A stretch of DNA of 64,000 nt. Source: Natronolimnohabitans sp. A-GB9. Its GTDB lineage: Archaea > Halobacteriota > Halobacteria > Halobacteriales > Natrialbaceae. Within the stretch, counting starts at the first letter, position 1, and each line of letters opens with the position of its first letter. Below, piece after piece: positions 1 through 64,000 of this stretch. The position numbers were made by a program, and so were the translations under genes. The notes below the pieces were generated by a model that was not told where the DNA came from, did not search any database, and saw nothing but the letters and a program-made list of their open reading frames with translations. The stretch is taken from positions 62,001 through 126,000 of the forward strand of contig NZ_JAVDDV010000001.1 of assembly GCF_030848565.1 (NCBI RefSeq), given 5' to 3'.

Positions 1-1
1 C

Positions 2-442
2 ACCGTTCTCGAGGACGTCCTGTCCGATCTCGAGGTGCGGATCGAAGAACACGATGCCGAGATTACAGTCGAGGATCTGCCCCGTGTCGAGGGCGACGCC
101 AGCCAACTCCGGCAAGTCTTCCAGAATCTCCTCGACAACGCCATCGAATACAGCGAGGACGCCCCGACCGTTCACGTCTCGGCCGATCGGACGGAGCGAG
201 CGTGGGAGATTTCGGTTCGCGACGACGGTATCGGAACCCCTGCCGACGAGACCGACCGGATCTTCGAAGTCTTCGAACGGCTCCATGGCCCTGGAGACCA
301 TCCCGGAACCGGTATCGGGCTCGCTCTCTGTCGGCGCATCGTCGAACGCCACGGCGGTGATATCACGGTCGACTCGACTCCCGGTGAGGGGTCGACGTTT
401 ACGATCACGTTGCCGCCACCGACTGACTCCGGCGGCGACTGA
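2..442 (+). CDS. Sensor histidine kinase, C-terminal part (5' end outside window)
   Basis: The frame is open from base 2, so the start and any sensor domains lie left of the window. The visible 146 residues are a HATPase_c catalytic domain: N box QNLLDNAIEY near visible residue 41, G1 box DDGIG near 74, and G2 box GTGIGLALC near 102. It ends in a typical STPGEGSTFTITLP tail. In the family this domain binds ATP and phosphorylates the dimerisation-domain histidine, which is not visible here. The sensed signal cannot be told. A Bat-like regulator follows 120 bp downstream, but no receiver-domain partner is visible. Confidence 0.92.
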   Translation, partial: TVLEDVLSDLEVRIEEHDAEITVEDLPRVEGDASQLRQVFQNLLDNAIEYSEDAPTVHVSADRTERAWEISVRDDGIGTPADETDRIFEVFERLHGPGDHPGTGIGLALCRRIVERHGGDITVDSTPGEGSTFTITLPPPTDSGGD

Positions 443-562
443 TAACTAAATTGTCAGTCAGTAAAACTGAACTATCTCGGACGACTACCGTTCCCAGCCG
501 GTGGGAACGGGCTCGAATATATTCGACTGTTGGGGCATATACTGCCAAACGAAACGGTTCGT

Positions 563-1237
563 ATGGCTCAGGCGACACTCACGATCACGCTACCCGAACA
601 GGTCTGGATTCAACAGCTCTCGACGGCGTATCCGTCGGCGACCTTTCGGGTTCTGGCGGCTGTCCCCGACGCGGAGCGGGGCTTCGCACTCGTTCGGATT
701 ACCGGATCCGAGGTAGCCGACGTAATCGAGGACATGCACGAGCATCCACAGCTTACCGAACTCTCGCTGGCTCAGCGGACCGACAACGAGGCGACGGTCC
801 ACTTCGAGACGACGGCGCCGCTGCTGTTGTTCTCCTCACAGGAATCCGGAATGCCGATCGAACTCCCCGTCGAAATCGTCGACGGTGAGGCGACCGTCGA
901 GGTCACCGGATCACGCGATCGACTCGCCGGACTGGCCGAACAACTCGAGCGCTTTGGCTTCCAGTATCGGATCGAACACGTCCGCGATCGGCTCCACGAG
1001 AGCCAACTGCTCTCGGAGCGCCAGCTCGAGGTCGTCGTCACCGCCGTCGAGGAAGGCTACTACGACACGCCCCGGCGCTGTTCGCTGACGGAGCTCGCCG
1101 ACCGACTCGATATCGCGAAATCGACCTGCAGCGAGACGCTCCACCGCGCCGAGGAAGCGATCGTCAAACGGTTCGTCGACGATCTCCCTGGCGTCGACAA
1201 CGACGAGTCACTCGAAGACCAACTCGTACGTAGCTGA
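563..1237 (+). CDS. Bat-like HTH transcriptional regulator
   Basis: A 224-residue haloarchaeal regulator of the bacterio-opsin-activator type. The N-terminal about 150 residues form the usual sensor-like region with no cofactor motif. The C-terminal HTH_10 domain begins at LSERQLEVVVTAVEEGYYD and continues through SLTELADRLDIAKSTCSETL. The ATG at 563 is preferred over an in-frame upstream one at 530 because the family begins close to the MAQATLTI segment. It lies upstream of the Fe-S/NrfD redox module in the same direction. Relatives such as DmsR sit beside respiratory reductase operons, so control of the module is a reasonable inference. The TGA stop is also the first three bases of an intergenic repeat. 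Confidence 0.85.
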   Translation: MAQATLTITLPEQVWIQQLSTAYPSATFRVLAAVPDAERGFALVRITGSEVADVIEDMHEHPQLTELSLAQRTDNEATVHFETTAPLLLFSSQESGMPIELPVEIVDGEATVEVTGSRDRLAGLAEQLERFGFQYRIEHVRDRLHESQLLSERQLEVVVTAVEEGYYDTPRRCSLTELADRLDIAKSTCSETLHRAEEAIVKRFVDDLPGVDNDESLEDQLVRS

Positions 1238-1305
1238 TACAGTCAGACACGCATTCGCCGGATGGGAACGGCGAACGCTCATACGGACTGCTGTCCGGCA
1301 GTATA
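1235..1305. repeat. Intergenic palindromic element (TGATAC...GGCAGTATA type)
   Basis: Begins with TGATACAGTC, whose TGA is the stop of the preceding gene, and ends with ACTGCTGTCCGGCAGTATA. Between them GCATTCGCC pairs imperfectly with GGCGAACGC. One of many dispersed copies in this window. It is followed at 1311-1329 by a perfect 8-bp hairpin with stem CGATCTCG and loop ATA. Confidence 0.7.
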
Positions 1306-1310
1306 AGCAC

Positions 1311-1693
1311 CGATCTCGATACGAGATCGAACGTGTCGTCTCATCCGGGTCTTGCGCTGACCCGCCTCTAAACGGCTTCGTTCAGCACCGATTGGTGCCC
1401 GATCGAGAAACTTCTGTGGAGTTGTTAGCCGTCTTTCGACGCCACACTGTCGGATATCTGTACTGATATACGATCCGACCGGCCGGCCAGCACAGGTGGA
1501 AACTATTATAGTGAGAAATAAGTGGGCGAACGTGTTCGTGTCCATTCTCACGTCGTGGAAATCGGGTCTATACTTCAACGTCATCTAGTTGTGAGTCGGG
1601 TGTAGAGGATCCATATATGGCTAAATTCACGTGCGTGATGGCACGTAATCATTGTGCACAGCACGGATTCTCGTCCGGAGGTGTTCGCTCGAC
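1311..1693 (+). promoter_or_regulatory. Leader/promoter region of the Fe-S/NrfD operon
   Basis: The gap upstream of the Fe-S gene holds no credible gene. It contains a perfect 10-bp palindrome CCATATATGG at 1611-1620, a possible operator or TATA region, and GGAGG at 1677-1681, a Shine-Dalgarno sequence spaced correctly for the ATG at 1694. Whether the upstream Bat-like protein binds here is inference. Confidence 0.45.
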
Positions 1694-3400
1694 ATGAGCG
1701 CGGACGATGAATCGTTCCACCCGCTCGGAAAGGAGTGGGAGGGCGAACTCGAGGAGATGCTCGACGATACCGAGTACGATACGGACCTCGGTATGGAGAT
1801 GGCCCAGGACGCGATGCGGGTCACGAAAGGCGAGCTCTCCGAAGCCGAGTTCCACGAAAAGTACCACGACGACGTCATGGACGAGTTCGGCGTCGACGAC
1901 CGTCCGACCGAGGAAGCCTACGAGGCTGCCCAGGAGGAGGCCAAGGGCACCGTCGGTCGGATGCTCTCGGCGTTCGACGGTGACGGCGAGGAGACCCGCC
2001 GCGAGACGATGAAGAAGATGGGCGTCGGCGCTGCCGCCGTCGGCCTCGGTGCCTGGGGCGCTACCGACGACGGCCCCGAAGCCGATTTCGCGGCTGCCGA
2101 CGACGCCGCCGACGGTGGCGACGACGATGGCATCCAGTGGGGGATGACGATCGACCTCGAGCGCTGTGACGGCTGTCTCTCCTGTGTCGACGCCTGTTCT
2201 GAGGAGAACCAGCTCGATCAGGGTGTCAACTGGATGTACGTCCTCCAGTTCGCCGACGAGGACAACCAGGAGCCTGGCCACCATCCTGCCGGTGGCTTCG
2301 AGAACATGCTCGTCCGGCCGTGTCAGCACTGTACCGACGCACCCTGTGAGAAGGTCTGTCCGACGACGGCCCGACACACCCGCGACCAAGACGGGCTCGT
2401 GTTGACCGACTACGACGTCTGTATCGGCTGTCGGTACTGTCAGGTCGCCTGTCCGTACGGCGTCAACTACTTCCAGTGGAACGAGCCGGACGTGGAATAC
2501 GAGGACATTCCGGAGAACGCATCGGAACACCCGGCTGCTCACGTTCCCGCGGACGCAGACCCCGAAGACGTCACCTACTCGGAGTACGATGATCTCGACG
2601 ACGACCGATGGGTCGACGCCCGTGCGCCGCGTGGCGTGATGAGCAAGTGTACGATGTGTCCGACCCACCAGGACGGCAGCCAGGGTGAAGAGCACATCGG
2701 TCACACGGCCTGTGAGGACGCCTGTCCGCCAGGTGCGATCCAGTTCGGGAACGTCAACGACGAACTCAGCGACCCACAGCGGTACGCCGAGAACCCGAGT
2801 CGCGGCCGCAGTCTCGAGCGACTCGCGATTCCGGATCCCGAGGAACTCGAGGACGCCCTCGAGGGCGAAGACGACGACCTCGAGTCCGTGCTCGACGCCG
2901 TCGACTTCCAGGCCATGGACGGCGATATCACGACCGACGCGGAAGGTCTCGGCATCCTGCTCGCACTCGAGATCACCGGCGGCGAGCAGATGGGCAACGG
3001 ACCCGAGGTAGAGAACCACAGCGACTTCGTCCACTACGAACAGGAGGTTCTCGACGTGCTCGAGGTCCTCGAGGACCACGGACTCGATCTCGATAGTCAG
3101 GAGGTCCTCGCCGAACTCGACCTCGCCGATCCGCTCGAGGAAGACGAAGACGAAGACGACGACTTCGAGCCGGACGAAGACGACGCGCAGTTCCTGCTCC
3201 AGCGGTTCGCAGGTGTGCAGACCTCGAGCTTCAAGCTGCTCGAAGAGTACGGAACGAACCCGAACATCACGTACATCGGCAGCGAACCTGGTCCAAACGC
3301 CGAACAGATCGAGGGCCCAGTTCAGTACGACTCCGTTGACTTGACGGACAATCGTAAGGAGGTCCTCGACGACGATACCGTCACTGGGGGGATGTACTAA
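1694..3400 (+). CDS. 4Fe-4S ferredoxin-type subunit of a membrane redox complex (DmsB/NrfC/PsrB-like)
   Basis: A 568-residue electron-transfer protein with four [4Fe-4S] cysteine sets: 158/161/164/168, 210/213/218/222, 243/246/249/253 and 319/322/340/344. That arrangement is typical of DmsB/NrfC/PsrB subunits. Residues 1-100 are an acidic helical region. A Tat-like signal (TRRETMKKMG then an Ala/Gly hydrophobic stretch) lies internally at about 101-123. Residues 390-568 are an acidic C-terminal extension not usual in the family. The ATG at 1694 is chosen because GGAGG precedes it. TAATG couples it to the NrfD gene, its probable membrane anchor. No molybdopterin subunit is encoded nearby, so the substrate is unknown. 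Confidence 0.85.
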   Translation: MSADDESFHPLGKEWEGELEEMLDDTEYDTDLGMEMAQDAMRVTKGELSEAEFHEKYHDDVMDEFGVDDRPTEEAYEAAQEEAKGTVGRMLSAFDGDGEETRRETMKKMGVGAAAVGLGAWGATDDGPEADFAAADDAADGGDDDGIQWGMTIDLERCDGCLSCVDACSEENQLDQGVNWMYVLQFADEDNQEPGHHPAGGFENMLVRPCQHCTDAPCEKVCPTTARHTRDQDGLVLTDYDVCIGCRYCQVACPYGVNYFQWNEPDVEYEDIPENASEHPAAHVPADADPEDVTYSEYDDLDDDRWVDARAPRGVMSKCTMCPTHQDGSQGEEHIGHTACEDACPPGAIQFGNVNDELSDPQRYAENPSRGRSLERLAIPDPEELEDALEGEDDDLESVLDAVDFQAMDGDITTDAEGLGILLALEITGGEQMGNGPEVENHSDFVHYEQEVLDVLEVLEDHGLDLDSQEVLAELDLADPLEEDEDEDDDFEPDEDDAQFLLQRFAGVQTSSFKLLEEYGTNPNITYIGSEPGPNAEQIEGPVQYDSVDLTDNRKEVLDDDTVTGGMY

Positions 3401-4767
3401 TGAGTACGAAAACCCCAACCGAAGCGGATATCCTACGACCGCTCAAGAACACGTCGAAGCGGTATTTCATGTTGTTCGGGGCGGCCGCGATCGCGTTCGG
3501 TATCTTCCTGGTCGGCTGGATCTACCAGCTCGCGGTCGGTATGAGCGTCACCGGTCTCTCGGACTGGGGCTCCGGTGGCGGCGTGACCTGGGGTCTGTAC
3601 ATCGGCGCGTTCATCTGGTGGGTCGGGATCGCCCACGGCGGGATTATCCTCTCTGCGGCAGTGCGTCTGCTCGGTATGGATCGGTATATGCCGGTCGCGC
3701 GTCTGGCCGAGATGCTGACGCTTGCTGGCCTCTCTGCCGCCGGCTTCTACATTATCGTCCACATGGGCCGTCCGGACCGGATGGTCACGAGCGTCCTCGG
3801 TCACTACCACATCACGGTCAACAACTCGCCGCTGGTGTGGGACGTGACTGTCATTACGGCTTACTTCGTCCTGACAGCGACCTATCTGGCCCTGACGCTT
3901 CGCTACGACATCACGCGACTGCGTGACGATCTTCCGGACATGTTCGAGCCGGTCTACAAGCTCCTGACGCTCGGCTACTCCGAAAAGGAGGACGAGGTCA
4001 TCGAGCGGATGGTCTGGTGGGTCGCGCTGGCGATCATCATCATGGCGCCGCTGTTGCTCCACGGTGGGGTCATTCCGTGGCTGTTCGCGCTGCTGCCGAC
4101 GTACCCCGGCTGGTTCGGTGCGATCCAGGGGCCGCAGTTCCTCACCATCGCACTGACCTCCGCGATCAGCGGTGTGATCGTGGTCTCCTATGCCTTCCGA
4201 CGTGCGTACGACTGGGACCACATCATCACGGATGACATCTTCCGTGGCCTGCTGCTGTGGCTCGGGTTCTTCTGCCTGCTGTTCCTCTGGCTGCAGCTCC
4301 AGCAGCTCACGTCCGGCAGCTTCTCCGCGACGGTCGACCACCAGGCCGCGACCGCCTCGAAACTCTCGCACCCGGCCTACATCGTGCCGATCACGATGGT
4401 CTTTGGCGTGCTGATGTACATCTTCGCGACGACGCTGCGTCCGTCGCTGTTCAGCAAGGCGCGTGCGATCGCCGCAGGCGTTCTCGTGTTGATCGCGACG
4501 CTGGTCGAGAAGACTTACTTCGTCGTCGCCGGTCTCTGGTACCCGGCCTTTAGCATCTACGATGCGACGCCCGGTGACTACTTCCCGAGCCTCATCGAGA
4601 TGTCGTCGGTCCTCGGAACCATCGGTATGGTGGTGCTGTTCTTCCTCGTCATCGCCAAGGTCGTTCCCGTCGTCGAACTCCACGCAGTCGAACACCTGCG
4701 TGGCGATCACGGCCACGGTCACGAGGAGGCACACGAAAGTGAAACCGAACCTGAGGTGAAAGCATGA
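3400..4767 (+). CDS. nrfD: NrfD/PsrC-type polytopic quinone-interacting subunit
   Basis: A 455-residue integral membrane protein with many hydrophobic segments and the NrfD/PsrC pattern. The N-terminal half includes GLYIGAFIWWVGIAHGG, the interhelical HMGRPDRM motif and a NNSPLVWD segment seen in family members. The tail is histidine-rich and acidic. NrfD proteins exchange electrons between membrane quinone and the partner Fe-S protein. Start and upstream stop overlap (TAATG), and the stop overlaps the next gene (ATGA), so the three are almost certainly cotranscribed. Direction of electron flow cannot be inferred. Alternative complex III-like or reductase roles are both possible. Confidence 0.9.
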   Translation: MSTKTPTEADILRPLKNTSKRYFMLFGAAAIAFGIFLVGWIYQLAVGMSVTGLSDWGSGGGVTWGLYIGAFIWWVGIAHGGIILSAAVRLLGMDRYMPVARLAEMLTLAGLSAAGFYIIVHMGRPDRMVTSVLGHYHITVNNSPLVWDVTVITAYFVLTATYLALTLRYDITRLRDDLPDMFEPVYKLLTLGYSEKEDEVIERMVWWVALAIIIMAPLLLHGGVIPWLFALLPTYPGWFGAIQGPQFLTIALTSAISGVIVVSYAFRRAYDWDHIITDDIFRGLLLWLGFFCLLFLWLQLQQLTSGSFSATVDHQAATASKLSHPAYIVPITMVFGVLMYIFATTLRPSLFSKARAIAAGVLVLIATLVEKTYFVVAGLWYPAFSIYDATPGDYFPSLIEMSSVLGTIGMVVLFFLVIAKVVPVVELHAVEHLRGDHGHGHEEAHESETEPEVKA

Positions 4768-5075
4768 ACGCGCTTGCAGCCGCACTCACGTACCTACCAG
4801 CATGGGCTGGCGTTGGCGGAACCGAAGGTGTCACCGGCTTCCCGAACATCGGTACCTACCTGATCTTCGGGGTTATCCTCGTGCCGGTCTACGTCATGGT
4901 CATCGCGTGGTTCGTCGGCGAACCACGCGATGCCAAGAGCGGACTGCTCGGCGTCTCCTACCTCGTCGGTATCGCGGCACAGATGTGGATCGGGATGTTC
5001 ATCCTGACGCTCATCATCGGTGTTATCTTCTTCGGTGGACTCCCCGCACCGATCGGTTCGGGCGGACCGCCGTAA
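4764..5075 (+). CDS. Small two-TM membrane protein of the NrfD operon (paralog 1)
   Basis: A 103-residue protein with two predicted membrane helices, around GTYLIFGVILVPVYVMVIAW and AAQMWIGMFILTLIIGVIFF, joined by a short loop containing GEPRDAKSGLLGVSYLVGI. It overlaps the NrfD stop by ATGA. It is clearly paralogous to the protein encoded at 5252-5539: TGFPN, GT-IIFGV, VGEPR/TGTPR, GLLGV-YLVGIA and MW are shared. I do not recognise a characterised family. The location suggests a small accessory or assembly subunit of the NrfD complex, which is inference. Confidence 0.82.
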   Translation: MNALAAALTYLPAWAGVGGTEGVTGFPNIGTYLIFGVILVPVYVMVIAWFVGEPRDAKSGLLGVSYLVGIAAQMWIGMFILTLIIGVIFFGGLPAPIGSGGPP

Positions 5076-5251
5076 CCGGCTGACGCGACTCCGTCTTTCG
5101 TTTTTTCGCGGTCGACGTCGAACGTTGGTACAACAGTCCGCCTGAACCGACGAGGCTGACTCCGTCGTCGGAGTTAGCGTGTTATTGGTTACCACGTTAT
5201 GCTTGCACAGTCAGGGGAAACCACGACCACATTCGACGGAAAATCGGGAAT

Positions 5252-5539
5252 ATGGCGCTCGCTGACACAGTGGCGACGGTCCTTTATCACGGCTACGAGG
5301 GTACCGAGGGGTTCACGGGCTTTCCCAACGAGGGGACCGTGATCATCTTCGGCGTCGTCCTGCTCCCGATCTACGTCATGATCGTCGCGTGGTTTACCGG
5401 GACGCCACGGGCTACGAAAACGGGTCTGCTCGGTGTCACCTATCTCGTCGGTATCGCGACGGCGATGTGGGTCTCGATGCTGATACTGACGGTCCTGATC
5501 GGAATCATCTTCTACGGCCAGGCACCGAGTATCAGCTAA
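5252..5539 (+). CDS. Small two-TM membrane protein (paralog 2)
   Basis: A 95-residue protein with the same two-helix plan as its upstream paralog. TGFPNEGT is followed by helix 1 (IIFGVVLLPIYVMIVAWF), the TGTPRATKTGLLGVTYLVGIA loop, then helix 2 (MWVSMLILTVLIGIIFYG). It is separated from paralog 1 by 176 bp, so it may have its own promoter rather than be tightly coupled. ATG 5252 is the only good start upstream of the conserved part. It probably serves the same NrfD-type complex or an alternative form of it. Function is unknown. Confidence 0.78.
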   Translation: MALADTVATVLYHGYEGTEGFTGFPNEGTVIIFGVVLLPIYVMIVAWFTGTPRATKTGLLGVTYLVGIATAMWVSMLILTVLIGIIFYGQAPSIS

Positions 5540-5654
5540 CACGAGGTCCCGTCGACTCCTGCCCGCCTCGAGCGACCACCGATACCCGACTCGAGGACCG
5601 AACCATCACACGTATCCCCGTTCGATCCCTTATCCGCAGTAACGCACTCCACCT

Positions 5655-6746
5655 ATGAGCATCACTGAACACGAGCTCAAGATCAAACTCGAGGACGTCG
5701 AAGATCCGGACCTCGGCGATGACATCGTCTCGCTGGGACTGGTCAACGACGTACGCATCGAGGACGAGACCGCCCGCATCGAACTCGCGTTTAACGCGCC
5801 GTACGCGCCCTCCGAGATGGAGCTGGGGAACCAGATTCGCGAGGTCGTCGACGAAGCCGGCCTCGAGGCCGACCTACGGGCCCACGTCGGGCCGGAACAG
5901 GGCTTCGACGACGAGGTCCTCCCACGAGTGCGCAACGTCATCGCCGTCTCCTCCGGGAAAGGCGGCGTCGGTAAGACGACGGTTGCGGCCAACATCGCGG
6001 CTGGGTTAGAGAAACGTGGTGCGATGGTCGGGCTCCTCGACGCCGACATCCACGGGCCGAACATCCCGCGGATCCTGCCGGTCGAGAGCGACCCCGGCGT
6101 GACCCCCAACGAGGACATCGTCCCACCGCGCTCCGACGGCGTTCGCGTCATCAGCATGGGAATCATGACCGAAGACGAGGACGACCCCGCAATCCTCCGG
6201 GGACCGATGGTCAATAAGTTCATGCTGAAGTTCCTCGAGGGCGTCGAGTGGGGTCGACTCGACTACCTCATCGTCGACCTGCCGCCGGGGACCGGCGACG
6301 CGACGCTGAACCTGCTGCAGTCGATGCCGGTTACGGGCTCGGTCGTCGTCACGACGCCCCAGGAGATGGCACTCGACGACACCCGCAAGGGGATCGAGAT
6401 GTTCCGAAAACACGACACGCCCGTTCTGGGCGTCGTCGAGAACATGAGCACGTTCGTCGCGCCGGACACCGGAAAGGAGTACAACCTCTTCGGTACCGAC
6501 GGGGCCCAGCAGATCGTCGACAAGTACGACATCCCGCTGCTCGGACAGATCCCGATCCATCCCGACTTCGGCGCCGATGGGAGCAAGGGCGCACTCGTCA
6601 AAGACGACGAGAGTCCGGTCCAGGAGACCCTAGAGGACCTCGTCGCGAACGTCTCCGACCGCATCGGCGAGATCAACCGCCAGACCGTCGCCGACAACGT
6701 CGAAGGCGGTCCTGAGAACAAGCTACCGACGGAGACCGAAGACTAA
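5655..6746 (+). CDS. mrp: Mrp/NBP35-family P-loop ATPase (ApbC-like Fe-S carrier)
   Basis: 363 residues. The N-terminal about 90 residues are a MIP18/DUF59 domain with the DPDLGDDIVSLGLV motif. It is followed by a deviant Walker A P-loop SSGKGGVGKTT at about 97-107, an LDADIHGPN segment and LIVDLPPGTGDATL, all diagnostic of Mrp/ApbC. These proteins bind and transfer [4Fe-4S] clusters in the cytoplasm. The usual C-terminal CxxC is not seen; VVENMST occupies the region where it often lies. Same strand as the Fe-S module 115 bp upstream, so supply of clusters to that complex is plausible but not shown. Confidence 0.92.
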   Translation: MSITEHELKIKLEDVEDPDLGDDIVSLGLVNDVRIEDETARIELAFNAPYAPSEMELGNQIREVVDEAGLEADLRAHVGPEQGFDDEVLPRVRNVIAVSSGKGGVGKTTVAANIAAGLEKRGAMVGLLDADIHGPNIPRILPVESDPGVTPNEDIVPPRSDGVRVISMGIMTEDEDDPAILRGPMVNKFMLKFLEGVEWGRLDYLIVDLPPGTGDATLNLLQSMPVTGSVVVTTPQEMALDDTRKGIEMFRKHDTPVLGVVENMSTFVAPDTGKEYNLFGTDGAQQIVDKYDIPLLGQIPIHPDFGADGSKGALVKDDESPVQETLEDLVANVSDRIGEINRQTVADNVEGGPENKLPTETED

Positions 6747-6862
6747 GCCCAGTCGCGACACGAGAGGAAAGACGGCGTCGTACCGACTGCTGTCGGTTTG
6801 TTTCGGGGCGACCGCAGGACGATCGTAGTGACGCCGAACCCCTACAGGAGGCCGTCCCAGGA

Positions 6863-7123
6863 TCAGGAGTCGGGTTCGGGCTCTTTTTCGACCTCCCACT
6901 CGAGTGTCATCGTGATCTCCTCGTGTGGGCCACCGAGCATCGGCGATCGTTCCTCGACTTCGATCTCGTACTCGAGATCTCGCGCCGGTGAGAGCGTCAG
7001 TACCTTGTTTCCGACCTGTATTTCGGCGGGACCGTTGCCGCGGAGTTCTTGGGCGACCGCCTGAACGAGATCCGCCGCCTCGTCTCGCGAGACCGTTTCC
7101 TCGTTGTCGGTTGTCTCGGCCAT
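6863..7123 (-). CDS. amphi-Trp domain protein
   Basis: 86 residues, acidic. It starts at the ATG giving MAETTDNEETVSRDEAADLV rather than one 22 codons upstream, because the conserved family begins there. The sequence matches the small haloarchaeal amphi-Trp family: an E-rich N-terminal helix, RGNGPAEIQVGNKVLTLSPA, then a beta-rich ELEWEVEKE-type end with the conserved Trp. Biochemical function is unknown. It is last in a leftward group after the AsnB-like gene but separated from it by 107 bp. Confidence 0.75.
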   Translation of the reverse strand: MAETTDNEETVSRDEAADLVQAVAQELRGNGPAEIQVGNKVLTLSPARDLEYEIEVEERSPMLGGPHEEITMTLEWEVEKEPEPDS

Positions 7124-7212
7124 AGGAAAACGGCCATCAGGCGGATACAAATAGGTTGGCTGGGAATCGGCAGGCACGGCCGCGGTCACGCGAGATGGGA
7201 CCTCGAGCTATC

Positions 7213-7226
7213 GTACTGTCGGACAG
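7213..7226. repeat. Short copy of intergenic element end (TACTGTCGGACAG)
   Basis: GTACTGTCGGACAG lies 4 bp beyond the stop codon of the AsnB-like gene on the minus strand. It matches the conserved end of the dispersed palindromic family, but no full element is visible around it. Confidence 0.55.
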
Positions 7227-7230
7227 AACG

Positions 7231-8373
7231 TTAGGGATCGACGGGCGGTTCCGGAGCGTCGACGCCCGGCGTAAGCGAACGAACGTACTTCGTCACGTGA
7301 TCGTCGATCCGGCGCTTGTAGCCGGCCTGTCTGGCCAGTCGATCGAGCTCTCGAGCGACGAGGCTGCCGTACTGGACGGCTTTCTTCTCGCGGTCGACGA
7401 CCGCGGCGGGGAGCGAGTCGGCTGCGACGCGTCGAAGCGCTCGTTTGCGCTCGTCTTCGTCGGCGAGTAACGAATCGGGAAGCCGAAGCGCCGCCTCGAC
7501 GACGGCGTCGTGGAGGAAGGGAGCGACCGGCTCGAGGCCGGCTACCTCGACAGCCCGAACGTCCCGGGGGAGCTGGTCGGGCAGCGTCGCGATCTGTTCA
7601 CGGACCGCGCCGCGGGTGGTTTCGGCGTCGACGCGGTGATCGAGGCGGACGACCTTCTCGTAGCCGCCGAACAGTTCGTCGGCACCCTGGCCGACTGCCA
7701 GCGCATCGAAGCCATCGGCAGCGACGGCGTCGCCGACGAGATACAGCGGCAAAGCGATCTGGACGTCCATCGCGTTCGTCCGGCCGATCGCCTCGGCGAC
7801 GCGTGGAACGGCTCGCTCGAGGTCGGCTGGCTCGAGTTCGACGACGGTCAGCTCCCGGCCCATCGCGTCGGCTGCGCTTCTGGCGGCCGCGACGTCGTGA
7901 CTGTCCGGGAAGCCGACGACGTACAGCGGCGCGTCGAGCAGTTCGGCGACCAGCGCGGAGTCGACGCCACCGGAGAAGGCGACGGCGATCTCGCGGTCGG
8001 TCGCGACGGCGTCGGCTGCGGCGGTCTCGATCGCCGTCGAGAGCGACTCGAGGGCCGCTTCGTGGTCGGTCTCGGGGTCGGGATCCGGAAGCGTCCAGCG
8101 CTGCTCGGGCTCGCCGTCGGGATCGGTCGGCTCGATCGTGGTCCCTGCCGGGAGGAGTTCCGGGGACTCGAGTGAGCCAGGTTCGAACGCCCAGCAGGTG
8201 TCGGGATCGGTCCATCGGTCGCGGTCGGCCTCGACGTACAGCGGCACGCGCCCGAGGACGTCTCGGACGAGACGGTCGTCGAGGATACCGGCGAACCCGG
8301 CCGTTCCGGGCAACGGATCGCCCGTCGAGCGGGCACGGCGGACGGTCTCGGGGTCGGCGCCACGCAGCGTCAT
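7231..8373 (-). CDS. Asparagine synthetase-like protein lacking the glutaminase cysteine
   Basis: 380 residues. A reduced N-terminal part is followed by an Asn-synthase ATP-pyrophosphatase domain with AVAFSGGVDSALVAELL (PP-loop) and GQGADELFGGYEK. True AsnB starts Met-Cys, the Cys being the glutaminase nucleophile. Here the protein starts MTLRGADPE and only about 100 residues of the glutaminase fold remain. It is therefore probably ammonia-dependent or acts on another substrate. ATGA overlap with the upstream PHP gene shows translational coupling. The products may act in one pathway. Confidence 0.82.
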   Translation of the reverse strand: MTLRGADPETVRRARSTGDPLPGTAGFAGILDDRLVRDVLGRVPLYVEADRDRWTDPDTCWAFEPGSLESPELLPAGTTIEPTDPDGEPEQRWTLPDPDPETDHEAALESLSTAIETAAADAVATDREIAVAFSGGVDSALVAELLDAPLYVVGFPDSHDVAAARSAADAMGRELTVVELEPADLERAVPRVAEAIGRTNAMDVQIALPLYLVGDAVAADGFDALAVGQGADELFGGYEKVVRLDHRVDAETTRGAVREQIATLPDQLPRDVRAVEVAGLEPVAPFLHDAVVEAALRLPDSLLADEDERKRALRRVAADSLPAAVVDREKKAVQYGSLVARELDRLARQAGYKRRIDDHVTKYVRSLTPGVDAPEPPVDP

Positions 8374-9056
8374 CGGAACAGCCCCAGCATCGTGTTTCTG
8401 ACGCGCCGGGAGACGCCGCCGGCGGCCTGGCGGAAGCTGATGTGCCAGGGCGTTCGTTTCCCCTCGACGGAAGTACGGCCCTCCCGGATCGCCTCGAGGA
8501 TCGCGTCGGCGGACCGCTCCTCGGCGTCGACGCGGGTGACCGCCTGCCCGACCATCTCGCTGATGTGGGCGTCGCTCCCGGCAGTCATCGGCAGGTTACG
8601 TGACTGGGCGAACCGCTCTGCCTGGCGGTTGGCCCGACCGGTCAACAGCCGGGAGTTGTAGACCTCGATCGCATCGCCCATCGCGAGTTGCTCACGGGAG
8701 ACGCGGGCCATCACACCGTGGCGTGACTCCTGGAAGGGGTGGGGGATCACTGCGAGGCCGTCTTGTTCCCAGATGGCCTCGAGGGTCGTCTCGTAGGAGA
8801 GCCCGGCGGGGACCGGCTCTTCGAGGCCGAATCCCAGGATGTGGCCGGCCTTGCTCGAGATCTCCATCGCGGGGATCCCGATCAGACCGTACTCGGGGGC
8901 ACGTTCGGCGGCGGTGAGGCTTGCGTCGATCTCGTCGTGGTCGGTGACGGCGATCGCGTCCAGCCCGACCGCGTCGGCCTGTTCTAAGATCAGTTCGACC
9001 GGATCGCGGCCATCGTAGGACAGCGACGAGTGCGCGTGGAGTTCAACCGACAGCAC
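8370..9056 (-). CDS. PHP-domain phosphoesterase
   Basis: 228 residues from the GTG at 9056. Motifs of the polymerase-and-histidinol-phosphatase superfamily are in order: HAHS at 7-10, VTDHDEID, IPAMEIS, VIPHPFQ and AGSDAH. These ligate two or three metals for phosphoester hydrolysis. The upstream in-frame ATG at 9095 is disfavoured because a TATA-like box lies between it and the GTG, about 30 nt before the GTG. It overlaps the AsnB-like gene by 4 bp. The nucleic-acid or metabolite substrate is not predictable. Confidence 0.87.
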   Translation of the reverse strand: MLSVELHAHSSLSYDGRDPVELILEQADAVGLDAIAVTDHDEIDASLTAAERAPEYGLIGIPAMEISSKAGHILGFGLEEPVPAGLSYETTLEAIWEQDGLAVIPHPFQESRHGVMARVSREQLAMGDAIEVYNSRLLTGRANRQAERFAQSRNLPMTAGSDAHISEMVGQAVTRVDAEERSADAILEAIREGRTSVEGKRTPWHISFRQAAGGVSRRVRNTMLGLFR

Positions 9057-9080
9057 GGGTCTATCTCGGGGTTTGTGTGG

Positions 9081-9090
9081 ATCGATAAAA
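9081..9090 (-). promoter_or_regulatory. TATA-like box for the PHP gene
   Basis: On the minus strand this reads TTTTATCGAT and is centred about 30 nt upstream of the GTG at 9056, the spacing expected for a leaderless haloarchaeal transcript. It decides the start codon of the PHP gene. Confidence 0.5.
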
Positions 9091-9122
9091 AGCACCTCGG
9101 TCCGCCGACCGACATACCGGTA

Positions 9123-9569
9123 TCAGTCACTGACGTCGAGTTCGACGAGCTCGAGCGAGCGATCGAGGTGACAGACGTCGTGGGGTGGCTCGCCGAGAAT
9201 GTCGCTGATACGGTACTCCTCGTCGAAGTCGACGCCGTCGGGCTCGCAGTACTCGTGGCTCGGGCAGTCGACGTACGGACACGGGCCCGAAAGCGACGCC
9301 TTGCTGCCGGCGAAGGCGCCCTTCGAAGGAACGTTTGCGCGCACGGAGACGGGTTCGACCTCGACGGCGCGAACGCCGCCATCGTGCATCGCACACTCTA
9401 AGGTCTGGGCGTTCTCTCGGACGGACGTGATGCGGTATCTGGTGTCGGGCTCTAAGTTGAGACACTGGCTCCGGTAGGGACAGCCGGCGCAGGCGTCGGC
9501 TTCGCCGTGGTAGACGAACTCGGTTCCCGGATCAGCCAGCCGAGTCCCGACGAGCGTGACGGTCGACAT
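9123..9569 (-). CDS. UPF0179 family protein
   Basis: 148 residues from the ATG at 9569 (MSTVTLVGTRLA). The sequence fits the archaeal UPF0179 family: a conserved start, four cysteines in HGEADACAGCPYRSQC-LN, and further cysteines in SGPCPYVDCPSHEYC and VCHL. The Cys pairs suggest a metal or Fe-S site, which is inference. The family has no established function. A much longer in-frame upstream extension exists but is the shadow of the gene before it. It sits between the DUF5820 and PHP genes with short gaps. Confidence 0.85.
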   Translation of the reverse strand: MSTVTLVGTRLADPGTEFVYHGEADACAGCPYRSQCLNLEPDTRYRITSVRENAQTLECAMHDGGVRAVEVEPVSVRANVPSKGAFAGSKASLSGPCPYVDCPSHEYCEPDGVDFDEEYRISDILGEPPHDVCHLDRSLELVELDVSD

Positions 9570-9601
9570 ACGACGGTGTACTCGTCGGCCGCGGTTAAGA
9601 C

Positions 9602-10048
9602 TCACGTCGGGACGTCGGCGTCGGCATCGGCACCGGTCAGCTCGTCGAGTCGCTCGAAGTACGTCTCCCTGGGAACCTGATAGAGGCCGCGGTAGTCGAT
9701 CTCGCCGTCGTCGAACGCCCGGGCCAGTTCGAGGGTGCGCTCGAGAGCGCTGGCCCGCGTCGGGAACCGTTCGTTGTCCGCCGAGACGTCGGGCTCGAGG
9801 TAGAGAGTGACGTACCAGTCGTTGTCGTCCGCACGGCTGGTCGGGTTGACCTGGGGGCGGCGGGTCCGCTTGCCGTGGGTGAGATACAGCGTCGGCAGGC
9901 AGGCCGCGGGGAACTCGTCGGCGTCGAAGACGTCGGGACGGTAGGCTAACACGAGCCGCCCGTCCTCGCTTCGGTTCCAGACGTCCCAACTGTCCGGGAG
10001 TGCAGCGAGCGTCCGTTCACGATCGTCGTCGGCCGCCGGATCGGTCAT
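9602..10048 (-). CDS. DUF5820 family protein
   Basis: 148 residues, starting MTDPAADDDRERTLAALPDSWDVW. The ATG at 10048 is used because a TATA-like box (minus strand GGATTTATGG, 10071-10080) lies 27 nt upstream. An in-frame upstream ATG at 10201 would cross that promoter. The protein is soluble and acidic with several conserved aromatic residues (SWDVWNR, DWYVTLYLEPD). It matches the haloarchaeal DUF5820 family as I remember it. Function unknown. First gene of a leftward series. Confidence 0.72.
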   Translation of the reverse strand: MTDPAADDDRERTLAALPDSWDVWNRSEDGRLVLAYRPDVFDADEFPAACLPTLYLTHGKRTRRPQVNPTSRADDNDWYVTLYLEPDVSADNERFPTRASALERTLELARAFDDGEIDYRGLYQVPRETYFERLDELTGADADADVPT

Positions 10049-10070
10049 GACTGCCGGTAGGAGCGGCGCC

Positions 10071-10080
10071 CATAAATCCC
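10071..10080 (-). promoter_or_regulatory. TATA-like box for the DUF5820 gene
   Basis: Minus-strand GGATTTATGG, 27 nt before the ATG at 10048, consistent with leaderless transcription of the leftward gene group. Confidence 0.45.
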
Positions 10081-10656
10081 CGTCGTCGAACGACCCGGAT
10101 CGTGTTACACTGTCGATACGTTCCGTGTCGCGCGGCGGGGCTTTCGAGCGCGCGCGACAGCACCCGGCGGTTTCTGGCCGGGGTTTTATCCGAAAAACCA
10201 CCCAAAATGAGGTATGGTATCGAATATCATTCTACGATACTGGCAGTATTCTCCTGGAATAAAGTCTTGATAAATATCTTTTGGGGTTAAGGCTAAGTGC
10301 TTGGATTACTCACTCATTAAATACTATCGGTATCCGTTCGCCGGACCGATCCACTCCGCGCCCGTCCCCGGCGCACCGTTGCCAAAGCCCTGACGAGGTC
10401 GTCGCGCAACGGATAGTGGCAAACGATCACATATGATACGGCAGACCGCCGCCCGCTGTGGTTCGCCATACGCCATGAGCCCACGGCACATGGTACCAGT
10501 CGACCACAGCGGTACGACGTGGCTGTCGGGCGACGCGGTTCGACGGATTCCGACGGTTCGGCCCCGATGCCACGGCTGGTCGAACGACGTCCGCTTCACG
10601 GCGGTCCGTGAGAGCACGGACACTGTAGACGAGAGACCGCAACTGGCAATGATACC
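10081..10656. other. Intergenic region before the PrkA operon
   Basis: About 580 bp without a convincing gene. A short open frame at 10433-10660 has Arg/Pro/Ser-rich non-haloarchaeal composition and is rejected. The AT-rich part at 10200-10325 contains TATA-like stretches (GATAAATATC near 10271, CATTAAATAC near 10315). If one of these drives the operon, the mRNA leader would be over 300 nt. TGATACGGCAGACC at 10435 resembles an end of the dispersed repeat family. Confidence 0.4.
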
Positions 10657-12729
10657 ATGACCGGTGACATCGAGACACTCGAGACGCTCAGTACGGATTA
10701 CAAGGAATCGATGCCCGCGGACCTGCGGGAGACCAAGTCCTTCGACTGGTACCTAGAGGAGTGTTACGAGGATCCGAAGATCACTCGCAACGCCCACCAG
10801 CGAGTCGCGGACATGTTCGACTACTATGGGACGACCTACGACGAGACCGAAGGGGTCGTCGAGTACCGTCTCGCGAGCGAGGATCCGCTAAACGACGGCG
10901 AGAACACCTTCTACGGGAAGGTGATCCACCAGTCGATCCACGAGTTCGTCAACAAGGTCAAATCGGGTGCCCGCCGACTCGGACCCGAACGGCGTATCAA
11001 GCTCCTGTTGGGACCGGTCGGCTCCGGGAAATCCCACTTCGACAAGCAGGTTCGCAAGTACTTCGAGGACTACACGTTGCGGGAGGACGGGCGGATGTAT
11101 ACCTTCCGCTGGACGAACCTCTGTGACGTCATCAAAGACCAGGATCCGGCCGACGATACCGTCCGGTCCCCGATGAACCAGGATCCGCTCGTCCTGTTGC
11201 CCGTCGAGCAACGCCAGCGGGTCATCGATGACTTGAACGAGAACCTCGATGCGCCGTATACCATCCAAAACGAGCAGGCGCTCGACCCAGAAAGCGAGTT
11301 CTACATGGACAAGCTGCTGGCGTACTACGACGACGACCTGAAACAGGTCCTCGACAACCACGTCGAGATCGTCCGACTGGTCGCCGACGAGAACAAACGC
11401 CAGGCCCTCGAGACGTTCGAACCCAAAGACAAGAAAAACCAGGACGAGACCGAACTCACCGGCGACGTCAACTACTCGAAGATCGCCATCTACGGCGAGT
11501 CCGACCCGCGTGCGTTCGACTACTCGGGTGCCTTCTGTAACGCCAACCGCGGGGTGTTCTCCGGCGAAGAACTGCTGAAACTCCAGCGGGAGTTCCTCTA
11601 CGACTTCCTGCATGCCACCCAGGAGCAGACGATCAAGCCGAAGAACAACCCCCGCATCGACATCGACCAGGTGATCGTCGGGCGGACGAACATGCCCGAG
11701 TACAAAGACAAGAAGGGCGACGAGAAGATGGAAGCGTTCAACGACCGCACCAAGCGGATCGACTTCCCGTACGTTCTCTCGTATGAAGACGAGTCGATGA
11801 TCTACGAGAAGATGCTCAACAACGCCGACGTCCCCGACATCAACGTCGAGCCACACACGCTCGAGATGGCGGGGCTGTTCGGCGTGTTGACTCGTATCGA
11901 AGAGCCCGACACTGAGACCGTGGATCTCCTCTCGAAGGCCAAAGCCTACAACGGCGAGATCGACGAGAGCGACGACATCGACGTCAAGAAGCTCCGCGAG
12001 GAGGCCGAAGGGAAAGCCGAGATCGGCGAAGGGATGGTCGGCATCTCCCCGCGCTTTATCGGCGACGAGATCGCCGAGGCGATCATGGACTCGAAACACC
12101 GCTCTCGAGGGTTCCTCTCGCCGCTGACGGTGTTCAACTTCTTCGAGGAGAACCTAGAGCACCACGGCTCGATCCCCGAGGAGAACTTCGAGCAGTACTA
12201 CCGCTACCTCGAGACGGTTCGTGAGGAGTACAAGGAGCGAGCGATCGAGGACGTCCGCCACGCCTTGGCCTACGACATCGACGAGATCCAGCGCCAGGGC
12301 GAGAAGTACATGGACCACGTCATGGCCTACATCGACGACGACACCATCGAGGACGATCTGACGGGTCGCGAACAGGAGCCCGACGAGACGTTCCTGCGCT
12401 CCGTCGAGGAGAAACTCGATGTCCCCGAGGACCGCAAGGACGACTTCCGCCAGGAAGTGAGCAACTGGGTCTCACGGCGCGCCCGCGAAGGCGAGGCGTT
12501 CAACCCACAGGACAACGAGCGCCTGCGCCGCGCCCTAGAGCGCAAGCTCTGGGAGGACAAGAAACACAACATCAACTTCTCCGCGCTGGTCAGCGCCAGC
12601 GACGTCGACGACGACGAGCGATCCTCGTGGATCGACGCCCTGACCGAACAGGGATACTCCGAGGCAGGGGCCAAGGAAGTGCTCGAGTTCGCCGGCGCGG
12701 AGGTCGCCAAAGCGGAGATGGACGACTAA
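10657..12729 (+). CDS. prkA: PrkA-family serine protein kinase 1
   Basis: 690 residues, close to the bacterial PrkA/YeaG length. An AAA-like N-terminal region has Walker A GPVGSGKSHFDK at 119-130. The N-terminal GENTFYGKVIHQSIHEFVNK and LYDFLHATQEQTIKPKNNPRIDIDQVIVGRTN segments and a C-terminal helical region match PrkA. Family members are reported as protein kinases or AAA-type proteases active in stress and starvation. It heads a four-gene same-strand operon: 1 bp to PrkA2, then YeaH and SpoVR. The ATG at 10657 gives the conserved MTGDIETLE start, which the next gene echoes as MTGDDYVTE. Confidence 0.9.
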   Translation: MTGDIETLETLSTDYKESMPADLRETKSFDWYLEECYEDPKITRNAHQRVADMFDYYGTTYDETEGVVEYRLASEDPLNDGENTFYGKVIHQSIHEFVNKVKSGARRLGPERRIKLLLGPVGSGKSHFDKQVRKYFEDYTLREDGRMYTFRWTNLCDVIKDQDPADDTVRSPMNQDPLVLLPVEQRQRVIDDLNENLDAPYTIQNEQALDPESEFYMDKLLAYYDDDLKQVLDNHVEIVRLVADENKRQALETFEPKDKKNQDETELTGDVNYSKIAIYGESDPRAFDYSGAFCNANRGVFSGEELLKLQREFLYDFLHATQEQTIKPKNNPRIDIDQVIVGRTNMPEYKDKKGDEKMEAFNDRTKRIDFPYVLSYEDESMIYEKMLNNADVPDINVEPHTLEMAGLFGVLTRIEEPDTETVDLLSKAKAYNGEIDESDDIDVKKLREEAEGKAEIGEGMVGISPRFIGDEIAEAIMDSKHRSRGFLSPLTVFNFFEENLEHHGSIPEENFEQYYRYLETVREEYKERAIEDVRHALAYDIDEIQRQGEKYMDHVMAYIDDDTIEDDLTGREQEPDETFLRSVEEKLDVPEDRKDDFRQEVSNWVSRRAREGEAFNPQDNERLRRALERKLWEDKKHNINFSALVSASDVDDDERSSWIDALTEQGYSEAGAKEVLEFAGAEVAKAEMDD

Positions 12730-12730
12730 C

Positions 12731-15019
12731 ATGACTGGCGACGACTACGTCACCGAGGCCGACCGCACCCTAGAGGAGACCTACGAGGAGCCGATGAGCC
12801 TCGCGGCGTACGTCGACCGGATCTTCGAGAACCCGACGATCGCGTCCCACGCCTCGAAGTACCTCCTGGAGGCCATCGAGGCCGCCGGCACGCGGACCGT
12901 GGTCGAAGAAGGCGAGGAGAAGGAACGCTATCGCTTTTTCGACGACCCGTACAACGACGGCGAACACGCGATCCTGGGTAACACCGAGGTACTGAACGGG
13001 TTCGTCGACGACCTCCGATCGATCGCCGCGGGCCGGGCGAAAGACGAGAAGATCATCTGGTTCGAGGGCCCGACGGCGACGGGCAAGTCCGAACTCAAGC
13101 GCTGTCTGGTCAACGGACTGCGCGAGTACTCCAAGACGCCGGAGGGACGACGGTACACGGTCGAGTGGAACGTCACGACCGCCGAATCCGGCGACCGCGG
13201 ACTGAGCTATGGGTCGGGCGATCCGACGGCGACGGACGATCAGCACTGGTACGAAAGTCCCGTCCAGGCACATCCGCTGTCGGTCTTCCCCGAGGAGGTT
13301 CGAGCGGCGCTGCTCGAGGATTTGAACGCCCAACTCGAGGACCACGTCCCCGTCCAGGTCGACGCCGAGCTCGACCCCTTCTCTCGGGAGGCCTACGAGT
13401 ACTTAGAGGAGCGCTATCGCCGGGAGGGCGAGGCGGAGCTGTTCTCGGCGATCACCGACGACGACCACCTCCGCGTGAAAAACTTCGTCGTCGACGTCGG
13501 ACAGGGCGTCGGCGTGCTTCACAGCGAGGACGACGGCCCGCCCAAAGAGCGACTCGTCGGCTCCTGGATGCACGGCATGCTCCAGGAACTGGACTCCCGC
13601 GGGCGCAAGAACCCGCAGGCGTTTAGCTACGACGGCGTCCTCTCGCAGGGCAACGGCGTCCTCACGATCGTCGAGGATGCAGCCCAACACGCCGACCTCC
13701 TCCAGAAGCTGCTGAACGTCCCCGACGAGCAGTCGGTCAAACTCGACAAGGGGATCGGGATGGACGTCGACAGCCAGATGCTGATCATCTCCAACCCCGA
13801 TCTGGAGGCCCAGCTCAACCAGCACTCGGATCGCAACGGGATGGATCCGCTGAAGGCGCTCAAGCGCCGGCTGGACAAACATCAGTTCGGCTATCTGACG
13901 AACCTGAGTCTGGAGTGTGAACTCATCCGCCGTGAGTTGACAAACGAGACGTCGGTTTGGGAGGCCGAGAGCTACGACGAACTCGAAGACCGGATCCGCG
14001 AGCCGGTGACGGTGCGGGTGAAAGACCAGGACGGCGAGACGAGAGAACGGGAGTTTGCCCCCCACGCGATCGAGGCGGCCGCGCTGTATGCAGTCGTCAC
14101 CCGACTCGACGAGGAGAATCTCCCCAACGGCCTCGATCTGGTCGACAAGGCGCTGATCTACGACCAGGGCTACCTCCAGGAGGGCGATACGCGCCGCGAG
14201 AAAGACGACTTCGATTTCGACGGTGAGGCCCACGACGGCGAACACGGCATTCCGGTCACCTACACCCGCGATACGCTCGCGGAACTGCTCCAGACCGACC
14301 GGGACCGCCACCACCCGGACCTCCCAGTCGAGGACGTCGTCATGCCTCGGGACGTGTTGAACGCGATGGCCGAGGGGATGGCAGACGCCCCCGTCTTCTC
14401 GACGGGCGAGCGCTCGGAGTTCGAGAACCGAATCGTGCCGGTCAAGAACTACCTGTTCGACCGCCAGGAGCACGACGTTATCGAGGCAATCATGCACGAC
14501 AAGCGCGTCGACGAGGAGACCGTCGCCGAGTACGTCGAACACGTCTACGCGTGGGAGACCGAGGAGCCACTGTACAACGACCGCGGCGAGCGCGTCGAGC
14601 CGGACCCGCTGAAGATGAAGCTGTTCGAGGTCGAACACCTCGGCCGGTTCTCCGAGTCCGAGTACGAGGGCAACCTCCCCCGGGAGAGCGTTCGGAACTT
14701 CCGGCGCGAGAAGGTGATCACGTCACTGAACCGCCACGCGTGGGAACACCGCGACGAGGACTTCGCCGTCGAGGACGTCGATCTGACCGCGATTCCGGTG
14801 ATCAAGTCCGTCCTCGAGAGCCACGACTGGGACGACGTCCAGCGGACCTTCGAGGACTTCGATCCGCGACAGTGGGACGATCCACCAAGCGGCACCGAAA
14901 CCGAGGCCGTCAAAGAGGACACGATCGAGACGTTGATCTCCGAGTTCGACTACTCCCGGGCCTCGGCCGAACTAACCAGCAGACACGTCATGGGACAGGT
15001 GAGCTACAGATGGGACTGA
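12731..15019 (+). CDS. PrkA-family serine protein kinase 2 (paralog)
   Basis: 762 residues, a diverged paralog of the preceding gene. It has Walker [15 protein letters not shown] (112-125) and [31 protein letters not shown] in place of the paralog's YSGAFCNANRGVFSGEELLK. It also carries a longer middle insert ([18 protein letters not shown]). Retention of the P-loop suggests it still binds ATP. Only one PrkA accompanies YeaH and YcgB in enterobacteria; here two are cotranscribed, so a heteromeric kinase is plausible (inference). The start follows the first gene's stop by one base, and the 3' end overlaps the YeaH start. Confidence 0.9.
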
Positions 15020-16341
15020 GAGACGATCTCGAGCGATTCCGTGAAGTCGGTGAACAGCGACGCGAGGACCTCGCCGACTTCATCCAGTACGGCGACCTAA
15101 GCGGTGGCGGTTCAGACGGGATTCAGATCCCCGTCAAGATCGTCTCGCTGCCCGAGTTCGAGTACGACCAACGCGACATGGGCGGCGTCGGCCAAGGTGA
15201 GGACGGAACGCCAGACGCCGGCCAGCCGGTCGGCCAGCCCCAGCCACAGCCGGGCGACGACGACGGCGACGACGGCGACGAACCCGGTGAGGAGGGCGGC
15301 GAGCACGAGTACTACGAGATGGATCCCGAGGAGTTCGCCGAAGAACTCGACGAGGAACTCGGGCTGGACCTCGATCCGAAAGGGAAGACAGTCGTCGAGG
15401 AGAAAGAAGGCCCCTTCACCGACCTCACGCGGACGGGCCCCGACAGCACGCTCGACTTCGAGCGAATGTTCAAAGAGGGATTAAAGCGAAAGCTCGCGAT
15501 GGACTTCGACGAGGAGTTCCTGCGGGAACTCTGTAAGGTCGAGGACATCGAGCCTCGCGATATCTTCGAGTGGGCCCGCGGCGAGAACCTCCCGGTCTCG
15601 ATGGCCTGGATCGAAGAGGCCTACGACGACATTCCGGACGCCGAACGCGGAACGTGGGCCTCCATCGAGGAGGTCGAGGAACACGTCGAACGCGAGTCGG
15701 TCCAGCAAAAGATCCGTCGCGAGGGAATCAGACACGTCCCGTTCCGCCGCGAGGACGAACGCTACCGCCACCCCGAGATCATCGAGGAGAAAGAGAAGAA
15801 CGTCGTCGTCGTCAACATCCGCGACGTCTCGGGCTCGATGCGCGAGAAGAAACGCGAACTCGTCGAGCGCACGTTCACCCCGCTGGACTGGTACCTGCAG
15901 GGCAAGTACGACAACGCCGAGTTCGTCTACATCGCCCACGACGCCGACGCCTGGGCGGTCGAACGCGACGACTTCTTCGGCATTCGCTCCGGCGGCGGCA
16001 CGAAGATCTCGAGCGCGTACGAACTCGCCGCCGAACTCTTAGAGGAGTACCCCTGGAGCGACTGGAACCGGTACGTCTTCGCAGCAGGCGACTCCGAGAA
16101 CTCCTCGAACGACACCGAAGAGCGGGTAATTCCACTGATGGAAGAGATCCCCGCCAACCTCCACGCCTACGTGGAGACCCAGCCGTCGGGCAACGCCATC
16201 AACGCGACCCACGCCGAGGAACTCGAGCGCCACTTCGGGACCGACGCTGACGACGTCGCAGTGGCCTACGTCAACGGCAAGGACGACGTGACCGACGCGA
16301 TCTACGAAATTCTCTCCACGGAGAGTGAGACCGATGAGTAA
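15010..16341 (+). CDS. yeaH: YeaH/DUF444 (UPF0229) family protein with VWA-like domain
   Basis: 443 residues. Start ATG 15010 overlaps the end of PrkA2 by 10 bp and gives [21 protein letters not shown] Pro/Gln/Asp/Gly-rich linker lies near residues 75-95. The C-terminal half carries a von Willebrand A-like fold with the MIDAS-type motif [13 protein letters not shown] around residue 272. The family is found beside PrkA and SpoVR across bacteria and archaea and is thought to work with the kinase. Metal binding is inferred from DxSxS. An in-frame extension to 14551 lies inside PrkA2 and is not used. Confidence 0.9.
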
Positions 16342-18361
16342 GTCAAACTCCAATGCGGACCGCTTTCGCAAACAGGCGATCGCCAGCGACCTCGAGGAAC
16401 CGGTCACCGAGGCACGAAACCTCGCGGAGAAACTCGGCCTCGAGCCGTATCCGGTCAAGTACTGGATCATCGACTACGACGAGATGAACGAACTCATCGC
16501 CTACGGCGGGTTCCAGACCCGGTACCCCCACTGGCGATGGGGTATGCAGTACGACCGCCAACAGAAGCAAGGACAGTACGGCGGCGGGAAGGCCTTCGAG
16601 ATCGTCAACAACGACAATCCGGCGCACGCCTTCCTCCAGGAGTCGAACACGATCGCCGACCAGAAGGCGGTCATCACCCACGTCGAGGCCCACTCCGACT
16701 TCTTCGCGAACAACGAGTGGTTCGGCCTCTTTACCAGCGGCCGCGCCGACGAGGAACAGGTCAACGCCGCTGCCATGCTCGAGCGCCACGCGCGGTCGAT
16801 CGACGACTACATGTCCGACCCGGACATCGACCGCGCCGAGGTCGAGAAGTGGATCGACCACTGTCTCTCACTCGAGGACAACATCGACCAACACCGAGTG
16901 TTCGAGCGCCGCCTGGACGTCGACGGGCCGGTCGACGATCTCGACGACGATATCGCCGAGAAACTCGACGAACTCGGTCTCTCCGACGAAGTGAAAGGTG
17001 AGGTCTTCGACGACGAGTGGCTCGAGAAACTCGAGGAGGAGGGCGAGTCAGTCACCTTCCCCGAAGAGCCACAGAAGGACCTGCTCGCGTTCGTCCGCGA
17101 ACACGGCAAGCAGTACGACGACGAGGCCGGCCGAGCCGTCGAGATGGAGGAGTGGCAACGGGACGTCTTGGACATGATGCGTGCGGAGGCGTACTACTTC
17201 GCCGCCCAGAAGATGACGAAGGTGATGAACGAGGGCTGGGCGGCCTACTGGGAGTCGACGATGATGACCGACGAGGTCTTCGCCGGCGACGACGAGTTCA
17301 TGAACTACGCCGACCACATGGCGAAGGTACTGGGGTCGGGCGGGCTCAACCCCTACAGTCTCGGGATGGAACTGTGGGAGTACGTCGAGAACCGAACCAA
17401 CCGCCGGGAGGTCTTGGAGCGACTGCTGCGTGTCGAGGGGATCTCCTGGCGAAATCTGATGGACGTCGTCGACTTCGACGACGTCCTCGAGACGCTCGAG
17501 CCGCCGGAAGCGATCGACCGGATCACCTCCGAGACCCTCGACGCACTCGAGGCGGTCCCGACAGAGTTCGTCGATCAGGAAGCCCTCGAGGCCGCCCGCG
17601 AAGGCGAGATCGACGTCGAAAAATACCCGTGGAAGGTCTTGACCTACGAAGGGCTGGCACGTCGTCACTACTCGCTGGTCAAACGCCAGCACCGCGGCTT
17701 TCTCACCCGGGTGAGCCAGAACGACCTCGAGCAGATCGGCCGCTACCTCTTCGACGACGCCCGCTACGGATCGGTCGAGGAAGCCCTCGAGGACGTCGAG
17801 TTCACCGCCGGCTGGGATCGCATGTTCGACATCCGCGAGAGTCACAACGACGTGACGTTCTTGGACGAGTTCCTCACCCAGGAGTTCATCACCGAGAACA
17901 ACTACTTCACCTACGAACACTCCCAGGCGACCGGGCAGTTCCACGTCGCCAGCGACGCCGCCGAGGACGTCAAGAAGAAACTGCTGTTGCAGTTTACCAA
18001 CTTCGGGAAGCCGACGATCGCGGTCTACGACGGCAACTACAACAACGCCAACGAACTCCTGCTTGGCCACCAGTACAACGGCGTCATGCTCGATCTCGGA
18101 CAGGCCAGAGAGACGCTCAAACGGATCTTCGAACTCTGGGGCCGGCCGGTGAACCTGCTGACGATCGTCAAGGAGGTTGACGACCACGACATCGAAGTCG
18201 CCAAACGACGCAACCGCGAGCCAGAACCCGAAGAACGGGGCAAACTGCTTCGGTACGACGGCGACGAGGTGACTATCGAAGACGTCCCCTGGGAGGAGGT
18301 CGACCACCTCGCGGCCGACGACGTCGACTACGACACCAAACCCGACGAGTGGCTCGCCTGA
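16334..18361 (+). CDS. SpoVR family protein (YcgB-like)
   Basis: 675 residues, starting [11 protein letters not shown]. The GTG at 16325 three codons earlier is possible but less likely. It overlaps the YeaH gene by 8 bp. It matches SpoVR/Ycg[56 protein letters not shown] and the late [25 protein letters not shown]. The family was first linked to Bacillus spore cortex formation, but in non-sporulators it travels with PrkA and YeaH in a stress module. It is the last gene of the operon, and its TGA merges with an intergenic repeat. Confidence 0.93.
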
Positions 18362-18441
18362 TACGGACCGCCGTACCGATTTCCCGGCACAGACGCGATC
18401 TGTCTGGGGTTGCGCCGATGCTGATACTGTCGGACAGCAGT
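18359..18441. repeat. Intergenic palindromic element after SpoVR
   Basis: Begins TGATACGGACC, overlapping the SpoVR stop, and ends TACTGTCGGACAGCAGT at 18425-18441. Inner arms around CACAGACGCGATCTGTCTGG can pair. Member of the dispersed family and a candidate 3' processing or termination structure for the PrkA operon. Confidence 0.68.
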
Positions 18442-18524
18442 CGATCTGGCCGGCGTTCGTCCTACGGCGAACGCATCAAACACTCGGAAGATTTTTGGTT
18501 CCAATCCCGCATCGTCGGGATACG

Positions 18525-19541
18525 ATGGATGGGGAAGGGGGCGAGACGATCGAGTGCGCTCGTTCGACCGACGCCGCATTCGATCTACCCGCAGTCCTCG
18601 CACGACTCGATACGCACGACCCGGACGAGCAGCGGGCCGCCGTAGAGACGATCCGCGACACGCTCACCGACGATCCGGGGATCTGTCTGCCGACCGTCCC
18701 GAAGCTCCGAGAACTGCTCGGTCGAACGGAACTTGACTTTCACGACGAAGTCGCCTACTGTCTGGCCGAGCTGGCGACCGAGTCGACCGCCGACGTCGCG
18801 CCGTCGGTCGACGAAATCGTCGCTTTCGTCGCCGAGAACCCCTCGACTGCCGCAACAGGCGAACTGCTTCGCTGCCTCGCGACGGTCGCGGCCGACCAGC
18901 CGACCGCCGTCCTCGAGCACGCCGCCGCGATCGCCGACGTGCTCGAGCAGCGGTCGGGGTACGATCGGCAGGGGCTGCGGATCTTCGACTCGCTCTCACG
19001 GAAGCGACCGTCCGCGATCGAGCCGGCCAGTGAGGTGCTCGTCGACGCCTTAACCGCGGCGCCCGTGGAAAACGGCGTGATCGTGCTCTCGGCGCTTGGC
19101 CGGCTGGCACGGTCGGGGACGTCGCTGTCGACCCTCGAGTTCGTCGCACCGGCACGGACGCTCGTCGACCACGACGAGACGCCGCTGCGTCGCAACGCCG
19201 TCGGCTGTCTGGCCGACGTCGCGCGGCGCCACCCCGCGGCGATCGAACCCGCCACCGATGACCTCGCGGGCGCGATCGAACACGACGATCCCGAGACGCG
19301 GGCCAACGCGGCCGCCGCGCTCGCTCGTGTCGCGTCGTCGGTCGGCCCCGATCTCGAGTCCGCTCGGTCGCCGCTGGTCGCCGCACTCGAGGACGAGCAC
19401 AAACGCGTGCGAGCGAACGCGTGTGTCGCGATCGGCCACGCCGGCTTCGAATCGGTCGCGGACCGACTCGAGGAATTGGCCTGTGGTGATCCGGAACCGG
19501 ACGTCCGGGAGCGAGCCCGGTGGGCGCTGGATCGGGTGTGA
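18525..19541 (+). CDS. HEAT-repeat protein
   Basis: 338 residues. The ATG at 18525 (MDGEGGETIEC) is preferred to an in-frame upstream codon at 18495. After a short acidic head, the chain is a run of about 40-residue alpha-helical repeats, clear in DETPLRRNAVGCLADVARRHP, DDPETRANAAAALARVASS and EHKRVRANACVAIGHAGFE. Such HEAT or PBS-lyase-type solenoids usually act as protein-binding scaffolds. No catalytic motif or membrane segment is visible. It stands alone between two intergenic repeats, so context gives no partner. Confidence 0.85.
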   Translation: MDGEGGETIECARSTDAAFDLPAVLARLDTHDPDEQRAAVETIRDTLTDDPGICLPTVPKLRELLGRTELDFHDEVAYCLAELATESTADVAPSVDEIVAFVAENPSTAATGELLRCLATVAADQPTAVLEHAAAIADVLEQRSGYDRQGLRIFDSLSRKRPSAIEPASEVLVDALTAAPVENGVIVLSALGRLARSGTSLSTLEFVAPARTLVDHDETPLRRNAVGCLADVARRHPAAIEPATDDLAGAIEHDDPETRANAAAALARVASSVGPDLESARSPLVAALEDEHKRVRANACVAIGHAGFESVADRLEELACGDPEPDVRERARWALDRV

Positions 19542-19619
19542 GACGGGCTGTGTCGTCACGTGCCGCCGATCGCCAGGCTGGTCGGCGATCGTCGATATAG
19601 TGGTACAGCAGTCCACACG
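19539..19619. repeat. Intergenic palindromic element, GCCGATCGCC subfamily (inverted)
   Basis: TGAGACGG at the stop codon of the HEAT gene, then GTCGTCACG, the palindromic core CCGCCGATCGCCAGG, and TGGTACAGCAGTCCAC. Read on the minus strand it aligns with the copies at 33828 and 56494. Confidence 0.68.
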
Positions 19620-19668
19620 TACGTCGGCGACCACAACGTAGTGGTGGCTGGCCGTCGTCGGGTCACGT

Positions 19669-20067
19669 ATGCACCAGGAGCGCTTTTCCGTCGAGACCGA
19701 CACACGACTCACGACCGTCGACGTGACCGATCGCGTCGAGTCGGCCGTTCCCGACGAGCTCTCGGCCGGCACCGCGACCGCGTTCGTCACCCATACGACG
19801 GCGGGGTTGGCCGTCCAGGAAAACGAGTCGCGACTGCGCGGTGACCTCGAGACGTTCCTCGGCGACCTCGTGCCCGACGAGGGCCACGCCCACGACCAGT
19901 TGGACGGGAACGCGGATTCACACCTGCGGGCGACGCTGATCGGTCCGGACGTGACGATCCCCGTCACCGACGGCTCGCTGGCGCTTGGAACGTGGCAGTC
20001 GGTCTTCTTCGTCGAGTGTGATGGGCCGCGAACGCGGACCGCGACGGTGACAGTCAGCGGAGAGTAG
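19669..20067 (+). CDS. yjbQ: YjbQ/UPF0047 family protein (secondary thiamine-phosphate synthase type)
   Basis: 132 residues, the family's usual length. Conserved motifs are present: THTTAGLAVQENE, the histidine cluster GHAHDQLDGNADSHLRATLIGP, and the C-terminal LGTWQSVFFVECDGPR. The histidines form a metal-like pocket in known structures. Some members complement thiE mutants weakly, hence the common name, but the physiological role is unsettled. Single gene with its own upstream region. Confidence 0.9.
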   Translation: MHQERFSVETDTRLTTVDVTDRVESAVPDELSAGTATAFVTHTTAGLAVQENESRLRGDLETFLGDLVPDEGHAHDQLDGNADSHLRATLIGPDVTIPVTDGSLALGTWQSVFFVECDGPRTRTATVTVSGE

Positions 20068-20153
20068 CCGCCGTCAGAGCGGCTTATACGAACCGCTGTA
20101 TCTGCTCCGGCGAGCCACGGACAGTCGGGTATGGCGGAAACGACGGACGGAGA

Positions 20154-20813
20154 TCAGACCGGAATCGGCCGATCCGCCGACACGCAGTCGACACCCCGCC
20201 ACTCGAGTAGCTTCGCCGTCAGCCGTCGCTCGAGCGACCAGGCGTGGACCTCGAGGTCGACTGCTTTCGCGCGGGAAACGAGGCCGGTCGTCAGACAGCG
20301 CCAGTAGTTCGCGCCGATGACGTCACAGTCGAGTTCGACGGCGGTCGTCACCGGCATCTCGAGTCGGCGGCTGACCAACAGCCCGGTCGGCTGGTCGCGA
20401 TCGAGTTCGCGGATCGCCCGGAGTTCGGACAGCAGAAACGAAGTCGTGACGACGCGGTTCTCGACGCCGTCGATCGCCTCGAGGACGTCCGCAGCGATGC
20501 CGAGGTCTTTGATCTCGAGGTTGACTTCGATCCCCGTCGGAAGCGCCTCGAGCAGTTCTTCGAGCGTCGGGACGCGCTCTCCCGACTCGAGGACGGTGTG
20601 AGTCTTGAGTTCCTCGAGGCTGCTGTCGGCGACGGTTCCGACACCCCCGGTAACGCGGTCGATCGTCTCGTCGTGGATGACGACGAGTTCGCCCGAGCCA
20701 CAGCGCCGGACGTCGAACTCGACGGCGTCGGCATACTCGGCGGCCGACCGGATCGCGGCGATGGTGTTTTCGGGGGCCGTAGCGGCGAATCCACGGTGGG
20801 CGATCAGACGCAT
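20154..20813 (-). CDS. Glycerophosphodiester phosphodiesterase
   Basis: 219 residues with GDPD motifs: IAHRGFAATAPENTIAAI at the N-terminus (catalytic His and Glu), EFDVRRCGSGELVVIHDETIDR, VNLEIKD and the late GANYWRCLT/VHAWSL segments. It hydrolyses glycerophosphodiesters to glycerol 3-phosphate and an alcohol, using a divalent metal. There is no signal peptide, so it is cytoplasmic and probably serves lipid headgroup turnover. The stop lies near a degenerate repeat around 20085-20125. No operon partner. Confidence 0.9.
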   Translation of the reverse strand: MRLIAHRGFAATAPENTIAAIRSAAEYADAVEFDVRRCGSGELVVIHDETIDRVTGGVGTVADSSLEELKTHTVLESGERVPTLEELLEALPTGIEVNLEIKDLGIAADVLEAIDGVENRVVTTSFLLSELRAIRELDRDQPTGLLVSRRLEMPVTTAVELDCDVIGANYWRCLTTGLVSRAKAVDLEVHAWSLERRLTAKLLEWRGVDCVSADRPIPV

Positions 20814-20954
20814 TCGACGGGAGAAGGGTGACGAACCGCTTTACACTGTCGGCTATGACATCCTCCGCGCCCGTCAGGGCGCGGTTTCCACAGCCGTTCG
20901 CATCGACGGTGAACGACCCTTCTATTCATCCCATCTGGCGTCGAAGCGTGATGT

Positions 20955-21677
20955 ATGAGTCCAAGTACCACTCACACGGTCGACTTCGACGACACCGTCG
21001 CCGTAATCACGGGCGCAAGCGGTGCGCTCGGAAGCGCCACCGTCGAACGGTTTCGGGACGCCGGCGCGACCGTCTGTGCCGTCGACGTCGTCGCCCCCGA
21101 CGAGGGAGACAGCCTGCTCGAGCCGGACGAGCGAACTCACTTCTACGAGGCCGATCTGACCGACGAAGCGGACGTCGAGGAACTCGTCTCGAGCGTCGTC
21201 GACGACCACGGCCGGATCGATCACCTGCTGAACATCGCCGGCACCTGGCGTGGCGGCGACCCGATCGAGGAGACCGATCTCGAGGAGTTCGAGTCACTCG
21301 TCGATATCAACCTGAAGACGGCGTTTCTGGCGTCGAAACACGCGCTGCCACACCTACAGGAGCAGGGGGGAGCGATCGTCAGCGTCAGTTCGCGCTCGTC
21401 GCTCGAGGGTGGCGAAGGCGACGGCCCCTACCGGATCACGAAAGCCGGGATCCGGCTGTTGACCGAGACCATCGCCGAGGAGAACCGCGGTACCGTTCGA
21501 GCGAACTGCGTGATGCCAAGCGTGATCGATACGCCGATGAACCGCGAGATGATGTCCGACGCGGACCACGACGAGTGGGTCGATCCCGCGGATATCGCCG
21601 ACGTGATGGCCTTTCTCTGTAGTGACGGTGCATCGGTGACCAGCGGCGCCGCTGTGCCAGTCTACGGCGAGGCGTGA
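20955..21677 (+). CDS. SDR-family NAD(P)-dependent oxidoreductase
   Basis: 240 residues, a classical short-chain dehydrogenase. Nucleotide-binding motif VITGASGALGSATVERF (TGxxxGxG), the NIAG motif as LLNIAGTWRGG, catalytic Ser in VSVSSRSSLEGG and YRITK as the YxxxK active site. An Asp in the AVDVVAPD region after beta-2 suggests NAD preference, but this is weak. Substrate unknown. The start ATG at 20955 directly follows the upstream region shared with the divergent phosphodiesterase. Confidence 0.88.
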   Translation: MSPSTTHTVDFDDTVAVITGASGALGSATVERFRDAGATVCAVDVVAPDEGDSLLEPDERTHFYEADLTDEADVEELVSSVVDDHGRIDHLLNIAGTWRGGDPIEETDLEEFESLVDINLKTAFLASKHALPHLQEQGGAIVSVSSRSSLEGGEGDGPYRITKAGIRLLTETIAEENRGTVRANCVMPSVIDTPMNREMMSDADHDEWVDPADIADVMAFLCSDGASVTSGAAVPVYGEA

Positions 21678-21695
21678 AAACGGCGAGAGGTGTGA

Positions 21696-23090
21696 CTACA
21701 GGTTCGCGTCGATCCAGTCGGCGAAGTCCTCGGTGAGGAACTCGACGTACTCGACGACACCGAGATACAGCGAGACGACGAGGACGACCAGTATCGGCAC
21801 GCGGATCGCCCAGATCCACGCCGTGCCGAGCCCACCGAGGTCGCCGATGCCTTTCTCGAGTTCCTGGACGGCGAACTTCGGCGTGATCCAGCCGACCAGA
21901 AGCACCAGCATGAGCGCTCCGAACACGAGCAGAATGCCGTCGGCGAAGCCGTCGAGCAGGTCGAGGAAGACCAGATCGTAGGTGACCGGCACGCCGAGCA
22001 GGTAGATGATGCCGCCCATCCCGAGCGCGGCCTTCCACCGCTCGACACCTTTCTCGTCGATAACGTACGCCGTCACGACCTCGAGCAGCGAGATCGCACT
22101 CGAGAGGGCGGCGATCGCGACGATACCGAAGAAGACGAGGCCGATGATGTGGCCACCGGTCACGTCCGCGAACGCACTGGTCATCGAGACGAAAATCTCG
22201 CCGGCGCCACCCTCACCGGGGGTAATATCCGCCGCGAAGAAGATCGGGAAGACGACCAGCCCCGTCAGGAACGCGATCCCGGTGTCGAAGCCGATGATGG
22301 TGACGCCGTCGGTCGCTAAGTTGCGATCCTCACCGAGATAGGAGGCGTAGGTGATCATCACACCCATCCCAAGCGAGAGTGTAAAGAAGGCCTGTCCGGC
22401 CGCGGCCGGAAGCAGCGTCTGCCAGTTGTCGACGATGACGCCGAACTCGGGCGAGAGGTAGTAGTCGTAACCAGCGCCCGATCCGGGAAGCGTAAACGCC
22501 CAGATCGCGAGTCCGACCAGCAAAACGATGATCGCCGGCACCATCGTCTTCACTGCGAGTTCGATGCCGCGGCGAATACCGAGTGCGACGATTCCGATCG
22601 TCAACAGCATAAAGATCGTATGGAAGAAGAACGCGTCCAGTCCGGTCGAGAGTTCCCCGAACATGACTTCCGCAGTCGACACCCCAGCCTCGGCTGCGGC
22701 AGCTTCGTAGCCCTCGAGATGGGTCGCGTAGCTTCCACGAAAGCCCTCGAGGAAGTAGCGGATGAACCAGCCGGCGACGACGCTGTAGAACGAGAGAATA
22801 ACGAAGCCAGTGAGGACGAAGACGCCGCCGACGTACTTCCAGGCGTCACCGCCGAGTTCGATCAGCGCACCGACCGGGTTCCGTTCGGTCTTGCGACCGA
22901 CGACGAACTCGACGAGGATCGCCGGGAATCCGACCAGTGCCACGAACAGCAGATAGATCAACAGAAACGCCGCCCCACCCCCCTCGCCCGTCACGAACGG
23001 GAACCGCCAGATGTTTCCTAATCCGACTGCGCTCCCGACGGCAGCCAGGATAAAGCCTGTTCTGGTCGCCCACGTCTCTCGTTCAACCAT
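21696..23090 (-). CDS. Sodium-dependent transporter, NSS/SNF family
   Basis: 464 residues from ATG 23090 (MVERETWATRTGF). Typical of prokaryotic NSS transporters: TM1 with AVGSAVGLGNIWRFPFVTGEGGGAAFL, a further 10-11 hydrophobic segments, and a TM6 unwound-region segment ITYASYLGEDRN. They import amino acids or related solutes with sodium, apt for a halophile. A longer in-frame reading to 23255 is not used because a TATA-like box lies 29 nt before 23090. Substrate not predictable. Confidence 0.9.
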   Translation of the reverse strand: MVERETWATRTGFILAAVGSAVGLGNIWRFPFVTGEGGGAAFLLIYLLFVALVGFPAILVEFVVGRKTERNPVGALIELGGDAWKYVGGVFVLTGFVILSFYSVVAGWFIRYFLEGFRGSYATHLEGYEAAAAEAGVSTAEVMFGELSTGLDAFFFHTIFMLLTIGIVALGIRRGIELAVKTMVPAIIVLLVGLAIWAFTLPGSGAGYDYYLSPEFGVIVDNWQTLLPAAAGQAFFTLSLGMGVMITYASYLGEDRNLATDGVTIIGFDTGIAFLTGLVVFPIFFAADITPGEGGAGEIFVSMTSAFADVTGGHIIGLVFFGIVAIAALSSAISLLEVVTAYVIDEKGVERWKAALGMGGIIYLLGVPVTYDLVFLDLLDGFADGILLVFGALMLVLLVGWITPKFAVQELEKGIGDLGGLGTAWIWAIRVPILVVLVVSLYLGVVEYVEFLTEDFADWIDANL

Positions 23091-23113
23091 ATCGCTCCCA
23101 TTGAAAGAGCGAC

Positions 23114-23124
23114 CACATATAACT
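23114..23124 (-). promoter_or_regulatory. TATA-like box for the NSS transporter
   Basis: Minus-strand AGTTATATGTG about 29 nt before the ATG at 23090. Supports that ATG as the start of a leaderless or nearly leaderless transcript. Confidence 0.45.
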
Positions 23125-23352
23125 TTTCGTAAGCGCGGAATCTGACGGCCATAAACCGGATACCGTCGGATTTCACGTTTCAGCAGTCGAAGAATTTTGT
23201 CGGCGTATGAGGGAGATCGGTTCCTCGAATAGGGCCGGCGACTGGTGGTCGTCACCCACCCCCATCAGTCATTAATTGTGATGGTATTACGGAATCCTTT
23301 TCCTATTGGTCATCACAGAAGGTCGTATGACACAGACTGGGGTGTTTCACGC

Positions 23353-24903
23353 ATGACGATGGAAGAGCGAATCGACGAACTCGAGGAACTTCGCGAAGAG
23401 GCCGAAAAGGGCGGCGGAGAGGCCCGTATCGAGAAGCAACACGACAAGGGGAAGATGACCGCCCGCGAGCGGATCGACTACTTCTTCGACGAGGGTACCT
23501 TCACGGAGTTCGACCAGCTCCGGACCCACCAGACGAGCCAGTTCGGGATGGAAGAAAAGAAGATTCCCGGCGACGGCGTCGTCACGGGGTACGGTGAGGT
23601 CAACGGTCGAACCGTCTTCGTCTTCGCCCACGACTTTACGGTCTTCGGTGGGTCGCTGGGCGAGGTCTTCGCCGAAAAGATCTGTAAGGTCATGGACATG
23701 GCGATGGAAGTGGGTGCTCCCATCGTCGGCCTCAACGACTCCGCCGGCGCGCGCATTCAGGAGGGTGTCAAGAGCCTCGCCGGCTTCACCGAGATCTTCC
23801 GCCGGAACCAGGAGGCAAGCGGTGTCGTGCCACAGATCTCCTCGATCATGGGCCCGTGTGCGGGCGGTGCGGTCTACTCGCCGTCGATCACCGACTTCAT
23901 CTTCATGGTGAAAGACACGAGTCACATGTACATCACCGGTCCCGGCGTAACCAAGACCGTCACCGGTGAGGAGGTCACCCACGAGGAACTCGGCGGTGCG
24001 ATGACCCACGCCAACAAGACCGGCGTCGCCCAGTTCGCCTGCGAGGACGAGGAGCAGGCCCTAGACGACATCAAACGCCTGCTCTCTTATCTCCCACAGA
24101 ACAACGTCGAGGACCCGCCACGCGTCGAGCCGTGGGACGACCCGGACCGACGCGACGAGGAACTCAAGTCGATCGTCCCGCCGAGTCCCCAGAAGCCCTA
24201 CGACATGGTCGACGTCATCGACAGCGTCGTCGACACGGGCTCGTTCTTCGAGGTCGCCGAGAACTTCGCCAACGAACTCGTCGTCGGCTTCGGCCGACTG
24301 GACGGTCGTTCGGTCGGGATCGTCGCCAACCAGCCACGAGTCAACGCGGGCACGCTGACCGTCGACTCCTCGATGAAGGGATCGCGGTTCGTCCGCTTCT
24401 GTGACTCCTTTAACATCCCGATCGTCACCTTCGTCGACGTCCCCGGCTACATGCCCGGCACCGACCAGGAACACCGCGGGATCATCCGCCACGGGGCGAA
24501 ACTGCTCTACGCGTACGCGGAGGCAACCGTCCCGCTGCTTACCGTCATCACCCGGAAAGCCTACGGTGGCGCCTACTGTGTGATGGGCTCGAAGAACCTC
24601 GGTGCCGACGTCAACTACGCCTGGCCGACCGCCGAAATCGCCGTCATGGGGCCACAGGGTGCGGTCAACATCCTCTACCGAGAGGAACTCGAGGCCGCCG
24701 ACAACCCCGACGAGCTGCGTGACGAGCTCATCGAGGAGTACCGCGAGGAGTTCGCCAACCCGTACACTGCAACGGACAAAGGCTTCTTGGACGACGTGAT
24801 CATTCCCACGGAGACGCGGCCGCGACTGATCCAGGATCTCGAGATGCTCGAGACGAAACGCGAGAGCAACCCAGACAAGAAACACGGGAACATCCCGCTG
24901 TAA
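23353..24903 (+). CDS. pccB: Propionyl/acyl-CoA carboxylase, carboxyltransferase subunit
   Basis: 516 residues. ATG 23353 (MTMEERIDELEEL) is the usual family start; an in-frame extension to 23245 is not used. Both crotonase-fold carboxyltransferase halves are present: GARIQEGVKSLAGF and GPCAGGAVYSP in the N half, PGYMPGTDQEHRGIIRHGAKLLYAYAEATVP and KAYGGAYCVMGSKNLGAD in the C half. The enzyme transfers CO2 from carboxybiotin to propionyl- or acetyl-CoA. It is 3 bp upstream of pccX. The biotin carboxylase pccA lies 3 kb on. In haloarchaea this enzyme feeds methylmalonyl-CoA metabolism and PHBV precursors. Confidence 0.93.
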   Translation: MTMEERIDELEELREEAEKGGGEARIEKQHDKGKMTARERIDYFFDEGTFTEFDQLRTHQTSQFGMEEKKIPGDGVVTGYGEVNGRTVFVFAHDFTVFGGSLGEVFAEKICKVMDMAMEVGAPIVGLNDSAGARIQEGVKSLAGFTEIFRRNQEASGVVPQISSIMGPCAGGAVYSPSITDFIFMVKDTSHMYITGPGVTKTVTGEEVTHEELGGAMTHANKTGVAQFACEDEEQALDDIKRLLSYLPQNNVEDPPRVEPWDDPDRRDEELKSIVPPSPQKPYDMVDVIDSVVDTGSFFEVAENFANELVVGFGRLDGRSVGIVANQPRVNAGTLTVDSSMKGSRFVRFCDSFNIPIVTFVDVPGYMPGTDQEHRGIIRHGAKLLYAYAEATVPLLTVITRKAYGGAYCVMGSKNLGADVNYAWPTAEIAVMGPQGAVNILYREELEAADNPDELRDELIEEYREEFANPYTATDKGFLDDVIIPTETRPRLIQDLEMLETKRESNPDKKHGNIPL

Positions 24904-24906
24904 GCA

Positions 24907-25269
24907 ATGACAACGAACCAGTCGAACGTCGAATTCGACGGGCCCGACGCGGCCGGCGAACCCGAGCCGGCAGCCGCGGCTGACGAGCCGGGAGCCGACA
25001 GCCTCGGGCTGCCCGCGGACGTCGAGCTCGTAATTCCCGACGACGCAAGCGACGAAGAAGCCGCGGCGATCGCAGCCGCCGTCGGCGCCCACCTTCACGA
25101 TCACGCGCTCGCGGTCGCCGCCGCGGCCGCCGAAAGCGAGGAGACCTGGGATGAGAAACGCTGGTCGTTTGCCGGCCGTGTTCGCGCACAGCAACACCGG
25201 AACGTCCGCGTTCCTCGAGACGCGCCGATCGATCAGTGGTCGGCCGCCGGACGGACCGACCGGTTCTGA
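24907..25269 (+). CDS. pccX: PccX-like small subunit of acyl-CoA carboxylase
   Basis: 120 residues. An Ala/Glu/Pro-rich head is followed by a short conserved segment with [16 protein letters not shown], then [18 protein letters not shown]. This resembles actinobacterial AccE epsilon subunits and the haloarchaeal PccX, reported as needed for propionyl-CoA carboxylase activity in Haloferax mediterranei. It starts 3 bp after pccB, which supports the assignment. Its TGA is the beginning of an intergenic repeat. Low complexity makes sequence-only assignment less certain than for pccB. Confidence 0.72.
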
Positions 25270-25345
25270 TACGGACTCCTGTCCAACTGGCCCGGCGCGA
25301 TCGCGACCCGTCCGCGGGGGTGTCGGGACTGATGGACATCCGTAC
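25267..25345. repeat. Intergenic palindromic element, ACGGACT/AGTCCGT subfamily
   Basis: TGATACGGACTCCTG overlaps the pccX stop and the far end reads ACATCCGTAC, the imperfect inverted complement. Closest relative in the window is the copy at 40110. Confidence 0.62.
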
Positions 25346-25439
25346 AACATACTGCCGGATATCACGGTCGGCGGTCCATCGCACGTGACCGGTCGTCGCC
25401 ACGGGCGACGAGCAGGGAGCAGACAGGGCACCGACTAAC

Positions 25440-25518
25440 TCTCGTCCGGCAACACAATTCAACGATCGGTCGCACATTCGCGACTGACGTTGTACTGACT
25501 GTTGTCAGACAGTATCAC
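25440..25518. repeat. Intergenic palindromic element, CGATCGGTCGC subfamily
   Basis: CACAATTCAACGATCGGTCGC, then CGCGACTGACG and finally ACTGTTGTCAGACAGTATCA. The same order (CACGATTCGACGATCGGTCGC ... CGCGACCGACG ... TGTCCGACAGTA) occurs at 46547-46652 and in part at 33740. The 25270-25717 gap otherwise holds no gene. Confidence 0.62.
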
Positions 25519-25683
25519 TCACGTCGTTCTTTCGGTCAGTTCCGACGTTCCGATGGTAGCCGCTGAATGTCACTGTACACTCGATCGCGCGACGGCTGTA
25601 CGATCGGTGTGGAAATCGGTTCAGTAGCTACTATCGCTCTCGAGTCGGACTCCGTCGTCTTCGTTTCGCCGACGTTGAATGAA

Positions 25684-25693
25684 TGCTATTAAG
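25684..25693 (+). promoter_or_regulatory. TATA-like box for the small membrane gene at 25718
   Basis: TGCTATTAAG about 29 nt before the ATG at 25718. This fits leaderless transcription and supports that start. Confidence 0.45.
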
Positions 25694-25717
25694 AGAGCCC
25701 ACACCCAACCCCCGGGT

Positions 25718-25906
25718 ATGGCCACACAAACCGAGTCAACGACGGACATGGGTGTTGGACTGGCGCTCGCGCTCGGCGCGGTCGCCGCGATCGGTGCGGC
25801 GATGATGTTTATCGGTGCACCTGACATTACAGCCGCCTGGGGGTTCGCGATAGCGATGATCTTTAGCGCACTGGCTGTCGTCGGCCTCCACCTCTACTGG
25901 GACTGA
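25718..25906 (+). CDS. Small two-TM membrane protein, hypothetical
   Basis: 62 residues, MATQTESTTDMGVG then two hydrophobic helices (LALALGAVAAIGAAMMFIGAP and TAAWGFAIAMIFSALAVVGL), ending HLYWD. An in-frame upstream ATG at 25679 is disfavoured because the TATA-like box lies between. Such tiny two-helix proteins are common in haloarchaea and mostly uncharacterised. It lies between pccX and pccA but nothing ties it functionally to the carboxylase. Confidence 0.75.
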   Translation: MATQTESTTDMGVGLALALGAVAAIGAAMMFIGAPDITAAWGFAIAMIFSALAVVGLHLYWD

Positions 25907-25998
25907 TCGCCTCGAGTCGACATCCCGTCCGGCCTGACAGTCCACGAATGCACGCTTAACAGTTAAGAGCGACGCCGCCCTAGAGCCATCTACGGACG

Positions 25999-26223
25999 AT
26001 GACCGACTACTCCGACGAAGAGCAGCGAATTCTCTCGCACCTCCGGGAGAGCGCCGCCCGCGGAGAACAGTACTTCCGGGCGAAGAATATCGCGGACGCG
26101 ATCGGACTCTCGTCGAAACAGGTCGGCGCCCGGCTCCCCCACCTCGCGGAGAAATCGGACGAGGTCGACATCGAAAAGTGGGGTCGCGCCCGCTCGACGA
26201 CGTGGAAAGTCACGCTGAGCTGA
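25999..26223 (+). CDS. Small winged-helix-like protein
   Basis: 74 residues: DEEQRILSHLRESAARGEQYFRAKNIADAIGLSSKQVGARLPHLAEK with a plausible recognition helix, then a short beta wing (VDIEKWGRARSTTWKVTLS). Charge and length match small haloarchaeal DNA-binding proteins (I recall the family as DUF7123, not certain). It may regulate neighbouring genes, but there is no direct evidence. The stop TGA at 26221 begins an inverted copy of the intergenic repeat. Confidence 0.75.
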   Translation: MTDYSDEEQRILSHLRESAARGEQYFRAKNIADAIGLSSKQVGARLPHLAEKSDEVDIEKWGRARSTTWKVTLS

Positions 26224-26301
26224 GACGGTCTCCTGTCGTCACGTCCAGCCGATGCTGACCCGTGTGGCGATCGGCAGGACTTCGGTACAGCAGTTCGTCT
26301 G
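26221..26301. repeat. Intergenic palindromic element, GCCGATCGCC subfamily (inverted)
   Basis: TGAGACGGTCTCCTGTCGTCA, then TGGCGATCGGCAGGA and CGGTACAGCAGTTCG. Reverse complement aligns over its length with 33828-33930, including the GTGACGACAGGAGACCGTCT end. Confidence 0.7.
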
Positions 26302-26403
26302 TTCGTCTGTCACACTCGAGCGCAACGCTGATCCTCTCGGTGTCGGGGCGTCGGCGACTACCGGTCCGCGGTCTTTTTATTACAGACTGCCCCAGTTAGT
26401 CTC

Positions 26404-26829
26404 ATGACTGTACGCGTCGACCGGTCGTTCGAGCTGTCGGCATCCCCCGAACGCGTCTGGGACTTTATCGCCGACCCGGAGAACCGCGCGCGCGCGATCA
26501 GCGTCGTGCAGGAGTATACCGTCAACGACCCCGAGGGACGACGGGTCACTTGGCACGTGGAACTGCCGATTCCGCTCGTCCGAAAGACGGTCACTGTCGA
26601 AACGGAAGACATCACGCGTACCCCACCCGAGTACGTCGAGTTCGTCGGGAAATCGAAGGTCCTGGACGTCACCGGCACACACGAGATCGTCGAAGCAGAC
26701 GGCGGTACGCGCCTCGAGAACCGATTCGTCGTCGACGGCAAACTGCCGGGCGTCGAGAAGTTCTTCAAGCGTAACCTCGATGGCGAACTCCGCAACCTCC
26801 AGCGAGCCCTCGAGCGAGATCTTCGGTAG
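26404..26829 (+). CDS. SRPBCC superfamily (CoxG/polyketide-cyclase-like) protein
   Basis: 141 residues with the START/SRPBCC pattern: RSFELSASPERVWDFIADPENRA at the N-terminus, a beta-rich centre and a long C-terminal helix (KFFKRNLDGELRNLQRALER). These proteins bind hydrophobic ligands in a helix-grip fold. CoxG members assist CO dehydrogenase, but no cox genes are nearby, so that name would be overreach. A separate gene from the nitrilase-type protein that starts 61 bp downstream, though possibly cotranscribed. Confidence 0.82.
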   Translation: MTVRVDRSFELSASPERVWDFIADPENRARAISVVQEYTVNDPEGRRVTWHVELPIPLVRKTVTVETEDITRTPPEYVEFVGKSKVLDVTGTHEIVEADGGTRLENRFVVDGKLPGVEKFFKRNLDGELRNLQRALERDLR

Positions 26830-26890
26830 ACCAGATCGGAGGAGTGATGAGCGTGACACAAACGACCGGCGATGGCGAACATCGACACCG

Positions 26891-27718
26891 ATGACGACCG
26901 ACGACACGTTCCGACTCGCACTCGCACAGCTCGAGATCGAACCAACCGCAGTCGAGGCAAACGTCGACAGAGCGCTCGAGGCCATCTCACGGGCCGCAGA
27001 TCGTGGTGCGGACCTGATCGCGTTGCCGGAGCTGTTCAACGTCGGCTTCTTCGCTTTCGACAGCTACGACCGACTCGCCGAACCACTCGAGGGCGAGACC
27101 GTCACGCGAATACGAGAGGCGGCGGCCGACCGCGGGATCGCCGTCCTCGCGGGGAGCATCGTCGAGGACCTGGCGGCGACCGAAACAGTCGAGACACCCG
27201 CCGACGAGGGGCTTGCTAACACCACCGCGCTGTTCGACGCCGACGGCGAACGACGGCTGGTCTACCGGAAACACCACCTCTTTGGCTACCAGTCGGCCGA
27301 ATCGGAGCTGCTGGTGCCTGGCGAGCGCATCGAGACGGCGACCGTTGCCGGCGTCACCGTCGGCGCGACGACCTGTTATGACCTCCGGTTCCCGAAACTG
27401 TACCGGCGACTGGTCGATGCAGGCGCGCGGCTGATTCTCGTCCCGAGCGCGTGGCCCTATCCGCGCGTCGAACACTGGAAGACGCTCTCGCGGGCTCGTG
27501 CGATCGAGAATCAATGTTTCGTCGCGGCGATCAACGGCTCTGGTCGCTTCGAGGACGCGGACGCGACGCTACTTGGCCGATCGACCGTCTACGATCCCTG
27601 GGGGACGACGCTGGCCTCGAGCGGCGACGAGCCGACACTGGTCGTCGCTGATCTCGACCTCGGGGCCGTCGACCGCGTCCGGGAGGAGTTCCCGGCGCTT
27701 CGAGACCGGCGACTGTAG
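26891..27718 (+). CDS. Carbon-nitrogen hydrolase (nitrilase superfamily)
   Basis: 275 residues from ATG 26891 (MTTDDTFRLALAQLEIE). The Glu-Lys-Cys triad is in place: E47 in LPELF, K about 127 in VYRKHHLFGY and C about 162 in ATTCYDLRFPKLY. Family members hydrolyse amides or nitriles, for example omega-amidase or N-carbamoyl substrates. The LPELFN and RARAIENQCFVAAING segments recall the omega-amidase/Nit branch. An in-frame upstream extension to 26780 overlaps the SRPBCC gene and is not used. Confidence 0.9.
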   Translation: MTTDDTFRLALAQLEIEPTAVEANVDRALEAISRAADRGADLIALPELFNVGFFAFDSYDRLAEPLEGETVTRIREAAADRGIAVLAGSIVEDLAATETVETPADEGLANTTALFDADGERRLVYRKHHLFGYQSAESELLVPGERIETATVAGVTVGATTCYDLRFPKLYRRLVDAGARLILVPSAWPYPRVEHWKTLSRARAIENQCFVAAINGSGRFEDADATLLGRSTVYDPWGTTLASSGDEPTLVVADLDLGAVDRVREEFPALRDRRL

Positions 27719-27996
27719 CCGCAACCGGCGTTCGTACCGCTGACTTTTTATCCCGTGAGGCCTTTTTATCGTAGTGCCGGTTTACGGCGCTTTTCACGTC
27801 ACGACCGGCATCGCGCGTCGCTCCGGCCCGTCGCACGCGCTCGTTTCCCGGGAACGAGCGTCCCACATCCGCGTCCTCGTCTCCTCTTCCTCGTCCACGT
27901 CCCTTTCGTGACTCCATTTCGAGAGCCGAAACTGGGGTGCTACTCGATCAGTTGCGAAAAAGTAACGTAGTGGGTTCGCGTGTGGTTCAGTCAGGA
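27719..27996 (+). promoter_or_regulatory. Upstream region of pccA
   Basis: 278 bp with two CTTTTTATC-like TATA candidates near 27742 and 27763, both more than 200 nt before the ATG. The leader or another box is unresolved. No gene seen. Confidence 0.3.
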
Positions 27997-29829
<1,833 letters not shown>

Positions 29830-30138
29830 CGCCGAAGCAACACTCGATTTTTCGTCCGTCGTTTCGCCGAGTCATCGCTTCCTTCGACCAGGGTCGGTCA
29901 CGGTCGACCGTAGCGACAGGTTCAGTGTCCCCTCCGCCGGGCTTCGGATTCGAGTCGGTGTTCTTAGCTCGCCGATTGTTAACAACAATACACAATTTAA
30001 TATTCGAAAGTATTAAATTATAGTTTTATTTTAACATCAGTACGGTACTATGATTCGGACTTATCCTTCGACGGTGAGAAACCAACACAGCAAGGTATCG
30101 ATACTGCGACTCTGGCACCGTCCAGCGGTGGTTGATCG
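29830..30138. promoter_or_regulatory. AT-rich upstream region of the exported beta-propeller gene
   Basis: 309 bp without a gene. Bases 29980-30045 are strikingly AT-rich for this genome and contain a near-palindrome TAATATTCGAAAGTATTA near 29999-30016, followed by TTAAATTATAG. Probable promoter and operator region, sharply unlike its surroundings. Confidence 0.4.
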
Positions 30139-31932
30139 ATGAATCGCCGGTCGATCGATCGGCGCGGCGTCCTCCAGTTGACTGCTGCTGGCGCCGCCGG
30201 CGCCGTCGGGCTCTCGAGTGTCACGGCGGCCACCTCCCGTGACGAGGTCGGTCCTGGCGAGAAGTACTGGTCGTTCGAAACCGAGTTCGGGATCACACGC
30301 TCGTCCCCGACCGTCGTCGATGACGTCCTCTACGTTGGAGGCCGGGACGGGATCGTCTATGCGATCGATACCGACGACGGCACCGAGGTGTGGTCGGTCG
30401 AAACGGAAGGGCTGATCGTCTCGTCGCCGGCAGTCGTCACCGGTACGCTCTACGTCGGCAGCAACGACGGGAACGTGTACGCATTGGACACGGCCGACGG
30501 TAGCGAGGAGTGGGTCTTCGAGACCGACGTCGATGCGGAGTTCGAGCACGTCTGGTCGTCGCCAACTGTGGCAGACGGTACCGTCTACGTCGGCGGGAAG
30601 GATTCCAACGTGTACGCGATCGACGCCGACGATGGTACCGAAGAGTGGGTGTTTTCCGACCCCGACGACTGGGTCGTCTCCGCACCGACAGTCGCCGACG
30701 GCACCGTCTATATCGGCAGCGGATCGTTTTTCAACGAGGCGCAAGCGACAGTCTACGCGATCGACGCCGACGACGGCACCGAACAGTGGTCGTTCGAGGC
30801 CGGCGACTACGTCGCCTCGTCCCCGACCGTATACGAGGGAACCGTCTACGTCGGCGACGCCGACTCACGAGTTCCGGACGACGGCGAGGTGACGACCGCC
30901 TCGAGGGAGCCGACGACGACTTTGGCGACGACGAGTGCCATGCGTGATCCTCGCTGGTTGGACACGAACGACGGCACCGATCTTCGAACCGAACCGGGGT
31001 CCCGTTCGACCAGCACGCGGACGGTAGAAACGCTGTCTGTCGAGCAGGCGGGAGAATCAGAGCCAGAACCGGTCGGGAACGTCTACGCGATCGACGCCGA
31101 CGACGGCACTGAACAGTGGTCGTTCGAAACCGACGACGTCGTCCGCTCGTCACCAACCGCAGCCGACGGAAGCGTCTATATTGGCAGCCGAGACTCCCGA
31201 CTGTACTCGCTGGCTGCCGACGACGGTACCGAGCAGTGGTCGTTCGAGGCTGGAAACACGATCGAGTCGTCGCCGACAGTCGCCGACGGTGTCGTCTTCG
31301 CCGGCAGTTACGACGGAAACATCTACGCTATCGATACCACTGACGGGAGCGAGGTATGGACGTTCGAGACCGACGGAAACATTCGTTCGTCGCCGACGGT
31401 CGTCGACGGTACACTCTACATCGGCGCCGACGGCGGTCATGGCGGCGAAGACGTCAACGTCTATGCGGTCAACGCAGGCGTCGATGGCTCGAGCGAGGGG
31501 TCGCGTCTCAATCGCGGGACGCTCGGAAACCACCACGAGTGGGTCGAGCGGGCGATCGAAGGCCCCGAGGCGACGTTTACCGTCGATCCGTCGGAACCAG
31601 AGATCGACACGGAAGCGACGTTCGACGCGGCGGGATCGGGAGGTGATATCGATGACTACGAGTGGACGTCGCCGGACGTCGAATCGCTCCCGAAAACCGG
31701 TGAAACGATAGCCCACACGTTCGAGGAGCCCGGCGAATACGACGTTACACTCACTGTGACTATCGGTTCCGTCTCCGACTCGACGACGAAGACGGTATCC
31801 GTCGTCGATCCGGACAGCGATGACGACGACAGCATGCCAGGCTTCGGGATCGTCGGAACGCTCTCCGGGATCGGCGGCGCGAGCTATCTGTTGAAGCGTC
31901 GTCTCGAGGACGAATCGGCCCGAAGACAGTAA
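30139..31932 (+). CDS. Tat-exported PQQ-like beta-propeller protein with PKD domain and PGF-CTERM-like tail
   Basis: 597 residues. Tat signal MNRRSIDRRGVLQLTAAGAAG, then at least eight repeats of a SSPTVxDGTVYVG-(S/G)xDxNVYAIDADDGTEQWSFE blade unit (residues about 40-460). A PKD-like domain (EIDTEATFDAAGSG to VTLTVTIGSV) comes next, then an acidic DSDDDD stretch and MPGFGIVGTLSGIGGASYLLKRR, which fits an archaeosortase PGF-CTERM signal. It is therefore probably exported and lipid-anchored. Residues about 245-315 are a Thr/Arg-rich insert that breaks the blade series. The propeller need not bind PQQ; no cofactor ligands are recognised. Confidence 0.85.
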   Translation: MNRRSIDRRGVLQLTAAGAAGAVGLSSVTAATSRDEVGPGEKYWSFETEFGITRSSPTVVDDVLYVGGRDGIVYAIDTDDGTEVWSVETEGLIVSSPAVVTGTLYVGSNDGNVYALDTADGSEEWVFETDVDAEFEHVWSSPTVADGTVYVGGKDSNVYAIDADDGTEEWVFSDPDDWVVSAPTVADGTVYIGSGSFFNEAQATVYAIDADDGTEQWSFEAGDYVASSPTVYEGTVYVGDADSRVPDDGEVTTASREPTTTLATTSAMRDPRWLDTNDGTDLRTEPGSRSTSTRTVETLSVEQAGESEPEPVGNVYAIDADDGTEQWSFETDDVVRSSPTAADGSVYIGSRDSRLYSLAADDGTEQWSFEAGNTIESSPTVADGVVFAGSYDGNIYAIDTTDGSEVWTFETDGNIRSSPTVVDGTLYIGADGGHGGEDVNVYAVNAGVDGSSEGSRLNRGTLGNHHEWVERAIEGPEATFTVDPSEPEIDTEATFDAAGSGGDIDDYEWTSPDVESLPKTGETIAHTFEEPGEYDVTLTVTIGSVSDSTTKTVSVVDPDSDDDDSMPGFGIVGTLSGIGGASYLLKRRLEDESARRQ

Positions 31933-31936
31933 CACG

Positions 31937-32039
31937 CTGACAACAGTCAGGAAAATCTGATCGCACTCGAGACGTCGTCGCGGGACCTCAGGCATCGAGA
32001 CGCGATCGGTGCGTGCAGTGTGCTGTCCGGCAGTATCAG
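31937..32039. repeat. Intergenic palindromic element after the beta-propeller gene
   Basis: CTGACAACAGTCAG lies a few bases past the stop, and TGCTGTCCGGCAGTATCAG ends the copy at 32021-32039. The core carries CGAGAC/CGATCGG arms. It lies between converging genes. Confidence 0.58.
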
Positions 32040-32117
32040 GCTGTCAGCTGTTCGTCGGTTCCGGTGTGATCGGGACCTGTAGACGGTTACACCGGGAAAT
32101 CGACACAGTGTTCCGTC

Positions 32118-33137
32118 TCAGTTGACGTCCGTTCCTTCGATCGGATGGCCGCGGTCGATCCACTCCTGGAGTCCCTCTTTTAGCGCGTACACCTCGGTGT
32201 ATCCGTCTTCGATGAGCGAAGCAGCTCGATGACCCGCGAGCGTATGCGGACACGGACAGTACGTGACGATCCGGGCATCCGTCGGAACGTCGTCGAGTGG
32301 ATCGTCCGTCTCTCGTCCGTCGGGTGCCGGGCTCACGACGGCCCCGCGAATGTGAACTCGTTCGTAGGCCGTCTCCGAGCGGGCGTCGACCACGATCAGT
32401 TCGTCGTCGTCCTCGTACCACTCGAACACGTCGTCCGTGGGTGCGAGGGGAACGGCTGTTCCGTTGACGTCGTACGTTTCGTATCCGTCCTCGCCGGTTC
32501 CGTCCGAATCGGTTTCGTCGGCCTCGTCCGGCTGATCGAATTCGAGTTCCGAATCGTCCGTCAGGACGAGTTCGATCTGACCGTCGTCAGGTTCGACGAC
32601 GACGTACCGATCGAGCAGGTCACAGGTATCGTCGTCGACGGCTTCGCGCTCGAGTTCGGTGCCGACGACGGCGTAGGCCGTCCCGTTGGCAGTATAAAAG
32701 ACGAACGGACCGGAGCGGTGATGGGCGGCCGCATCGAAGACGACCTGTCCGTGGTCCCCCTGATAGCTGACGTCCCAGATCGTGTGAGTCTCGTCGATCG
32801 TCGGTGCGTCGGCAGTCGAGTCGCCTGCCTCGAGGGATTCTCGCTCGTCGAACTTCGCGTGGCTACACGCGTGAATGTGGTCGACAGCGCCTTCCGCGAG
32901 TAACTCGAGTGGTTCGTCCGCCGGCTCGGGATCCGAATCGTCCGCCGACTCCTCCTCCGTCTTCTCGTCTTCGTCTCCGGCATCCGACTCCGAATCCGCT
33001 GGGTCGGAACTCTCGGGATCGGCATCGTCGGTCGATGCTGATCCATCACTTTCGGTTTCGTCGGAACAACCAGCCAGTATCCCTACCGATAACACACCGA
33101 CACCAGACTTGAGCACGGCTCGTCGTGATCGATTCAT
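32118..33137 (-). CDS. Tat lipoprotein with C-terminal rhodanese-like domain
   Basis: 339 residues. MNRSRRAVLKSG with lipobox ILAGC gives a Tat-exported lipoprotein anchored at Cys24. An Asp/Glu/Ser-rich linker (about 25-75) follows, then a domain with HIHACSHAKFDE (about 90-190). The C-terminal rhodanese-like domain has VVDARSETAYERVHIRGAV, the loop VTYCPCPHTLAGHRA (catalytic Cys candidate) and EVYALKEGLQEWIDRGHPIEG. It would handle sulfane sulfur outside the membrane. The MoaD-like gene just upstream on the same strand is also sulfur-related. Substrate unknown. Confidence 0.8.
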   Translation of the reverse strand: MNRSRRAVLKSGVGVLSVGILAGCSDETESDGSASTDDADPESSDPADSESDAGDEDEKTEEESADDSDPEPADEPLELLAEGAVDHIHACSHAKFDERESLEAGDSTADAPTIDETHTIWDVSYQGDHGQVVFDAAAHHRSGPFVFYTANGTAYAVVGTELEREAVDDDTCDLLDRYVVVEPDDGQIELVLTDDSELEFDQPDEADETDSDGTGEDGYETYDVNGTAVPLAPTDDVFEWYEDDDELIVVDARSETAYERVHIRGAVVSPAPDGRETDDPLDDVPTDARIVTYCPCPHTLAGHRAASLIEDGYTEVYALKEGLQEWIDRGHPIEGTDVN

Positions 33138-33186
33138 ACTAACACCTTCAACTATTTACTTATAATTGTTATTATACTAGACAATA

Positions 33187-33507
33187 TTAATAATGCCGGG
33201 ATACGTTTCCCAGCGTCGGCGATACGTGGCTACGCAGATCAACCCCTGGTCTGTTCGCCTTCGGGTTCTTCCGCCAGGTCCCCGGCAGGTCGTCGGGAAC
33301 CGGGGCCCAGCCGTGTGCCGTCGCGTCGGCCTCCGTCTCCGCGATCAGCATCTCTTCGACGTCGTATGCGTCGAAAAACGACTCGAGGAACTCTCGTAGG
33401 CGCGTTCCAGTGAAGGTGAACGTGAGTTCGTGCTGGCCGACAGCTTCGCGGACGTGGCCGGTACAACGGACAGTGACGGTCGTCTCTGGTTGCGTCCGGT
33501 CGCTCAT
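33187..33507 (-). pseudogene. MoaD/ThiS-type beta-grasp protein, C-terminus apparently missing
   Basis: 106 codons from ATG 33507 (MSDRTQPETTVTV). The N-terminal half looks like a MoaD/ThiS ubiquitin-like protein: a beta strand, CTGHVREAVGQHELTFTF, then TRLREFLESFFDAYDVEEMLIAE. Such sulfur carriers end in a second beta hairpin and a Gly-Gly or similar reactive terminus. Here the frame runs into RKNPKANRPGVDLRS and stops with no such end. A different frame reads NPEGEQTRG before stopping, hinting at a frameshift. Neighbouring the rhodanese lipoprotein gene by 49 bp. It could instead be an intact divergent small protein. Confidence 0.55.
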
Positions 33508-33739
33508 CGGGACTGGCTCTCGGCTGGCATGTTTGGTGCTAGATCCTCCAGCCACGAACGTTCCCAGGCGAATATGTTCGGCTAATGGAGTACTTGATCC
33601 GATGATCGAAGATCGTCCGTCCGAGGTCGGATTGAACGCTGCCCGCTCGCGCTCGAGTCACCTACGGCAGACCGCTCCAGTGGACGAGTCGGTCGACGCC
33701 ACTACACGAGTAGCCTACAGAACCGTTTTCGGCCGTTCT

Positions 33740-33829
33740 TACTGGTGGACAGCACGATACGACGATCGGTCGCGCGGCTGGGCTATCGCCGCGGGGACAG
33801 CCGTGGCGTCGCGACCGATAAGTCACTGA
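33740..33829. repeat. Intergenic palindromic element, CGATCGGTCGC subfamily
   Basis: TACTGGTGGACAGCACG, CGACGATCGGTCGCG, then GTCGCGACCGATAAGTCACTG. Nearly the same arrangement occurs at 46547-46652. It runs directly into the GCCGATCGCC-type copy that begins at 33828. Confidence 0.66.
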
Positions 33830-33930
33830 TACGGACTCCTGTACCGAGTTCCCGCCGATCGCCAGGGTGGGGTCAGCGATCGGCGGTTAGTGACGACAGG
33901 AGACCGTCTGACTGCTGTTCGACAGTATCA
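33828..33930. repeat. Intergenic palindromic element, GCCGATCGCC subfamily, full copy
   Basis: TGATACGGACTCCTGTACC, CCCGCCGATCGCCAGGGTGG, GCGATCGGCGG, GTGACGACAGGAGACCGTCT, ACTGCTGTTCGACAGTATCA. Both ends read TGATAC on their own strand. Best reference copy in the window. The 33508-34121 gap around it holds no gene. Confidence 0.72.
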
Positions 33931-33954
33931 CAATCAGGGCCTGTACTGTGAATA

Positions 33955-34121
33955 CTATCGCTTGAATTGTTCAATATGTACTGAAATACATAACATTATT
34001 TCTCTATAAGACAGGAATATATACTCCAGTGTATATGTTTGCACGTTAGAGTATAGATGAGTACAGCAAGCGTTCGTTGAGGACAGAGGATTTATGAGCA
34101 ACGACTGAAACCGTCCGAGCA
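33955..34121 (+). promoter_or_regulatory. AT-rich region before the HalOD1 gene
   Basis: Unusually AT-rich for the genome. It contains the inverted repeat TTGAATTGTTCAA and the hairpin ATATACTCCAGTGTATAT near 34018-34035, with candidate TATA boxes. No gene. Likely promoter and operator DNA. Confidence 0.4.
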
Positions 34122-34412
34122 ATGCTACTCTCAGTCGACCGCTCGGATGCCACCACGACCGACTCGGTCTGCTACGAAGTGATCGCCGCCATCGCCGAAC
34201 GAGAAGGCGTCGATCCGACAGAGATCGAGCCACCGGAGTACGACGCACTGTACGACGTTATCAACCCGGAGGCTCTCGAGGCGCTGTTTGCGCCCCGAGA
34301 GGACGGGACGAGCCGTGGCACCGGTCGGGTCGAGTTCGAGTTTTCCGGCTATCACGTCGTCGTCACGAGCGACGGCGACGTCGACGTTCGCGAGGAAACG
34401 CGGACCCGGTGA
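34122..34412 (+). CDS. HalOD1 output-domain protein
   Basis: 96 residues consisting of one HalOD1 domain: SVCYEVIAAIAEREGVDPTEIEPPEYDALYDVINPEALEALF, then a beta part GRVEFEFSGYHVVVTSDGDVDV. HalOD1 is a haloarchaea-specific domain believed to act as an output in signalling because it is often fused to receiver domains. Here it is free-standing. Mode of action and target are unknown. It converges with the YprB-like nuclease gene, their stops 12 bp apart. The AT-rich upstream DNA suggests regulation. Confidence 0.87.
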   Translation: MLLSVDRSDATTTDSVCYEVIAAIAEREGVDPTEIEPPEYDALYDVINPEALEALFAPREDGTSRGTGRVEFEFSGYHVVVTSDGDVDVREETRTR

Positions 34413-34424
34413 CCGAAACGATCG

Positions 34425-35183
34425 CTACTCGCCTTCGCAAGCCGCCTCGAAGACGGTCTCGTGGAGTCGATCCGCGACGATCTCCATCAGCGGCTCCATG
34501 TTGCGCGTGTCCGCTCGGTTGTACTCGACGAGTGTCTCGAGTGCACCGTCGTCGCCGTTCTCGTACTCGTGCCAGAGGCGGACGGCATCGCGGCCGCTGA
34601 GATCGGGCATATCCCGATCGATCCCGAGTTCGCGCTCGATCGCTTTCAGCCCCCCGTCGAGACCGAGCTGTTTGCAGGGGTACATGAGATCGACGTGTGG
34701 CGTCGTCACCTCGAGATCGTAACAGGTCTCGAGGAACGGAACGTCGAAACGCTGTCCGTTGAACGTGACCAGCAGCGACGAATCCGCGAGTTCGCGTTCG
34801 AGCCGTCGAGCCGTCAGATCGCGTCCCTTGACGAACGTCTTCGTCTCGCCGCCGCGGTGGACGCTGACGGTCGTGACGTCGTTCGTGCTCGCGTCGAGAC
34901 CGGTGGTCTCGATGTCCAGAAAGCACGTCTCCTCGCTGACGTTCTCGTAACACCGCCAGCGACTCGAGGCCGGCAGCGCCTCGGTGAAGACGGAGACGTC
35001 GCCGCGCTCGAGGTGGGTCCACCCCTCCTCGATGAACGACTCGATACGGTCGGCGACGGTGTCACCGACGACGCTGGTGGTCCTATTGAACTCCTCCCAG
35101 TGGGTGATCCCCTGGCGCCAGAGTCGGCGTTCGGTGGTTTCCCCGACGCCGCGAACGGGAATGAAGCTATTCTCGATTCGCAC
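34425..35183 (-). CDS. Ribonuclease H-like exonuclease (YprB/DEDD type)
   Basis: 252 residues. An HhH-like N-terminal segment (IPVRGVGETTERRLWRQGITHWEEF) precedes a DEDD nuclease core: FLDIETTGLDAS (Exo I), LVTFNGQRFDVPFL (Exo II), HVDLMYPCKQLG, and VEYNRADTRNMEPL (Exo III). It is a paralog of the nuclease core of the MrfB-like protein at 61705-63258 but lacks its long N-terminal region. Probably a single-strand DNA or RNA exonuclease. No helicase partner is adjacent. Confidence 0.88.
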   Translation of the reverse strand: MRIENSFIPVRGVGETTERRLWRQGITHWEEFNRTTSVVGDTVADRIESFIEEGWTHLERGDVSVFTEALPASSRWRCYENVSEETCFLDIETTGLDASTNDVTTVSVHRGGETKTFVKGRDLTARRLERELADSSLLVTFNGQRFDVPFLETCYDLEVTTPHVDLMYPCKQLGLDGGLKAIERELGIDRDMPDLSGRDAVRLWHEYENGDDGALETLVEYNRADTRNMEPLMEIVADRLHETVFEAACEGE

Positions 35184-35311
35184 ACCAGTGTCGGGGAGTC
35201 GCGTAAACTAAAAGCGATTGGATCGGTTCGGTACAGCGATCTTCGGTGTGGCCGACGGGAACCGACCCGAGCGAACGGCCGACTTTTCATCCCGGCGGTC
35301 GTACCCACGGT

Positions 35312-36097
35312 ATGGCCGACCACGACGACGAACTCGTCGAGACGGTTCGCGAACTCACGCGGACGGTCGACGACCTGCGTGCGGAACTCGAGTCGACCCA
35401 GCGCCAGTCCCGGCGTCCGTTTCGGCCGCCGGGTCCGCGACCGCCGACACCGCGGGAGCTCCTGCGGTTTACAGACGAAATCGCGATCCCAGCCACGATC
35501 GCAGTACTGGAGACCAGCGTCCGCGCACTCGAGGGGTTCCAGCGTGCGCTGCGGCTCGCCCGGACCGAGCGGGAGGTCCGCGATCGAACGAACGAGGCCG
35601 CGAGTGCGACGAGCGATCGGGCGACCGAGCTTCGGCGGACGACGCTCTCTCGACTCGATACCGTCCTGTCACAGCTGCAGCAGGCGGCGTCTGACGGATC
35701 GCTGCCCGCCGACGATCGGGCTCGCGAGTTGCTCTCCGAAGCGCGAGAACTGCGTGACGACGTCGACAGCCGTCTGCAGACGTCCGGTGACGCCGGTACC
35801 GACCGCGACCTCGAGCCGAGAGACGACACGGCGTCCTCGAGCGAGACGATTCGGATCGATATCGAGGACGGGCCCGTCGACGAAGTCAGCGGCGGAACCG
35901 CCCGCAAAGACGGGGAACCCGATGCCGACGATGCCGCCGAGTCCCACGTCGACGTCGACGCCGAACTCGAGACGCTGAAAGATCGGTACGGGGACGAGGC
36001 CGCAACTGACGATGACGAGAACGACGGGTCGAACGATTCCGACGGGAGCGACGGTGCCGACGCTGACACCGGCTCCGACGGGGAAAACGAGTCCTAG
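35312..36097 (+). CDS. Haloarchaeal hypothetical protein with acidic C-terminal tail
   Basis: 261 residues from ATG 35312 (MADHDDELVETVRELTRTVDDLRAEL). A coiled-coil-like head is followed by RRPFRPPGPRPPTPRELLRFTDE, a conserved helical segment (IPATIAVLETSVRALEGFQRALRLAR) and another coiled coil. The last 100 residues are an Asp/Glu/Ser-rich disordered tail. I do not recognise a function. The upstream in-frame start at 35246 is disfavoured for lack of conservation-like sequence. Its TAG stop lies within a CTAG shared with the converging gene. Confidence 0.78.
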   Translation: MADHDDELVETVRELTRTVDDLRAELESTQRQSRRPFRPPGPRPPTPRELLRFTDEIAIPATIAVLETSVRALEGFQRALRLARTEREVRDRTNEAASATSDRATELRRTTLSRLDTVLSQLQQAASDGSLPADDRARELLSEARELRDDVDSRLQTSGDAGTDRDLEPRDDTASSSETIRIDIEDGPVDEVSGGTARKDGEPDADDAAESHVDVDAELETLKDRYGDEAATDDDENDGSNDSDGSDGADADTGSDGENES

Positions 36098-36453
36098 ACC
36101 GGCTCGAACCGATAGCCGTCCCAGTCCTGGCTTTCGGGTTCGCGGATACCGGCGCCGGGTTCGCGCAGTTCGTCGACGTAGACGGGTTCGACCTCGTCAC
36201 CGGTTTCGATCTCGTCGGTCGTCGCCTGCCCGATCGCACGGACCGTCTCGCCTTCGATTTCGAACTCGACGATCGCGAGCGTGTTCGGTTCGCGGACACC
36301 GGGCGGGGTGGCCATCGAGGTCGTCCAGGTGACGACTTCGCCGGTGTACTCGCTTAAATCGATTGTTTCGACCGGCTCCGCGCCGCCGGGGCCACGCGGA
36401 TGGCCGGGGTAGCTTATCGAACCGTCTTCGTACTTGTACGCTTCCATGGTCAT
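36094..36453 (-). CDS. DUF35 OB-fold acyl-CoA-associated protein (thiolase partner)
   Basis: 119 residues, MTMEAYKYEDGSISYPGHPRGPGGAEP then a beta-rich OB fold (DLSEYTGEVVTWTTS, NTLAIVEFEIEGETVRAIGQ). DUF35 proteins pair with thiolases, and in archaea they bridge thiolase and HMG-CoA synthase. This copy lacks the CxxC zinc-rubredoxin head many have. Its start overlaps the thiolase stop by ATGA, strong evidence for a complex. The alternative start is the ATG at 36447. Its stop shares CTAG with the gene on the other strand. Confidence 0.85.
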   Translation of the reverse strand: MTMEAYKYEDGSISYPGHPRGPGGAEPVETIDLSEYTGEVVTWTTSMATPPGVREPNTLAIVEFEIEGETVRAIGQATTDEIETGDEVEPVYVDELREPGAGIREPESQDWDGYRFEPV

Positions 36454-37610
36454 CGTGCTGCCTCCATGATCGTGGTGATAACGCAGTTACCAAAGCCGCC
36501 GACGTTACAGGCCAGGCCGACGTCGGCCTCAACCTGTCGCGGGCCGGCTTCGCCCATTAGTTGTTCGTAGATCTCGACACCCTGTGCAACGCCACTCGCC
36601 CCAAGCGGGTGGCCCTTCGATTTGAGGCCGCCGGAGGTGTTGATCGGCAACTCGCCGGTGTCACGCTCGGTGTACCCCTCCTCGACTAACTGCCAGGCCT
36701 CGCCCTGTTCGGCAAAGCCCAGCCCCTCCATCTGGAGGAACTCGAGGATGGTGAACATGTCGTGGAGTTCAGCGACGTCGATATCGTCGGGCCCGTAGCC
36801 GCTCATCTCGTAGGCTCCCGTACCGCTCTCGACGACGCCGCCCATGATCGTTGGGTCGTCGCGTTCGTGAACGACGTGGGTGTCGGTCGCGCCGTCGATT
36901 CCCGAGATGACGACGTAGTCGTCGGTGTACTCCTGGGCGACCTCCTCGGGACAGAGCATCAACGCCGCCGACCCGTCCGTGATCGGACAGAAGTCGTACA
37001 GCCGAAGCGGATCGGCGACGATCGGCGACTCGAGGGCAGTCTCCATGTCGATCTCCTTCTGGAACTGGGCCTTCGGGTTATCGACGCCGTTCTTGTGATT
37101 TTTGACCGCGACCTTCGCGAGGCTTTCCCGGGGCGCATCGAACCGTTCCAGGTAGTGACGTGCGGTCAGGCCCGCGAAAGAGGGAAGCGTGACGCCGGTC
37201 TTGTACTCGGCGGGGTGGGTCAGCGACGCGATGACGTCAGTTGCCTCGCCGGTCGTCCGATGTGTCATCTTCTCGCCGCCGACGAGCAACGTCATGTCGC
37301 TGGCGCCGCTTGCCACCGACTGCCAGGCGGCATAAATGCCAGCGCCACCGCTGGAACTCGTCTGGTCGACCCGCTGGGTGTAGGCCGGCATCGCGTCGAG
37401 ATCGTGAGCCAACGCGTTCGGGACTCCCGTCTGTCCTTCGAACTCGCCGCTTGCCATATTCGAGACGTACAGGTGTTCGACCTCCGCCGCGTCGACACCT
37501 GCGTCCGTGAGACATTCGAGTCCGGCCTCTGCGAGGAGATCGAGGATCCACTCGCCCTCGCGTTGTCCGAACTGGGTCATCGACGCACCGATAATCGCAA
37601 CACGTTCCAT
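36450..37610 (-). CDS. Thiolase-family protein, N-terminal catalytic Cys replaced by Ser
   Basis: 386 residues with the SCP2/archaeal thiolase fold: VAIIGASMTQFG, LYVSNMASGE, DFCPITDGSAAL, and the late INTSGGLKSKGHPLGASG (His loop) and GGFGNCVITTI (second Cys). At the position of the nucleophilic Cys it reads VDQTSSSGGAG, with Ser85 where most thiolases have Cys. It is coupled to a DUF35 gene. It may bind acyl-CoA for condensation or degradation. A TATA-like box at 37634-37643 supports ATG 37610. Confidence 0.88.
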   Translation of the reverse strand: MERVAIIGASMTQFGQREGEWILDLLAEAGLECLTDAGVDAAEVEHLYVSNMASGEFEGQTGVPNALAHDLDAMPAYTQRVDQTSSSGGAGIYAAWQSVASGASDMTLLVGGEKMTHRTTGEATDVIASLTHPAEYKTGVTLPSFAGLTARHYLERFDAPRESLAKVAVKNHKNGVDNPKAQFQKEIDMETALESPIVADPLRLYDFCPITDGSAALMLCPEEVAQEYTDDYVVISGIDGATDTHVVHERDDPTIMGGVVESGTGAYEMSGYGPDDIDVAELHDMFTILEFLQMEGLGFAEQGEAWQLVEEGYTERDTGELPINTSGGLKSKGHPLGASGVAQGVEIYEQLMGEAGPRQVEADVGLACNVGGFGNCVITTIMEAAR

Positions 37611-37633
37611 ATCTTACTGGACTTCAAACAACG

Positions 37634-37643
37634 GTTTATAATA
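37634..37643 (-). promoter_or_regulatory. TATA-like box for the thiolase-DUF35 pair
   Basis: Minus-strand ATTATAAACC about 27 nt before the ATG at 37610, in an AT-rich gap of 132 bp. Indicates a leaderless thiolase transcript. Confidence 0.5.
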
Positions 37644-37742
37644 TTGGGTCGGACGACGATTGCGAATAATTATGTATGTTGATGATAAATGGCATGGGGG
37701 AGAGTATCGAGGACCACGTCACAACCGACGATCCGTCGTCCG

Positions 37743-39044
37743 TTATGCCGACTCCGCAGCCGCGGTCCGCAACTCGCTTGCCCGCGAGCGTGCCTGTGAG
37801 ATGACAGCGGGACGGGCCTCGAAGGAGACGACGACGTCCTCGTCGCCGTAGGCGACGTCCTCGACGTGTGCGTTGTCGTGGAGCCACGAGACGACACTCA
37901 TCGTGTCGTCGGTCATCGGCAACAGCAGCCGTTCTTCCTCCCAATCAGGGAGTTCGCGGTCGATACGCTCGAGTAGCTTCTCGACGTTCGTTCCCTTGCG
38001 AGCGCTGACAGTGACCGGGTTCGGCGCGAGTGCTGACAACGCCTCTCGTTTCTCCGCGAGTTCCTCTTCGTCGACCTTGTCGATTTTGTTGAGGACGGTG
38101 ACGATCGGTGCCTCGTTGCGTTCGTAGAGGGTGTCGTGACAGGTGACGAGTTTTTCGTGGATCTCGTCGATATCCTCGCTGACGTCGACGACGAGCAAGA
38201 CCAGGTCGGCTCGGTAGACGGAGTCGAGCGTCGACTTGAACGACTCGACGAGCCAGTGGGGCAGATCGCTGATGAACCCGACGGTGTCGGTCACTAACAC
38301 GTCACGCGGTTCGATGTCCGCACGTCGAGTCGTCGTTCCCAGGGTCGTAAACAGTTTGTCCTGGGACTCCGCGGTCGTGTCCAGATCGGGGTGGAGATCC
38401 TCGTTCTCCTCGACGTCAAGATCGGCCGCGAGTCGACGCAACAGCGTCGACTTCCCGGCGTTCGTATACCCAGCGAGCGCGACCAGATCGAACCCCGAAT
38501 CACGCCGGCGCTCCCGGCGGTGTTCCTCGGTCTGCTCGATGCGCTCGAGCTCGTCCTTGATTCGGCTGATCTGGTTTTTGATGTCCTGCTCGCGGCTCTC
38601 GTCGTACTCGCCCAGCCCCATGAAGCCGGGGTGTTCGTCGCGTTTAGCGAGGCTGGTCTTGGCCTCGGCTCTGGGGAGTTCGTACCGGAGTTCGGCCAGT
38701 TCGACCTGGAGTTGTGCTTTCCGCGTCTGGGCGCGCTGGCCGAAGATCTCGAGGATCAGCGTAAATCGGTCGATGACCTCGACACCCTCCGGCAGGAGCT
38801 GTCCCAGGTTGTACGTCTGGTAGGGACCGAGCCGATTGTCGAAGATGACGGTCGTCGCACCGGTTACGGCGACCTCGTCGGCGAGTTCCTCGGCTTTCCC
38901 CTCGCCGAGCTGAAGGGCCGGATCGGCCTTCCGGGACTGGGTGATCTCGCCGACGACGGTATAGCCCGCCGCCTCGGCGAGGTCTCGGATTTCACTCGTA
39001 TCGGGCGTTCCTGAATCGACGCGCTTGGCGATGATCGCTTTCAT
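37743..39044 (-). CDS. hflX: GTPase HflX
   Basis: 433 residues. The N-terminal HflX domain has LGEGKAEELADEV and IFDNRLGPYQTYNLGQLLP, followed by an arginine-rich coiled coil (RDELERIEQTEEHRRERRR). The G domain has GYTNAGKSTLLRRL (G1), DTVGFISDLPHWLV (G3) and NKIDKVDEEE (G4). HflX binds the large ribosomal subunit and can split stalled ribosomes under stress. The nearest neighbour upstream on the same strand is SBDS, another ribosome factor, 300 bp away. Confidence 0.95.
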   Translation of the reverse strand: MKAIIAKRVDSGTPDTSEIRDLAEAAGYTVVGEITQSRKADPALQLGEGKAEELADEVAVTGATTVIFDNRLGPYQTYNLGQLLPEGVEVIDRFTLILEIFGQRAQTRKAQLQVELAELRYELPRAEAKTSLAKRDEHPGFMGLGEYDESREQDIKNQISRIKDELERIEQTEEHRRERRRDSGFDLVALAGYTNAGKSTLLRRLAADLDVEENEDLHPDLDTTAESQDKLFTTLGTTTRRADIEPRDVLVTDTVGFISDLPHWLVESFKSTLDSVYRADLVLLVVDVSEDIDEIHEKLVTCHDTLYERNEAPIVTVLNKIDKVDEEELAEKREALSALAPNPVTVSARKGTNVEKLLERIDRELPDWEEERLLLPMTDDTMSVVSWLHDNAHVEDVAYGDEDVVVSFEARPAVISQARSRASELRTAAAESA

Positions 39045-39345
39045 GCGGTTGTGAGGACGTGTTTGTAACTCTCGCTCGGACGTGGTTGCTCGTGACGACG
39101 TGAGACGAGCAGCTGGTCGGTCCGGCGAACCGTCGCTTGCGCGTGCCGTTCGCGACGGCCCCGCGCTCGAGACAGGAGGTGTCCGGCCACACTAGGGATG
39201 CCGGTCGGTCACCTCCGTTGTCGCTGGACGAACGCTACTCATAGCTATCGGTACGCCCCGGACCGTCTTGAATCCCGTGCTCGATGGTATCGCCGCCGTA
39301 CTCGCGTTGCCGTGTGACGTCTCTCGTTCGGCGACACCCCGACCG
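39045..39345. other. Gap between hflX and the SBDS gene
   Basis: 301 bp. Short open frames here are GC-rich shadows. I see no gene, no clear TATA box and no intergenic repeat end. Confidence 0.3.
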
Positions 39346-40071
39346 TTATCGTGTTTTCAGATCGTCTTTGTCCTTGATGATCTCCGTTTCCGCTTTCCCA
39401 CTCGAGTGTTCGTTGACGACGTCGTAGAAGTCGTTTTGCATCCCCGCGGGGAACGTGACGACGCCGATCCACGAGCCGTCGGGTTGCCACTCTTCGCGCT
39501 CGAGTTCGCCGAACTGACGGACCTGTGCCTGCGCGCTGCCGGCGTACTCGGCGGGAATCTGGACCGCGACCGTCACCTCCTCGAACCGGATCGGGATCAC
39601 TGGCCGAAGCGCGTCGAGTGCGTCGTCGACCTGGCTCTCGACTGGTTCCATCGGGTCGACGGTGAAGCCGGCTTCCTCGAGAGCGTTCTCGATGCGCTCG
39701 GGCGGATGGGGGGCGTTGTCCATCTGCGGGTTGATCGCGTTGCGCGCGATGGTGTCGATCAGCTGTTTGCGTTTCTGTTCTTGCATCTCGCGGCGCTGTT
39801 CGGCCGTGATCTGGATCTCTCCTTGTTTGATCACTTCCGGAATGATCTCGAGGGGATCGGTCGTATCGAAGACTTTCTCGAGATCGCTTTCGGCGGGGCG
39901 GTCGCCGCGCGAGGCGTTCTCGAAGACGTCTTCGGCAGCGATAACGTCCTCTAACTCGCCGTCGAACTCGCCGCGTTTGATCTCGAGTGCCGCGTCCGGG
40001 TCGACCAACACTTCGAAGCGCGCCCCGTGGGACTCGAGTTGCGCCGTCACTGCCTCGTCTAGAGATATCAT
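39346..40071 (-). CDS. sdo1: Ribosome maturation protein SBDS (Sdo1)
   Basis: 241 residues with the three SBDS domains. Domain I begins [35 protein letters not shown]; the helical middle includes [42 protein letters not shown]; the C-terminal ferredoxin-like domain follows. The archaeal protein helps release the anti-association factor from the large ribosomal subunit. It lies in the archaeal RNase P/proteasome cluster, directly downstream of psmA, a conserved arrangement. An intergenic repeat at 40110-40186 separates them. Confidence 0.95.
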
Positions 40072-40109
40072 ACCGGGAACTTTCCCCGGCCGATTAAAAG
40101 AGCTTTTCC

Positions 40110-40186
40110 TGATACGGACTGCTGGAAGTCAGTTCCGGCGCGACCGCGATCGTCCTGCGGTCAGCCGGCACATCGGTAGTCCGTAC
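40110..40186. repeat. Intergenic palindromic element, ACGGACT/AGTCCGT subfamily
   Basis: TGATACGGACTGCTGG at one end and GGTAGTCCGTACGAC at the other, inverted complements, with the core CCGGCGCGACCGCGATCG ... CAGCCGGCAC. Related to the 25267 copy. It lies between psmA and the SBDS gene. Confidence 0.62.
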
Positions 40187-40228
40187 GACGGCGGTCGATC
40201 ACGACGGCCGTCGACGTCGGTGGCTCGA

Positions 40229-40981
40229 TTACTCGGCGTCTTCGTCGCCCTCGTCGAGGAGGTCGTTCTCCTCGAGGTGGGACTCGATCTTGTCGTGGTC
40301 GAACTGCTCGAAGGACTCGGTCTCTGCGTCGATCGTCGCGAGGCCGACCTCGCTTGGCAGCAAGGAGCCATCGTTGACCGAGGCGAGTGCGTCGAGTGCG
40401 AGGGCGATGCCGCCGTCGAGGTCGGCTTCGTCCTCGTAGTTCTCTTCTAGGTAGTCCTGGAGTTCGCCGCGGTCTGCGCCGACGGCCAGGGCCTTCCACT
40501 CGTACGGCGTCCCCGATGGGTCGGTCTCGAACAGGCGCGGCTCGCCGTTCTCGATACCGCCGACGATCAGGGCGACACCGAACGGTCGGGCACCGCCGAC
40601 CTGGGTGTACTGCTGGATGTGGTCGGTGACTTCTTTGGTCAGTGTCTCGACGCCGATCGGTTCGCCGTAGCGAAGCTGGTTGACCTGCGTCTGGCGGCGC
40701 GCGAAGTCGATCAGCTGCCGTGCGTCGGCGACGTGGCCGGCGCTGGCGATGCCGACGTGGTCGTCGGCCTTGTGAATCTTCTCGACGCTCGAGTCCTCGA
40801 GCAGCGGGGAGGGGACTCGTTTGTCGACGGCGAGCACGACGCCGTCTGCAGTCCGAACGCCGATGCTCGCTGTTCCTCGCTTGACGGCCTCGCGAGCGTA
40901 CTCGACCTGGTAGAGCCGGCCGTCCGGTGAGAAGATCGTGATGCCGCGGTCGTACGCCTGCTGTTGGGCTTGTCCCTGCAT
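40229..40981 (-). CDS. psmA: 20S proteasome alpha subunit
   Basis: 250 residues. Classical alpha-subunit head AYDRGITIFSPDGRLYQVEYAREAVKRGTASIG, with the YDR/H10-helix signature that gates the channel, then DGVVLAVDKR and AGHVADARQLIDFAR. It forms the outer heptameric rings of the proteasome. The C-terminal tail is very acidic (HLEENDLLDEGDEDAE), a haloarchaeal feature. It occupies its usual place between rnp2 and SBDS. The ATG at 40981 has a plausible upstream AT-rich region. Confidence 0.96.
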   Translation of the reverse strand: MQGQAQQQAYDRGITIFSPDGRLYQVEYAREAVKRGTASIGVRTADGVVLAVDKRVPSPLLEDSSVEKIHKADDHVGIASAGHVADARQLIDFARRQTQVNQLRYGEPIGVETLTKEVTDHIQQYTQVGGARPFGVALIVGGIENGEPRLFETDPSGTPYEWKALAVGADRGELQDYLEENYEDEADLDGGIALALDALASVNDGSLLPSEVGLATIDAETESFEQFDHDKIESHLEENDLLDEGDEDAE

Positions 40982-41301
40982 AGTATCACGCTAAATCGTA
41001 ATCGAGGTCTGTCGTGCCCGCAAACGCCTCATCGAGTCGCACGTCTGGGGATCCATCGCAGACGACGGCGACTCGCTCCTCGTTCCCGAACACGACGTTT
41101 CTCTCCTTGGAAAGTTGCCCGCGGCGTCCTAAATAGTTTTCTTCCCGCGATGGCTGTGTCCGCTACGCGAAGACTCAAGGTATTCAAGGAGAGATCTTCA
41201 CAATAAACGCCGCTTCTGGGCGTCAGCGACGCGGTAACCGTCTTGTTAGGTTGATGATATCTATACGGTAGCGGGGGGAACTCTCGAGTCCGGCACCGTA
41301 C
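40982..41301. other. Gap between rnp2 and psmA
   Basis: 320 bp on the minus strand upstream of psmA. AAATAGTTTT near 41131-41140 is a possible TATA-like stretch, and GATTACGATTTAG lies close to the psmA start. No gene or repeat end recognised. Confidence 0.35.
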
Positions 41302-41652
41302 TTAAGTTCGCAGATGCTTCTGCTCGGCAGCACGGATCGTCCCGCTGATACCACGGACCCGGAGTCCAACGGGAGCGTCGTCGATTTCGTCGATGCAGGC
41401 GAGTGCCGCGCGGGCTGGCTCGGACTCGCCACGACGGGCTCGAACGATCGCTTTGCCGTGTCCGTCGTCGAACGCGAACCTGACGACGGTCATATCGGCG
41501 CGTGCGCTTCCAGGATCGCCGAGTAAGTTCTGGGCCGCGTACCAACACTCCCGCTGGAACGCTCGGCGGCTGATCGAGACGTCGGGCAGGCTCTCGAGGG
41601 AGACGGCGAGATATCGCCAACGCGGCTGGAGGTGTTTCGGGAGGTGTTTCAT
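41302..41652 (-). CDS. rnp2: RNase P protein component 2 (Rpp14/Pop5)
   Basis: 116 residues: MKHLPKHLQPRWRYLAVSLES start typical of archaeal Rnp2, then FQRECWYAAQNLLGD and DGHGKAIVRARRGESEPARAALACIDEID with the alpha-beta fold. It pairs with Rpp30 to activate the RNase P catalytic RNA for tRNA 5' maturation. It overlaps the upstream methyltransferase by ATGA, so rnp3, methyltransferase and rnp2 are one transcriptional unit. Confidence 0.93.
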   Translation of the reverse strand: MKHLPKHLQPRWRYLAVSLESLPDVSISRRAFQRECWYAAQNLLGDPGSARADMTVVRFAFDDGHGKAIVRARRGESEPARAALACIDEIDDAPVGLRVRGISGTIRAAEQKHLRT

Positions 41653-42317
41653 GCGTCCACGTCGTCCTCCGCCTCGGGGGACGGCGCCTCGACTGCGGCC
41701 GGCGTCCGTTCGGCGACCAGCACGCCGACCTGGTCGTGGACGCGTTCGACCGCGGTCAGCGAGAAGCCCGCGTCGGTGAAGGCGTCTGCGAGGACGCCGA
41801 CGGTCGCCGGGTCGTCGACCTCGGGGGAGTAAAACGGCTCGTCGGGATCGGGCTCGCCGAAGAACATCACGTCCCCGAGGACGAATTTTCGTGGCTCGAG
41901 AGCGGCGACGACGTCGATCGCCTCGCGTTTCTCCTCGTCCGAAAGGTGATGGAGTGCGAAGTTCGAGGTAACGATATCCACGTCGCCATCGTAGTTGGGC
42001 TCACGGAAGCTCCCGTAGTCGAACTCGACGTTCTCGAGGCCCTCCTCGTCGGCCTTCGCTTCGGCCTCCGCCATCATCCCCTCGCTGATATCGCGGCCGA
42101 CGACCCGTTTCACGTCGGGGGCAAGCGCGAGTGCGATCGCGCCCGTCCCCGTCCCGAGGTCGAGGACGACGTCCGTCGACTCGGTGTCGTCCGCCGCCGG
42201 AGCGGCGTGTTCGACGACGAGGTTCGCACAGGCACGGTACTCTTCGGATTTCGACTCGTCGTACTCGCCGGCTTTCTCGTCGAAACGGGCGGCGTGTTCC
42301 TCACGGCTCTTCTTCAT
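41649..42317 (-). CDS. Class I SAM-dependent methyltransferase between the RNase P genes
   Basis: 222 residues from ATG 42317 (MKKSREEHAARFDEKAGEYDES); a 9-codon in-frame extension to 42344 is possible. Motif I is VLDLGTGTGAIALALA, followed by GRDISEGMMAEAEAKA, FDYGSFREP and the post-motif FALHHLSDEEKREAI. It overlaps rnp3 by 17 bp and rnp2 by 4 bp. The substrate is unknown, but location between two RNase P subunits in archaea suggests RNA or translation-related work (inference). Confidence 0.9.
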   Translation of the reverse strand: MKKSREEHAARFDEKAGEYDESKSEEYRACANLVVEHAAPAADDTESTDVVLDLGTGTGAIALALAPDVKRVVGRDISEGMMAEAEAKADEEGLENVEFDYGSFREPNYDGDVDIVTSNFALHHLSDEEKREAIDVVAALEPRKFVLGDVMFFGEPDPDEPFYSPEVDDPATVGVLADAFTDAGFSLTAVERVHDQVGVLVAERTPAAVEAPSPEAEDDVDA

Positions 42318-43005
42318 ACCTCCCACGTTCGACTCCCGGCTCAATGAACGACTCGGACTGTACGTAGCGATTGCGCTCGGCCAGACGGCCCCATTCGGTC
42401 AGCCCGGTCTCGATGAACTCCTTCGAGAAGCCCAGCTGTTCGCCGACGGCCTGTAGTTCGCGGGGGGCACGCAACTCGAAGTGGGAAGTCGGCTCCGCGC
42501 TTACGACGTAGGGCGCGTCGTAGTGGTCGACGAGTTCCGCGAGCTTCCGCAACGACTGGATGGCCCTGACACGACGGCCCCCGCTTTGTCGGAGCACTCC
42601 GGAGAGGTCGAACTCGAGGCGAACGCCGTTCTCGGTGGCAGCCTTGACGATGACGTGGTTGACGTCGCCGCCGTTGGCCATCGGATGGGACAACACGTCG
42701 ACCTTGTCGGTTTCGACGGCAAAGCGGTTCAACGCCGTCGTCCCGCCGTGGACCGCGACGATCGTCTCGGTGTTCCGGTAGTTTCCGACCGAGCCACTGG
42801 CCTCCTGTTGGTCGTCGGCGCGAATCTCGACGCCGGAGACGACGTCGATTCCGTACTCCGCACCGAGCGCGTCGGCGTCGTAGTCTGCCCTCGAGTCGTG
42901 GTGATTCCGAACGACCACGCCCTCGAACCCGTAGTCGGCCGCCGTTTCGACGATCTCGGCGACCGAACGCTCCCCGTCTGGCTGGGCGTGGACGGCCTCG
43001 TACAT
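42301..43005 (-). CDS. rnp3: RNase P protein component 3 (Rpp30)
   Basis: 234 residues, TIM-barrel Rpp30: MYEAVHAQPDGERSVAEIVETAADYGFEGVVVRNHHDS, GVEIRADDQ, VDVLSHPMANGGDVNHVIVKAATENGVRLEFDLSGVLR and YVVSAEPTSHFELRAPREL. Binds RNase P RNA together with Rpp14/Pop5. First gene of the leftward unit rnp3-methyltransferase-rnp2, followed by psmA and SBDS, the conserved archaeal order. Confidence 0.94.
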   Translation of the reverse strand: MYEAVHAQPDGERSVAEIVETAADYGFEGVVVRNHHDSRADYDADALGAEYGIDVVSGVEIRADDQQEASGSVGNYRNTETIVAVHGGTTALNRFAVETDKVDVLSHPMANGGDVNHVIVKAATENGVRLEFDLSGVLRQSGGRRVRAIQSLRKLAELVDHYDAPYVVSAEPTSHFELRAPRELQAVGEQLGFSKEFIETGLTEWGRLAERNRYVQSESFIEPGVERGRYEEEP

Positions 43006-43143
43006 ACTCGAATCCTCTCACGGCGTCGACTTGGGGTTTGCGTCATGCTTCGGCGCTACCCCGCGGTCGAAACCGAAAGGGAACGGCCGGGAGCGCAGGC
43101 AGTCACATCGTATCCGACCGCGATAGACCGCAGTTAAAACGGT

Positions 43144-43962
43144 TTAGTTGAGAATCGACTGTGCGACCGTCGCGAGCTGGCCGTTGTCGGCTTCCTGCAG
43201 GCGCTCGTCGCCGATCTTCAGGCGGAGTCGTGGACGGCCGACGTCGATCGGGACCTTCTCGGTGTCGATTAGACCCATGTCCTCGAGCTTGGTCTTCGTG
43301 CGGCTGAACGTTGCCTTGCTGGCGATCCCGACGTCCTCGCCCCACTTGCTGATGTCGTACAGCAGCGCCTCGTTTTTCGCGGCCACGAGCAGCGAGATCG
43401 TGACCTCGTCGAGACCGTCGCCGTCGCCGCGGGCGGTCTCCAGCGAGTTCAGGATCGCGGTGAAGTCCGCCTCGGCGTCGGGGCTGATCTCCTCGGAAAG
43501 CGTCTCGCGGACGTCCGTGATCGGCGGCGTTCGGAGGTTGAACTGCGAGGCGTCCTCCCAGCGGGCCGTGTAGGTATCGTACGTGTCGTCGACGAAGCTC
43601 TCGTCGTCGGTGATGAGGCCGCCGACGCGGTCGCCGGCGTGGACGACGGCGATAACGCTGTCTTCCGTGACCAGCAGGGAGTTTTCGGGCGCTTGCTCGA
43701 GCGTGCGAAGCGCGAGGACGTCCTCGCTGATGAGATCGGCAGCGTTCGATGCGACGATGAAATCGTCCATGACGTCTTTGAGCGTGCGCTCGTCGGCGAG
43801 CATGTGGACCGATGGGCGCTCACCGTCGAACCCGGTCGCGACGGAGACGAACTCCTCGATGGCGTCCCCCGACGGGTTGATCATGTAGATGTCTCCGGTC
43901 GCGTCCTCGAGAACGGACTCGAGGATATCGTCAATCTGATGATTGAGTAAATTCGAAGCCAT
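43144..43962 (-). CDS. tbsP: TbsP-like transcriptional regulator (DUF5821)
   Basis: 272 residues. The N-terminal half is an alpha-beta domain (LLNHQIDDILESVLEDATGDIYMINPSGDAIEEFV, then SLLVTEDSVIAVVHAGDRVGG). The C-terminal half is a winged helix (SKWGEDVGIASKATFSRTKTKLEDMGLIDTEKVPIDVGRPRLRLK). This fits the haloarchaeal TbsP/DUF5821 regulators, named as TrmB suppressor in Haloferax and linked to sugar metabolism genes. The name is from memory of the family. Single gene. An AT-rich region precedes the ATG at 43962. Confidence 0.82.
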   Translation of the reverse strand: MASNLLNHQIDDILESVLEDATGDIYMINPSGDAIEEFVSVATGFDGERPSVHMLADERTLKDVMDDFIVASNAADLISEDVLALRTLEQAPENSLLVTEDSVIAVVHAGDRVGGLITDDESFVDDTYDTYTARWEDASQFNLRTPPITDVRETLSEEISPDAEADFTAILNSLETARGDGDGLDEVTISLLVAAKNEALLYDISKWGEDVGIASKATFSRTKTKLEDMGLIDTEKVPIDVGRPRLRLKIGDERLQEADNGQLATVAQSILN

Positions 43963-44212
43963 GTCTATACAGAAGTAAACGAACGGATATTACTTAATTT
44001 TGGCGGCCGATTGCACACCATAACATCGTATACAGCGATGACGACGGTAATTTTTGTCCCAGATCTCGTCATCTCAGCAACGTAATCGGGGGAGTGAATC
44101 GCTGTATAAGATTGTTTTTATATATTCGAAGACATTCAGGAGGACCGTTTCGCAGGGTGAACGTGGGAATTGGCAATAGATATTTAACATAGATCTGTCA
44201 TCGTACTCCTAT
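43963..44212. promoter_or_regulatory. AT-rich upstream region of tbsP
   Basis: 250 bp with several AT-rich patches (GATATTACTTAATTTTGG, GTTTTTATATATTCG, GATATTTAACATAG). The first faces the tbsP start; the last is a TATA-like box about 30 nt before the small frame at 44213. No intergenic repeat seen. Confidence 0.4.
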
Positions 44213-44338
44213 ATGGGTGTCAGAGCGAACCGACTGTGGTCGATACTGTGTCCACTCATCGCCCGAAAGCGAGGGGAAGCGAACGCACAGCGAGACGTAA
44301 TACGGGCAAAGCGGGTCAGCACCTACGGCGGTCCGTAG
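44213..44338 (+). CDS. Candidate small basic protein (41 aa)
   Basis: ATG 44213 to TAG 44338, beginning MGVRANRLWSILCPLIARKRG. A TATA-like box (GATATTTAACAT, about 44179-44190) sits at leaderless spacing before the ATG. Its 3' end overlaps the converging CHAT gene by 23 bp. The basic composition is unlike the acidic proteome and there is no known family, so it may be chance. Confidence 0.28.
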   Translation: MGVRANRLWSILCPLIARKRGEANAQRDVIRAKRVSTYGGP

Positions 44339-46454
44339 CCTCCGCCTCGAATCGCGATGCGAGTTCGGTCGACCAGTAGATGTCCCCGTTGTAGATCACC
44401 GACGCTTCCGTTTCCTCGAGAAGCGTCCCCAACTCTGCTGTCGTCACCGTGAAGTTCGATTCGGTGCCACAGAGGTACGCGAACTCGTTGTCCTCGACGT
44501 GTGGGAAGTAGTAGGAACCGGTCGCTTGCGTCGAGTAGCAGTCGAACGTAACCAGATACTCGCCGGTCTCGTCGTCGAGTTTCTCGAGGGCGATCGTGAT
44601 CGGGAGGCGATGTTCGCCTTGTGTCAGTGAGTGAGTGCCGTCGCCGACGACGGCGTAGTCTTTCCCCATCATAATTCGCCTGCGTGCGAGATCGAGCGCG
44701 CGCTCGAGGCTGAAGCCGTTGACGAGGAGTTTAGCGAACGTCGAACCAACCTTGATGGCGTGGTCGTTCAACACCTTCGAAAACGTCACCGCGCCGGCGA
44801 CGCTGCCGTTCTCGATCAGTCCCATTCCCTCGTAGTAGGATCCACAGGCGTTGAGAAAGAACGTCTGGGCGTTACAGCGTCGCAGACTCGACGTCGAGAG
44901 GGTGCCGTCCGAACAGCGCAGGCCATCTGTCTCGCAGTGGCCGATGTAATGGACGAAGTCATACTCGTCCTCGAAGACGCGTCCGAGGGCGGCCGTCGAG
45001 AGCGATTCCTCGACGGTGACGTCCATCGCCTGTTCCTGGGCGCGTTGGCGGTAGATCGCGGCGACGTCGTCGTGTTCGCCTGCCATCTCAGGATCGTTCA
45101 AAACGACACAGATCGACGTCGCGTCGCTCGAGCGCTCGAGGTAGTCGAGTCGGTTCCGATACGCCTCGGTGGTGGTCTTGAAGACGTCGATGGGGACGCC
45201 GTCGGCGAGCCAGCCGTGGACCCGCCCGTTCCGGAGGTCGGGTTTGACGATATCGACCGACGCGACCTGGCCGGTGTGTGCCCTGTCGACGACGCCGGTT
45301 TCGCTTGCGTTCGGAGCGGCCCGATAGAAGTCCTCGAGGGAGCGTTCGACCAGTTCCCTCCCCTCGAGTTCCGAGGTTCGGGGCATGTAGATCATACTCA
45401 TCCGATCGAGCAGGAAGGGCAACGACTCGACGCTGTCGTAGGTCGGTCGGACGTACGTCGAGAGATGCCAGTCGGGGAGTCGGTGTTCGATCGCGGCGTC
45501 GGGAACCTCGAGATACGTCGCGAGGCGCCGTTGTGGAGTGGCCTCGTAGAGCGTGTCGGCCTCGAGATCGAGGACCTCGAGAATGCGCTGTTCGCCGAGG
45601 TTCGTCCCGTAGGGACCGGCGTTGCGGACGAGACAATCGAAGAAGAAACACTTGCGAAGCAGCCGCCCGACGTCGCGCTCGAGGTCGGGCATCGCCGAGA
45701 GTCGCGTTTCGATCGCGAACTCTGGCAGGCGGAGGATCGGACCGTCGGCCGTCCCGGTCTCCGGCGGCTCTCGTGGCGTGACCGTCGCCTGCAGATAGTA
45801 GGCCAGTGGTGCGGTAACGAACAGCGACTCGTAGTCGGCCGGTACGATCAGTTCGATACCCGAGTCGGGACGACCGGCTCGAACGGTGTCGGGGATCTCG
45901 AGGCTCTCGCCGCGCTCGAGCAGCGACGGGTGGCCCCGGAGGCTCGGATAGGTGCGGTCGGGACCGTCGGTCTTGTGGGCAGCGGCGAGGTGGGAGATCG
46001 CCGCGGCGATCCCCTCGGGCGTGTCGGGGACGGTGATCGTTTCGGCGGGGAGTTCGTGGTGGCTCCGGAAGCCGACGATGACACGGACCCGGTCGGGAAA
46101 GGAGACGACGGTCTCCTCGTAGCCGTCGGTCTTCTCGATCGTCGCCGCTCCGGAAAACCGGAGGTAGGTTTTGATCTGGGTGTCGATATCGACGACGTAC
46201 TCACCGGGCGACAGCGACAGGGCCGAACCGTCGGGATCGAGTTCGTGTTGTTCGTCGGCGCCGAGGGAAAACGCGTAGGCGACTGCGTGGGGAAACCGGA
46301 GCTCGTCGGTGGTCACGACGATCGTCTCGTCGACCGGCCGTGGGATGTCGGGTCCGGTTCCGTCGACGGAGAGCGCGCTCCCGTGGACCGACAGTTCGGT
46401 GTTGTCGGCGTCGGTGACACGGAGCGTATCGCCCGCGGCCGCCCACTCTATCAT
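44316..46454 (-). CDS. CHAT-domain caspase-like protease
   Basis: 712 residues from ATG 46454 (MIEWAAAGDTLRV). The N-terminal 250 residues are beta-rich, followed by a helical middle. The C-terminal part has a CHAT peptidase with VHYIGHCETDG (His506) and FFLNACGSYYEGMG (Cys537), the expected His-Cys dyad. The following AGAVTFSKVLNDHAIKVGSTFAKLLVNG is typical of CHAT. Such proteases act in bacterial defence and programmed death when paired with a sensor. Here no TPR, CRISPR effector or gasdermin gene is adjacent. The gene is single and preceded by a cluster of intergenic repeats. Substrate unknown. Confidence 0.85.
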   Translation of the reverse strand: MIEWAAAGDTLRVTDADNTELSVHGSALSVDGTGPDIPRPVDETIVVTTDELRFPHAVAYAFSLGADEQHELDPDGSALSLSPGEYVVDIDTQIKTYLRFSGAATIEKTDGYEETVVSFPDRVRVIVGFRSHHELPAETITVPDTPEGIAAAISHLAAAHKTDGPDRTYPSLRGHPSLLERGESLEIPDTVRAGRPDSGIELIVPADYESLFVTAPLAYYLQATVTPREPPETGTADGPILRLPEFAIETRLSAMPDLERDVGRLLRKCFFFDCLVRNAGPYGTNLGEQRILEVLDLEADTLYEATPQRRLATYLEVPDAAIEHRLPDWHLSTYVRPTYDSVESLPFLLDRMSMIYMPRTSELEGRELVERSLEDFYRAAPNASETGVVDRAHTGQVASVDIVKPDLRNGRVHGWLADGVPIDVFKTTTEAYRNRLDYLERSSDATSICVVLNDPEMAGEHDDVAAIYRQRAQEQAMDVTVEESLSTAALGRVFEDEYDFVHYIGHCETDGLRCSDGTLSTSSLRRCNAQTFFLNACGSYYEGMGLIENGSVAGAVTFSKVLNDHAIKVGSTFAKLLVNGFSLERALDLARRRIMMGKDYAVVGDGTHSLTQGEHRLPITIALEKLDDETGEYLVTFDCYSTQATGSYYFPHVEDNEFAYLCGTESNFTVTTAELGTLLEETEASVIYNGDIYWSTELASRFEAEATDRRRC

Positions 46455-46518
46455 TCGGTCAGCTGAATGTCCCTCGAGAAAGTTAGTTGTATCGGGTGGA
46501 AAACAACGATATTTGACA

Positions 46519-46690
46519 ATACTGTCGGAGAGCACGATTCGTACGGTACTGTTGGACAGCACGATTCGACGATCGGTCGCGCGACTGCGGCCGTCCCGTA
46601 GGTGGGGCCGCGAGTTCGCGACCGACGGCTCACTGACTGCTGTCCGACAGTAGGGCTGCTGTACCGATGTCCTGCCGATCGCCAGCAGAG
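46519..46690. repeat. Cluster of intergenic palindromic elements between the CHAT gene and glyA
   Basis: TACTGTCGGAGAGCACGATTC at 46519, then TACTGTTGGACAGCACGATTC at 46547, CGATCGGTCGCG, CGCGACCGACG and CTGTCCGACAGTA ending at 46652, followed by a partial GCCGATCGCC copy. The copy 46547-46652 has 12 of 13 matching terminal inverted repeats. The left end alone is duplicated. Confidence 0.72.
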
Positions 46691-46719
46691 TAGTGGCTAC
46701 ACTCGCCGAAGACGGGTAC

Positions 46720-46730
46720 ACTTATACACT
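46720..46730 (+). promoter_or_regulatory. TATA-like box for glyA
   Basis: ACTTATACACT about 27 nt before ATG 46751, the normal leaderless spacing, directly downstream of the repeat cluster. Confidence 0.5.
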
Positions 46731-46750
46731 CGCCAGCCGCCACATCGGAC

Positions 46751-47998
46751 ATGGAGCACGAGCACGTTCGGGATGTCGATCCCGCCGTCGCCGACGCACT
46801 CGAAGGAGAAGTAGACCGTCAGCGAGAGACGCTGCAGATGATCGCCAGCGAAAACCACGCCAGCCAGGCGGTCATCGACGCGCAGGGGAGCGCCCTGACG
46901 AACAAGTACGCCGAGGGATACCCCGGCTCGCGCTACTACGGCGGCTGTGAGTACGCCGACGAGGTCGAGGAACTCGCTATCGATCGCGCCCAGGAGCTGT
47001 TCGGTGCCGAACACGTCAACGTCCAGCCCCACTCGGGCACGCAGGCAAACCAGGCCGTCTACTTTGCGATGTTAGAGCCCGGCGACAAGATCCTCTCGCT
47101 GGACCTGACCCACGGCGGCCACCTCAGTCACGGCCACCCGGCGAACTTCGTCGGGCAGCTCTACGACGTCGAGCAGTACGAAGTCGACGCGGAGACCGGC
47201 TACCTCGACTACGAGGGCCTCGCCGAACACGCCGAGGAGTTCGAACCCGACATCATCGTCTCGGGCTACTCCGCGTACCCGCGCGAAATCGAGTGGGAGC
47301 GCATTCAGGAGGCCGCCGACAGCGTCGACGCCCTCCATCTCGCCGACATCGCACACATCACCGGTCTCGTCGCCGCCGGCGTCCACTCGTCGCCGGTCGG
47401 CATCGCCGACTTCGTCACCGGTTCGACCCACAAGACCATCCGTGCCGGACGGGGCGGTATCGTCATGTGTGACGAGGAGTACGCCGACGACATCGACGCG
47501 GCCGTCTTCCCCGGCGGACAGGGTGGGCCGCTCATGCACAACGTCGCCGGCAAGGCCGTCGGCTTCAAGGAGGCACTCGAGCCCGAATTCGAGGAGTACG
47601 CCGAACAGACGGTCGCGAACGCGAAGGCACTTGGCGAGCAACTCGCCGACAACGGCTTCTCGCTGGTTTCGGAGGGGACGGACAACCACCTCGTGCTCGT
47701 CGACCTCCGCGAGAGCCACCCCGACACCTCCGGTGGCGACGCCGAGGAAGCCTTAGAGGAGGCCGGCATCGTCCTGAACGGGAACACGGTGCCCGGCGAG
47801 ACTCGCTCGGCGTTTGACCCCTCGGGCATCCGCGCCGGCACGCCCGCACTGACTACCCGCGGCTTCGACGAGGAAGACTGCCGAACGGTCGCCGACCTGA
47901 TCACCCGCGTCGTCGACAACCCCGACGACGAGGACGTGATCGCCGAGGTCCGCGAGGACGTCCAGTCGCTGTGCGACGCGAACCCACTGTACGAGTAG
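46751..47998 (+). CDS. glyA: Serine hydroxymethyltransferase
   Basis: 415 residues. PLP-dependent fold type I: TLQMIASENHASQAV, TNKYAEGYPGSRYYGGCEYADEVE, HSGTQANQAVYFAML, and the PLP-lysine segment VTGSTHKTIRAGRGG. It interconverts serine and glycine with tetrahydrofolate, giving 5,10-methylene-THF. This fits the downstream folD gene and the nearby thyA. The C-terminus is acidic. The TATA box marks a leaderless start. Confidence 0.97.
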   Translation: MEHEHVRDVDPAVADALEGEVDRQRETLQMIASENHASQAVIDAQGSALTNKYAEGYPGSRYYGGCEYADEVEELAIDRAQELFGAEHVNVQPHSGTQANQAVYFAMLEPGDKILSLDLTHGGHLSHGHPANFVGQLYDVEQYEVDAETGYLDYEGLAEHAEEFEPDIIVSGYSAYPREIEWERIQEAADSVDALHLADIAHITGLVAAGVHSSPVGIADFVTGSTHKTIRAGRGGIVMCDEEYADDIDAAVFPGGQGGPLMHNVAGKAVGFKEALEPEFEEYAEQTVANAKALGEQLADNGFSLVSEGTDNHLVLVDLRESHPDTSGGDAEEALEEAGIVLNGNTVPGETRSAFDPSGIRAGTPALTTRGFDEEDCRTVADLITRVVDNPDDEDVIAEVREDVQSLCDANPLYE

Positions 47999-48044
47999 GC
48001 TCACGAACCGATTTCTCACCGTTTCGCTCGCGGTCACTGGGAGC

Positions 48045-48230
48045 GTGTCTCGAGTACGACCGGTCTCTGCAGTGTGTCGTCCGGCAGTAGATATCGTCGA
48101 CTCGACGACAGAAACGGACGAGTACGGCGACCTCGAGGCCGAGTACGACGTCGTCGTCACCGACGAGCGCGACACAGCTTCCTGGGCGGTTTCCGAGCCG
48201 GGAACGGCCGACAGGAACACCGACGGCTGA
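48045..48230 (+). CDS. Possible small acidic protein or remnant (61 aa)
   Basis: GTG start in a gap between glyA and folD. Residues 17-61 (DIVDSTTETDEYGDLEAEYDVVVTDE...) have the Asp/Glu-rich, GC3-biased look of real haloarchaeal coding DNA. The first 16 codons cover an intergenic repeat fragment (GTCGTCCGGCAGTAG). It could be a short gene or the 3' remnant of a longer one. No family recognised. Confidence 0.3.
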   Translation: MSRVRPVSAVCRPAVDIVDSTTETDEYGDLEAEYDVVVTDERDTASWAVSEPGTADRNTDG

Positions 48231-48354
48231 CGACGTCTTAAACGCGGGACGTATCCAGAATTTATCCACGAACGTGGATATTCACTCGCATATCGAGACC
48301 GAATCTGGGCACGAACCCGAGCGTTGATTAGCCTCGCGGCCGCCCACTCGAGTA

Positions 48355-49248
48355 ATGACCGAGATCATCGACGGGAACGCTGTCGCGAGCGAGATTCGAG
48401 ACGAACTGACGGACGCGATCGAGACCCTCGCGGACGCCGGTGCGCGGCCGGGGCTTGCGACCGTGTTGATGGGCGACGATCCTGCAAGCGAGACGTACGT
48501 CAACATGAAACAGCGCGACTGCGAGGAGGTCGGCATCGAGAGCTACCACGTCGACGTCGACGGGGAGGCCCCACCCGAGGACCTCTACGACGAGATCGCC
48601 GACCTCAACGCCGACGACGACGTCCACGGCTACATCGTCCAGGCCCCCGTTCCGGACCACGTCGACTACCGTGAAGTCATCCGTCGGGTCGATCCCGCGA
48701 AGGACGTCGACGGCTTCCATCCAGAGAACGTCGGCCGGCTCGTGGCCGGCGACGCCCGTTTCCGTCCCTGTACGCCCCACGGCGTCCAGAAGCTACTCGA
48801 GGCCACAGACGTCGACACCGAGGGCAAAGACGTGACCATCGTCGGCCGCTCGGACATCGTCGGCAAACCGCTGGCCAACCTGTTGATCCAGAAGGCAGAC
48901 GACGGCAACGCGACGGTGACGATCTGTCACTCGCGGACGGAGGATCTCGCCGAGAAGACCCGTCGTGCAGATATCGTCGTCGCGGCCGCCGGCGCACCCG
49001 AACTCGTCGACGGTTCGATGATCGGAGAGGGCGCGGTCGTGGTCGACGTCGGCGTCAATCGGGTTGACGCCGACACCGAGAAGGGGTACGAACTCGTCGG
49101 TGACGTCGAGTTCGAGAGTGCCAAAGAGCAGGCCAGCGCGATCACGCCCGTGCCCGGCGGCGTCGGGCCGATGACGCGAGCGATGTTGCTGTACAACACG
49201 GTCAAAGCCGCGAGCCTGCAGGAAGGGATCGACGTCGAACTGCCCTGA
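48355..49248 (+). CDS. folD: Bifunctional methylene-THF dehydrogenase/cyclohydrolase
   Basis: 297 residues, the usual FolD length. Motifs: LATVLMGDDPASETYVNMKQRDCEEVGI, the FHPENVGRLVAGDARFRPCTPHG segment, TIVGRSDIVGKPLANLL (NAD(P) loop) and PVPGGVGPMTRAMLLYNT. It oxidises 5,10-methylene-THF and hydrolyses methenyl-THF to 10-formyl-THF. Lies just after glyA on the same strand, making a one-carbon pair. Confidence 0.97.
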   Translation: MTEIIDGNAVASEIRDELTDAIETLADAGARPGLATVLMGDDPASETYVNMKQRDCEEVGIESYHVDVDGEAPPEDLYDEIADLNADDDVHGYIVQAPVPDHVDYREVIRRVDPAKDVDGFHPENVGRLVAGDARFRPCTPHGVQKLLEATDVDTEGKDVTIVGRSDIVGKPLANLLIQKADDGNATVTICHSRTEDLAEKTRRADIVVAAAGAPELVDGSMIGEGAVVVDVGVNRVDADTEKGYELVGDVEFESAKEQASAITPVPGGVGPMTRAMLLYNTVKAASLQEGIDVELP

Positions 49249-49275
49249 CCGCGGCCATCGCTTTCTTTTCTGTCG

Positions 49276-49998
49276 CTACTCGACACCGAACTCGAGATCG
49301 GCGAGTCGGTCCTGGGCCTGGGTAAACGCCAACTCGTCGCCGCGTAGCCCGTTTGCCAGGTCACGAGCGGCTTCGACGAGTCGGTCGGCCGTGTGTGGAT
49401 CGATCTCACCGTCGAGCATCCGAACGCGGGTGACGTGTTCGCCGAGTGTCTCTAAGGCACTTCGTTCGGCGGTCATTAGATCCCGATCCGCGGCCCAGGT
49501 ACGGACGTCACGTCGATACTCACGGACGGCGTTGGCGTAGGCGAGCCCGCGGGGACCGTGGAGGCTCGGTGGGACCTCCGTCGCGGGCGGTCGCTGACCA
49601 TCGTCGGCGTCACGGAGCAGGGAGAGGAAGTACAGCTCCTCGCGGTCCTCGAGGCGGATGTCCCGTCGGACGATGTCGGCGACGTGGAGCAGTTCGCTCG
49701 CGGCAAGATAGGTGTCGTCGAGCTCGCGGAGGTCACCGGCGTTGACGAAACCACGTCGGCGGACGTACTCGCGACACGCCTCGCGAGCACGGTCGGCGAC
49801 CTCGTCGGTCGAGAGCTCCTCGATCGCGTTGCGGACGTCCGTGAGGTCGAACCCGACCTGGAGATCGGTGTGTTCGGTGCGATCGTCGACGCCGACGCTG
49901 TGAAGGCTCCCACAGGCGGGACAGCCGACGCTCCCCGTCTCGTAGTACGACCAGCGGGTCCCACACTCCTTGCACTCGCGCTCGCCCCGGATCTTCAT
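49276..49998 (-). CDS. Zinc-ribbon helical protein, hypothetical
   Basis: 240 residues from ATG 49998 (MKIRGERECKECGTRWSYYETGSVGCPACGSLHS). The N-terminal CKEC...CPAC is a one-zinc ribbon. The rest is helical with acidic and arginine residues and no catalytic motif. A 12-codon upstream extension to 50034 is disfavoured since the ribbon starts the conserved part. Matches a haloarchaeal family I know only as uncharacterised (DUF7117-like). It converges with folD. Confidence 0.75.
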   Translation of the reverse strand: MKIRGERECKECGTRWSYYETGSVGCPACGSLHSVGVDDRTEHTDLQVGFDLTDVRNAIEELSTDEVADRAREACREYVRRRGFVNAGDLRELDDTYLAASELLHVADIVRRDIRLEDREELYFLSLLRDADDGQRPPATEVPPSLHGPRGLAYANAVREYRRDVRTWAADRDLMTAERSALETLGEHVTRVRMLDGEIDPHTADRLVEAARDLANGLRGDELAFTQAQDRLADLEFGVE

Positions 49999-50043
49999 AC
50001 CGTACTGTACGGACGGCCAGCCCAAAAACCACATCGGAGTCGA

Positions 50044-51081
50044 CTACGTGTCGCCGACGAGCAGTCCAACGGCAGAGAGCCCCCCGACGCCGATCGTGAG
50101 CCAGTACGTACAGACCCGGTAGATCAATGCGACGGTCAGTGCAGCGGCCGGCTCGAGCTGTCCGATCGTGGTGAGCCCGGCCGTGACGATGGCTTCGACG
50201 CCACCCGTACCACCCGGTGCGGGGACGACCGATCCAAGCTTTCCGAGCGCGACGACGATAGCGACGACGGGTAAGGCGAGCTGGTACCCAAGCGCGATCG
50301 CACCGATGTAGACGGGCAGCATCAGGAAGGCCATCCCGAGGTGAGCGTAGACGGTCGCGATCACGAGCGTCCGTCTGTCGGTCGTGATCGTTTCGACGGA
50401 GGTATAGAAGCCGTCCAGTCGCGTGCGAACGGCACCGGGAGAGAGCTGGTCGTCGAATCGGTCGGTGAGTCGGCCGACGAGCCGGCGGACCACAGCAGCG
50501 GCGCCGAGAACGAGCCTGTAGACCACTTCTCGACAGCGAACGACGACGTAGACGAGCGACGCGACGACGACGAACAGGCCGGCGAACGCGGCGAACTGCA
50601 CCAGCATTCCGTCTCCGAGGGTCCCACCGATCGAGATCATGCCGAGTGCCAGGAATCCGAACGTGTAGTACGGAATGTAGTTGAGCAGATCGGCGGAGAC
50701 GATACTCGCCAGTCCGTCTTCGTACGCCATTTCGCCGCCCTGAGAGACCAGATACGCGACGAACGGCTCGGTCGCCAACTGACCGTAGGGTGTCGCGTAC
50801 TTGATGAACATCGCAGTCAGAAAGATACTGCCGATCCGTTTGCGCGACATCGTCTCGTCGATCAGCGCGATAAACCGTTCCCAGACGAGTCCGCGAAACG
50901 TCAGCGCAAGCGCCCCCGAGAGGAAGCCGAGACCGAGCAGTCGATAGTCTGCCTCGGAGAGTTCGGCGAGGATGTCTCGACTGCCGACTGCGCCGATCAG
51001 GAGACCCAGAAGGATCACGGCGACTACGAATCCGAGGGCAATCCGTCGCTTCACGACCGCACCATTGTACTGTCCATACAA
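50044..51081 (-). CDS. UPF0104/LPG-synthase TM-region membrane protein
   Basis: 345 residues with about eight membrane helices. The family hallmark APGGTGGVEAIVTAGL sits near the C-terminus, and EADYRLLGLGFLSGALALTFRGLVWE and TMSRKRIGSIFLTAMFIKYATPYGQ are N-terminal. The family covers lysylphosphatidylglycerol flippase-like TM regions. In archaea its role is unproven. The start may be the GTG at VKRRIALGF a few codons after ATG 51081. Divergent from the acidic lipoprotein across a 333-bp gap. Confidence 0.85.
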   Translation of the reverse strand: MYGQYNGAVVKRRIALGFVVAVILLGLLIGAVGSRDILAELSEADYRLLGLGFLSGALALTFRGLVWERFIALIDETMSRKRIGSIFLTAMFIKYATPYGQLATEPFVAYLVSQGGEMAYEDGLASIVSADLLNYIPYYTFGFLALGMISIGGTLGDGMLVQFAAFAGLFVVVASLVYVVVRCREVVYRLVLGAAAVVRRLVGRLTDRFDDQLSPGAVRTRLDGFYTSVETITTDRRTLVIATVYAHLGMAFLMLPVYIGAIALGYQLALPVVAIVVALGKLGSVVPAPGGTGGVEAIVTAGLTTIGQLEPAAALTVALIYRVCTYWLTIGVGGLSAVGLLVGDT

Positions 51082-51414
51082 CTATCTTATGAATGTAAAA
51101 AAGGAACGAACGTCGATCGGACTGTCGAACGTGTTCGATGCGCGTTTTGCCCGCGCTATCGTTCGATTAGGCGGTTCGACGATACGACCGGTGTGGTAAC
51201 GCCGATTGCCGACTGTCGGATGCTCGAGTCTGCAGTGACCGTCAGCAGCTACTATCATCGACTGCTGACAGTTGTAGCAGTCACCGCCGAATTTATGCAC
51301 CGAACGGTATTCGATCGATGACGGTCATCGGGCGTTAGATGACGTTCAACACGTCATTAACGGGCGGCAGTTGCAGGCCCCACTGAAACTACCGAGAACA
51401 TCCTACCCAGAGAT
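51082..51414. promoter_or_regulatory. Divergent intergenic region with degenerate repeat ends
   Basis: 333 bp. CTATCTTATGAATG near 51083 is the promoter-like side for the UPF0104 gene. GACTGCTGACAGTTGTAGCAG near 51260-51280 is self-complementary and resembles worn ends of the dispersed element. No gene seen. Confidence 0.4.
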
Positions 51415-52116
51415 ATGTCCGATTCAGAACTGAACCGTCGTAAGTTCGTCGCCGCCGCAGGTACCGCAAGTGCACTCGTACTCGCTGGCTGTGCCGACGA
51501 GGGCAACGAAGACGACCCAGAAGACGACGAAGAGCCGGCCGCAGACGACGACATGGACGATGACATGGACGACGACGAAGAAATGGACGACGACGATGAT
51601 ACGTACACGCTGACGGTCATCGTCGAGGACGAAGACGAAGAGCCAGTCGAGGGTGCGACCGTCGAACTCGAGGAAGCGGACGACGAGGAGGACGACGACG
51701 AAGACGACGAGGTGATGGACGACGACGAAGACGACGAGGAGGACGATGACGATGACGACGAGGTGATGGACGACGACGAAGACGACGAGGACGATGACGA
51801 TGACGACGAGATGATGGACGACGAAGACGACGAGGACGATGACGATGACGACGAGATGATGGACGACGAAGACGACGAGGAGGACTTCCCGCGAGAAGAG
51901 GAAACCGACGAAGACGGCGAAGTCGAGTTCGACGACCTCGAGGACGGCGAGTACACCGTCATGGCCGAATACGAGGGCGACGAGGCCGAGGAGGACGTCG
52001 AAATCGACGGCGACGACGAGGAAGTCACGCTGACGCTGGACGACGATGAGGAAGACGACGATGACGATGAGATGATGGATGACGACGAAGACGACGATAC
52101 CGACGACGCGCTCTAA
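51415..52116 (+). CDS. Tat lipoprotein with acidic-repeat-interrupted carboxypeptidase-regulatory-like domain
   Basis: 233 residues. The Tat signal NRRKFVAAAGT and lipobox VLAGC anchor it at Cys25. A carboxypeptidase-regulatory-like domain begins YTLTVIVEDEDEEPVEGATVELEEAD and resumes DGEVEFDDLEDGEYTVMAEY. Between the two halves lie about 75 residues of near-identical Asp/Glu units ending VMD or MMD. A similar acidic unit closes the protein. The predicted net charge is extreme. The repeats are GAC/GAA/GAT codon blocks prone to slippage. Function unknown. Confidence 0.8.
   Translation: MSDSELNRRKFVAAAGTASALVLAGCADEGNEDDPEDDEEPAADDDMDDDMDDDEEMDDDDDTYTLTVIVEDEDEEPVEGATVELEEADDEEDDDEDDEVMDDDEDDEEDDDDDDEVMDDDEDDEDDDDDDEMMDDEDDEDDDDDDEMMDDEDDEEDFPREEETDEDGEVEFDDLEDGEYTVMAEYEGDEAEEDVEIDGDDEEVTLTLDDDEEDDDDDEMMDDDEDDDTDDAL
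51676..51894 (+). repeat. Tandem acidic codon repeat inside the lipoprotein gene
   Basis: Successive units of about 45-51 bp, each GACGACGAAGACGACGAGGA(C) followed by GATGACGATGACGACGAG(G/A)TGATG. Four units are clear, the last cut by DFPREEE. Units three and four are almost identical in DNA, so recent duplication. Confidence 0.8.
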
Positions 52117-52281
52117 CGGGCAGCCACGGCCTGACGAGAGTACGACCTCACGATAGCACGACGCGGTCGACTGTCGATACGAAGATCGGCCGTTCGGCGG
52201 CTGACTTCTACCCGGCAGTCGTCTCTGGGCGGCCAGCGACCCACCGGCCGTCGTGTCCCATCGGTTCTCTCGACATCGCTC

Positions 52282-52299
52282 CCGGACAGCAGTATAAGC
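52282..52299. repeat. Intergenic element end (CGGACAGCAGTATAAG)
   Basis: CCCGGACAGCAGTATAAG between the acidic lipoprotein and the 48-residue gene, the same AGTATAAG end as at 1298-1306 but inverted core. Only one end is clear; GCGGTCGACTGTCG near 52163 may be the other. Confidence 0.45.
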
Positions 52300-52470
52300 G
52301 ATTTCCCGAACCGTTGTCGAATCGAAACCATCGGCTTCCCGACGAAAACGGCCGTAACGAAGCGGTCGCTCGGTCCAATCGGCTGTTACCGGCGTCTCCT
52401 CCGTCGAATCGGTGGTTCAACCCGAATCAGCGAGGAGACTTTTTCCGTTCTCCGCGTTATACCGACGTGT

Positions 52471-52617
52471 ATGCGAGACGAAGACGAAATTCGTGAGCAG
52501 TACGAGTTCCTCAAAGAACACCTCGAGAGCGACGAAATGCGCCACGATGGCGTCGAGGAGATGTTCACCTACTACAAACGCGCCCTCGGCTGGGTCCTCG
52601 AGGAAGAACACATCTGA
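52471..52617 (+). CDS. Small acidic haloarchaeal protein (48 aa)
   Basis: ATG 52471 to TGA 52615-52617. The sequence starts MRDEDEIREQYEFLKEHL and ends YYKRALGWVLEEEHI, with the amphipathic helical and strongly acidic make-up of small haloarchaeal proteins. Codon third positions are GC-rich in a coding manner. It falls below common length cut-offs. An AT-rich GACTTTTTCC precedes it by about 30 nt. No known function. Confidence 0.7.
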   Translation: MRDEDEIREQYEFLKEHLESDEMRHDGVEEMFTYYKRALGWVLEEEHI

Positions 52618-52689
52618 GCCGGTTGCGACCGTGAGGTGTCAGCCGCCGAGCCAGTGTCGTTACTTTTAAGTACACGCGGAGAAATCGTT

Positions 52690-52790
52690 CAGGTGACGCT
52701 TCGCTTGGAGGGCCGAAGCGTCAGCGGGGACCAATTCAGGGCGGCAAGCGATCGCGTGACACTTTTCCCGTCACGCGATTTGCTTTCCTG
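52690..52790 (+). ncRNA. Candidate structured RNA with two perfect hairpins
   Basis: TGACGCTTCG at 52694-52703 pairs perfectly with CGAAGCGTCA at 52714-52723 (10-nt loop). ATCGCGTGAC at 52751-52760 pairs with GTCACGCGAT at 52770-52779 (9-nt loop). A TATA-like CTTTTAAGTA at 52663-52672 is about 25 nt before the first hairpin, where a transcript would start. The 52618-53101 gap otherwise lacks a convincing gene. Confidence 0.38.
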
Positions 52791-53101
52791 TTTCGAATGG
52801 AATCGAATTCGTAGCTGCTGGACTCTCGTTTCTCGCGTCGTCTACGGCGGATCCGATAGTCGTCTATAGATCTGCCTGATCCGATCGGTTCTGCCTCGAG
52901 TAGTATAAAAATACGAAACCGATCTAAACGGACAGTAAACATGAACTGCCGATTACGTATGTCCGTCCGTGAACCCATCACAGCTGTTATCTATTCGAAT
53001 CCGCGAAGACGCCAGGTATCGGAGGTAATATCACTGTTTCACTCGTAACAACCCGATAGCCTTATTAAAATTCGACAGTAAGTACGACTGGTACTTTCCC
53101 A

Positions 53102-53377
53102 ATGTACGACTTGACAGGATTTCAGCGAGACCTACTGTACGTCATCGCTGGCGAGGAGGAACCCCACGGACTGGCTATCAAAGAGGAACTCGAGGAGTAC
53201 TACGAAAAGGAGATCCACCACGGCCGGCTCTACCCCAACCTCGACACCCTCGTCGACAAGGGACTCGTCGAGAAGGGACGGCGTGACCGGCGTACGAACT
53301 TCTATACGCTGACGCGTCGCGGCCGGCGCGAACTCGAGGCGCGCCGTGAGTGGGAAGCGCAGTACGTCGACCTGTAG
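53102..53377 (+). CDS. PadR-family winged-helix regulator
   Basis: 91 residues, MYDLTGFQRDLLYVIAGEEEPHGLAIKEELEEYYEKEIHHGRLYPNLDTLVDKGLVEKGRRDRRTNFYTLTRRGRREL: a short PadR winged helix with no large C-terminal dimerisation domain. These bind small ligands and repress nearby genes. TATTAAAATTCG near 53064 is the likely TATA box. Its TAG stop is followed in the same frame by the hydrophobic codons of the broken membrane/zinc-ribbon gene, so both may once have been one transcript. Confidence 0.85.
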   Translation: MYDLTGFQRDLLYVIAGEEEPHGLAIKEELEEYYEKEIHHGRLYPNLDTLVDKGLVEKGRRDRRTNFYTLTRRGRRELEARREWEAQYVDL

Positions 53378-53434
53378 GGCGTTGTACGGTCGCGAACGAT
53401 CACCGCGCTCGTTGGGTTACTTCTCGGCGTCGCC

Positions 53435-53738
53435 GTGAGTATCGCCGCCTGGGTGTTCCTCGAGACGGTACTGCTGTTCTTGTTTCTCCCGTTCGTTCCA
53501 TTTCTCTTCGGCTGGGGCGGGTCGGAGCGGACAGACGAGATGTCTCGAGCGAGTCGCGTCAAACGGTGTCCGGACTGTTCGTTCCAAACGACGGAGTCGG
53601 CGTTCGACTATAGTAACAACTGAAACGATTCACACACCGATCGCACAGCCGTCGTGCGATCGGGTGTGCATTGACTTTCAGTGGCTACTATACTGTCCGC
53701 GGGACGGTCGCCGACTGCAAGAGAAGCGAGTCCAGTGA
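53435..53738 (+). pseudogene. Membrane/zinc-ribbon protein gene interrupted by an 80-bp element
   Basis: The left part encodes a hydrophobic segment (AAWVFLETVLLFLFLPFVPFLFGW), a polar stretch and KRCPDCSFQTTESAFDY, the first half of a zinc ribbon. At 53609 the frame enters the inserted element and stops at TGA 53621. After the element, bases 53693-53738 resume with the sense CPRDGRRLQEKRVQ then TGA. Removing 53611-53690 and one TA gives FDYCPRDG in a single open frame. The hydrophobic frame also extends upstream to the PadR stop without a recognised start; GTG 53435 is the first. Confidence 0.85.
53611..53690. mobile_element. 80-bp MITE-like element, TA target duplication (copy 1)
   Basis: Starts TAGTAACAACTGAAACG and ends GACTTTCAGTGGCTACTA, an imperfect inverted repeat pairing nearly end to end, with CCGATCGCAC/GTGCGATCGG at the centre. 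TA flanks both sides (53609-53610 and 53691-53692). It interrupts a zinc-ribbon gene whose frame is restored by removing it with one TA. It encodes no protein and would need a transposase in trans. TA duplication is typical of the IS630/Tc1-mariner group (inference). Confidence 0.85.
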
Positions 53739-53798
53739 GCACGTCTCCACGCCGAATTCGGCACGCCGCTTATATGTGCTCACGGAGAACGTCTGTCA

Positions 53799-55091
53799 GT
53801 GAACGAGGTTACGCTGCAGATCGCCGATGCGCCGCTGGACGAGACCGTCGTCCGGATCGCGCTGGCCGGTGCACTCGGGATGTTTCTCGGCCTCGAGCGC
53901 GAGTGGTCACAGAAGTCGGCGGGGATCCGGACGTTCTCGCTGATCAGCCTCCTCGGAGCCGTCTTTACGTTGCTGGTCTTCGAGACCGAGATCGGCGAAG
54001 CGCTTCTCGTTCTCGGTGGGTTGCTCGTGATCGTCCAGGGTGTGTTGCTGGCGATTCAGGGACTGCTAAGCGACGACGGAGCGGGCCTCTCGCTGACGAC
54101 CTCGGTCTCGATGCTCGTCGCCTACGGCGTCGGCACGCTGGTCGCCGCCGGGTTCATCATCGAGGGTGTCACCGTCGCCGTCCTCTCGTCGCTGTTGCTC
54201 GTCCTCAAGCGGGAACTCCATGAGTTCGCCTGGGGACTGACCCACGAGGAAATGCGTTCGACGACCGAGTTCGCCATCCTCGCGTTCGTCATCTATCCGC
54301 TGTTGCCGCCCGAGGTGGCCCTCGAGTTCGGCGGGCTGGTGATCCCGCTCGAGCCCCAGGTCATCTGGCTGATGGTCGTTGCCGTCGCTGGGATCGGGAT
54401 CGCCAACTACGCCATCGTCTCGACCTACGGCGGTCGAGGGATCGCCGTCACCGGCTTCTTCGGCGGGCTGGCCTCCTCGACGGCCGTCGTCGGGACGATG
54501 CTCGATCACGTCCGCCAGCGGCCCGAGGCGGCCTCCTACGCCGTCGCTGCGATCTTGCTCGCCAACGCGGCGATGGCCGCCCGTAACCTCGCCATCGCCG
54601 TCGGTTTCACGATGGGTGGCGGGACGGCGCTGCTCCTCGAAGCGATCGTCCCTCTCGGTGCGGTCATTCTGACCGCGTTCGCCGTCGCCGCCTGGACCGC
54701 CGACTGGCGCGAATCCGGACCGATCGAACTCGAGAGTCCGTTCTCGATGAAAAACGCCCTCGCGTTCGGGGCCGTCTTCCTCGTCGTCCTCGTCTTCGGT
54801 TCGCTGGCCGAGAGCTGGTTCGGGACGCTTGGCTTCTACGCGACCGCCGTCGCCAGCGGCTTCGTCTCGAGTGCCGGAGCGACGACGTCGGCCGTCGTCC
54901 TCTACCGTGGCGGCCAACTCGGGCCGGCCGAGGCGACGATCGCGATCCTGCTGGCGACGGTCTCGAGTATCGTCGTCAAGACCGTGCTCGCGGCGACGTC
55001 GTCGAACAGCCGGTTTCGAAATCAGGTCGCCGTCTACAGCGGCCTGCTTCTGGTCGGCGGTGCACTGGCGACCGTCGCGATCGTGATCTAG
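53799..55091 (+). CDS. MgtC/SapB family membrane protein with DUF4010
   Basis: 430 residues. The N-terminal MgtC/SapB domain has IALAGALGMFLGLEREW, then GIRTFSLISLLGAVFTLL. The C-terminal half is DUF4010 with repeated membrane helices and GGLASSTAVVGTMLDHVR / SGFVSSAGATTSAVV motifs. About 11 helices. The start codon is GTG at 53799. MgtC relatives modulate magnesium or membrane ATPase function. The role in this organism is unproven. Confidence 0.88.
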   Translation: MNEVTLQIADAPLDETVVRIALAGALGMFLGLEREWSQKSAGIRTFSLISLLGAVFTLLVFETEIGEALLVLGGLLVIVQGVLLAIQGLLSDDGAGLSLTTSVSMLVAYGVGTLVAAGFIIEGVTVAVLSSLLLVLKRELHEFAWGLTHEEMRSTTEFAILAFVIYPLLPPEVALEFGGLVIPLEPQVIWLMVVAVAGIGIANYAIVSTYGGRGIAVTGFFGGLASSTAVVGTMLDHVRQRPEAASYAVAAILLANAAMAARNLAIAVGFTMGGGTALLLEAIVPLGAVILTAFAVAAWTADWRESGPIELESPFSMKNALAFGAVFLVVLVFGSLAESWFGTLGFYATAVASGFVSSAGATTSAVVLYRGGQLGPAEATIAILLATVSSIVVKTVLAATSSNSRFRNQVAVYSGLLLVGGALATVAIVI

Positions 55092-55140
55092 TACCGTTCC
55101 GGCCGGCGACTATTACTATACTCGCATGCTAACACATCGT

Positions 55141-56496
55141 ATGGATCGCGACACGATCGAGCCGAGCGTCGGGGAGATCCCCGGCGAACGCGCTCGGCGG
55201 TGGGTCGATTTTCACCACGAACACGCCGCGCCCAGTACGCACGTCTACGAGTTCGTCTGGGACACGACTGCCGAGGCGATCGGGCCGTTCTGTACCGACG
55301 TCGACGGGAACGTCTTGCTCGATTTCACGAGTCACGTCGCTGCCGCGCCGCTTGGCTACAACAATCCCGCCGTCCGCGAGAAACTCGAGGCGTTCGACCT
55401 CGTCGATCCACTGAAGATCGCCGGACAGGACTTCTACGTGAGCAACGGTGGCGACCCCGAGGACACCGACCTTCCGGGGCCGACCCAGCTCATGGATCGG
55501 CTAGTCGCGATGACCGACCACTACGATATGGACCGAGTTTTCCTCTCGAACTCCGGTGCCGAGGCCGTCGAGAACGCCATCAAGATCTGTTATGCGTCGG
55601 GCGGCCACCGTGCGTTTACCTTCGAGGGTGCCTTTCACGGTCGGACGCTCGGTGCGCTCTCGCTGAACCGCTCGAAGACCGTCCACCGACGGGGGTTTCC
55701 CGAACTGCCGGGCGTCGTCAGCGTTCCCTTCCCCTCGAGCGAAGCGATCTACGAAGAACGGTGGCTGACAGACGGTCCCGGCGGCAACGTCGTCGCGGAT
55801 CGACTTCACCCCGACGTCGGCGTCATCGATCCCGACGAGGTCGCCTACCTGATCCTCGAACCGATCCAGGGCGAGGGCGGCTACCGGGTCGCCATGCCCG
55901 AGTTCGCTCGCGACCTCGAGGCACTGCGGGAGCGATACGACTTGACGATCGTCGCCGACGAGATTCAGTCGGGTCTCGGCCGGACGGGCGAGCAGTGGGC
56001 CGTCGATCACTTCGAGCTCACCCCGGACGTCATCGCGGCCGGAAAGGGCCTCCGCGTTGGGGCGACGATCTCACGATCGGACGTCTTCCCCGACGAGAAG
56101 GGGCGACTCTCGTCGACGTGGGGCAGTGGGGACGTCATTGCCTCGGTACAGGGCGCGCTGACGATCGACGTCGTCCACGAACGGAACTTGCTCGAGAACG
56201 CCCGCAGGCGAGGCCGACAGCTCCGCGACCGCCTCGAGGACGCCATCGAAGACGGCGAGGCAGCCGGAGCCATCGACGTCCGCGGGAAAGGATTGATGCT
56301 CGCCGTCGAGTTCGACACGAAGGAGCGACGCGAGACCGTCCTCGAGGCCGCGTTCGAACGCGGCCTGTTGACGCTTGGCTGTGGCCACAAGACACTGCGA
56401 CTGCTGCCGCCACTCGACGTCACCGAGCGAGAGATCGACCTCGCCGTCGAGCTGTTGCTCGAGGCGGTCGCGGCCGTCGAATCGTCCACGAACTGA
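55141..56496 (+). CDS. Class III (PLP) aminotransferase
   Basis: 451 residues from ATG 55141 (MDRDTIEPSVGEIPGE); an in-frame ATG at 55126 is also possible. Motifs of acetylornithine/4-aminobutyrate transaminases: SNSGAEAVENAIKICYASGGHRAFTFEGAFHGRTLG, TIVADEIQSGLGRTGEQWA and the PLP-lysine segment IAAGKGLRVGATI. The donor and acceptor substrates are not clear; long class III enzymes of this type often act on omega-amino acids. Its TGA merges into a repeat. Confidence 0.9.
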   Translation: MDRDTIEPSVGEIPGERARRWVDFHHEHAAPSTHVYEFVWDTTAEAIGPFCTDVDGNVLLDFTSHVAAAPLGYNNPAVREKLEAFDLVDPLKIAGQDFYVSNGGDPEDTDLPGPTQLMDRLVAMTDHYDMDRVFLSNSGAEAVENAIKICYASGGHRAFTFEGAFHGRTLGALSLNRSKTVHRRGFPELPGVVSVPFPSSEAIYEERWLTDGPGGNVVADRLHPDVGVIDPDEVAYLILEPIQGEGGYRVAMPEFARDLEALRERYDLTIVADEIQSGLGRTGEQWAVDHFELTPDVIAAGKGLRVGATISRSDVFPDEKGRLSSTWGSGDVIASVQGALTIDVVHERNLLENARRRGRQLRDRLEDAIEDGEAAGAIDVRGKGLMLAVEFDTKERRETVLEAAFERGLLTLGCGHKTLRLLPPLDVTEREIDLAVELLLEAVAAVESSTN

Positions 56497-56590
56497 GACG
56501 GACTGCTGTACTGATCTCCCGCCGATCGCCAGGATGGAGTGGAGCCGGCGATCGGCGGGCAGTGACGACGGGAGACCGTATGACTTGCTG
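56494..56590. repeat. Intergenic palindromic element, GCCGATCGCC subfamily, full copy
   Basis: TGAGACGGACTGCTGTAC at the aminotransferase stop, CCCGCCGATCGCCAGGATGG, CGGCGATCGGCGGG and GTGACGACGGGAGACCGTAT. Aligns over about 90 bp with 33828-33930. Confidence 0.72.
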
Positions 56591-56661
56591 ACCCGTTTCG
56601 ACGGGCCATCGTCACACGAAAGCCCGGTCCTCTTTCGGCTACCGCACGAACTCGAGAGACG

Positions 56662-57003
56662 ATGATCGGCGCACTCACCGCGGGGAAAAAGGCAGTGACG
56701 TTCGGCTACAAACGCTACGGAATCCCCGGAGCGATCGCCTCGGGTGGCATCGCCCTCGCGGGTTATATCGCTGTCCGACGGGCCCTGCAAGCAGCGACCG
56801 ACGCCGACGAGGACTCGCTGGGCGCAGCCGTCGACGCCGACACGCTCGAGGCAGCGATCGATCGGGGCGGCCTCGAGGCGGTGACCGACGTCGAAACGCT
56901 CGAGGCGGCGATCGACCGGGACCAGTTACGTTCGAACGTCGACGTCGACGAACTCCGGTCGTCGGTCGGTGAGGACGTCGACGAGTTCACCGACGTCGAA
57001 TAG
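56662..57003 (+). CDS. Hypothetical protein with DxDxLExAIDR repeats
   Basis: 113 residues. A short basic head (GKKAVTFGYKRYGIPGAIASGG) leads into a hydrophobic helix (IALAGYIAVRRAL). Then come several repeats of a V-D-x-D-T-L-E-A-A-I-D-R type unit: VDADTLEAAIDR, VTDVETLEAAIDR, NVDVDELRSSV. Likely membrane-associated with an acidic repeated tail. No family recognised. An intergenic TGTCCGACAGTAG fragment follows the stop. Confidence 0.68.
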   Translation: MIGALTAGKKAVTFGYKRYGIPGAIASGGIALAGYIAVRRALQAATDADEDSLGAAVDADTLEAAIDRGGLEAVTDVETLEAAIDRDQLRSNVDVDELRSSVGEDVDEFTDVE

Positions 57004-57018
57004 CTCTGTCCGACAGTA
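57004..57018. repeat. Intergenic element end (CTCTGTCCGACAGTA)
   Basis: Immediately after the TAG stop of the hypothetical gene. Matches the conserved TGTCCGACAGTA end; the remainder of the element is not evident before the purD stop at 57062. Confidence 0.5.
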
Positions 57019-57061
57019 GCCACGAGGAATCCGTGGCGTCGTCGATCTCGAGACGGCTCGA

Positions 57062-58354
57062 TTATTCGCCGCGAAGTTCGTCGACGTGGTCGATGCGCTG
57101 CTGGACGAGGTCGGGCTTGCCGATGTCGTGGCGCATGTGCAGGCCCTCTTCGCCAGCGACCTCGAGGGCGCTTTCGGCGATCTCCTCGGCCTCGGTGATC
57201 GAGTCGGCGAGTCCGACGACCGCAAACGACCGCGAGGTCGTCGTGTAGATGCCGTCGTCGCGTTCGTCGACGCTGGCGTAGTAGAGCAACGCGTCGCCGG
57301 CACTCTCTTCGTCTACCTGTACCTTCGCGCCGGCCTCGGGATCGGTCGGATACCCCTCCGGCACGGCGTACTTACAGACCGTCGCCTGGTCGGCGAACTC
57401 GAGTTCCGGCACCGACTCTCCGTCGCGGGCGGCAGTCAGGACCTCGAGGAAGTCCGTCTCCAGCACCGGCAGAGTGTTCATCGCCTCAGGGTCACCGAAG
57501 CGAGCGTTGAACTCGATGACCTTCGGGCCCTCGCTGGTGAGCATGAACTGCCCGTAGAGGATGCCGCGATAGTCATCGAGGGCGTCGACGGTTGCCTCAA
57601 TGATCGAGACTGCCTCGTCGTAGTCGTCCTCGGTCATGAACGGAAGGGCCGTCGTCGCGTCGGAGTAGCTGCCCATTCCGCCTGTGTTCGGTCCCTCGTC
57701 GCCCTCGTAGGCGCGTTTGTGGTCCTGGACGGCCGGGGCCGTCTCGAGCGTACCGTTGGCGACGAACGCCTGGACGGTGAACTCCTCGCCGATCAGCCGT
57801 TCCTCGAGGACGATCCGGTCGTAGTCGGACTCGCGGATGTACTCTTTGCCCTCTTCGGGGGTGACCTGATCCCCGATGACCTTTACGCCTTTGCCACCGG
57901 TGAGGCCGGCGGGCTTGATCGCCAGATCACCGTCGTACTCGTCGACGAACTCACAGGCGGCTTCCATGTCGTCGAACGTCTCGAAATCGGGACAGCCCGG
58001 AATGTCGTTTTCCTCCATGAAGCGGCGCTGGAACGCCTTGTCCGTCTCGATCCGGGCGTCTTCGGCCTTCGGTCCGAAGGCGTAGATCCCGGCGTCCTCG
58101 AGTTCGTCCGCGACGCCGGCTTCTAGGGGTGCCTCGGGACCGATAACGGCGAGCGTCGCGTCGACGTCCTCGGCGTAGTCGACGACGGCGTCGGGATCGG
58201 TCGTCTCGAGCGTCTCGAAATCGGTCGCGATCCGCGCGATTCCGGGGTTTCTGTTGCCCGCACAGGCATAGAGGTCGACCCCACTGTCCTCGAGCGCACG
58301 AGCGATGGCGTGTTCGCGGCCACCACCGCCGATCAGGAGCACGTTCTCTTGCAT
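57062..58354 (-). CDS. purD: Phosphoribosylamine-glycine ligase
   Basis: 430 residues. N domain LLIGGGGREHAIARAL, ATP-grasp KPAGLTGGKGVKVIGDQ, LIGEEFTVQAFV and GGMGSYSDATTALPFM, late IEFNARFGDPEAMNTLPVLETDF. It makes glycinamide ribonucleotide in de novo purine synthesis, using glycine that glyA supplies. Single gene, starting MQENVLLIGGGG. It diverges from the small HTH gene. Confidence 0.97.
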   Translation of the reverse strand: MQENVLLIGGGGREHAIARALEDSGVDLYACAGNRNPGIARIATDFETLETTDPDAVVDYAEDVDATLAVIGPEAPLEAGVADELEDAGIYAFGPKAEDARIETDKAFQRRFMEENDIPGCPDFETFDDMEAACEFVDEYDGDLAIKPAGLTGGKGVKVIGDQVTPEEGKEYIRESDYDRIVLEERLIGEEFTVQAFVANGTLETAPAVQDHKRAYEGDEGPNTGGMGSYSDATTALPFMTEDDYDEAVSIIEATVDALDDYRGILYGQFMLTSEGPKVIEFNARFGDPEAMNTLPVLETDFLEVLTAARDGESVPELEFADQATVCKYAVPEGYPTDPEAGAKVQVDEESAGDALLYYASVDERDDGIYTTTSRSFAVVGLADSITEAEEIAESALEVAGEEGLHMRHDIGKPDLVQQRIDHVDELRGE

Positions 58355-58525
58355 GGTCGATAGCGGAACGCACGAACCTGTAAGCGTTGCTCTTTGCTCG
58401 AGTTAGATGTATGCACGTACGTGGTCAAACGAACGGTTCGTGACCGAAGTCAGAGCCTCCAGTCTTATACACCTCTATATTTAGGGCGTGAGAATAGCCG
58501 TACGGAGACCAACTTTCGAGCCAAG

Positions 58526-58816
58526 ATGGGACAGCTGCGTACCGAACTCTACGACAGCCTGTCGAATCACCACCGACGGCGCCTCCTGCTCGAGTTGTTG
58601 ACGGAGAGTCCACGGACCGCTTCGATTTCCCGTGTCGACGACGAGACGGAACGCCTCGAGTTTCACCACGTCCATCTCCCGAAGCTGGACGATTACGGGT
58701 TCATCGAGTGGCATCGTTCCCTGTGCTGTATCGAACGGGGGCCACGGTTCGACGACGCTCGGCCGATACTGGAACAGGTCGCGGCCGATACCGATCGGTT
58801 CTCGACGTGCAACTGA
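58526..58816 (+). CDS. Small HTH-type protein (DUF7344-like)
   Basis: 96 residues from ATG 58526 (MGQLRTELYDSLSNHHRRRLLLELL). A TATA-like TCTATATTTAGG near 58472-58483 lies about 45 nt before it. The N-terminal DSLSNHHRRRLLLELLTE segment, then HVHLPKLDDYGFIEWHR, resemble DUF7344 regulators of haloarchaea. In those, a winged-helix core binds DNA. An in-frame extension upstream to 58394 crosses the promoter and is rejected. Stop TGA begins a repeat copy. Confidence 0.75.
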   Translation: MGQLRTELYDSLSNHHRRRLLLELLTESPRTASISRVDDETERLEFHHVHLPKLDDYGFIEWHRSLCCIERGPRFDDARPILEQVAADTDRFSTCN

Positions 58817-58832
58817 TACCGTCTGACAGTAT
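58814..58832. repeat. Intergenic element end (TGATACCGTCTGACAGTAT)
   Basis: The DUF7344-like gene's stop is the TGA of TGATAC. TGACAGTAT resembles the usual CGACAGTAT end. Only a short copy. It is followed by GAGCGA/GAGTGA-like repeats at 58897-58935. Confidence 0.52.
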
Positions 58833-58938
58833 GCGCCACGTCACGCGACGATTTTCCTCCGTTACCAGTGGATCGGCGAGAACGCCATTACCTCCACGAG
58901 CGAACGAGCAGATGCGAGTGAGCGAGTGAAGTGAGGGA

Positions 58939-59018
58939 TAGTAACAACTGCAACGGTTTACACACTGATCGCCGATCCGTCTGGCGATCAGGTGTGCAAT
59001 GACTTGCAGTGGCTCCTA
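58939..59018. mobile_element. 80-bp MITE-like element (copy 2)
   Basis: Same length and ends as copy 1 (TAGTAACAACTGCAACGG ... GACTTGCAGTGGCTCCTA), with paired changes keeping the stem: TGAAA/TTTCA in copy 1 becomes TGCAA/TTGCA here, and CCGATCG/CGATCGG becomes CTGATCG/CGATCAG. Flanks are GA and TA, so no intact TA duplication. It lies 4 bp past the stop of the DEAD-box helicase gene. Confidence 0.82.
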
Positions 59019-59022
59019 TAGT

Positions 59023-61701
59023 TCACGCGTAGAACAGCGGCGGCCGTCGGTCGCCGCCGTGGTCCTCGTCGGGCAGGTGTGCTGCCAGTGCGCTCTCGTC
59101 TTCGTTCTCGAGTACGTGATCGAGGACGTCGACGGCGGCTCCGCGGTGGAGTGGCTGATTGTCGTTGCCACACTGCTCGTCCATCACGCAGGCGGGACAG
59201 CCGCCGGTGTTTCCACAGTCGCAGTCGGCGATCAGTTCCCGTGCGCGCTCGGCGACGGTCTCGAAGTTCTCGTAGATCGCCCGTGCGAACCCGAGGCCGC
59301 CGTCGATGCCGTCGTAGATGAACCAGCCGCTGGTCGGGTCGCGCTCGAGGCCGCTTGCGATCTCTCGGATGGTCGCTTCGGCGGCGGCGATGTTCTTGGG
59401 AGCGTCGTCGCCTGCCGACACGTCGGGTCCGGCGGCCGACTCCGAGTGAGCCGGCTGCTCGAGGTGTGAGTCGATCGACAGCGTCGCGAGTCCGCCGAGG
59501 TCTCGCTTGTCGACCATCAACTCGAGTGGTGCGACGCCGATCGTCGCGTGTTCGGCGGCGTGGAGCCCACCTGCGTACCCGAGGTGGGCGGTATCGGCGA
59601 ACTCGTCTTCGAGCCCGGGAATCGAGACGTCGCGGTACTTTTCGATGAGAGCGCGCTCGACGCGCTGTGGCACCTCGAGCCAGCACAGCTGGGTCTCCAT
59701 CGACAGCGGCGGGTTGTCGGTCGGGATCCCCTGTTCCCGTTTCGTTCCGCCGTGGACGGCCACCTTGTCGTAGGTGCCGTGGTAGACGAGCACCTGGCCG
59801 CGACCGAAATGCAGCGTGAACTCACCGATCTCGCGGGACTGCTCGGAGACGGCATCGAGGACGGTCACGTCCGTTCGCGTGCGCGTGTAATAGTCCACGT
59901 CCGTCGGCCGCAGCGTGACAGTCGGACGTGGCCCACCGTGGTCGACACTCGTCACCTCGTACTGTTGGCCCTGGTGCAATCTGACTGCCCCCTCGTGGAA
60001 ATCACGCAGGACGCGTTCCTTCGCGAGCGGTTCCATCTCGGGATCGTACTCGTCCTCGACATCGTCGGCGAGGCGGACGTCGTACTCCTCGCCCGTGGTC
60101 GCGTACAGCGAGATCGACTGTTGGGGTCGAGGCGGTCCCGTATACGAGACGCCCGTCTCGAGAGCGCCCTGGAGCTGGCCGGCGCGACGCCACATCTCGA
60201 CGGCGCGCTCGAGTCGCTCGCGCTCGGCGACGGTCCCAACGTCCGATTCGTCGACCGCGAGTTCGTCGGCCGCACACCGCAAGTGTTTCGCGAAGACGGC
60301 GTCGTTGTCGACGTCGACCACGGCGTCCTCGACGTCGTTCTCGAGCAGGTAGTCCGGATTCGAGACGACGTACTGATCGAGTGTGCGGTGGTCGGCGACG
60401 AGCACCGAGAGTGCACGTTTCGTCCCACGGCCCGCGCGTCCGATCTGCTGCCAGAACGACTGGCGTTGGCCTGGGTAGCCGAGCTGGACCGTCGCGTCCA
60501 TCTCGCCGACGTCGATCCCCAACTCGAGGGCGTTCGTCGAGGCGACGCCGTCCAGAATGCCGGTCTTGAGCCGGTGTTCGGTCCCGTGGCGCTTCGCCCG
60601 CGAGTGGCCGGCGTGATAGGGCTCGAGCGCGCTTCCCCGGTCAGGATGCGTGTAGTAGCGGCGGTTGTCGTGGCGGTGTTCCGACGCTCGCTTGATCGAG
60701 AGCTCGGCGAGCTTCCGCGAGGGCGTAAACAGCAGCGTCTGGGCGTCGTGATAGGTGAGATGCGAGAGTACTCGCGGGGCCTCGACGGTCGCGGGGACGC
60801 GCTCGAGGGCGTCGTCGCCGTCGGTATCCTCGTCGTGATCGGCCTCGGTCCACTCGTCGCGCCCGTCGTGGCTCCCGTCCCGGTCTCGAGGCGGCGGGTT
60901 CCAGAGCACCAGATCCCGGGGCCCCGTCGGGGAGCCGTCCTCGTCGACGACGGTAACCGACTCGTCGATCAGCGCCGACGAGTGCTCGCCGGGATTGCCG
61001 ACCGTCGCGCTCGTAAGCACGTACTGGGGTGACGCGTCGTAGTAATCGAGAACGCGTTTCAGTCGACGGACGATCCAGGCGACGTGCATGCCGTGGACGC
61101 CGGTGTAGGTGTGTGACTCGTCGATCACCACGAGATCACACGCCGAGAGGAACCGTGCCCAGCGATCGTGGTCGTGCAGGTAGGTGTTCACGCCGGCGAA
61201 GTTCGTGATGACGACGTCGGCTTCCTCGCGGATCCGCTTGCGATTGCGGCCGCGTTCGGTGTCGCCGTCGTAGACTCGGACCGTGATCTCGAGGCCCAGT
61301 TCATCGAAGAGGTCGTTCAGGCTCCGTTCCTGGTCCCGTGAGAGTGCCTTCGTTGGATAGAGCAGATACGCGGTCGATTCGATGCCCCGAGCCCGCGCCT
61401 CGAGGTAGTTGCGCGCGATCTGGAGCGCGTAGATTCGGGTCTTCCCCGAGGACGTACTCGTCGCGACGCAGACGTTTTCGCCGTCGGCAAGCGCCTCGAG
61501 GGCATCGGCCTGGTGGGTGTAGAGGTCGTGCTCGAGCGGTTTCGCGAGATCGGCCCGGAGCACGTCCTCGCTGGGGACCGTCTCCGCAGGTCGGCCGGGG
61601 CGCTCGAGGACGGTGACGTCGTCGGGCAAGCCAGGATAGGTTTCGACCAGCTCGTCGCCGGTGATCGGGACGTCCTGTGCGTTCGGTCGGTGGTCACTCA
61701 T
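59023..61701 (-). CDS. DEAD/DEAH-box helicase with C-terminal DUF1998 zinc site (MrfA/YprA-like)
   Basis: 892 residues. Walker A VATSTSSGKTRI (about 80-90), DEAH-box VVIDESHTYTGVHG, helicase C-domain with GQRQSFWQQIGRAGRGTKRALS. The C-terminal cysteine cluster CDCGNTGGCPACVMDEQC matches the DUF1998 zinc site. In Bacillus the relative MrfA works with the nuclease MrfB in mitomycin DNA repair. Here a matching nuclease gene is 3 bp upstream on the same strand, so the pair is likely cotranscribed and functional. Substrate damage type is unknown in archaea. Confidence 0.93.
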   Translation of the reverse strand: MSDHRPNAQDVPITGDELVETYPGLPDDVTVLERPGRPAETVPSEDVLRADLAKPLEHDLYTHQADALEALADGENVCVATSTSSGKTRIYALQIARNYLEARARGIESTAYLLYPTKALSRDQERSLNDLFDELGLEITVRVYDGDTERGRNRKRIREEADVVITNFAGVNTYLHDHDRWARFLSACDLVVIDESHTYTGVHGMHVAWIVRRLKRVLDYYDASPQYVLTSATVGNPGEHSSALIDESVTVVDEDGSPTGPRDLVLWNPPPRDRDGSHDGRDEWTEADHDEDTDGDDALERVPATVEAPRVLSHLTYHDAQTLLFTPSRKLAELSIKRASEHRHDNRRYYTHPDRGSALEPYHAGHSRAKRHGTEHRLKTGILDGVASTNALELGIDVGEMDATVQLGYPGQRQSFWQQIGRAGRGTKRALSVLVADHRTLDQYVVSNPDYLLENDVEDAVVDVDNDAVFAKHLRCAADELAVDESDVGTVAERERLERAVEMWRRAGQLQGALETGVSYTGPPRPQQSISLYATTGEEYDVRLADDVEDEYDPEMEPLAKERVLRDFHEGAVRLHQGQQYEVTSVDHGGPRPTVTLRPTDVDYYTRTRTDVTVLDAVSEQSREIGEFTLHFGRGQVLVYHGTYDKVAVHGGTKREQGIPTDNPPLSMETQLCWLEVPQRVERALIEKYRDVSIPGLEDEFADTAHLGYAGGLHAAEHATIGVAPLELMVDKRDLGGLATLSIDSHLEQPAHSESAAGPDVSAGDDAPKNIAAAEATIREIASGLERDPTSGWFIYDGIDGGLGFARAIYENFETVAERARELIADCDCGNTGGCPACVMDEQCGNDNQPLHRGAAVDVLDHVLENEDESALAAHLPDEDHGGDRRPPLFYA

Positions 61702-61704
61702 CTG

Positions 61705-63258
61705 TCAGAAGTCACCCAGTCCTGTCTGTTCGGTGTCGTCGTCGGCTGGGGCCCCGTTTGCGGGCGAAACGTCGTCGGCTCGCGGCGCGTCCCGGAGGCG
61801 CTCGTAGACGTGCCACAGCGCCCGACAGTCGTCCTCGCAGTAGGCCTCGTGGCGCTCCCACTCGAGTTCCGCACCGGTCCGCATGAACCGCTGGTAGGCC
61901 GCCGCCGTCCGTGCGCCGTCGAGACCCGTCCCTGCGCCCTCGTAGCCAAGCGCGTCGGCGACGACCTCGAGTTCGTTCGTCCGCCCGGGTAACAGGGCGT
62001 GTTCCTCCGTGACCGCCCACAGGTAGAGATCGAACTTGGGGATCGACTCCCACTCCTCGGTATAGTAGGGGACGTGTTTCGCGATGAAGGCGCCGAGATG
62101 TCGGTAGTCGAACCGCCAGCCGTTCCAGGTGAGCAGCGCTCGGTTGGGATGCATGCCCAAGAGCCAGTCACAGAAGGCCTCGAGTACCGGGCCCGGATCT
62201 GACGGATCGCCGCGTTCGACGAACGTCTGGTAGCTGTCGCTTGCGGGATCGTAGACGCCGATCTGCCAGATGATCGTCGGCGAGAGGCCGTCGGTCTCGA
62301 TGTCGAGACACAGCGGCGGCTCGTGCCAGTCCGCTCCCGGGAGCGACTCGTCGGTGAGCCGGCGGGGCTCGCCGACCTCGAGGACCGTCGCGTGCTGGCG
62401 CATTCTGCGAGCGCGCTCGCGACTGACGTTGGGAAGGTCCGCGAGCGTTTCGACCGGTGTCTCGAGGAGTTCCGCGCGGGTGGTTACACCTCGATCGGCG
62501 AGTCGATCCGCCGTCTTCGGTCCGATTCCGGTGACGGCCTCGAGGCCGTAGTCGGTCACGTCGTGGGTGTCGACGCTCGTGACGCCGCCGGGGGTAACCT
62601 GCAGGCTCGCGATCGAACGGCCGTTTCCGTAGCCCTCGGCGGGACCGGCGCCACGAACGCGGACCGAGACGCAGTCGGCCGCGAGCGGTCCGACGCCGCC
62701 GATCGTCTCGTGGTCGACGTCGCGGACGGCACCGGTATCGGGCTCGAGGTGCCACAGCGCGTCGTAGCCGGCGGGTTGGCTTCCCGTCAAGAGAGTCGTT
62801 ACCTCGCCCGTGGGGAAGGCGTCAGCCACTGTCGCTGTGCCCTCCAGATCCGTCTCGAGGGCTGTCGGTCTGGTCGTCGTCGTGACGTCGTCACAGACGA
62901 GCGCGGCGAGATCGGTGTCCACAGCGAGCGTCCTCGAGACTGACTCCGGGGCCGCCTGCAAGCTCTGTAGCCCCGGCGTCACGGCGACCTCGAGTGAGGC
63001 CGTCTCGCCGCCGACCCCGCCGTCGATCACCTGCCGAGACAGCGGGCCGTTCCCGGCGGTCTCGAGAGGCGGATGAAACGCCGGCGCGGCGAAGGTACTC
63101 CGGGCTCGAGCGAACGCCTGTGGCTCGCGTTCCGGACCGAGCACCCAGACGGCGTCGGGTTCGAGCGTTCGGTCGAGGTCCTCGAGGGTCGCGACGGGGC
63201 GGTCGGCGATCACCGACGGCGGGAGCGCGAGGACGGTGGCGCCGGCTCGAGCGGGCAT
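61705..63258 (-). CDS. RNase H-like exonuclease with long N-terminal region (MrfB-like)
   Basis: 517 residues from ATG 63258 (MPARAGATVLALPPS). Residues 1-235 form an uncharacterised region. A helix-hairpin-helix (LEAVTGIGPKTADRLADRG, about 239-257) follows, then a DEDD nuclease core: LCLDIETDGLS (about 316-326), LLTWNGWRFDYRHL and AYCEDDCRALWHVYERL. It precedes the MrfA-like helicase by 3 bp on the same strand. Compared with the smaller paralog at 34425 and with MrfB, the N-terminal half is extra. An in-frame start at 63471 is not used. Confidence 0.88.
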   Translation of the reverse strand: MPARAGATVLALPPSVIADRPVATLEDLDRTLEPDAVWVLGPEREPQAFARARSTFAAPAFHPPLETAGNGPLSRQVIDGGVGGETASLEVAVTPGLQSLQAAPESVSRTLAVDTDLAALVCDDVTTTTRPTALETDLEGTATVADAFPTGEVTTLLTGSQPAGYDALWHLEPDTGAVRDVDHETIGGVGPLAADCVSVRVRGAGPAEGYGNGRSIASLQVTPGGVTSVDTHDVTDYGLEAVTGIGPKTADRLADRGVTTRAELLETPVETLADLPNVSRERARRMRQHATVLEVGEPRRLTDESLPGADWHEPPLCLDIETDGLSPTIIWQIGVYDPASDSYQTFVERGDPSDPGPVLEAFCDWLLGMHPNRALLTWNGWRFDYRHLGAFIAKHVPYYTEEWESIPKFDLYLWAVTEEHALLPGRTNELEVVADALGYEGAGTGLDGARTAAAYQRFMRTGAELEWERHEAYCEDDCRALWHVYERLRDAPRADDVSPANGAPADDDTEQTGLGDF

Positions 63259-63542
63259 CGGTCGTCGGGAGGCGCGCGGCGATAAAGAGCGTTTGGACAG
63301 CGGAGTGGAAGTGAACCGCACACTCGTGACCGGATACGAACGCAGACTCGAGTTCAGACTACCGGACAGCAGCCACTGAAGCGAATTCGCCGAACTGGAG
63401 CGGCAAACTCTCACACTCGTTCTGTCCGGTAATGTCAATGATCTCGACCGCCGGTCGACGGCGCTGGACACGTATGACTATACTGACGAATCTCCACCGG
63501 AACCTCAACGACTTAAGAACCACCACGCTCAACGGAGCGACA
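63259..63542. other. Divergent gap between the MrfB-like gene and thyA
   Basis: 284 bp. A worn intergenic element end, ACCGGACAGCAGCCACTG, lies at 63361-63378. ACTTAAGAACC near 63510-63520 is a TATA-like box about 30 nt before thyA. No gene. Confidence 0.4.
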
Positions 63543-64000
63543 ATGCAACAGTACCTCGAGTTAGTCGATACGGTCCTCTCCGAGGGCACCTACAAGCCCA
63601 ATCGGACCGGCGTCGACACGATTTCGTCGTTCAGCGAGCACTACGAGGTTGATCTCCAGGACGGCTACCCGCTTTTGACCACGAAACAGATGGACGGCTA
63701 CCGCTGGGATTCGATGCTCCACGAAGTCTGCTGGTATCTCTCCGGCGAGGAGCACATCCGCAATCTCCGCGAAGAGACCAAGATCTGGGACGCCTGGGCC
63801 GACGAGGAGGGACGACTCGACACCGCGTACGGCCGCTTCTGGCGACGGTATCCGATTCCGGACGGTGAGGCCCGACTCGAGGGCGAGTCCTGGCCCGACG
63901 AGACCCAGCAGTGGGTCACGGAGGAGGCCGACGGTCGTCGAACCTTCGACCAGTTGCAGTACGTGATCGATACGCTCTCGGACTCGCCGAACTCCCGTCG
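63543..64000 (+). CDS. thyA: Thymidylate synthase, 5' part (3' end outside window)
   Basis: The first 152 codons: MQQYLELVDTVLSEGTYKPNRTGVDTISSFSEHYEVDLQDGYPLLTTKQMDGYRWDSMLHEVCWYLSGEEHIRNLRE, which is ThyA with the RTG and LLTTK segments. It then has an acidic insert (RRYPIPDGEARLEGESWPDE) before the catalytic cysteine region, which lies beyond the window. It converts dUMP to dTMP with methylene-THF, linking to glyA and folD. ATG follows a TATA-like box at leaderless spacing. Confidence 0.95.
   Translation, partial: MQQYLELVDTVLSEGTYKPNRTGVDTISSFSEHYEVDLQDGYPLLTTKQMDGYRWDSMLHEVCWYLSGEEHIRNLREETKIWDAWADEEGRLDTAYGRFWRRYPIPDGEARLEGESWPDETQQWVTEEADGRRTFDQLQYVIDTLSDSPNSR

Follow-up and report, generated by a model that had tools for sequence, protein, structure and literature searches.

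The interrupted zinc-ribbon gene

The window, by which we mean the whole stretch of 64,000 nucleotides analysed here, carries a gene whose small product combines a zinc ribbon (CPDC ... CPRDG) with a hydrophobic segment; the gene is located between a PadR-family regulator gene and a gene for an MgtC/DUF4010 membrane protein (Table 1). Compared with Pfam, the product gave only a sub-threshold match to Zn_ribbon_15. The gene is split by an 80-bp element that has TA directly on either side, with the junctions TTCGACTA/TAGTAACAAC and GTGGCTACTA/TACTGTCC; positions 53601-53700 of the window read GCGTTCGACTA TAGTAACAACTG...CAGTGGCTACTA TACTGTCCGCG. A preliminary description of this DNA, made from the sequence alone, had placed the element at 53611-53690 and expected that its removal together with one TA would restore the open frame to a stop at 53738. 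The coordinates proved exact, and the restored frame runs via FDYCPRDGRRLQEKRVQ to a stop at 53736-53738. Owing to long inverted repeats, a single long hairpin spans the whole element, with fold z-scores of -7.2 as DNA and -8.3 as RNA, by which a chance palindrome was ruled out. The element contains no transposase gene, in agreement with its earlier characterization as a tiny, non-coding inverted-repeat element with exact ends.

An in-frame TGA supplied by the element ends the product at FDYSNN, which would remove the second zinc knuckle from the protein. The inspected orthologues start with a GTG that is located 18 codons upstream of position 53435 and is replaced by GTT in the window (53381), a change that is separate from the insertion. 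Because the start used by the relatives is lost and the GTG at 53435 is merely the next usable one, the 62-codon ORF predicted from that position is doubtful. The lost GTG start and the in-frame TGA suggest that the zinc-ribbon gene was probably dispensable, unless it began to decay only after the insertion. Elsewhere in the window, an ORF at 51415-52116 encodes a lipoprotein-like protein with long Asp/Glu runs (DDDDEMMDDEDD repeats).

Empty sites, dispersed copies and target choice

Orthologous loci were obtained by using the 799 bp around the site to search 119 genomes, the own genome and relatives. The order PadR, zinc ribbon, MgtC/DUF4010 is kept in 7/7 syntenic relatives, in which the zinc-ribbon gene is whole, has no insert and includes the CPRDG knuckle, the proteins reading FEYCPRDGRRL, YEYCPRDGRRL or similar at the junction. 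In the two closest relatives the site is GTACTGTCCGCG, with TA present once, the empty sites being GTTCGAGTACTGTCCGCGGGACGG in L074, from another genus of the family, and GTACGAGTACTGTCCGCGAGACGG in L075, from the same genus. The filled site in the window is GACTA[80 bp]TACTGTCCGCGGGACGG and would be GTTCGACTACTGTCCGCGGGACGG without the element, and the DNA added amounts to 82 bp, with TA as the duplication. The TA-TA flanks had been read as a target-site duplication in the preliminary description, which predicted that close relatives would carry the gene without interruption and TA only once; alignment with these relatives found exactly this. A 4-bp TATA duplication around a 76-bp element is ruled out at this site, as TA is single in the empty sites. 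One pattern match that might have represented the same insertion in another species, Halobiforma nitratireducens, was a different, apparently non-coding site.

The same loci bear on whether the insertion is old, with the short protein ending SAFDYSNN as the ancestral functional form. Since the relatives' GTG start is also lost in the window, the gene may not have been needed, whether before the element arrived or afterwards, which would be compatible with such an age. However, an ancestral short gene ending SAFDYSNN, named beforehand as the contrary evidence to look for, was found in none of the examined relatives, and the seven syntenic orthologues are uninterrupted. The detached 3' part is still without stops or frameshifts and keeps CPRDGRRL, and the element has an identical counterpart elsewhere in the genome. 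An old insertion is thus exceedingly improbable.

In the own genome, 45 BLAST matches to the element were found on many contigs, and the end pattern TAGTARCNACTGNA had 53 exact occurrences, compared with 0 forward and 1 reverse for the reversed control pattern; the copy statistics for this genome were drawn from retrieved loci. Nearly all full copies measure 80 bp, with variants of ~57, 103 and 150 bp (the largest being ~150 bp), and typically combine one A-type end (TAGTAAC) with one G-type end (TAGTAGC). The window copy is identical at 80/80 positions to an inverted copy on contig 8 (G000:C8:51830-51909), and among the 15 full-length copies compared, eight copies of the sister subfamily CTGCAA are mutually identical. 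Because of this identical partner and the eight identical sister-subfamily copies, the element has moved recently, as had been proposed. In this GC-rich genome, long stretches free of stops occur throughout, which makes a tally of ORFs interrupted by copies uninformative.

Some copies were observed to abut end to end with just TATA at the junction, where two independent insertions, each duplicating TA, should leave TATATA. Such pairs lie at L070 2121/2122, L071 2307/2308 and L072 1987/1988 (C56:63620, C67:63306 and C34:39486 of the own genome), and elsewhere at G026:C1:2002029 and G044:C2:325295. The abutting partners differ in sequence, so they are no simple tandem dimers.

Among 16 clean copies in the own genome, 14 are flanked by TA on both sides, and C-TA-G is the insertion site in 9 of the 14 (binomial 1.6e-14). 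Among the copies of relatives, C-TA-G sites account for 11/18 (binomial 4e-17). As background, CTAG makes up 17 of the 1341 TA contexts in the window (1.3%). CTAG is therefore strongly preferred as the insertion target.

Several features of MITEs were found, namely terminal inverted repeats, short length, the lack of a transposase gene, a target-site duplication and dispersed copies, together with insertion at TA and duplication of TA, a feature of IS630/Tc1-mariner derivatives. The 80 bp are very probably a non-autonomous DNA transposon (MITE) with TA duplication; we infer its transposition from the sequence. That the repeat would be a regulatory or structural RNA or a DNA palindrome (REP-like or attenuator-like) rather than a transposon agrees with the single strong hairpin fold, but is scarcely credible given the TA duplication, the empty orthologous sites, the position within a reading frame, the dispersed identical copies and the CTAG preference.

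Table 1 Features of the interrupted locus and other MITE copies in the window
Feature	Position	Strand	Remarks
Older, degenerate MITE copy	25554..25633	-	84% identical; left end TGGTA; no TA pair left
PadR-family regulator gene, upstream syntenic neighbour	53102..53377	+	Pfam PF03551; 96-100% identical protein in seven relatives
Zinc-ribbon gene, 5' part	53381..53610	+	Hydrophobic N-terminal part, then CPDC
Left TA of target-site duplication	53609..53610	.	TA single in orthologues L074, L075
MITE copy, 80 bp	53611..53690	+	Left A-type end TAGTAACAAC, right G-type end TAGTAGCCAC
Right TA of target-site duplication	53691..53692	.	TA single in orthologues L074, L075
Zinc-ribbon gene, 3' part cut off by the element	53693..53738	+	Second zinc knuckle CPRDG and stop; orthologues L074, L075, L077, L078, L081-L083
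MgtC/DUF4010 membrane protein gene, downstream syntenic neighbour	53799..55091	+	Pfam PF02308 and PF13194; 84-91% identical in seven relatives
MITE copy, CTGCAA subfamily	58939..59018	+	84% identical; right end mutated to TCCTA; left flank GA, not TA

Matches to the MITE family were found in 57/119 haloarchaeal genomes (the own genome included), nearly all from the same family of organisms. Matches were also found in 51 plasmid records, including those of Natrinema, Natronorubrum, Natrialba magadii, Haloarcula hispanica and Halomicrobium mukohataei, and a search of phage records gave no match.

Candidate transposases

The TA duplication and the likeness of the ends suggest cut-and-paste transposition by a DDE transposase of the IS630/Tc1-mariner type acting in trans. 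Such an enzyme would recognise the TAGTA[A/G]C... ends, cut the MITE out and join it to a TA, and repair of the stagger would duplicate the TA. The purified transposase of ISY100, a member of the IS630 family, directs insertion almost exclusively to TA, which is duplicated in the process (PMC2170065). The link to Tc1/IS630 made in the preliminary description holds as far as the duplicated TA, the choice of CTAG and the terminal TAGTA are concerned, but no transposase-bearing element with the full TAGTARCMACTG ends was found in the genomes searched.

The IS630-type transposase domain PF13358 is present in 52/119 genomes and three times in the own genome. The best-scoring IS630-type group consists of elements of 1055 bp that have two overlapping frames and a DDE_3 domain and are represented in Natrialba magadii by ISNma7, annotated by RefSeq on pNMAG02 as 'IS630-like element ISNma7 family transposase'. 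The consensus ends of this group are TAGTAACCGTTAGAA (left) and TAGTAGGCGTTAGAA (right); TAGTA begins all ends, and CTA precedes 26/32. The group occurs in the same genome as the MITE and, like it, duplicates TA, prefers CTAG and has TAGTA at its outer ends; part of the group also pairs an A-end with a G-end as the MITE does, since base 6 is A in 9/17 left ends and G in 15/15 right ends. It differs from the MITE in its length of 1055 bp with a transposase and in the subterminal sequence, which is RTTAGAA as compared with ACTGMAA. Between like ends, the first 16 bases agree at just 10-11 positions and the inner end sequence differs, so that the MITE does not have the subterminal and internal sequence expected of an internal-deletion derivative of the ISNma7 group.

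The own genome has one ISNma7-type copy with both ends (C56:47647-48705; L021 ~935-1989, minus strand), in which an A-rich run at the frame overlap suggests programmed frameshifting. On the Natrialba magadii plasmid pNMAG02, an ISNma7-type element was observed inserted into a MITE copy at TA (L103 in G026:C3, 1365-2501). Overlap between the ISNma7 group and MITE-rich genomes is only patchy. G015 and G021 have several ISNma7-type copies and few or weak MITE matches, G015 having three full copies and one weak match, and ten MITE-bearing genomes (G001, G005, G009, G036, G054, G057, G025, G046, G067 and G105) have no ISNma7-type end or PF13358 match. Judged from these sequence comparisons, the ISNma7 group is the nearest autonomous group found and the best candidate for the mover of the MITE, and the chances that it is the present-day partner appear evenly balanced. 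The partner transposase is only likely, rather than certain, to be IS630-like, because no element of the ISNma7 type could be detected in several genomes rich in the MITE.

The MITE may also be moved by another transposase that recognises TAGTARCMACTGMAA, perhaps IS630-like, perhaps plasmid-borne or since lost, with the ends resembling ISNma7 on the cleavage and target side only. Although we lean slightly against it, this would account for MITE-bearing genomes with neither ISNma7-type ends nor a DDE_3 match, some of which contain apparently clonal copies, such as six equal-scoring matches in G057, and for the difference from ISNma7 at end bases 8-16, the part expected to be bound by the transposase. 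Against it, an element combining exact MITE ends with a transposase was found neither in the 119 relatives nor in 391 genomes of the order, and a second filter found none in 33 mostly MITE-rich genomes. This absence is no proof, because the filter patterns would miss some ends and the assemblies are incomplete. It is conceivable, if on balance doubtful, that this very successful haloarchaeal MITE family, with target choice and outer ends as in the ISNma7 group but multiplying in genomes devoid of that group, is being amplified by a different enzyme or through cross-mobilisation by transient visitors.

Several other candidates were rejected. An apparent cargo version in G057:C5, in which a HAD-hydrolase ORF lies between two ends that face each other at a distance of 879 bp, has as its right part a plain MITE (bases 810-879 match MITEs everywhere), and its left end TAGTAGCTACTGCA is in no repeated element. 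An 880-bp pair of ends in L219 consists of two unrelated pieces. The other IS630 groups of the relatives have the ends ATAGTGATG, ATACTCA/ATACTGA, ATAGTGCGG, CTAGTACCG or ATATATTCA, none of which fits the MITE.

Relation to known repeats and significance

The element resembles Stowaway-like (eukaryotic IS630/Tc1-mariner-type) and prokaryotic MITEs in being short and non-coding, with terminal inverted repeats, TA duplication and many copies, and for IS630/Tc1-mariner-type MITEs, as here, mobilisation in trans is inferred. Unlike these, it is only 80 bp long and nearly all hairpin, with a CTAG preference, an archaeal host and an autonomous partner that is only a candidate. In Haloquadratum walsbyi, transposase-free repeats are known as MITEs and SMRs, and the SMRs are about 80-110 bp long, do not duplicate their target and resemble no transposon at their ends; some of the MITEs are also without a working transposase (PMC3119063). 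The 80-bp element is, like these, a transposase-free haloarchaeal repeat with terminal inverted repeats. In contrast to the SMRs, it duplicates TA and has IS630-like outer ends, and the duplication sets it apart from them. No earlier description of the 80-bp MITE family was found in the literature searched, and this abundant haloarchaeal family is apparently undescribed, although the kind of element is familiar.

As a biological phenomenon, the insertion of a MITE is ordinary. For an abundant haloarchaeal MITE family, the exact ends, the target site and the duplication are now fixed, and annotators are cautioned that, in these genomes, a short ORF with its end close to TATAGTARC may represent an interrupted gene. 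The insertion also raises the question of the donor or partner, which is testable in laboratory haloarchaea.

Follow-up and report, generated by a model that had tools for sequence, protein, structure and literature searches.

Insertion sequences of the IS630 family integrate at TA dinucleotides and duplicate the TA, and ISY100, a bacterial member of the IS630/Tc1 group, inserts almost only at such sites with the same duplication. Cleavage in this group reportedly involves no hairpin intermediate (PMC2170065). In genomes of the Natrialbaceae, IS630 elements of the ISNma7 group, found in Natrialba magadii and its relatives, are numerous and 1055 bp long. The ISNma7-like elements are about 1055 bp in length and carry a transposase encoded in two frames. 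Their terminal repeats span only about 15 bp with the core GTTAGAA, and their inner arms are non-complementary.

Smaller relatives of transposons have also been described in archaea. The MITEs of Haloquadratum walsbyi and other archaea are short, non-coding and present in many copies, and they exhibit target duplication and terminal inverted repeats related to those of a transposon (PMC3119063, PMC10969869). The small mobile repeats (SMRs) of Haloquadratum, including the 80-bp HqIRS41, are likewise very short and mobile with prominent inverted repeats, but they do not duplicate their target, and no transposon matches these repeats (PMC3119063). Finally, REP/REPIN elements, which are associated with RAYT transposases, are palindromic and keep their hairpin.

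The 80-bp repeat described here is a non-autonomous mobile element of the MITE type. It has terminal inverted repeats (TAGTAACAACTGNAA / TTNCAGTGGCTACTA), a target-site duplication and many dispersed copies, and it carries no transposase gene. Because 80 bp cannot encode a DDE transposase, the element is at most a non-autonomous relative of IS630/Tc1 transposons. Its insertion into TA with duplication of the TA, observed at three empty sites, is a feature of the IS630/Tc1-mariner group. Compared by description with the MITEs of H. walsbyi and other archaea, the family differs in its 80-bp length, in being centred on Natrialbaceae and in its strong arm-to-arm covariation. Membership among the SMRs was rejected because the element duplicates TA and has IS630-like ends. 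The TA duplication and the IS630-type terminal repeats also distinguish it from REP/REPIN elements, and a PATE or REPIN identity (moved by an HUH transposase) was rejected on the presence of terminal inverted repeats and TA duplication. Our search of the open-access literature found no description of the 80-bp element or of arm covariation in a MITE. Judged by the literature that could be searched, this is a new IS630-type MITE family of Natrialbaceae whose two arms covary unusually strongly as DNA.

Copies in the window and their differences

The window, by which we mean the entire 64,000-nucleotide stretch of DNA analysed, carries copy 1 at 53611..53690 and copy 2 at 58939..59018, both on the plus strand. 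Each is exactly 80 bp, as the first-pass annotation had reported. Numbering element positions from TAGTAAC, copy 1 belongs to the A13-T68 / C28-G52 / A35-T45 subfamily and has intact TA repeats on both sides. Copy 2 belongs to the C13-G68 / T28-A52 / C35-G45 subfamily, of which its own genome contains a dozen near-identical representatives (96-99% identical to copy 2). Its left flank is GA, not TA, and it is mutated at position 77, inside the right terminal repeat. A profile search uncovered a third, older and more decayed copy on the minus strand (25554..25633) that was absent from the earlier annotation.

Copies 1 and 2 differ at 13 of their 80 positions. Fully compensatory changes have occurred at three pairs, 13-68, 28-52 and 35-45, the last of them near the loop; the first and third went from A-T to C-G and the second from C-G to T-A. 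These correspond to the paired changes noticed in the first-pass annotation, which had described the first as TG(A/C)AA with TT(T/G)CA, the second as a C-G to T-A exchange in the stem and the third as a change near the loop. Its more general statement, that both arms change together where the stems differ, does not cover every difference, as five of the 13 are uncompensated. Pair 18-61 is altered on both sides with loss of pairing (A-T to G.A), positions 21, 38 and 77 carry one-sided changes, and pair 36-44 has moved from C-G to a G.T wobble. Copies 1 and 2 fold with much greater stability than dinucleotide shuffles on either strand, with z values of -6.4 and -4.2 as DNA and of about -4.5 to -6.8 as RNA. 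The hairpin of the third copy is weaker (z -2.5).

Copy 1 truncates an ORF for a membrane/zinc-ribbon-like protein (53378..53623, plus strand), as determined from its translation and from alignment to relatives. The last residues and the stop codon of this ORF come from the element (..CPDCSFQTTESAFDYSNN), such that the truncated product terminates CPDC...YSNN. On our reading of the aligned DNA, the relatives appear to encode a second Cys knuckle further onward, which would have been lost from the ORF in the window. Copy 2 is located just past the stop codon of a minus-strand gene (59023..61701) that is called helicase-like by a reading of its translation alone.

Mobility and distribution of the family

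Empty sites were recovered for three independent insertions, each of which adds 82 bp, equal to the element plus a duplicated dinucleotide. For copy 1, the relatives G001 and G005 carry a single TA (TTCGAG-TA-CTGTCC or similar). The filled site reads TTCGAC-TA-[80 bp]-TA-CTGTCCGCG, compared with TTCGAG-TA-CTGTCCGCG in G005 and a similar sequence in G001, and the duplicated TA occupies positions 53609..53610 on the left and 53691..53692 on the right. An empty site for a Natrinema insertion, found in close relatives, also has one TA (GAACTGC-TA-MTCC), and a second Natrinema empty site (GGC-CA-GTGG) has one substitution in the target dinucleotide. The exact empty site of copy 2 was not recovered, as its flank is too diverged. 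The 258 full-length copies that we gathered come mostly from Natrialbaceae, and 228 of these are exactly 80 bp. TA is present at both flanks in 201 of the 258, and 107 have CTA..TAG flanks.

The element matches 25 places in its own genome and is found in 26 of 61 related genomes, nearly all of them from Natrialbaceae. Named loci come from Natrinema, Natrialba, Natronorubrum, Natrarchaeobius, Natronolimnohabitans, Natronococcus, Haloterrigena and Halostagnicola. A strict pattern search through 146 genomes of the order located the element in 16, again almost only in Natrialbaceae. Further copies are found in plasmid records of Haloarcula, Halomicrobium and Halostella, and a search of 50,697 phage records yielded none. 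The copies outside Natrialbaceae on plasmid records NC_013201 and NC_015944 (Halomicrobium, Haloarcula) suggest that the element spreads via plasmids.

Neither orthologous immobile copies among the 258 nor insertions shared between genomes among the sampled copies were found. This held even among three Natrinema genomes that are ~93% identical over a flank. Because no sampled insertion is common to two genomes, the sites occupied by the sampled copies appear to have turned over recently.

Several copies depart from the simple arrangement. At three loci (L010:501-580, L131:6708-6867 and L142:4495), a copy has inserted directly at an older copy's right end, and the copies form head-to-tail arrays with the terminal TA in common. 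The element's own ends seem to serve as targets. Another member (L200:2965-3084) is 120 bp in length owing to an additional 40-base hairpin in the loop, and both of its arms are still matched. Cargo is therefore tolerated in the loop of the element.

Covariation between the arms and its possible origins

Covariation between base-paired positions is usually taken as proof of a functional RNA. To measure it in this family, 204 distinct 80-base copies were aligned without gaps, and an APC-corrected G statistic was compared with 150 alignments simulated along a FastTree tree, which was built from the same 80 columns as the covariation test. Per-column change counts in this null were matched to the data (775 observed, 779 simulated). 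The best-covarying helix pairs, all with E <= 0.03, are 35-45 and 13-68, which lie above every simulated value, followed by 28-52 (E 0.02) and 36-44 (E 0.03). The sole other pair in this range is the apex neighbour 35-44. In column-specific tests, pairs 9-72, 10-71, 13-68, 22-57, 28-52, 29-51, 32-48 and 35-45 are beyond all simulations. The first-pass annotation had named independent substitutions on the two arms, among copies from this genome and its relatives, as the outcome that would speak against a selected hairpin. The 204-copy test instead returned significant paired changes against the tree-based null, with mostly paired combinations. This coupling of the arms is family-wide, with four pairs at E <= 0.03, and extends past the terminal repeats up to the loop.

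Counts of individual changes give the same picture. Over the 28 pairs of the stem, both positions have changed and nevertheless pair in 197 cells, compared with a mean of 58 and a maximum of 74 when the letters of the 3' side are shuffled, and with 24 to 38 when the 3' side is slid by 1 to 3 bases out of register. The diagnostic pairs 13-68/28-52/35-45 occur as AT/TA/AT, CG/TA/CG, AT/CG/AT, CG/TA/AT, GC/TA/AT, AT/TA/CG, AT/CG/CG and other combinations, wherein each pair toggles independently of the other pairs and jointly with its own partner. All three are fully paired in 132 of 189 copies. The position of the inner block differs by 1-2 bases from one arm to the other. For pair 22-57, the register of covariation is that of the hairpin (sum 79) and not that of the terminal repeats (sum 81). 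Within subfamilies, 172 pairs have changed on one side and 17 are compensated, with 4.9 compensated pairs expected from shuffles. Most copies retain the mismatches 6-75 and 8-73, and the internal loop 16-21/59-65 persists.

We infer that the coupling operates on the DNA itself. The RNA folds are very stable on either strand, as would be anticipated for a structured non-coding RNA or a regulatory hairpin (a terminator or RNase site) selected on transcripts, but this origin is very unlikely. One-sided breaks in the core stems comprise 72 G.T versus 92 A.C cells, or 57 G.T versus 75 A.C inferred events, and so neither count reveals a G.U preference on the plus strand of the element. A search of Rfam gave no match at E <= 1. 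The copies are also scattered, and no sampled copy is orthologous between Natrinema genomes that are about 93% identical. The missing G.U preference, the lack of an Rfam match and the rapid turnover of sites together make selection on RNA unlikely, and the first two led us to reject a structured RNA family. Of the two roles that the first-pass annotation offered for a selected hairpin, RNA and transposase substrate, the data favour the latter, in that the element is a substrate for TA-duplicating transposition, and disfavour the former, in that G.T does not exceed A.C. A large mobile-DNA family with RNA-like pair covariation and no G.U signature serves as a warning for covariation-based RNA discovery.

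Our favoured explanation, which we consider probable, is an IS630/Tc1-type MITE that is moved in trans and whose arm coupling is kept by selection on transposing copies. A transposase of the IS630 family, from the ISNma7-like group or close to it, would insert the element into TA within CTAG-like sites and duplicate the TA. Copies with fold-back arms would keep transposing and found new subfamilies, and the remaining copies would decay. Selection at transposition fits because resting copies decay one-sidedly while the lineages that found subfamilies are paired. The selected property might be folding itself, if so short an element has its two ends apposed through a cruciform or single-stranded hairpin, or it might be the possession of two equally good transposase sites. 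Taken jointly, selection on folding or on matched arms probably accounts for the coupling. We lean towards folding on three grounds: the covariation runs as far as the loop, the inner block is displaced by 1-2 bases from arm to arm and pair 22-57 follows the hairpin register. Several points speak against the favoured explanation: IS630/Tc1 transposition is not known to depend on a hairpin, the two mismatches and the internal loop noted above persist, and neither an autonomous element with the exact ends nor, in several copy-rich genomes, a close ISNma7-like transposase was found. It is a rather speculative proposal that folded donor DNA, as a cruciform or single-strand hairpin of the whole 80 bp, is the substrate recognised by a DDE, TA-targeting cut-and-paste system. 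If true, the base pairs of the hairpin would co-evolve as they do in RNA.

Matched arms could arise in other ways. A transposase might read the two arms separately, in which case any shift in its specificity would have to show up in each arm and would mimic covariation with no hairpin needed. Tc1/IS630 transposases do bind terminal repeats via two helix-turn-helix motifs (PMC2170065), the outer blocks of both arms resemble IS ends and pair 13-68 lies within the terminal repeat. However, the covariation extends to positions 28-35 adjoining the loop, the offset inner block and the register of pair 22-57 follow the hairpin, and autonomous ISNma7-like ends lack such long complementarity, and we regard separate reading as possible but doubtful. 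We hold a similarly reserved opinion of mutational coupling, wherein quasi-palindrome correction, by template switching on a folded strand at replication, copies one arm onto the other. Templated correction could explain the adjacent double compensations, such as the replacement of TG/CA by GC/GC in L219, and also why more changes within subfamilies are compensated than expected (17 versus 4.9), which counts against our favoured explanation. Yet most changes within subfamilies are one-sided (172), mismatches 6-75 and 8-73 are left uncorrected in most copies and pairing is lost in decayed copies, the one at 25554 among them. Far less probable than either, and marginally behind even an RNA, is an origin of the REP/REPIN or PATE type, with mobilisation by an HUH (Y1) transposase through recognition of single-stranded hairpins. 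The repeat is short and palindromic with a maintained hairpin, and IS605-type elements are common in haloarchaea (PMC3119063), but the TA is duplicated at three empty sites and the terminal inverted repeats are genuine, whereas PATEs have neither terminal inverted repeats nor target duplication (PMC3119063). The family offers a test case for distinguishing short transposons selected for DNA fold-back from arm-to-arm correction by replication, and its copies are numerous, recent and short enough for synthesis.

A candidate transposase and related repeats

The TA duplication and the CTAG-like target point to the IS630/Tc1 family as the source of the mobilising transposase. ISNma7-like elements reside in the same genomes, duplicate TA and have the ends TAGTAACCGTTAGAAC / TAGTAGRCGTTAGAAATAATTGCTCAC with CTA..TAG flanks. 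These ends start TAGTAAC and TAGTAGNC, and so do those of the 80-bp element on its left and right. Past the shared TAGTA, positions 6-28 of the MITE and ISNma7-like ends match in register (p 0.0002 to 0.01 versus shuffles), including a T-R-C-x-C-A-C box at positions 21-27 that is common to both. The end cores are unlike, with GTTAGAA in ISNma7-like elements versus ACTGNAA in the 80-bp element.

No autonomous IS with exact TAGTARCNACTG ends was present in 30 IS630 loci from PF13358, and no autonomous partner was found among pairs of element-type ends across all loci or, with identical ends, in 50 further IS630 loci. In copy-rich genomes such as G001, G006, G009 and G016, an ISNma7-like transposase is missing or distant. 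Since no autonomous element with the exact ends was found and a close ISNma7-like transposase is missing from several of the copy-rich genomes, we infer the partner from end similarity and target choice, which suggest an IS630-family enzyme of or near the ISNma7-like group.

A candidate 1.95-kb cargo transposon between two such ends (G000:C41:3458-5404) was rejected because it is not one unit. Only its two ends recur elsewhere, as members of other families of small repeats, one about 87 bp and the other about 108 bp long. Palindromic repeats of these other families were observed at L087:661-2603 (G000:C41), L095:503 and L092:503. Both families likewise start TATAGTARCNACTG, and one of them has TACGGACTGCTGTAA-like arms.
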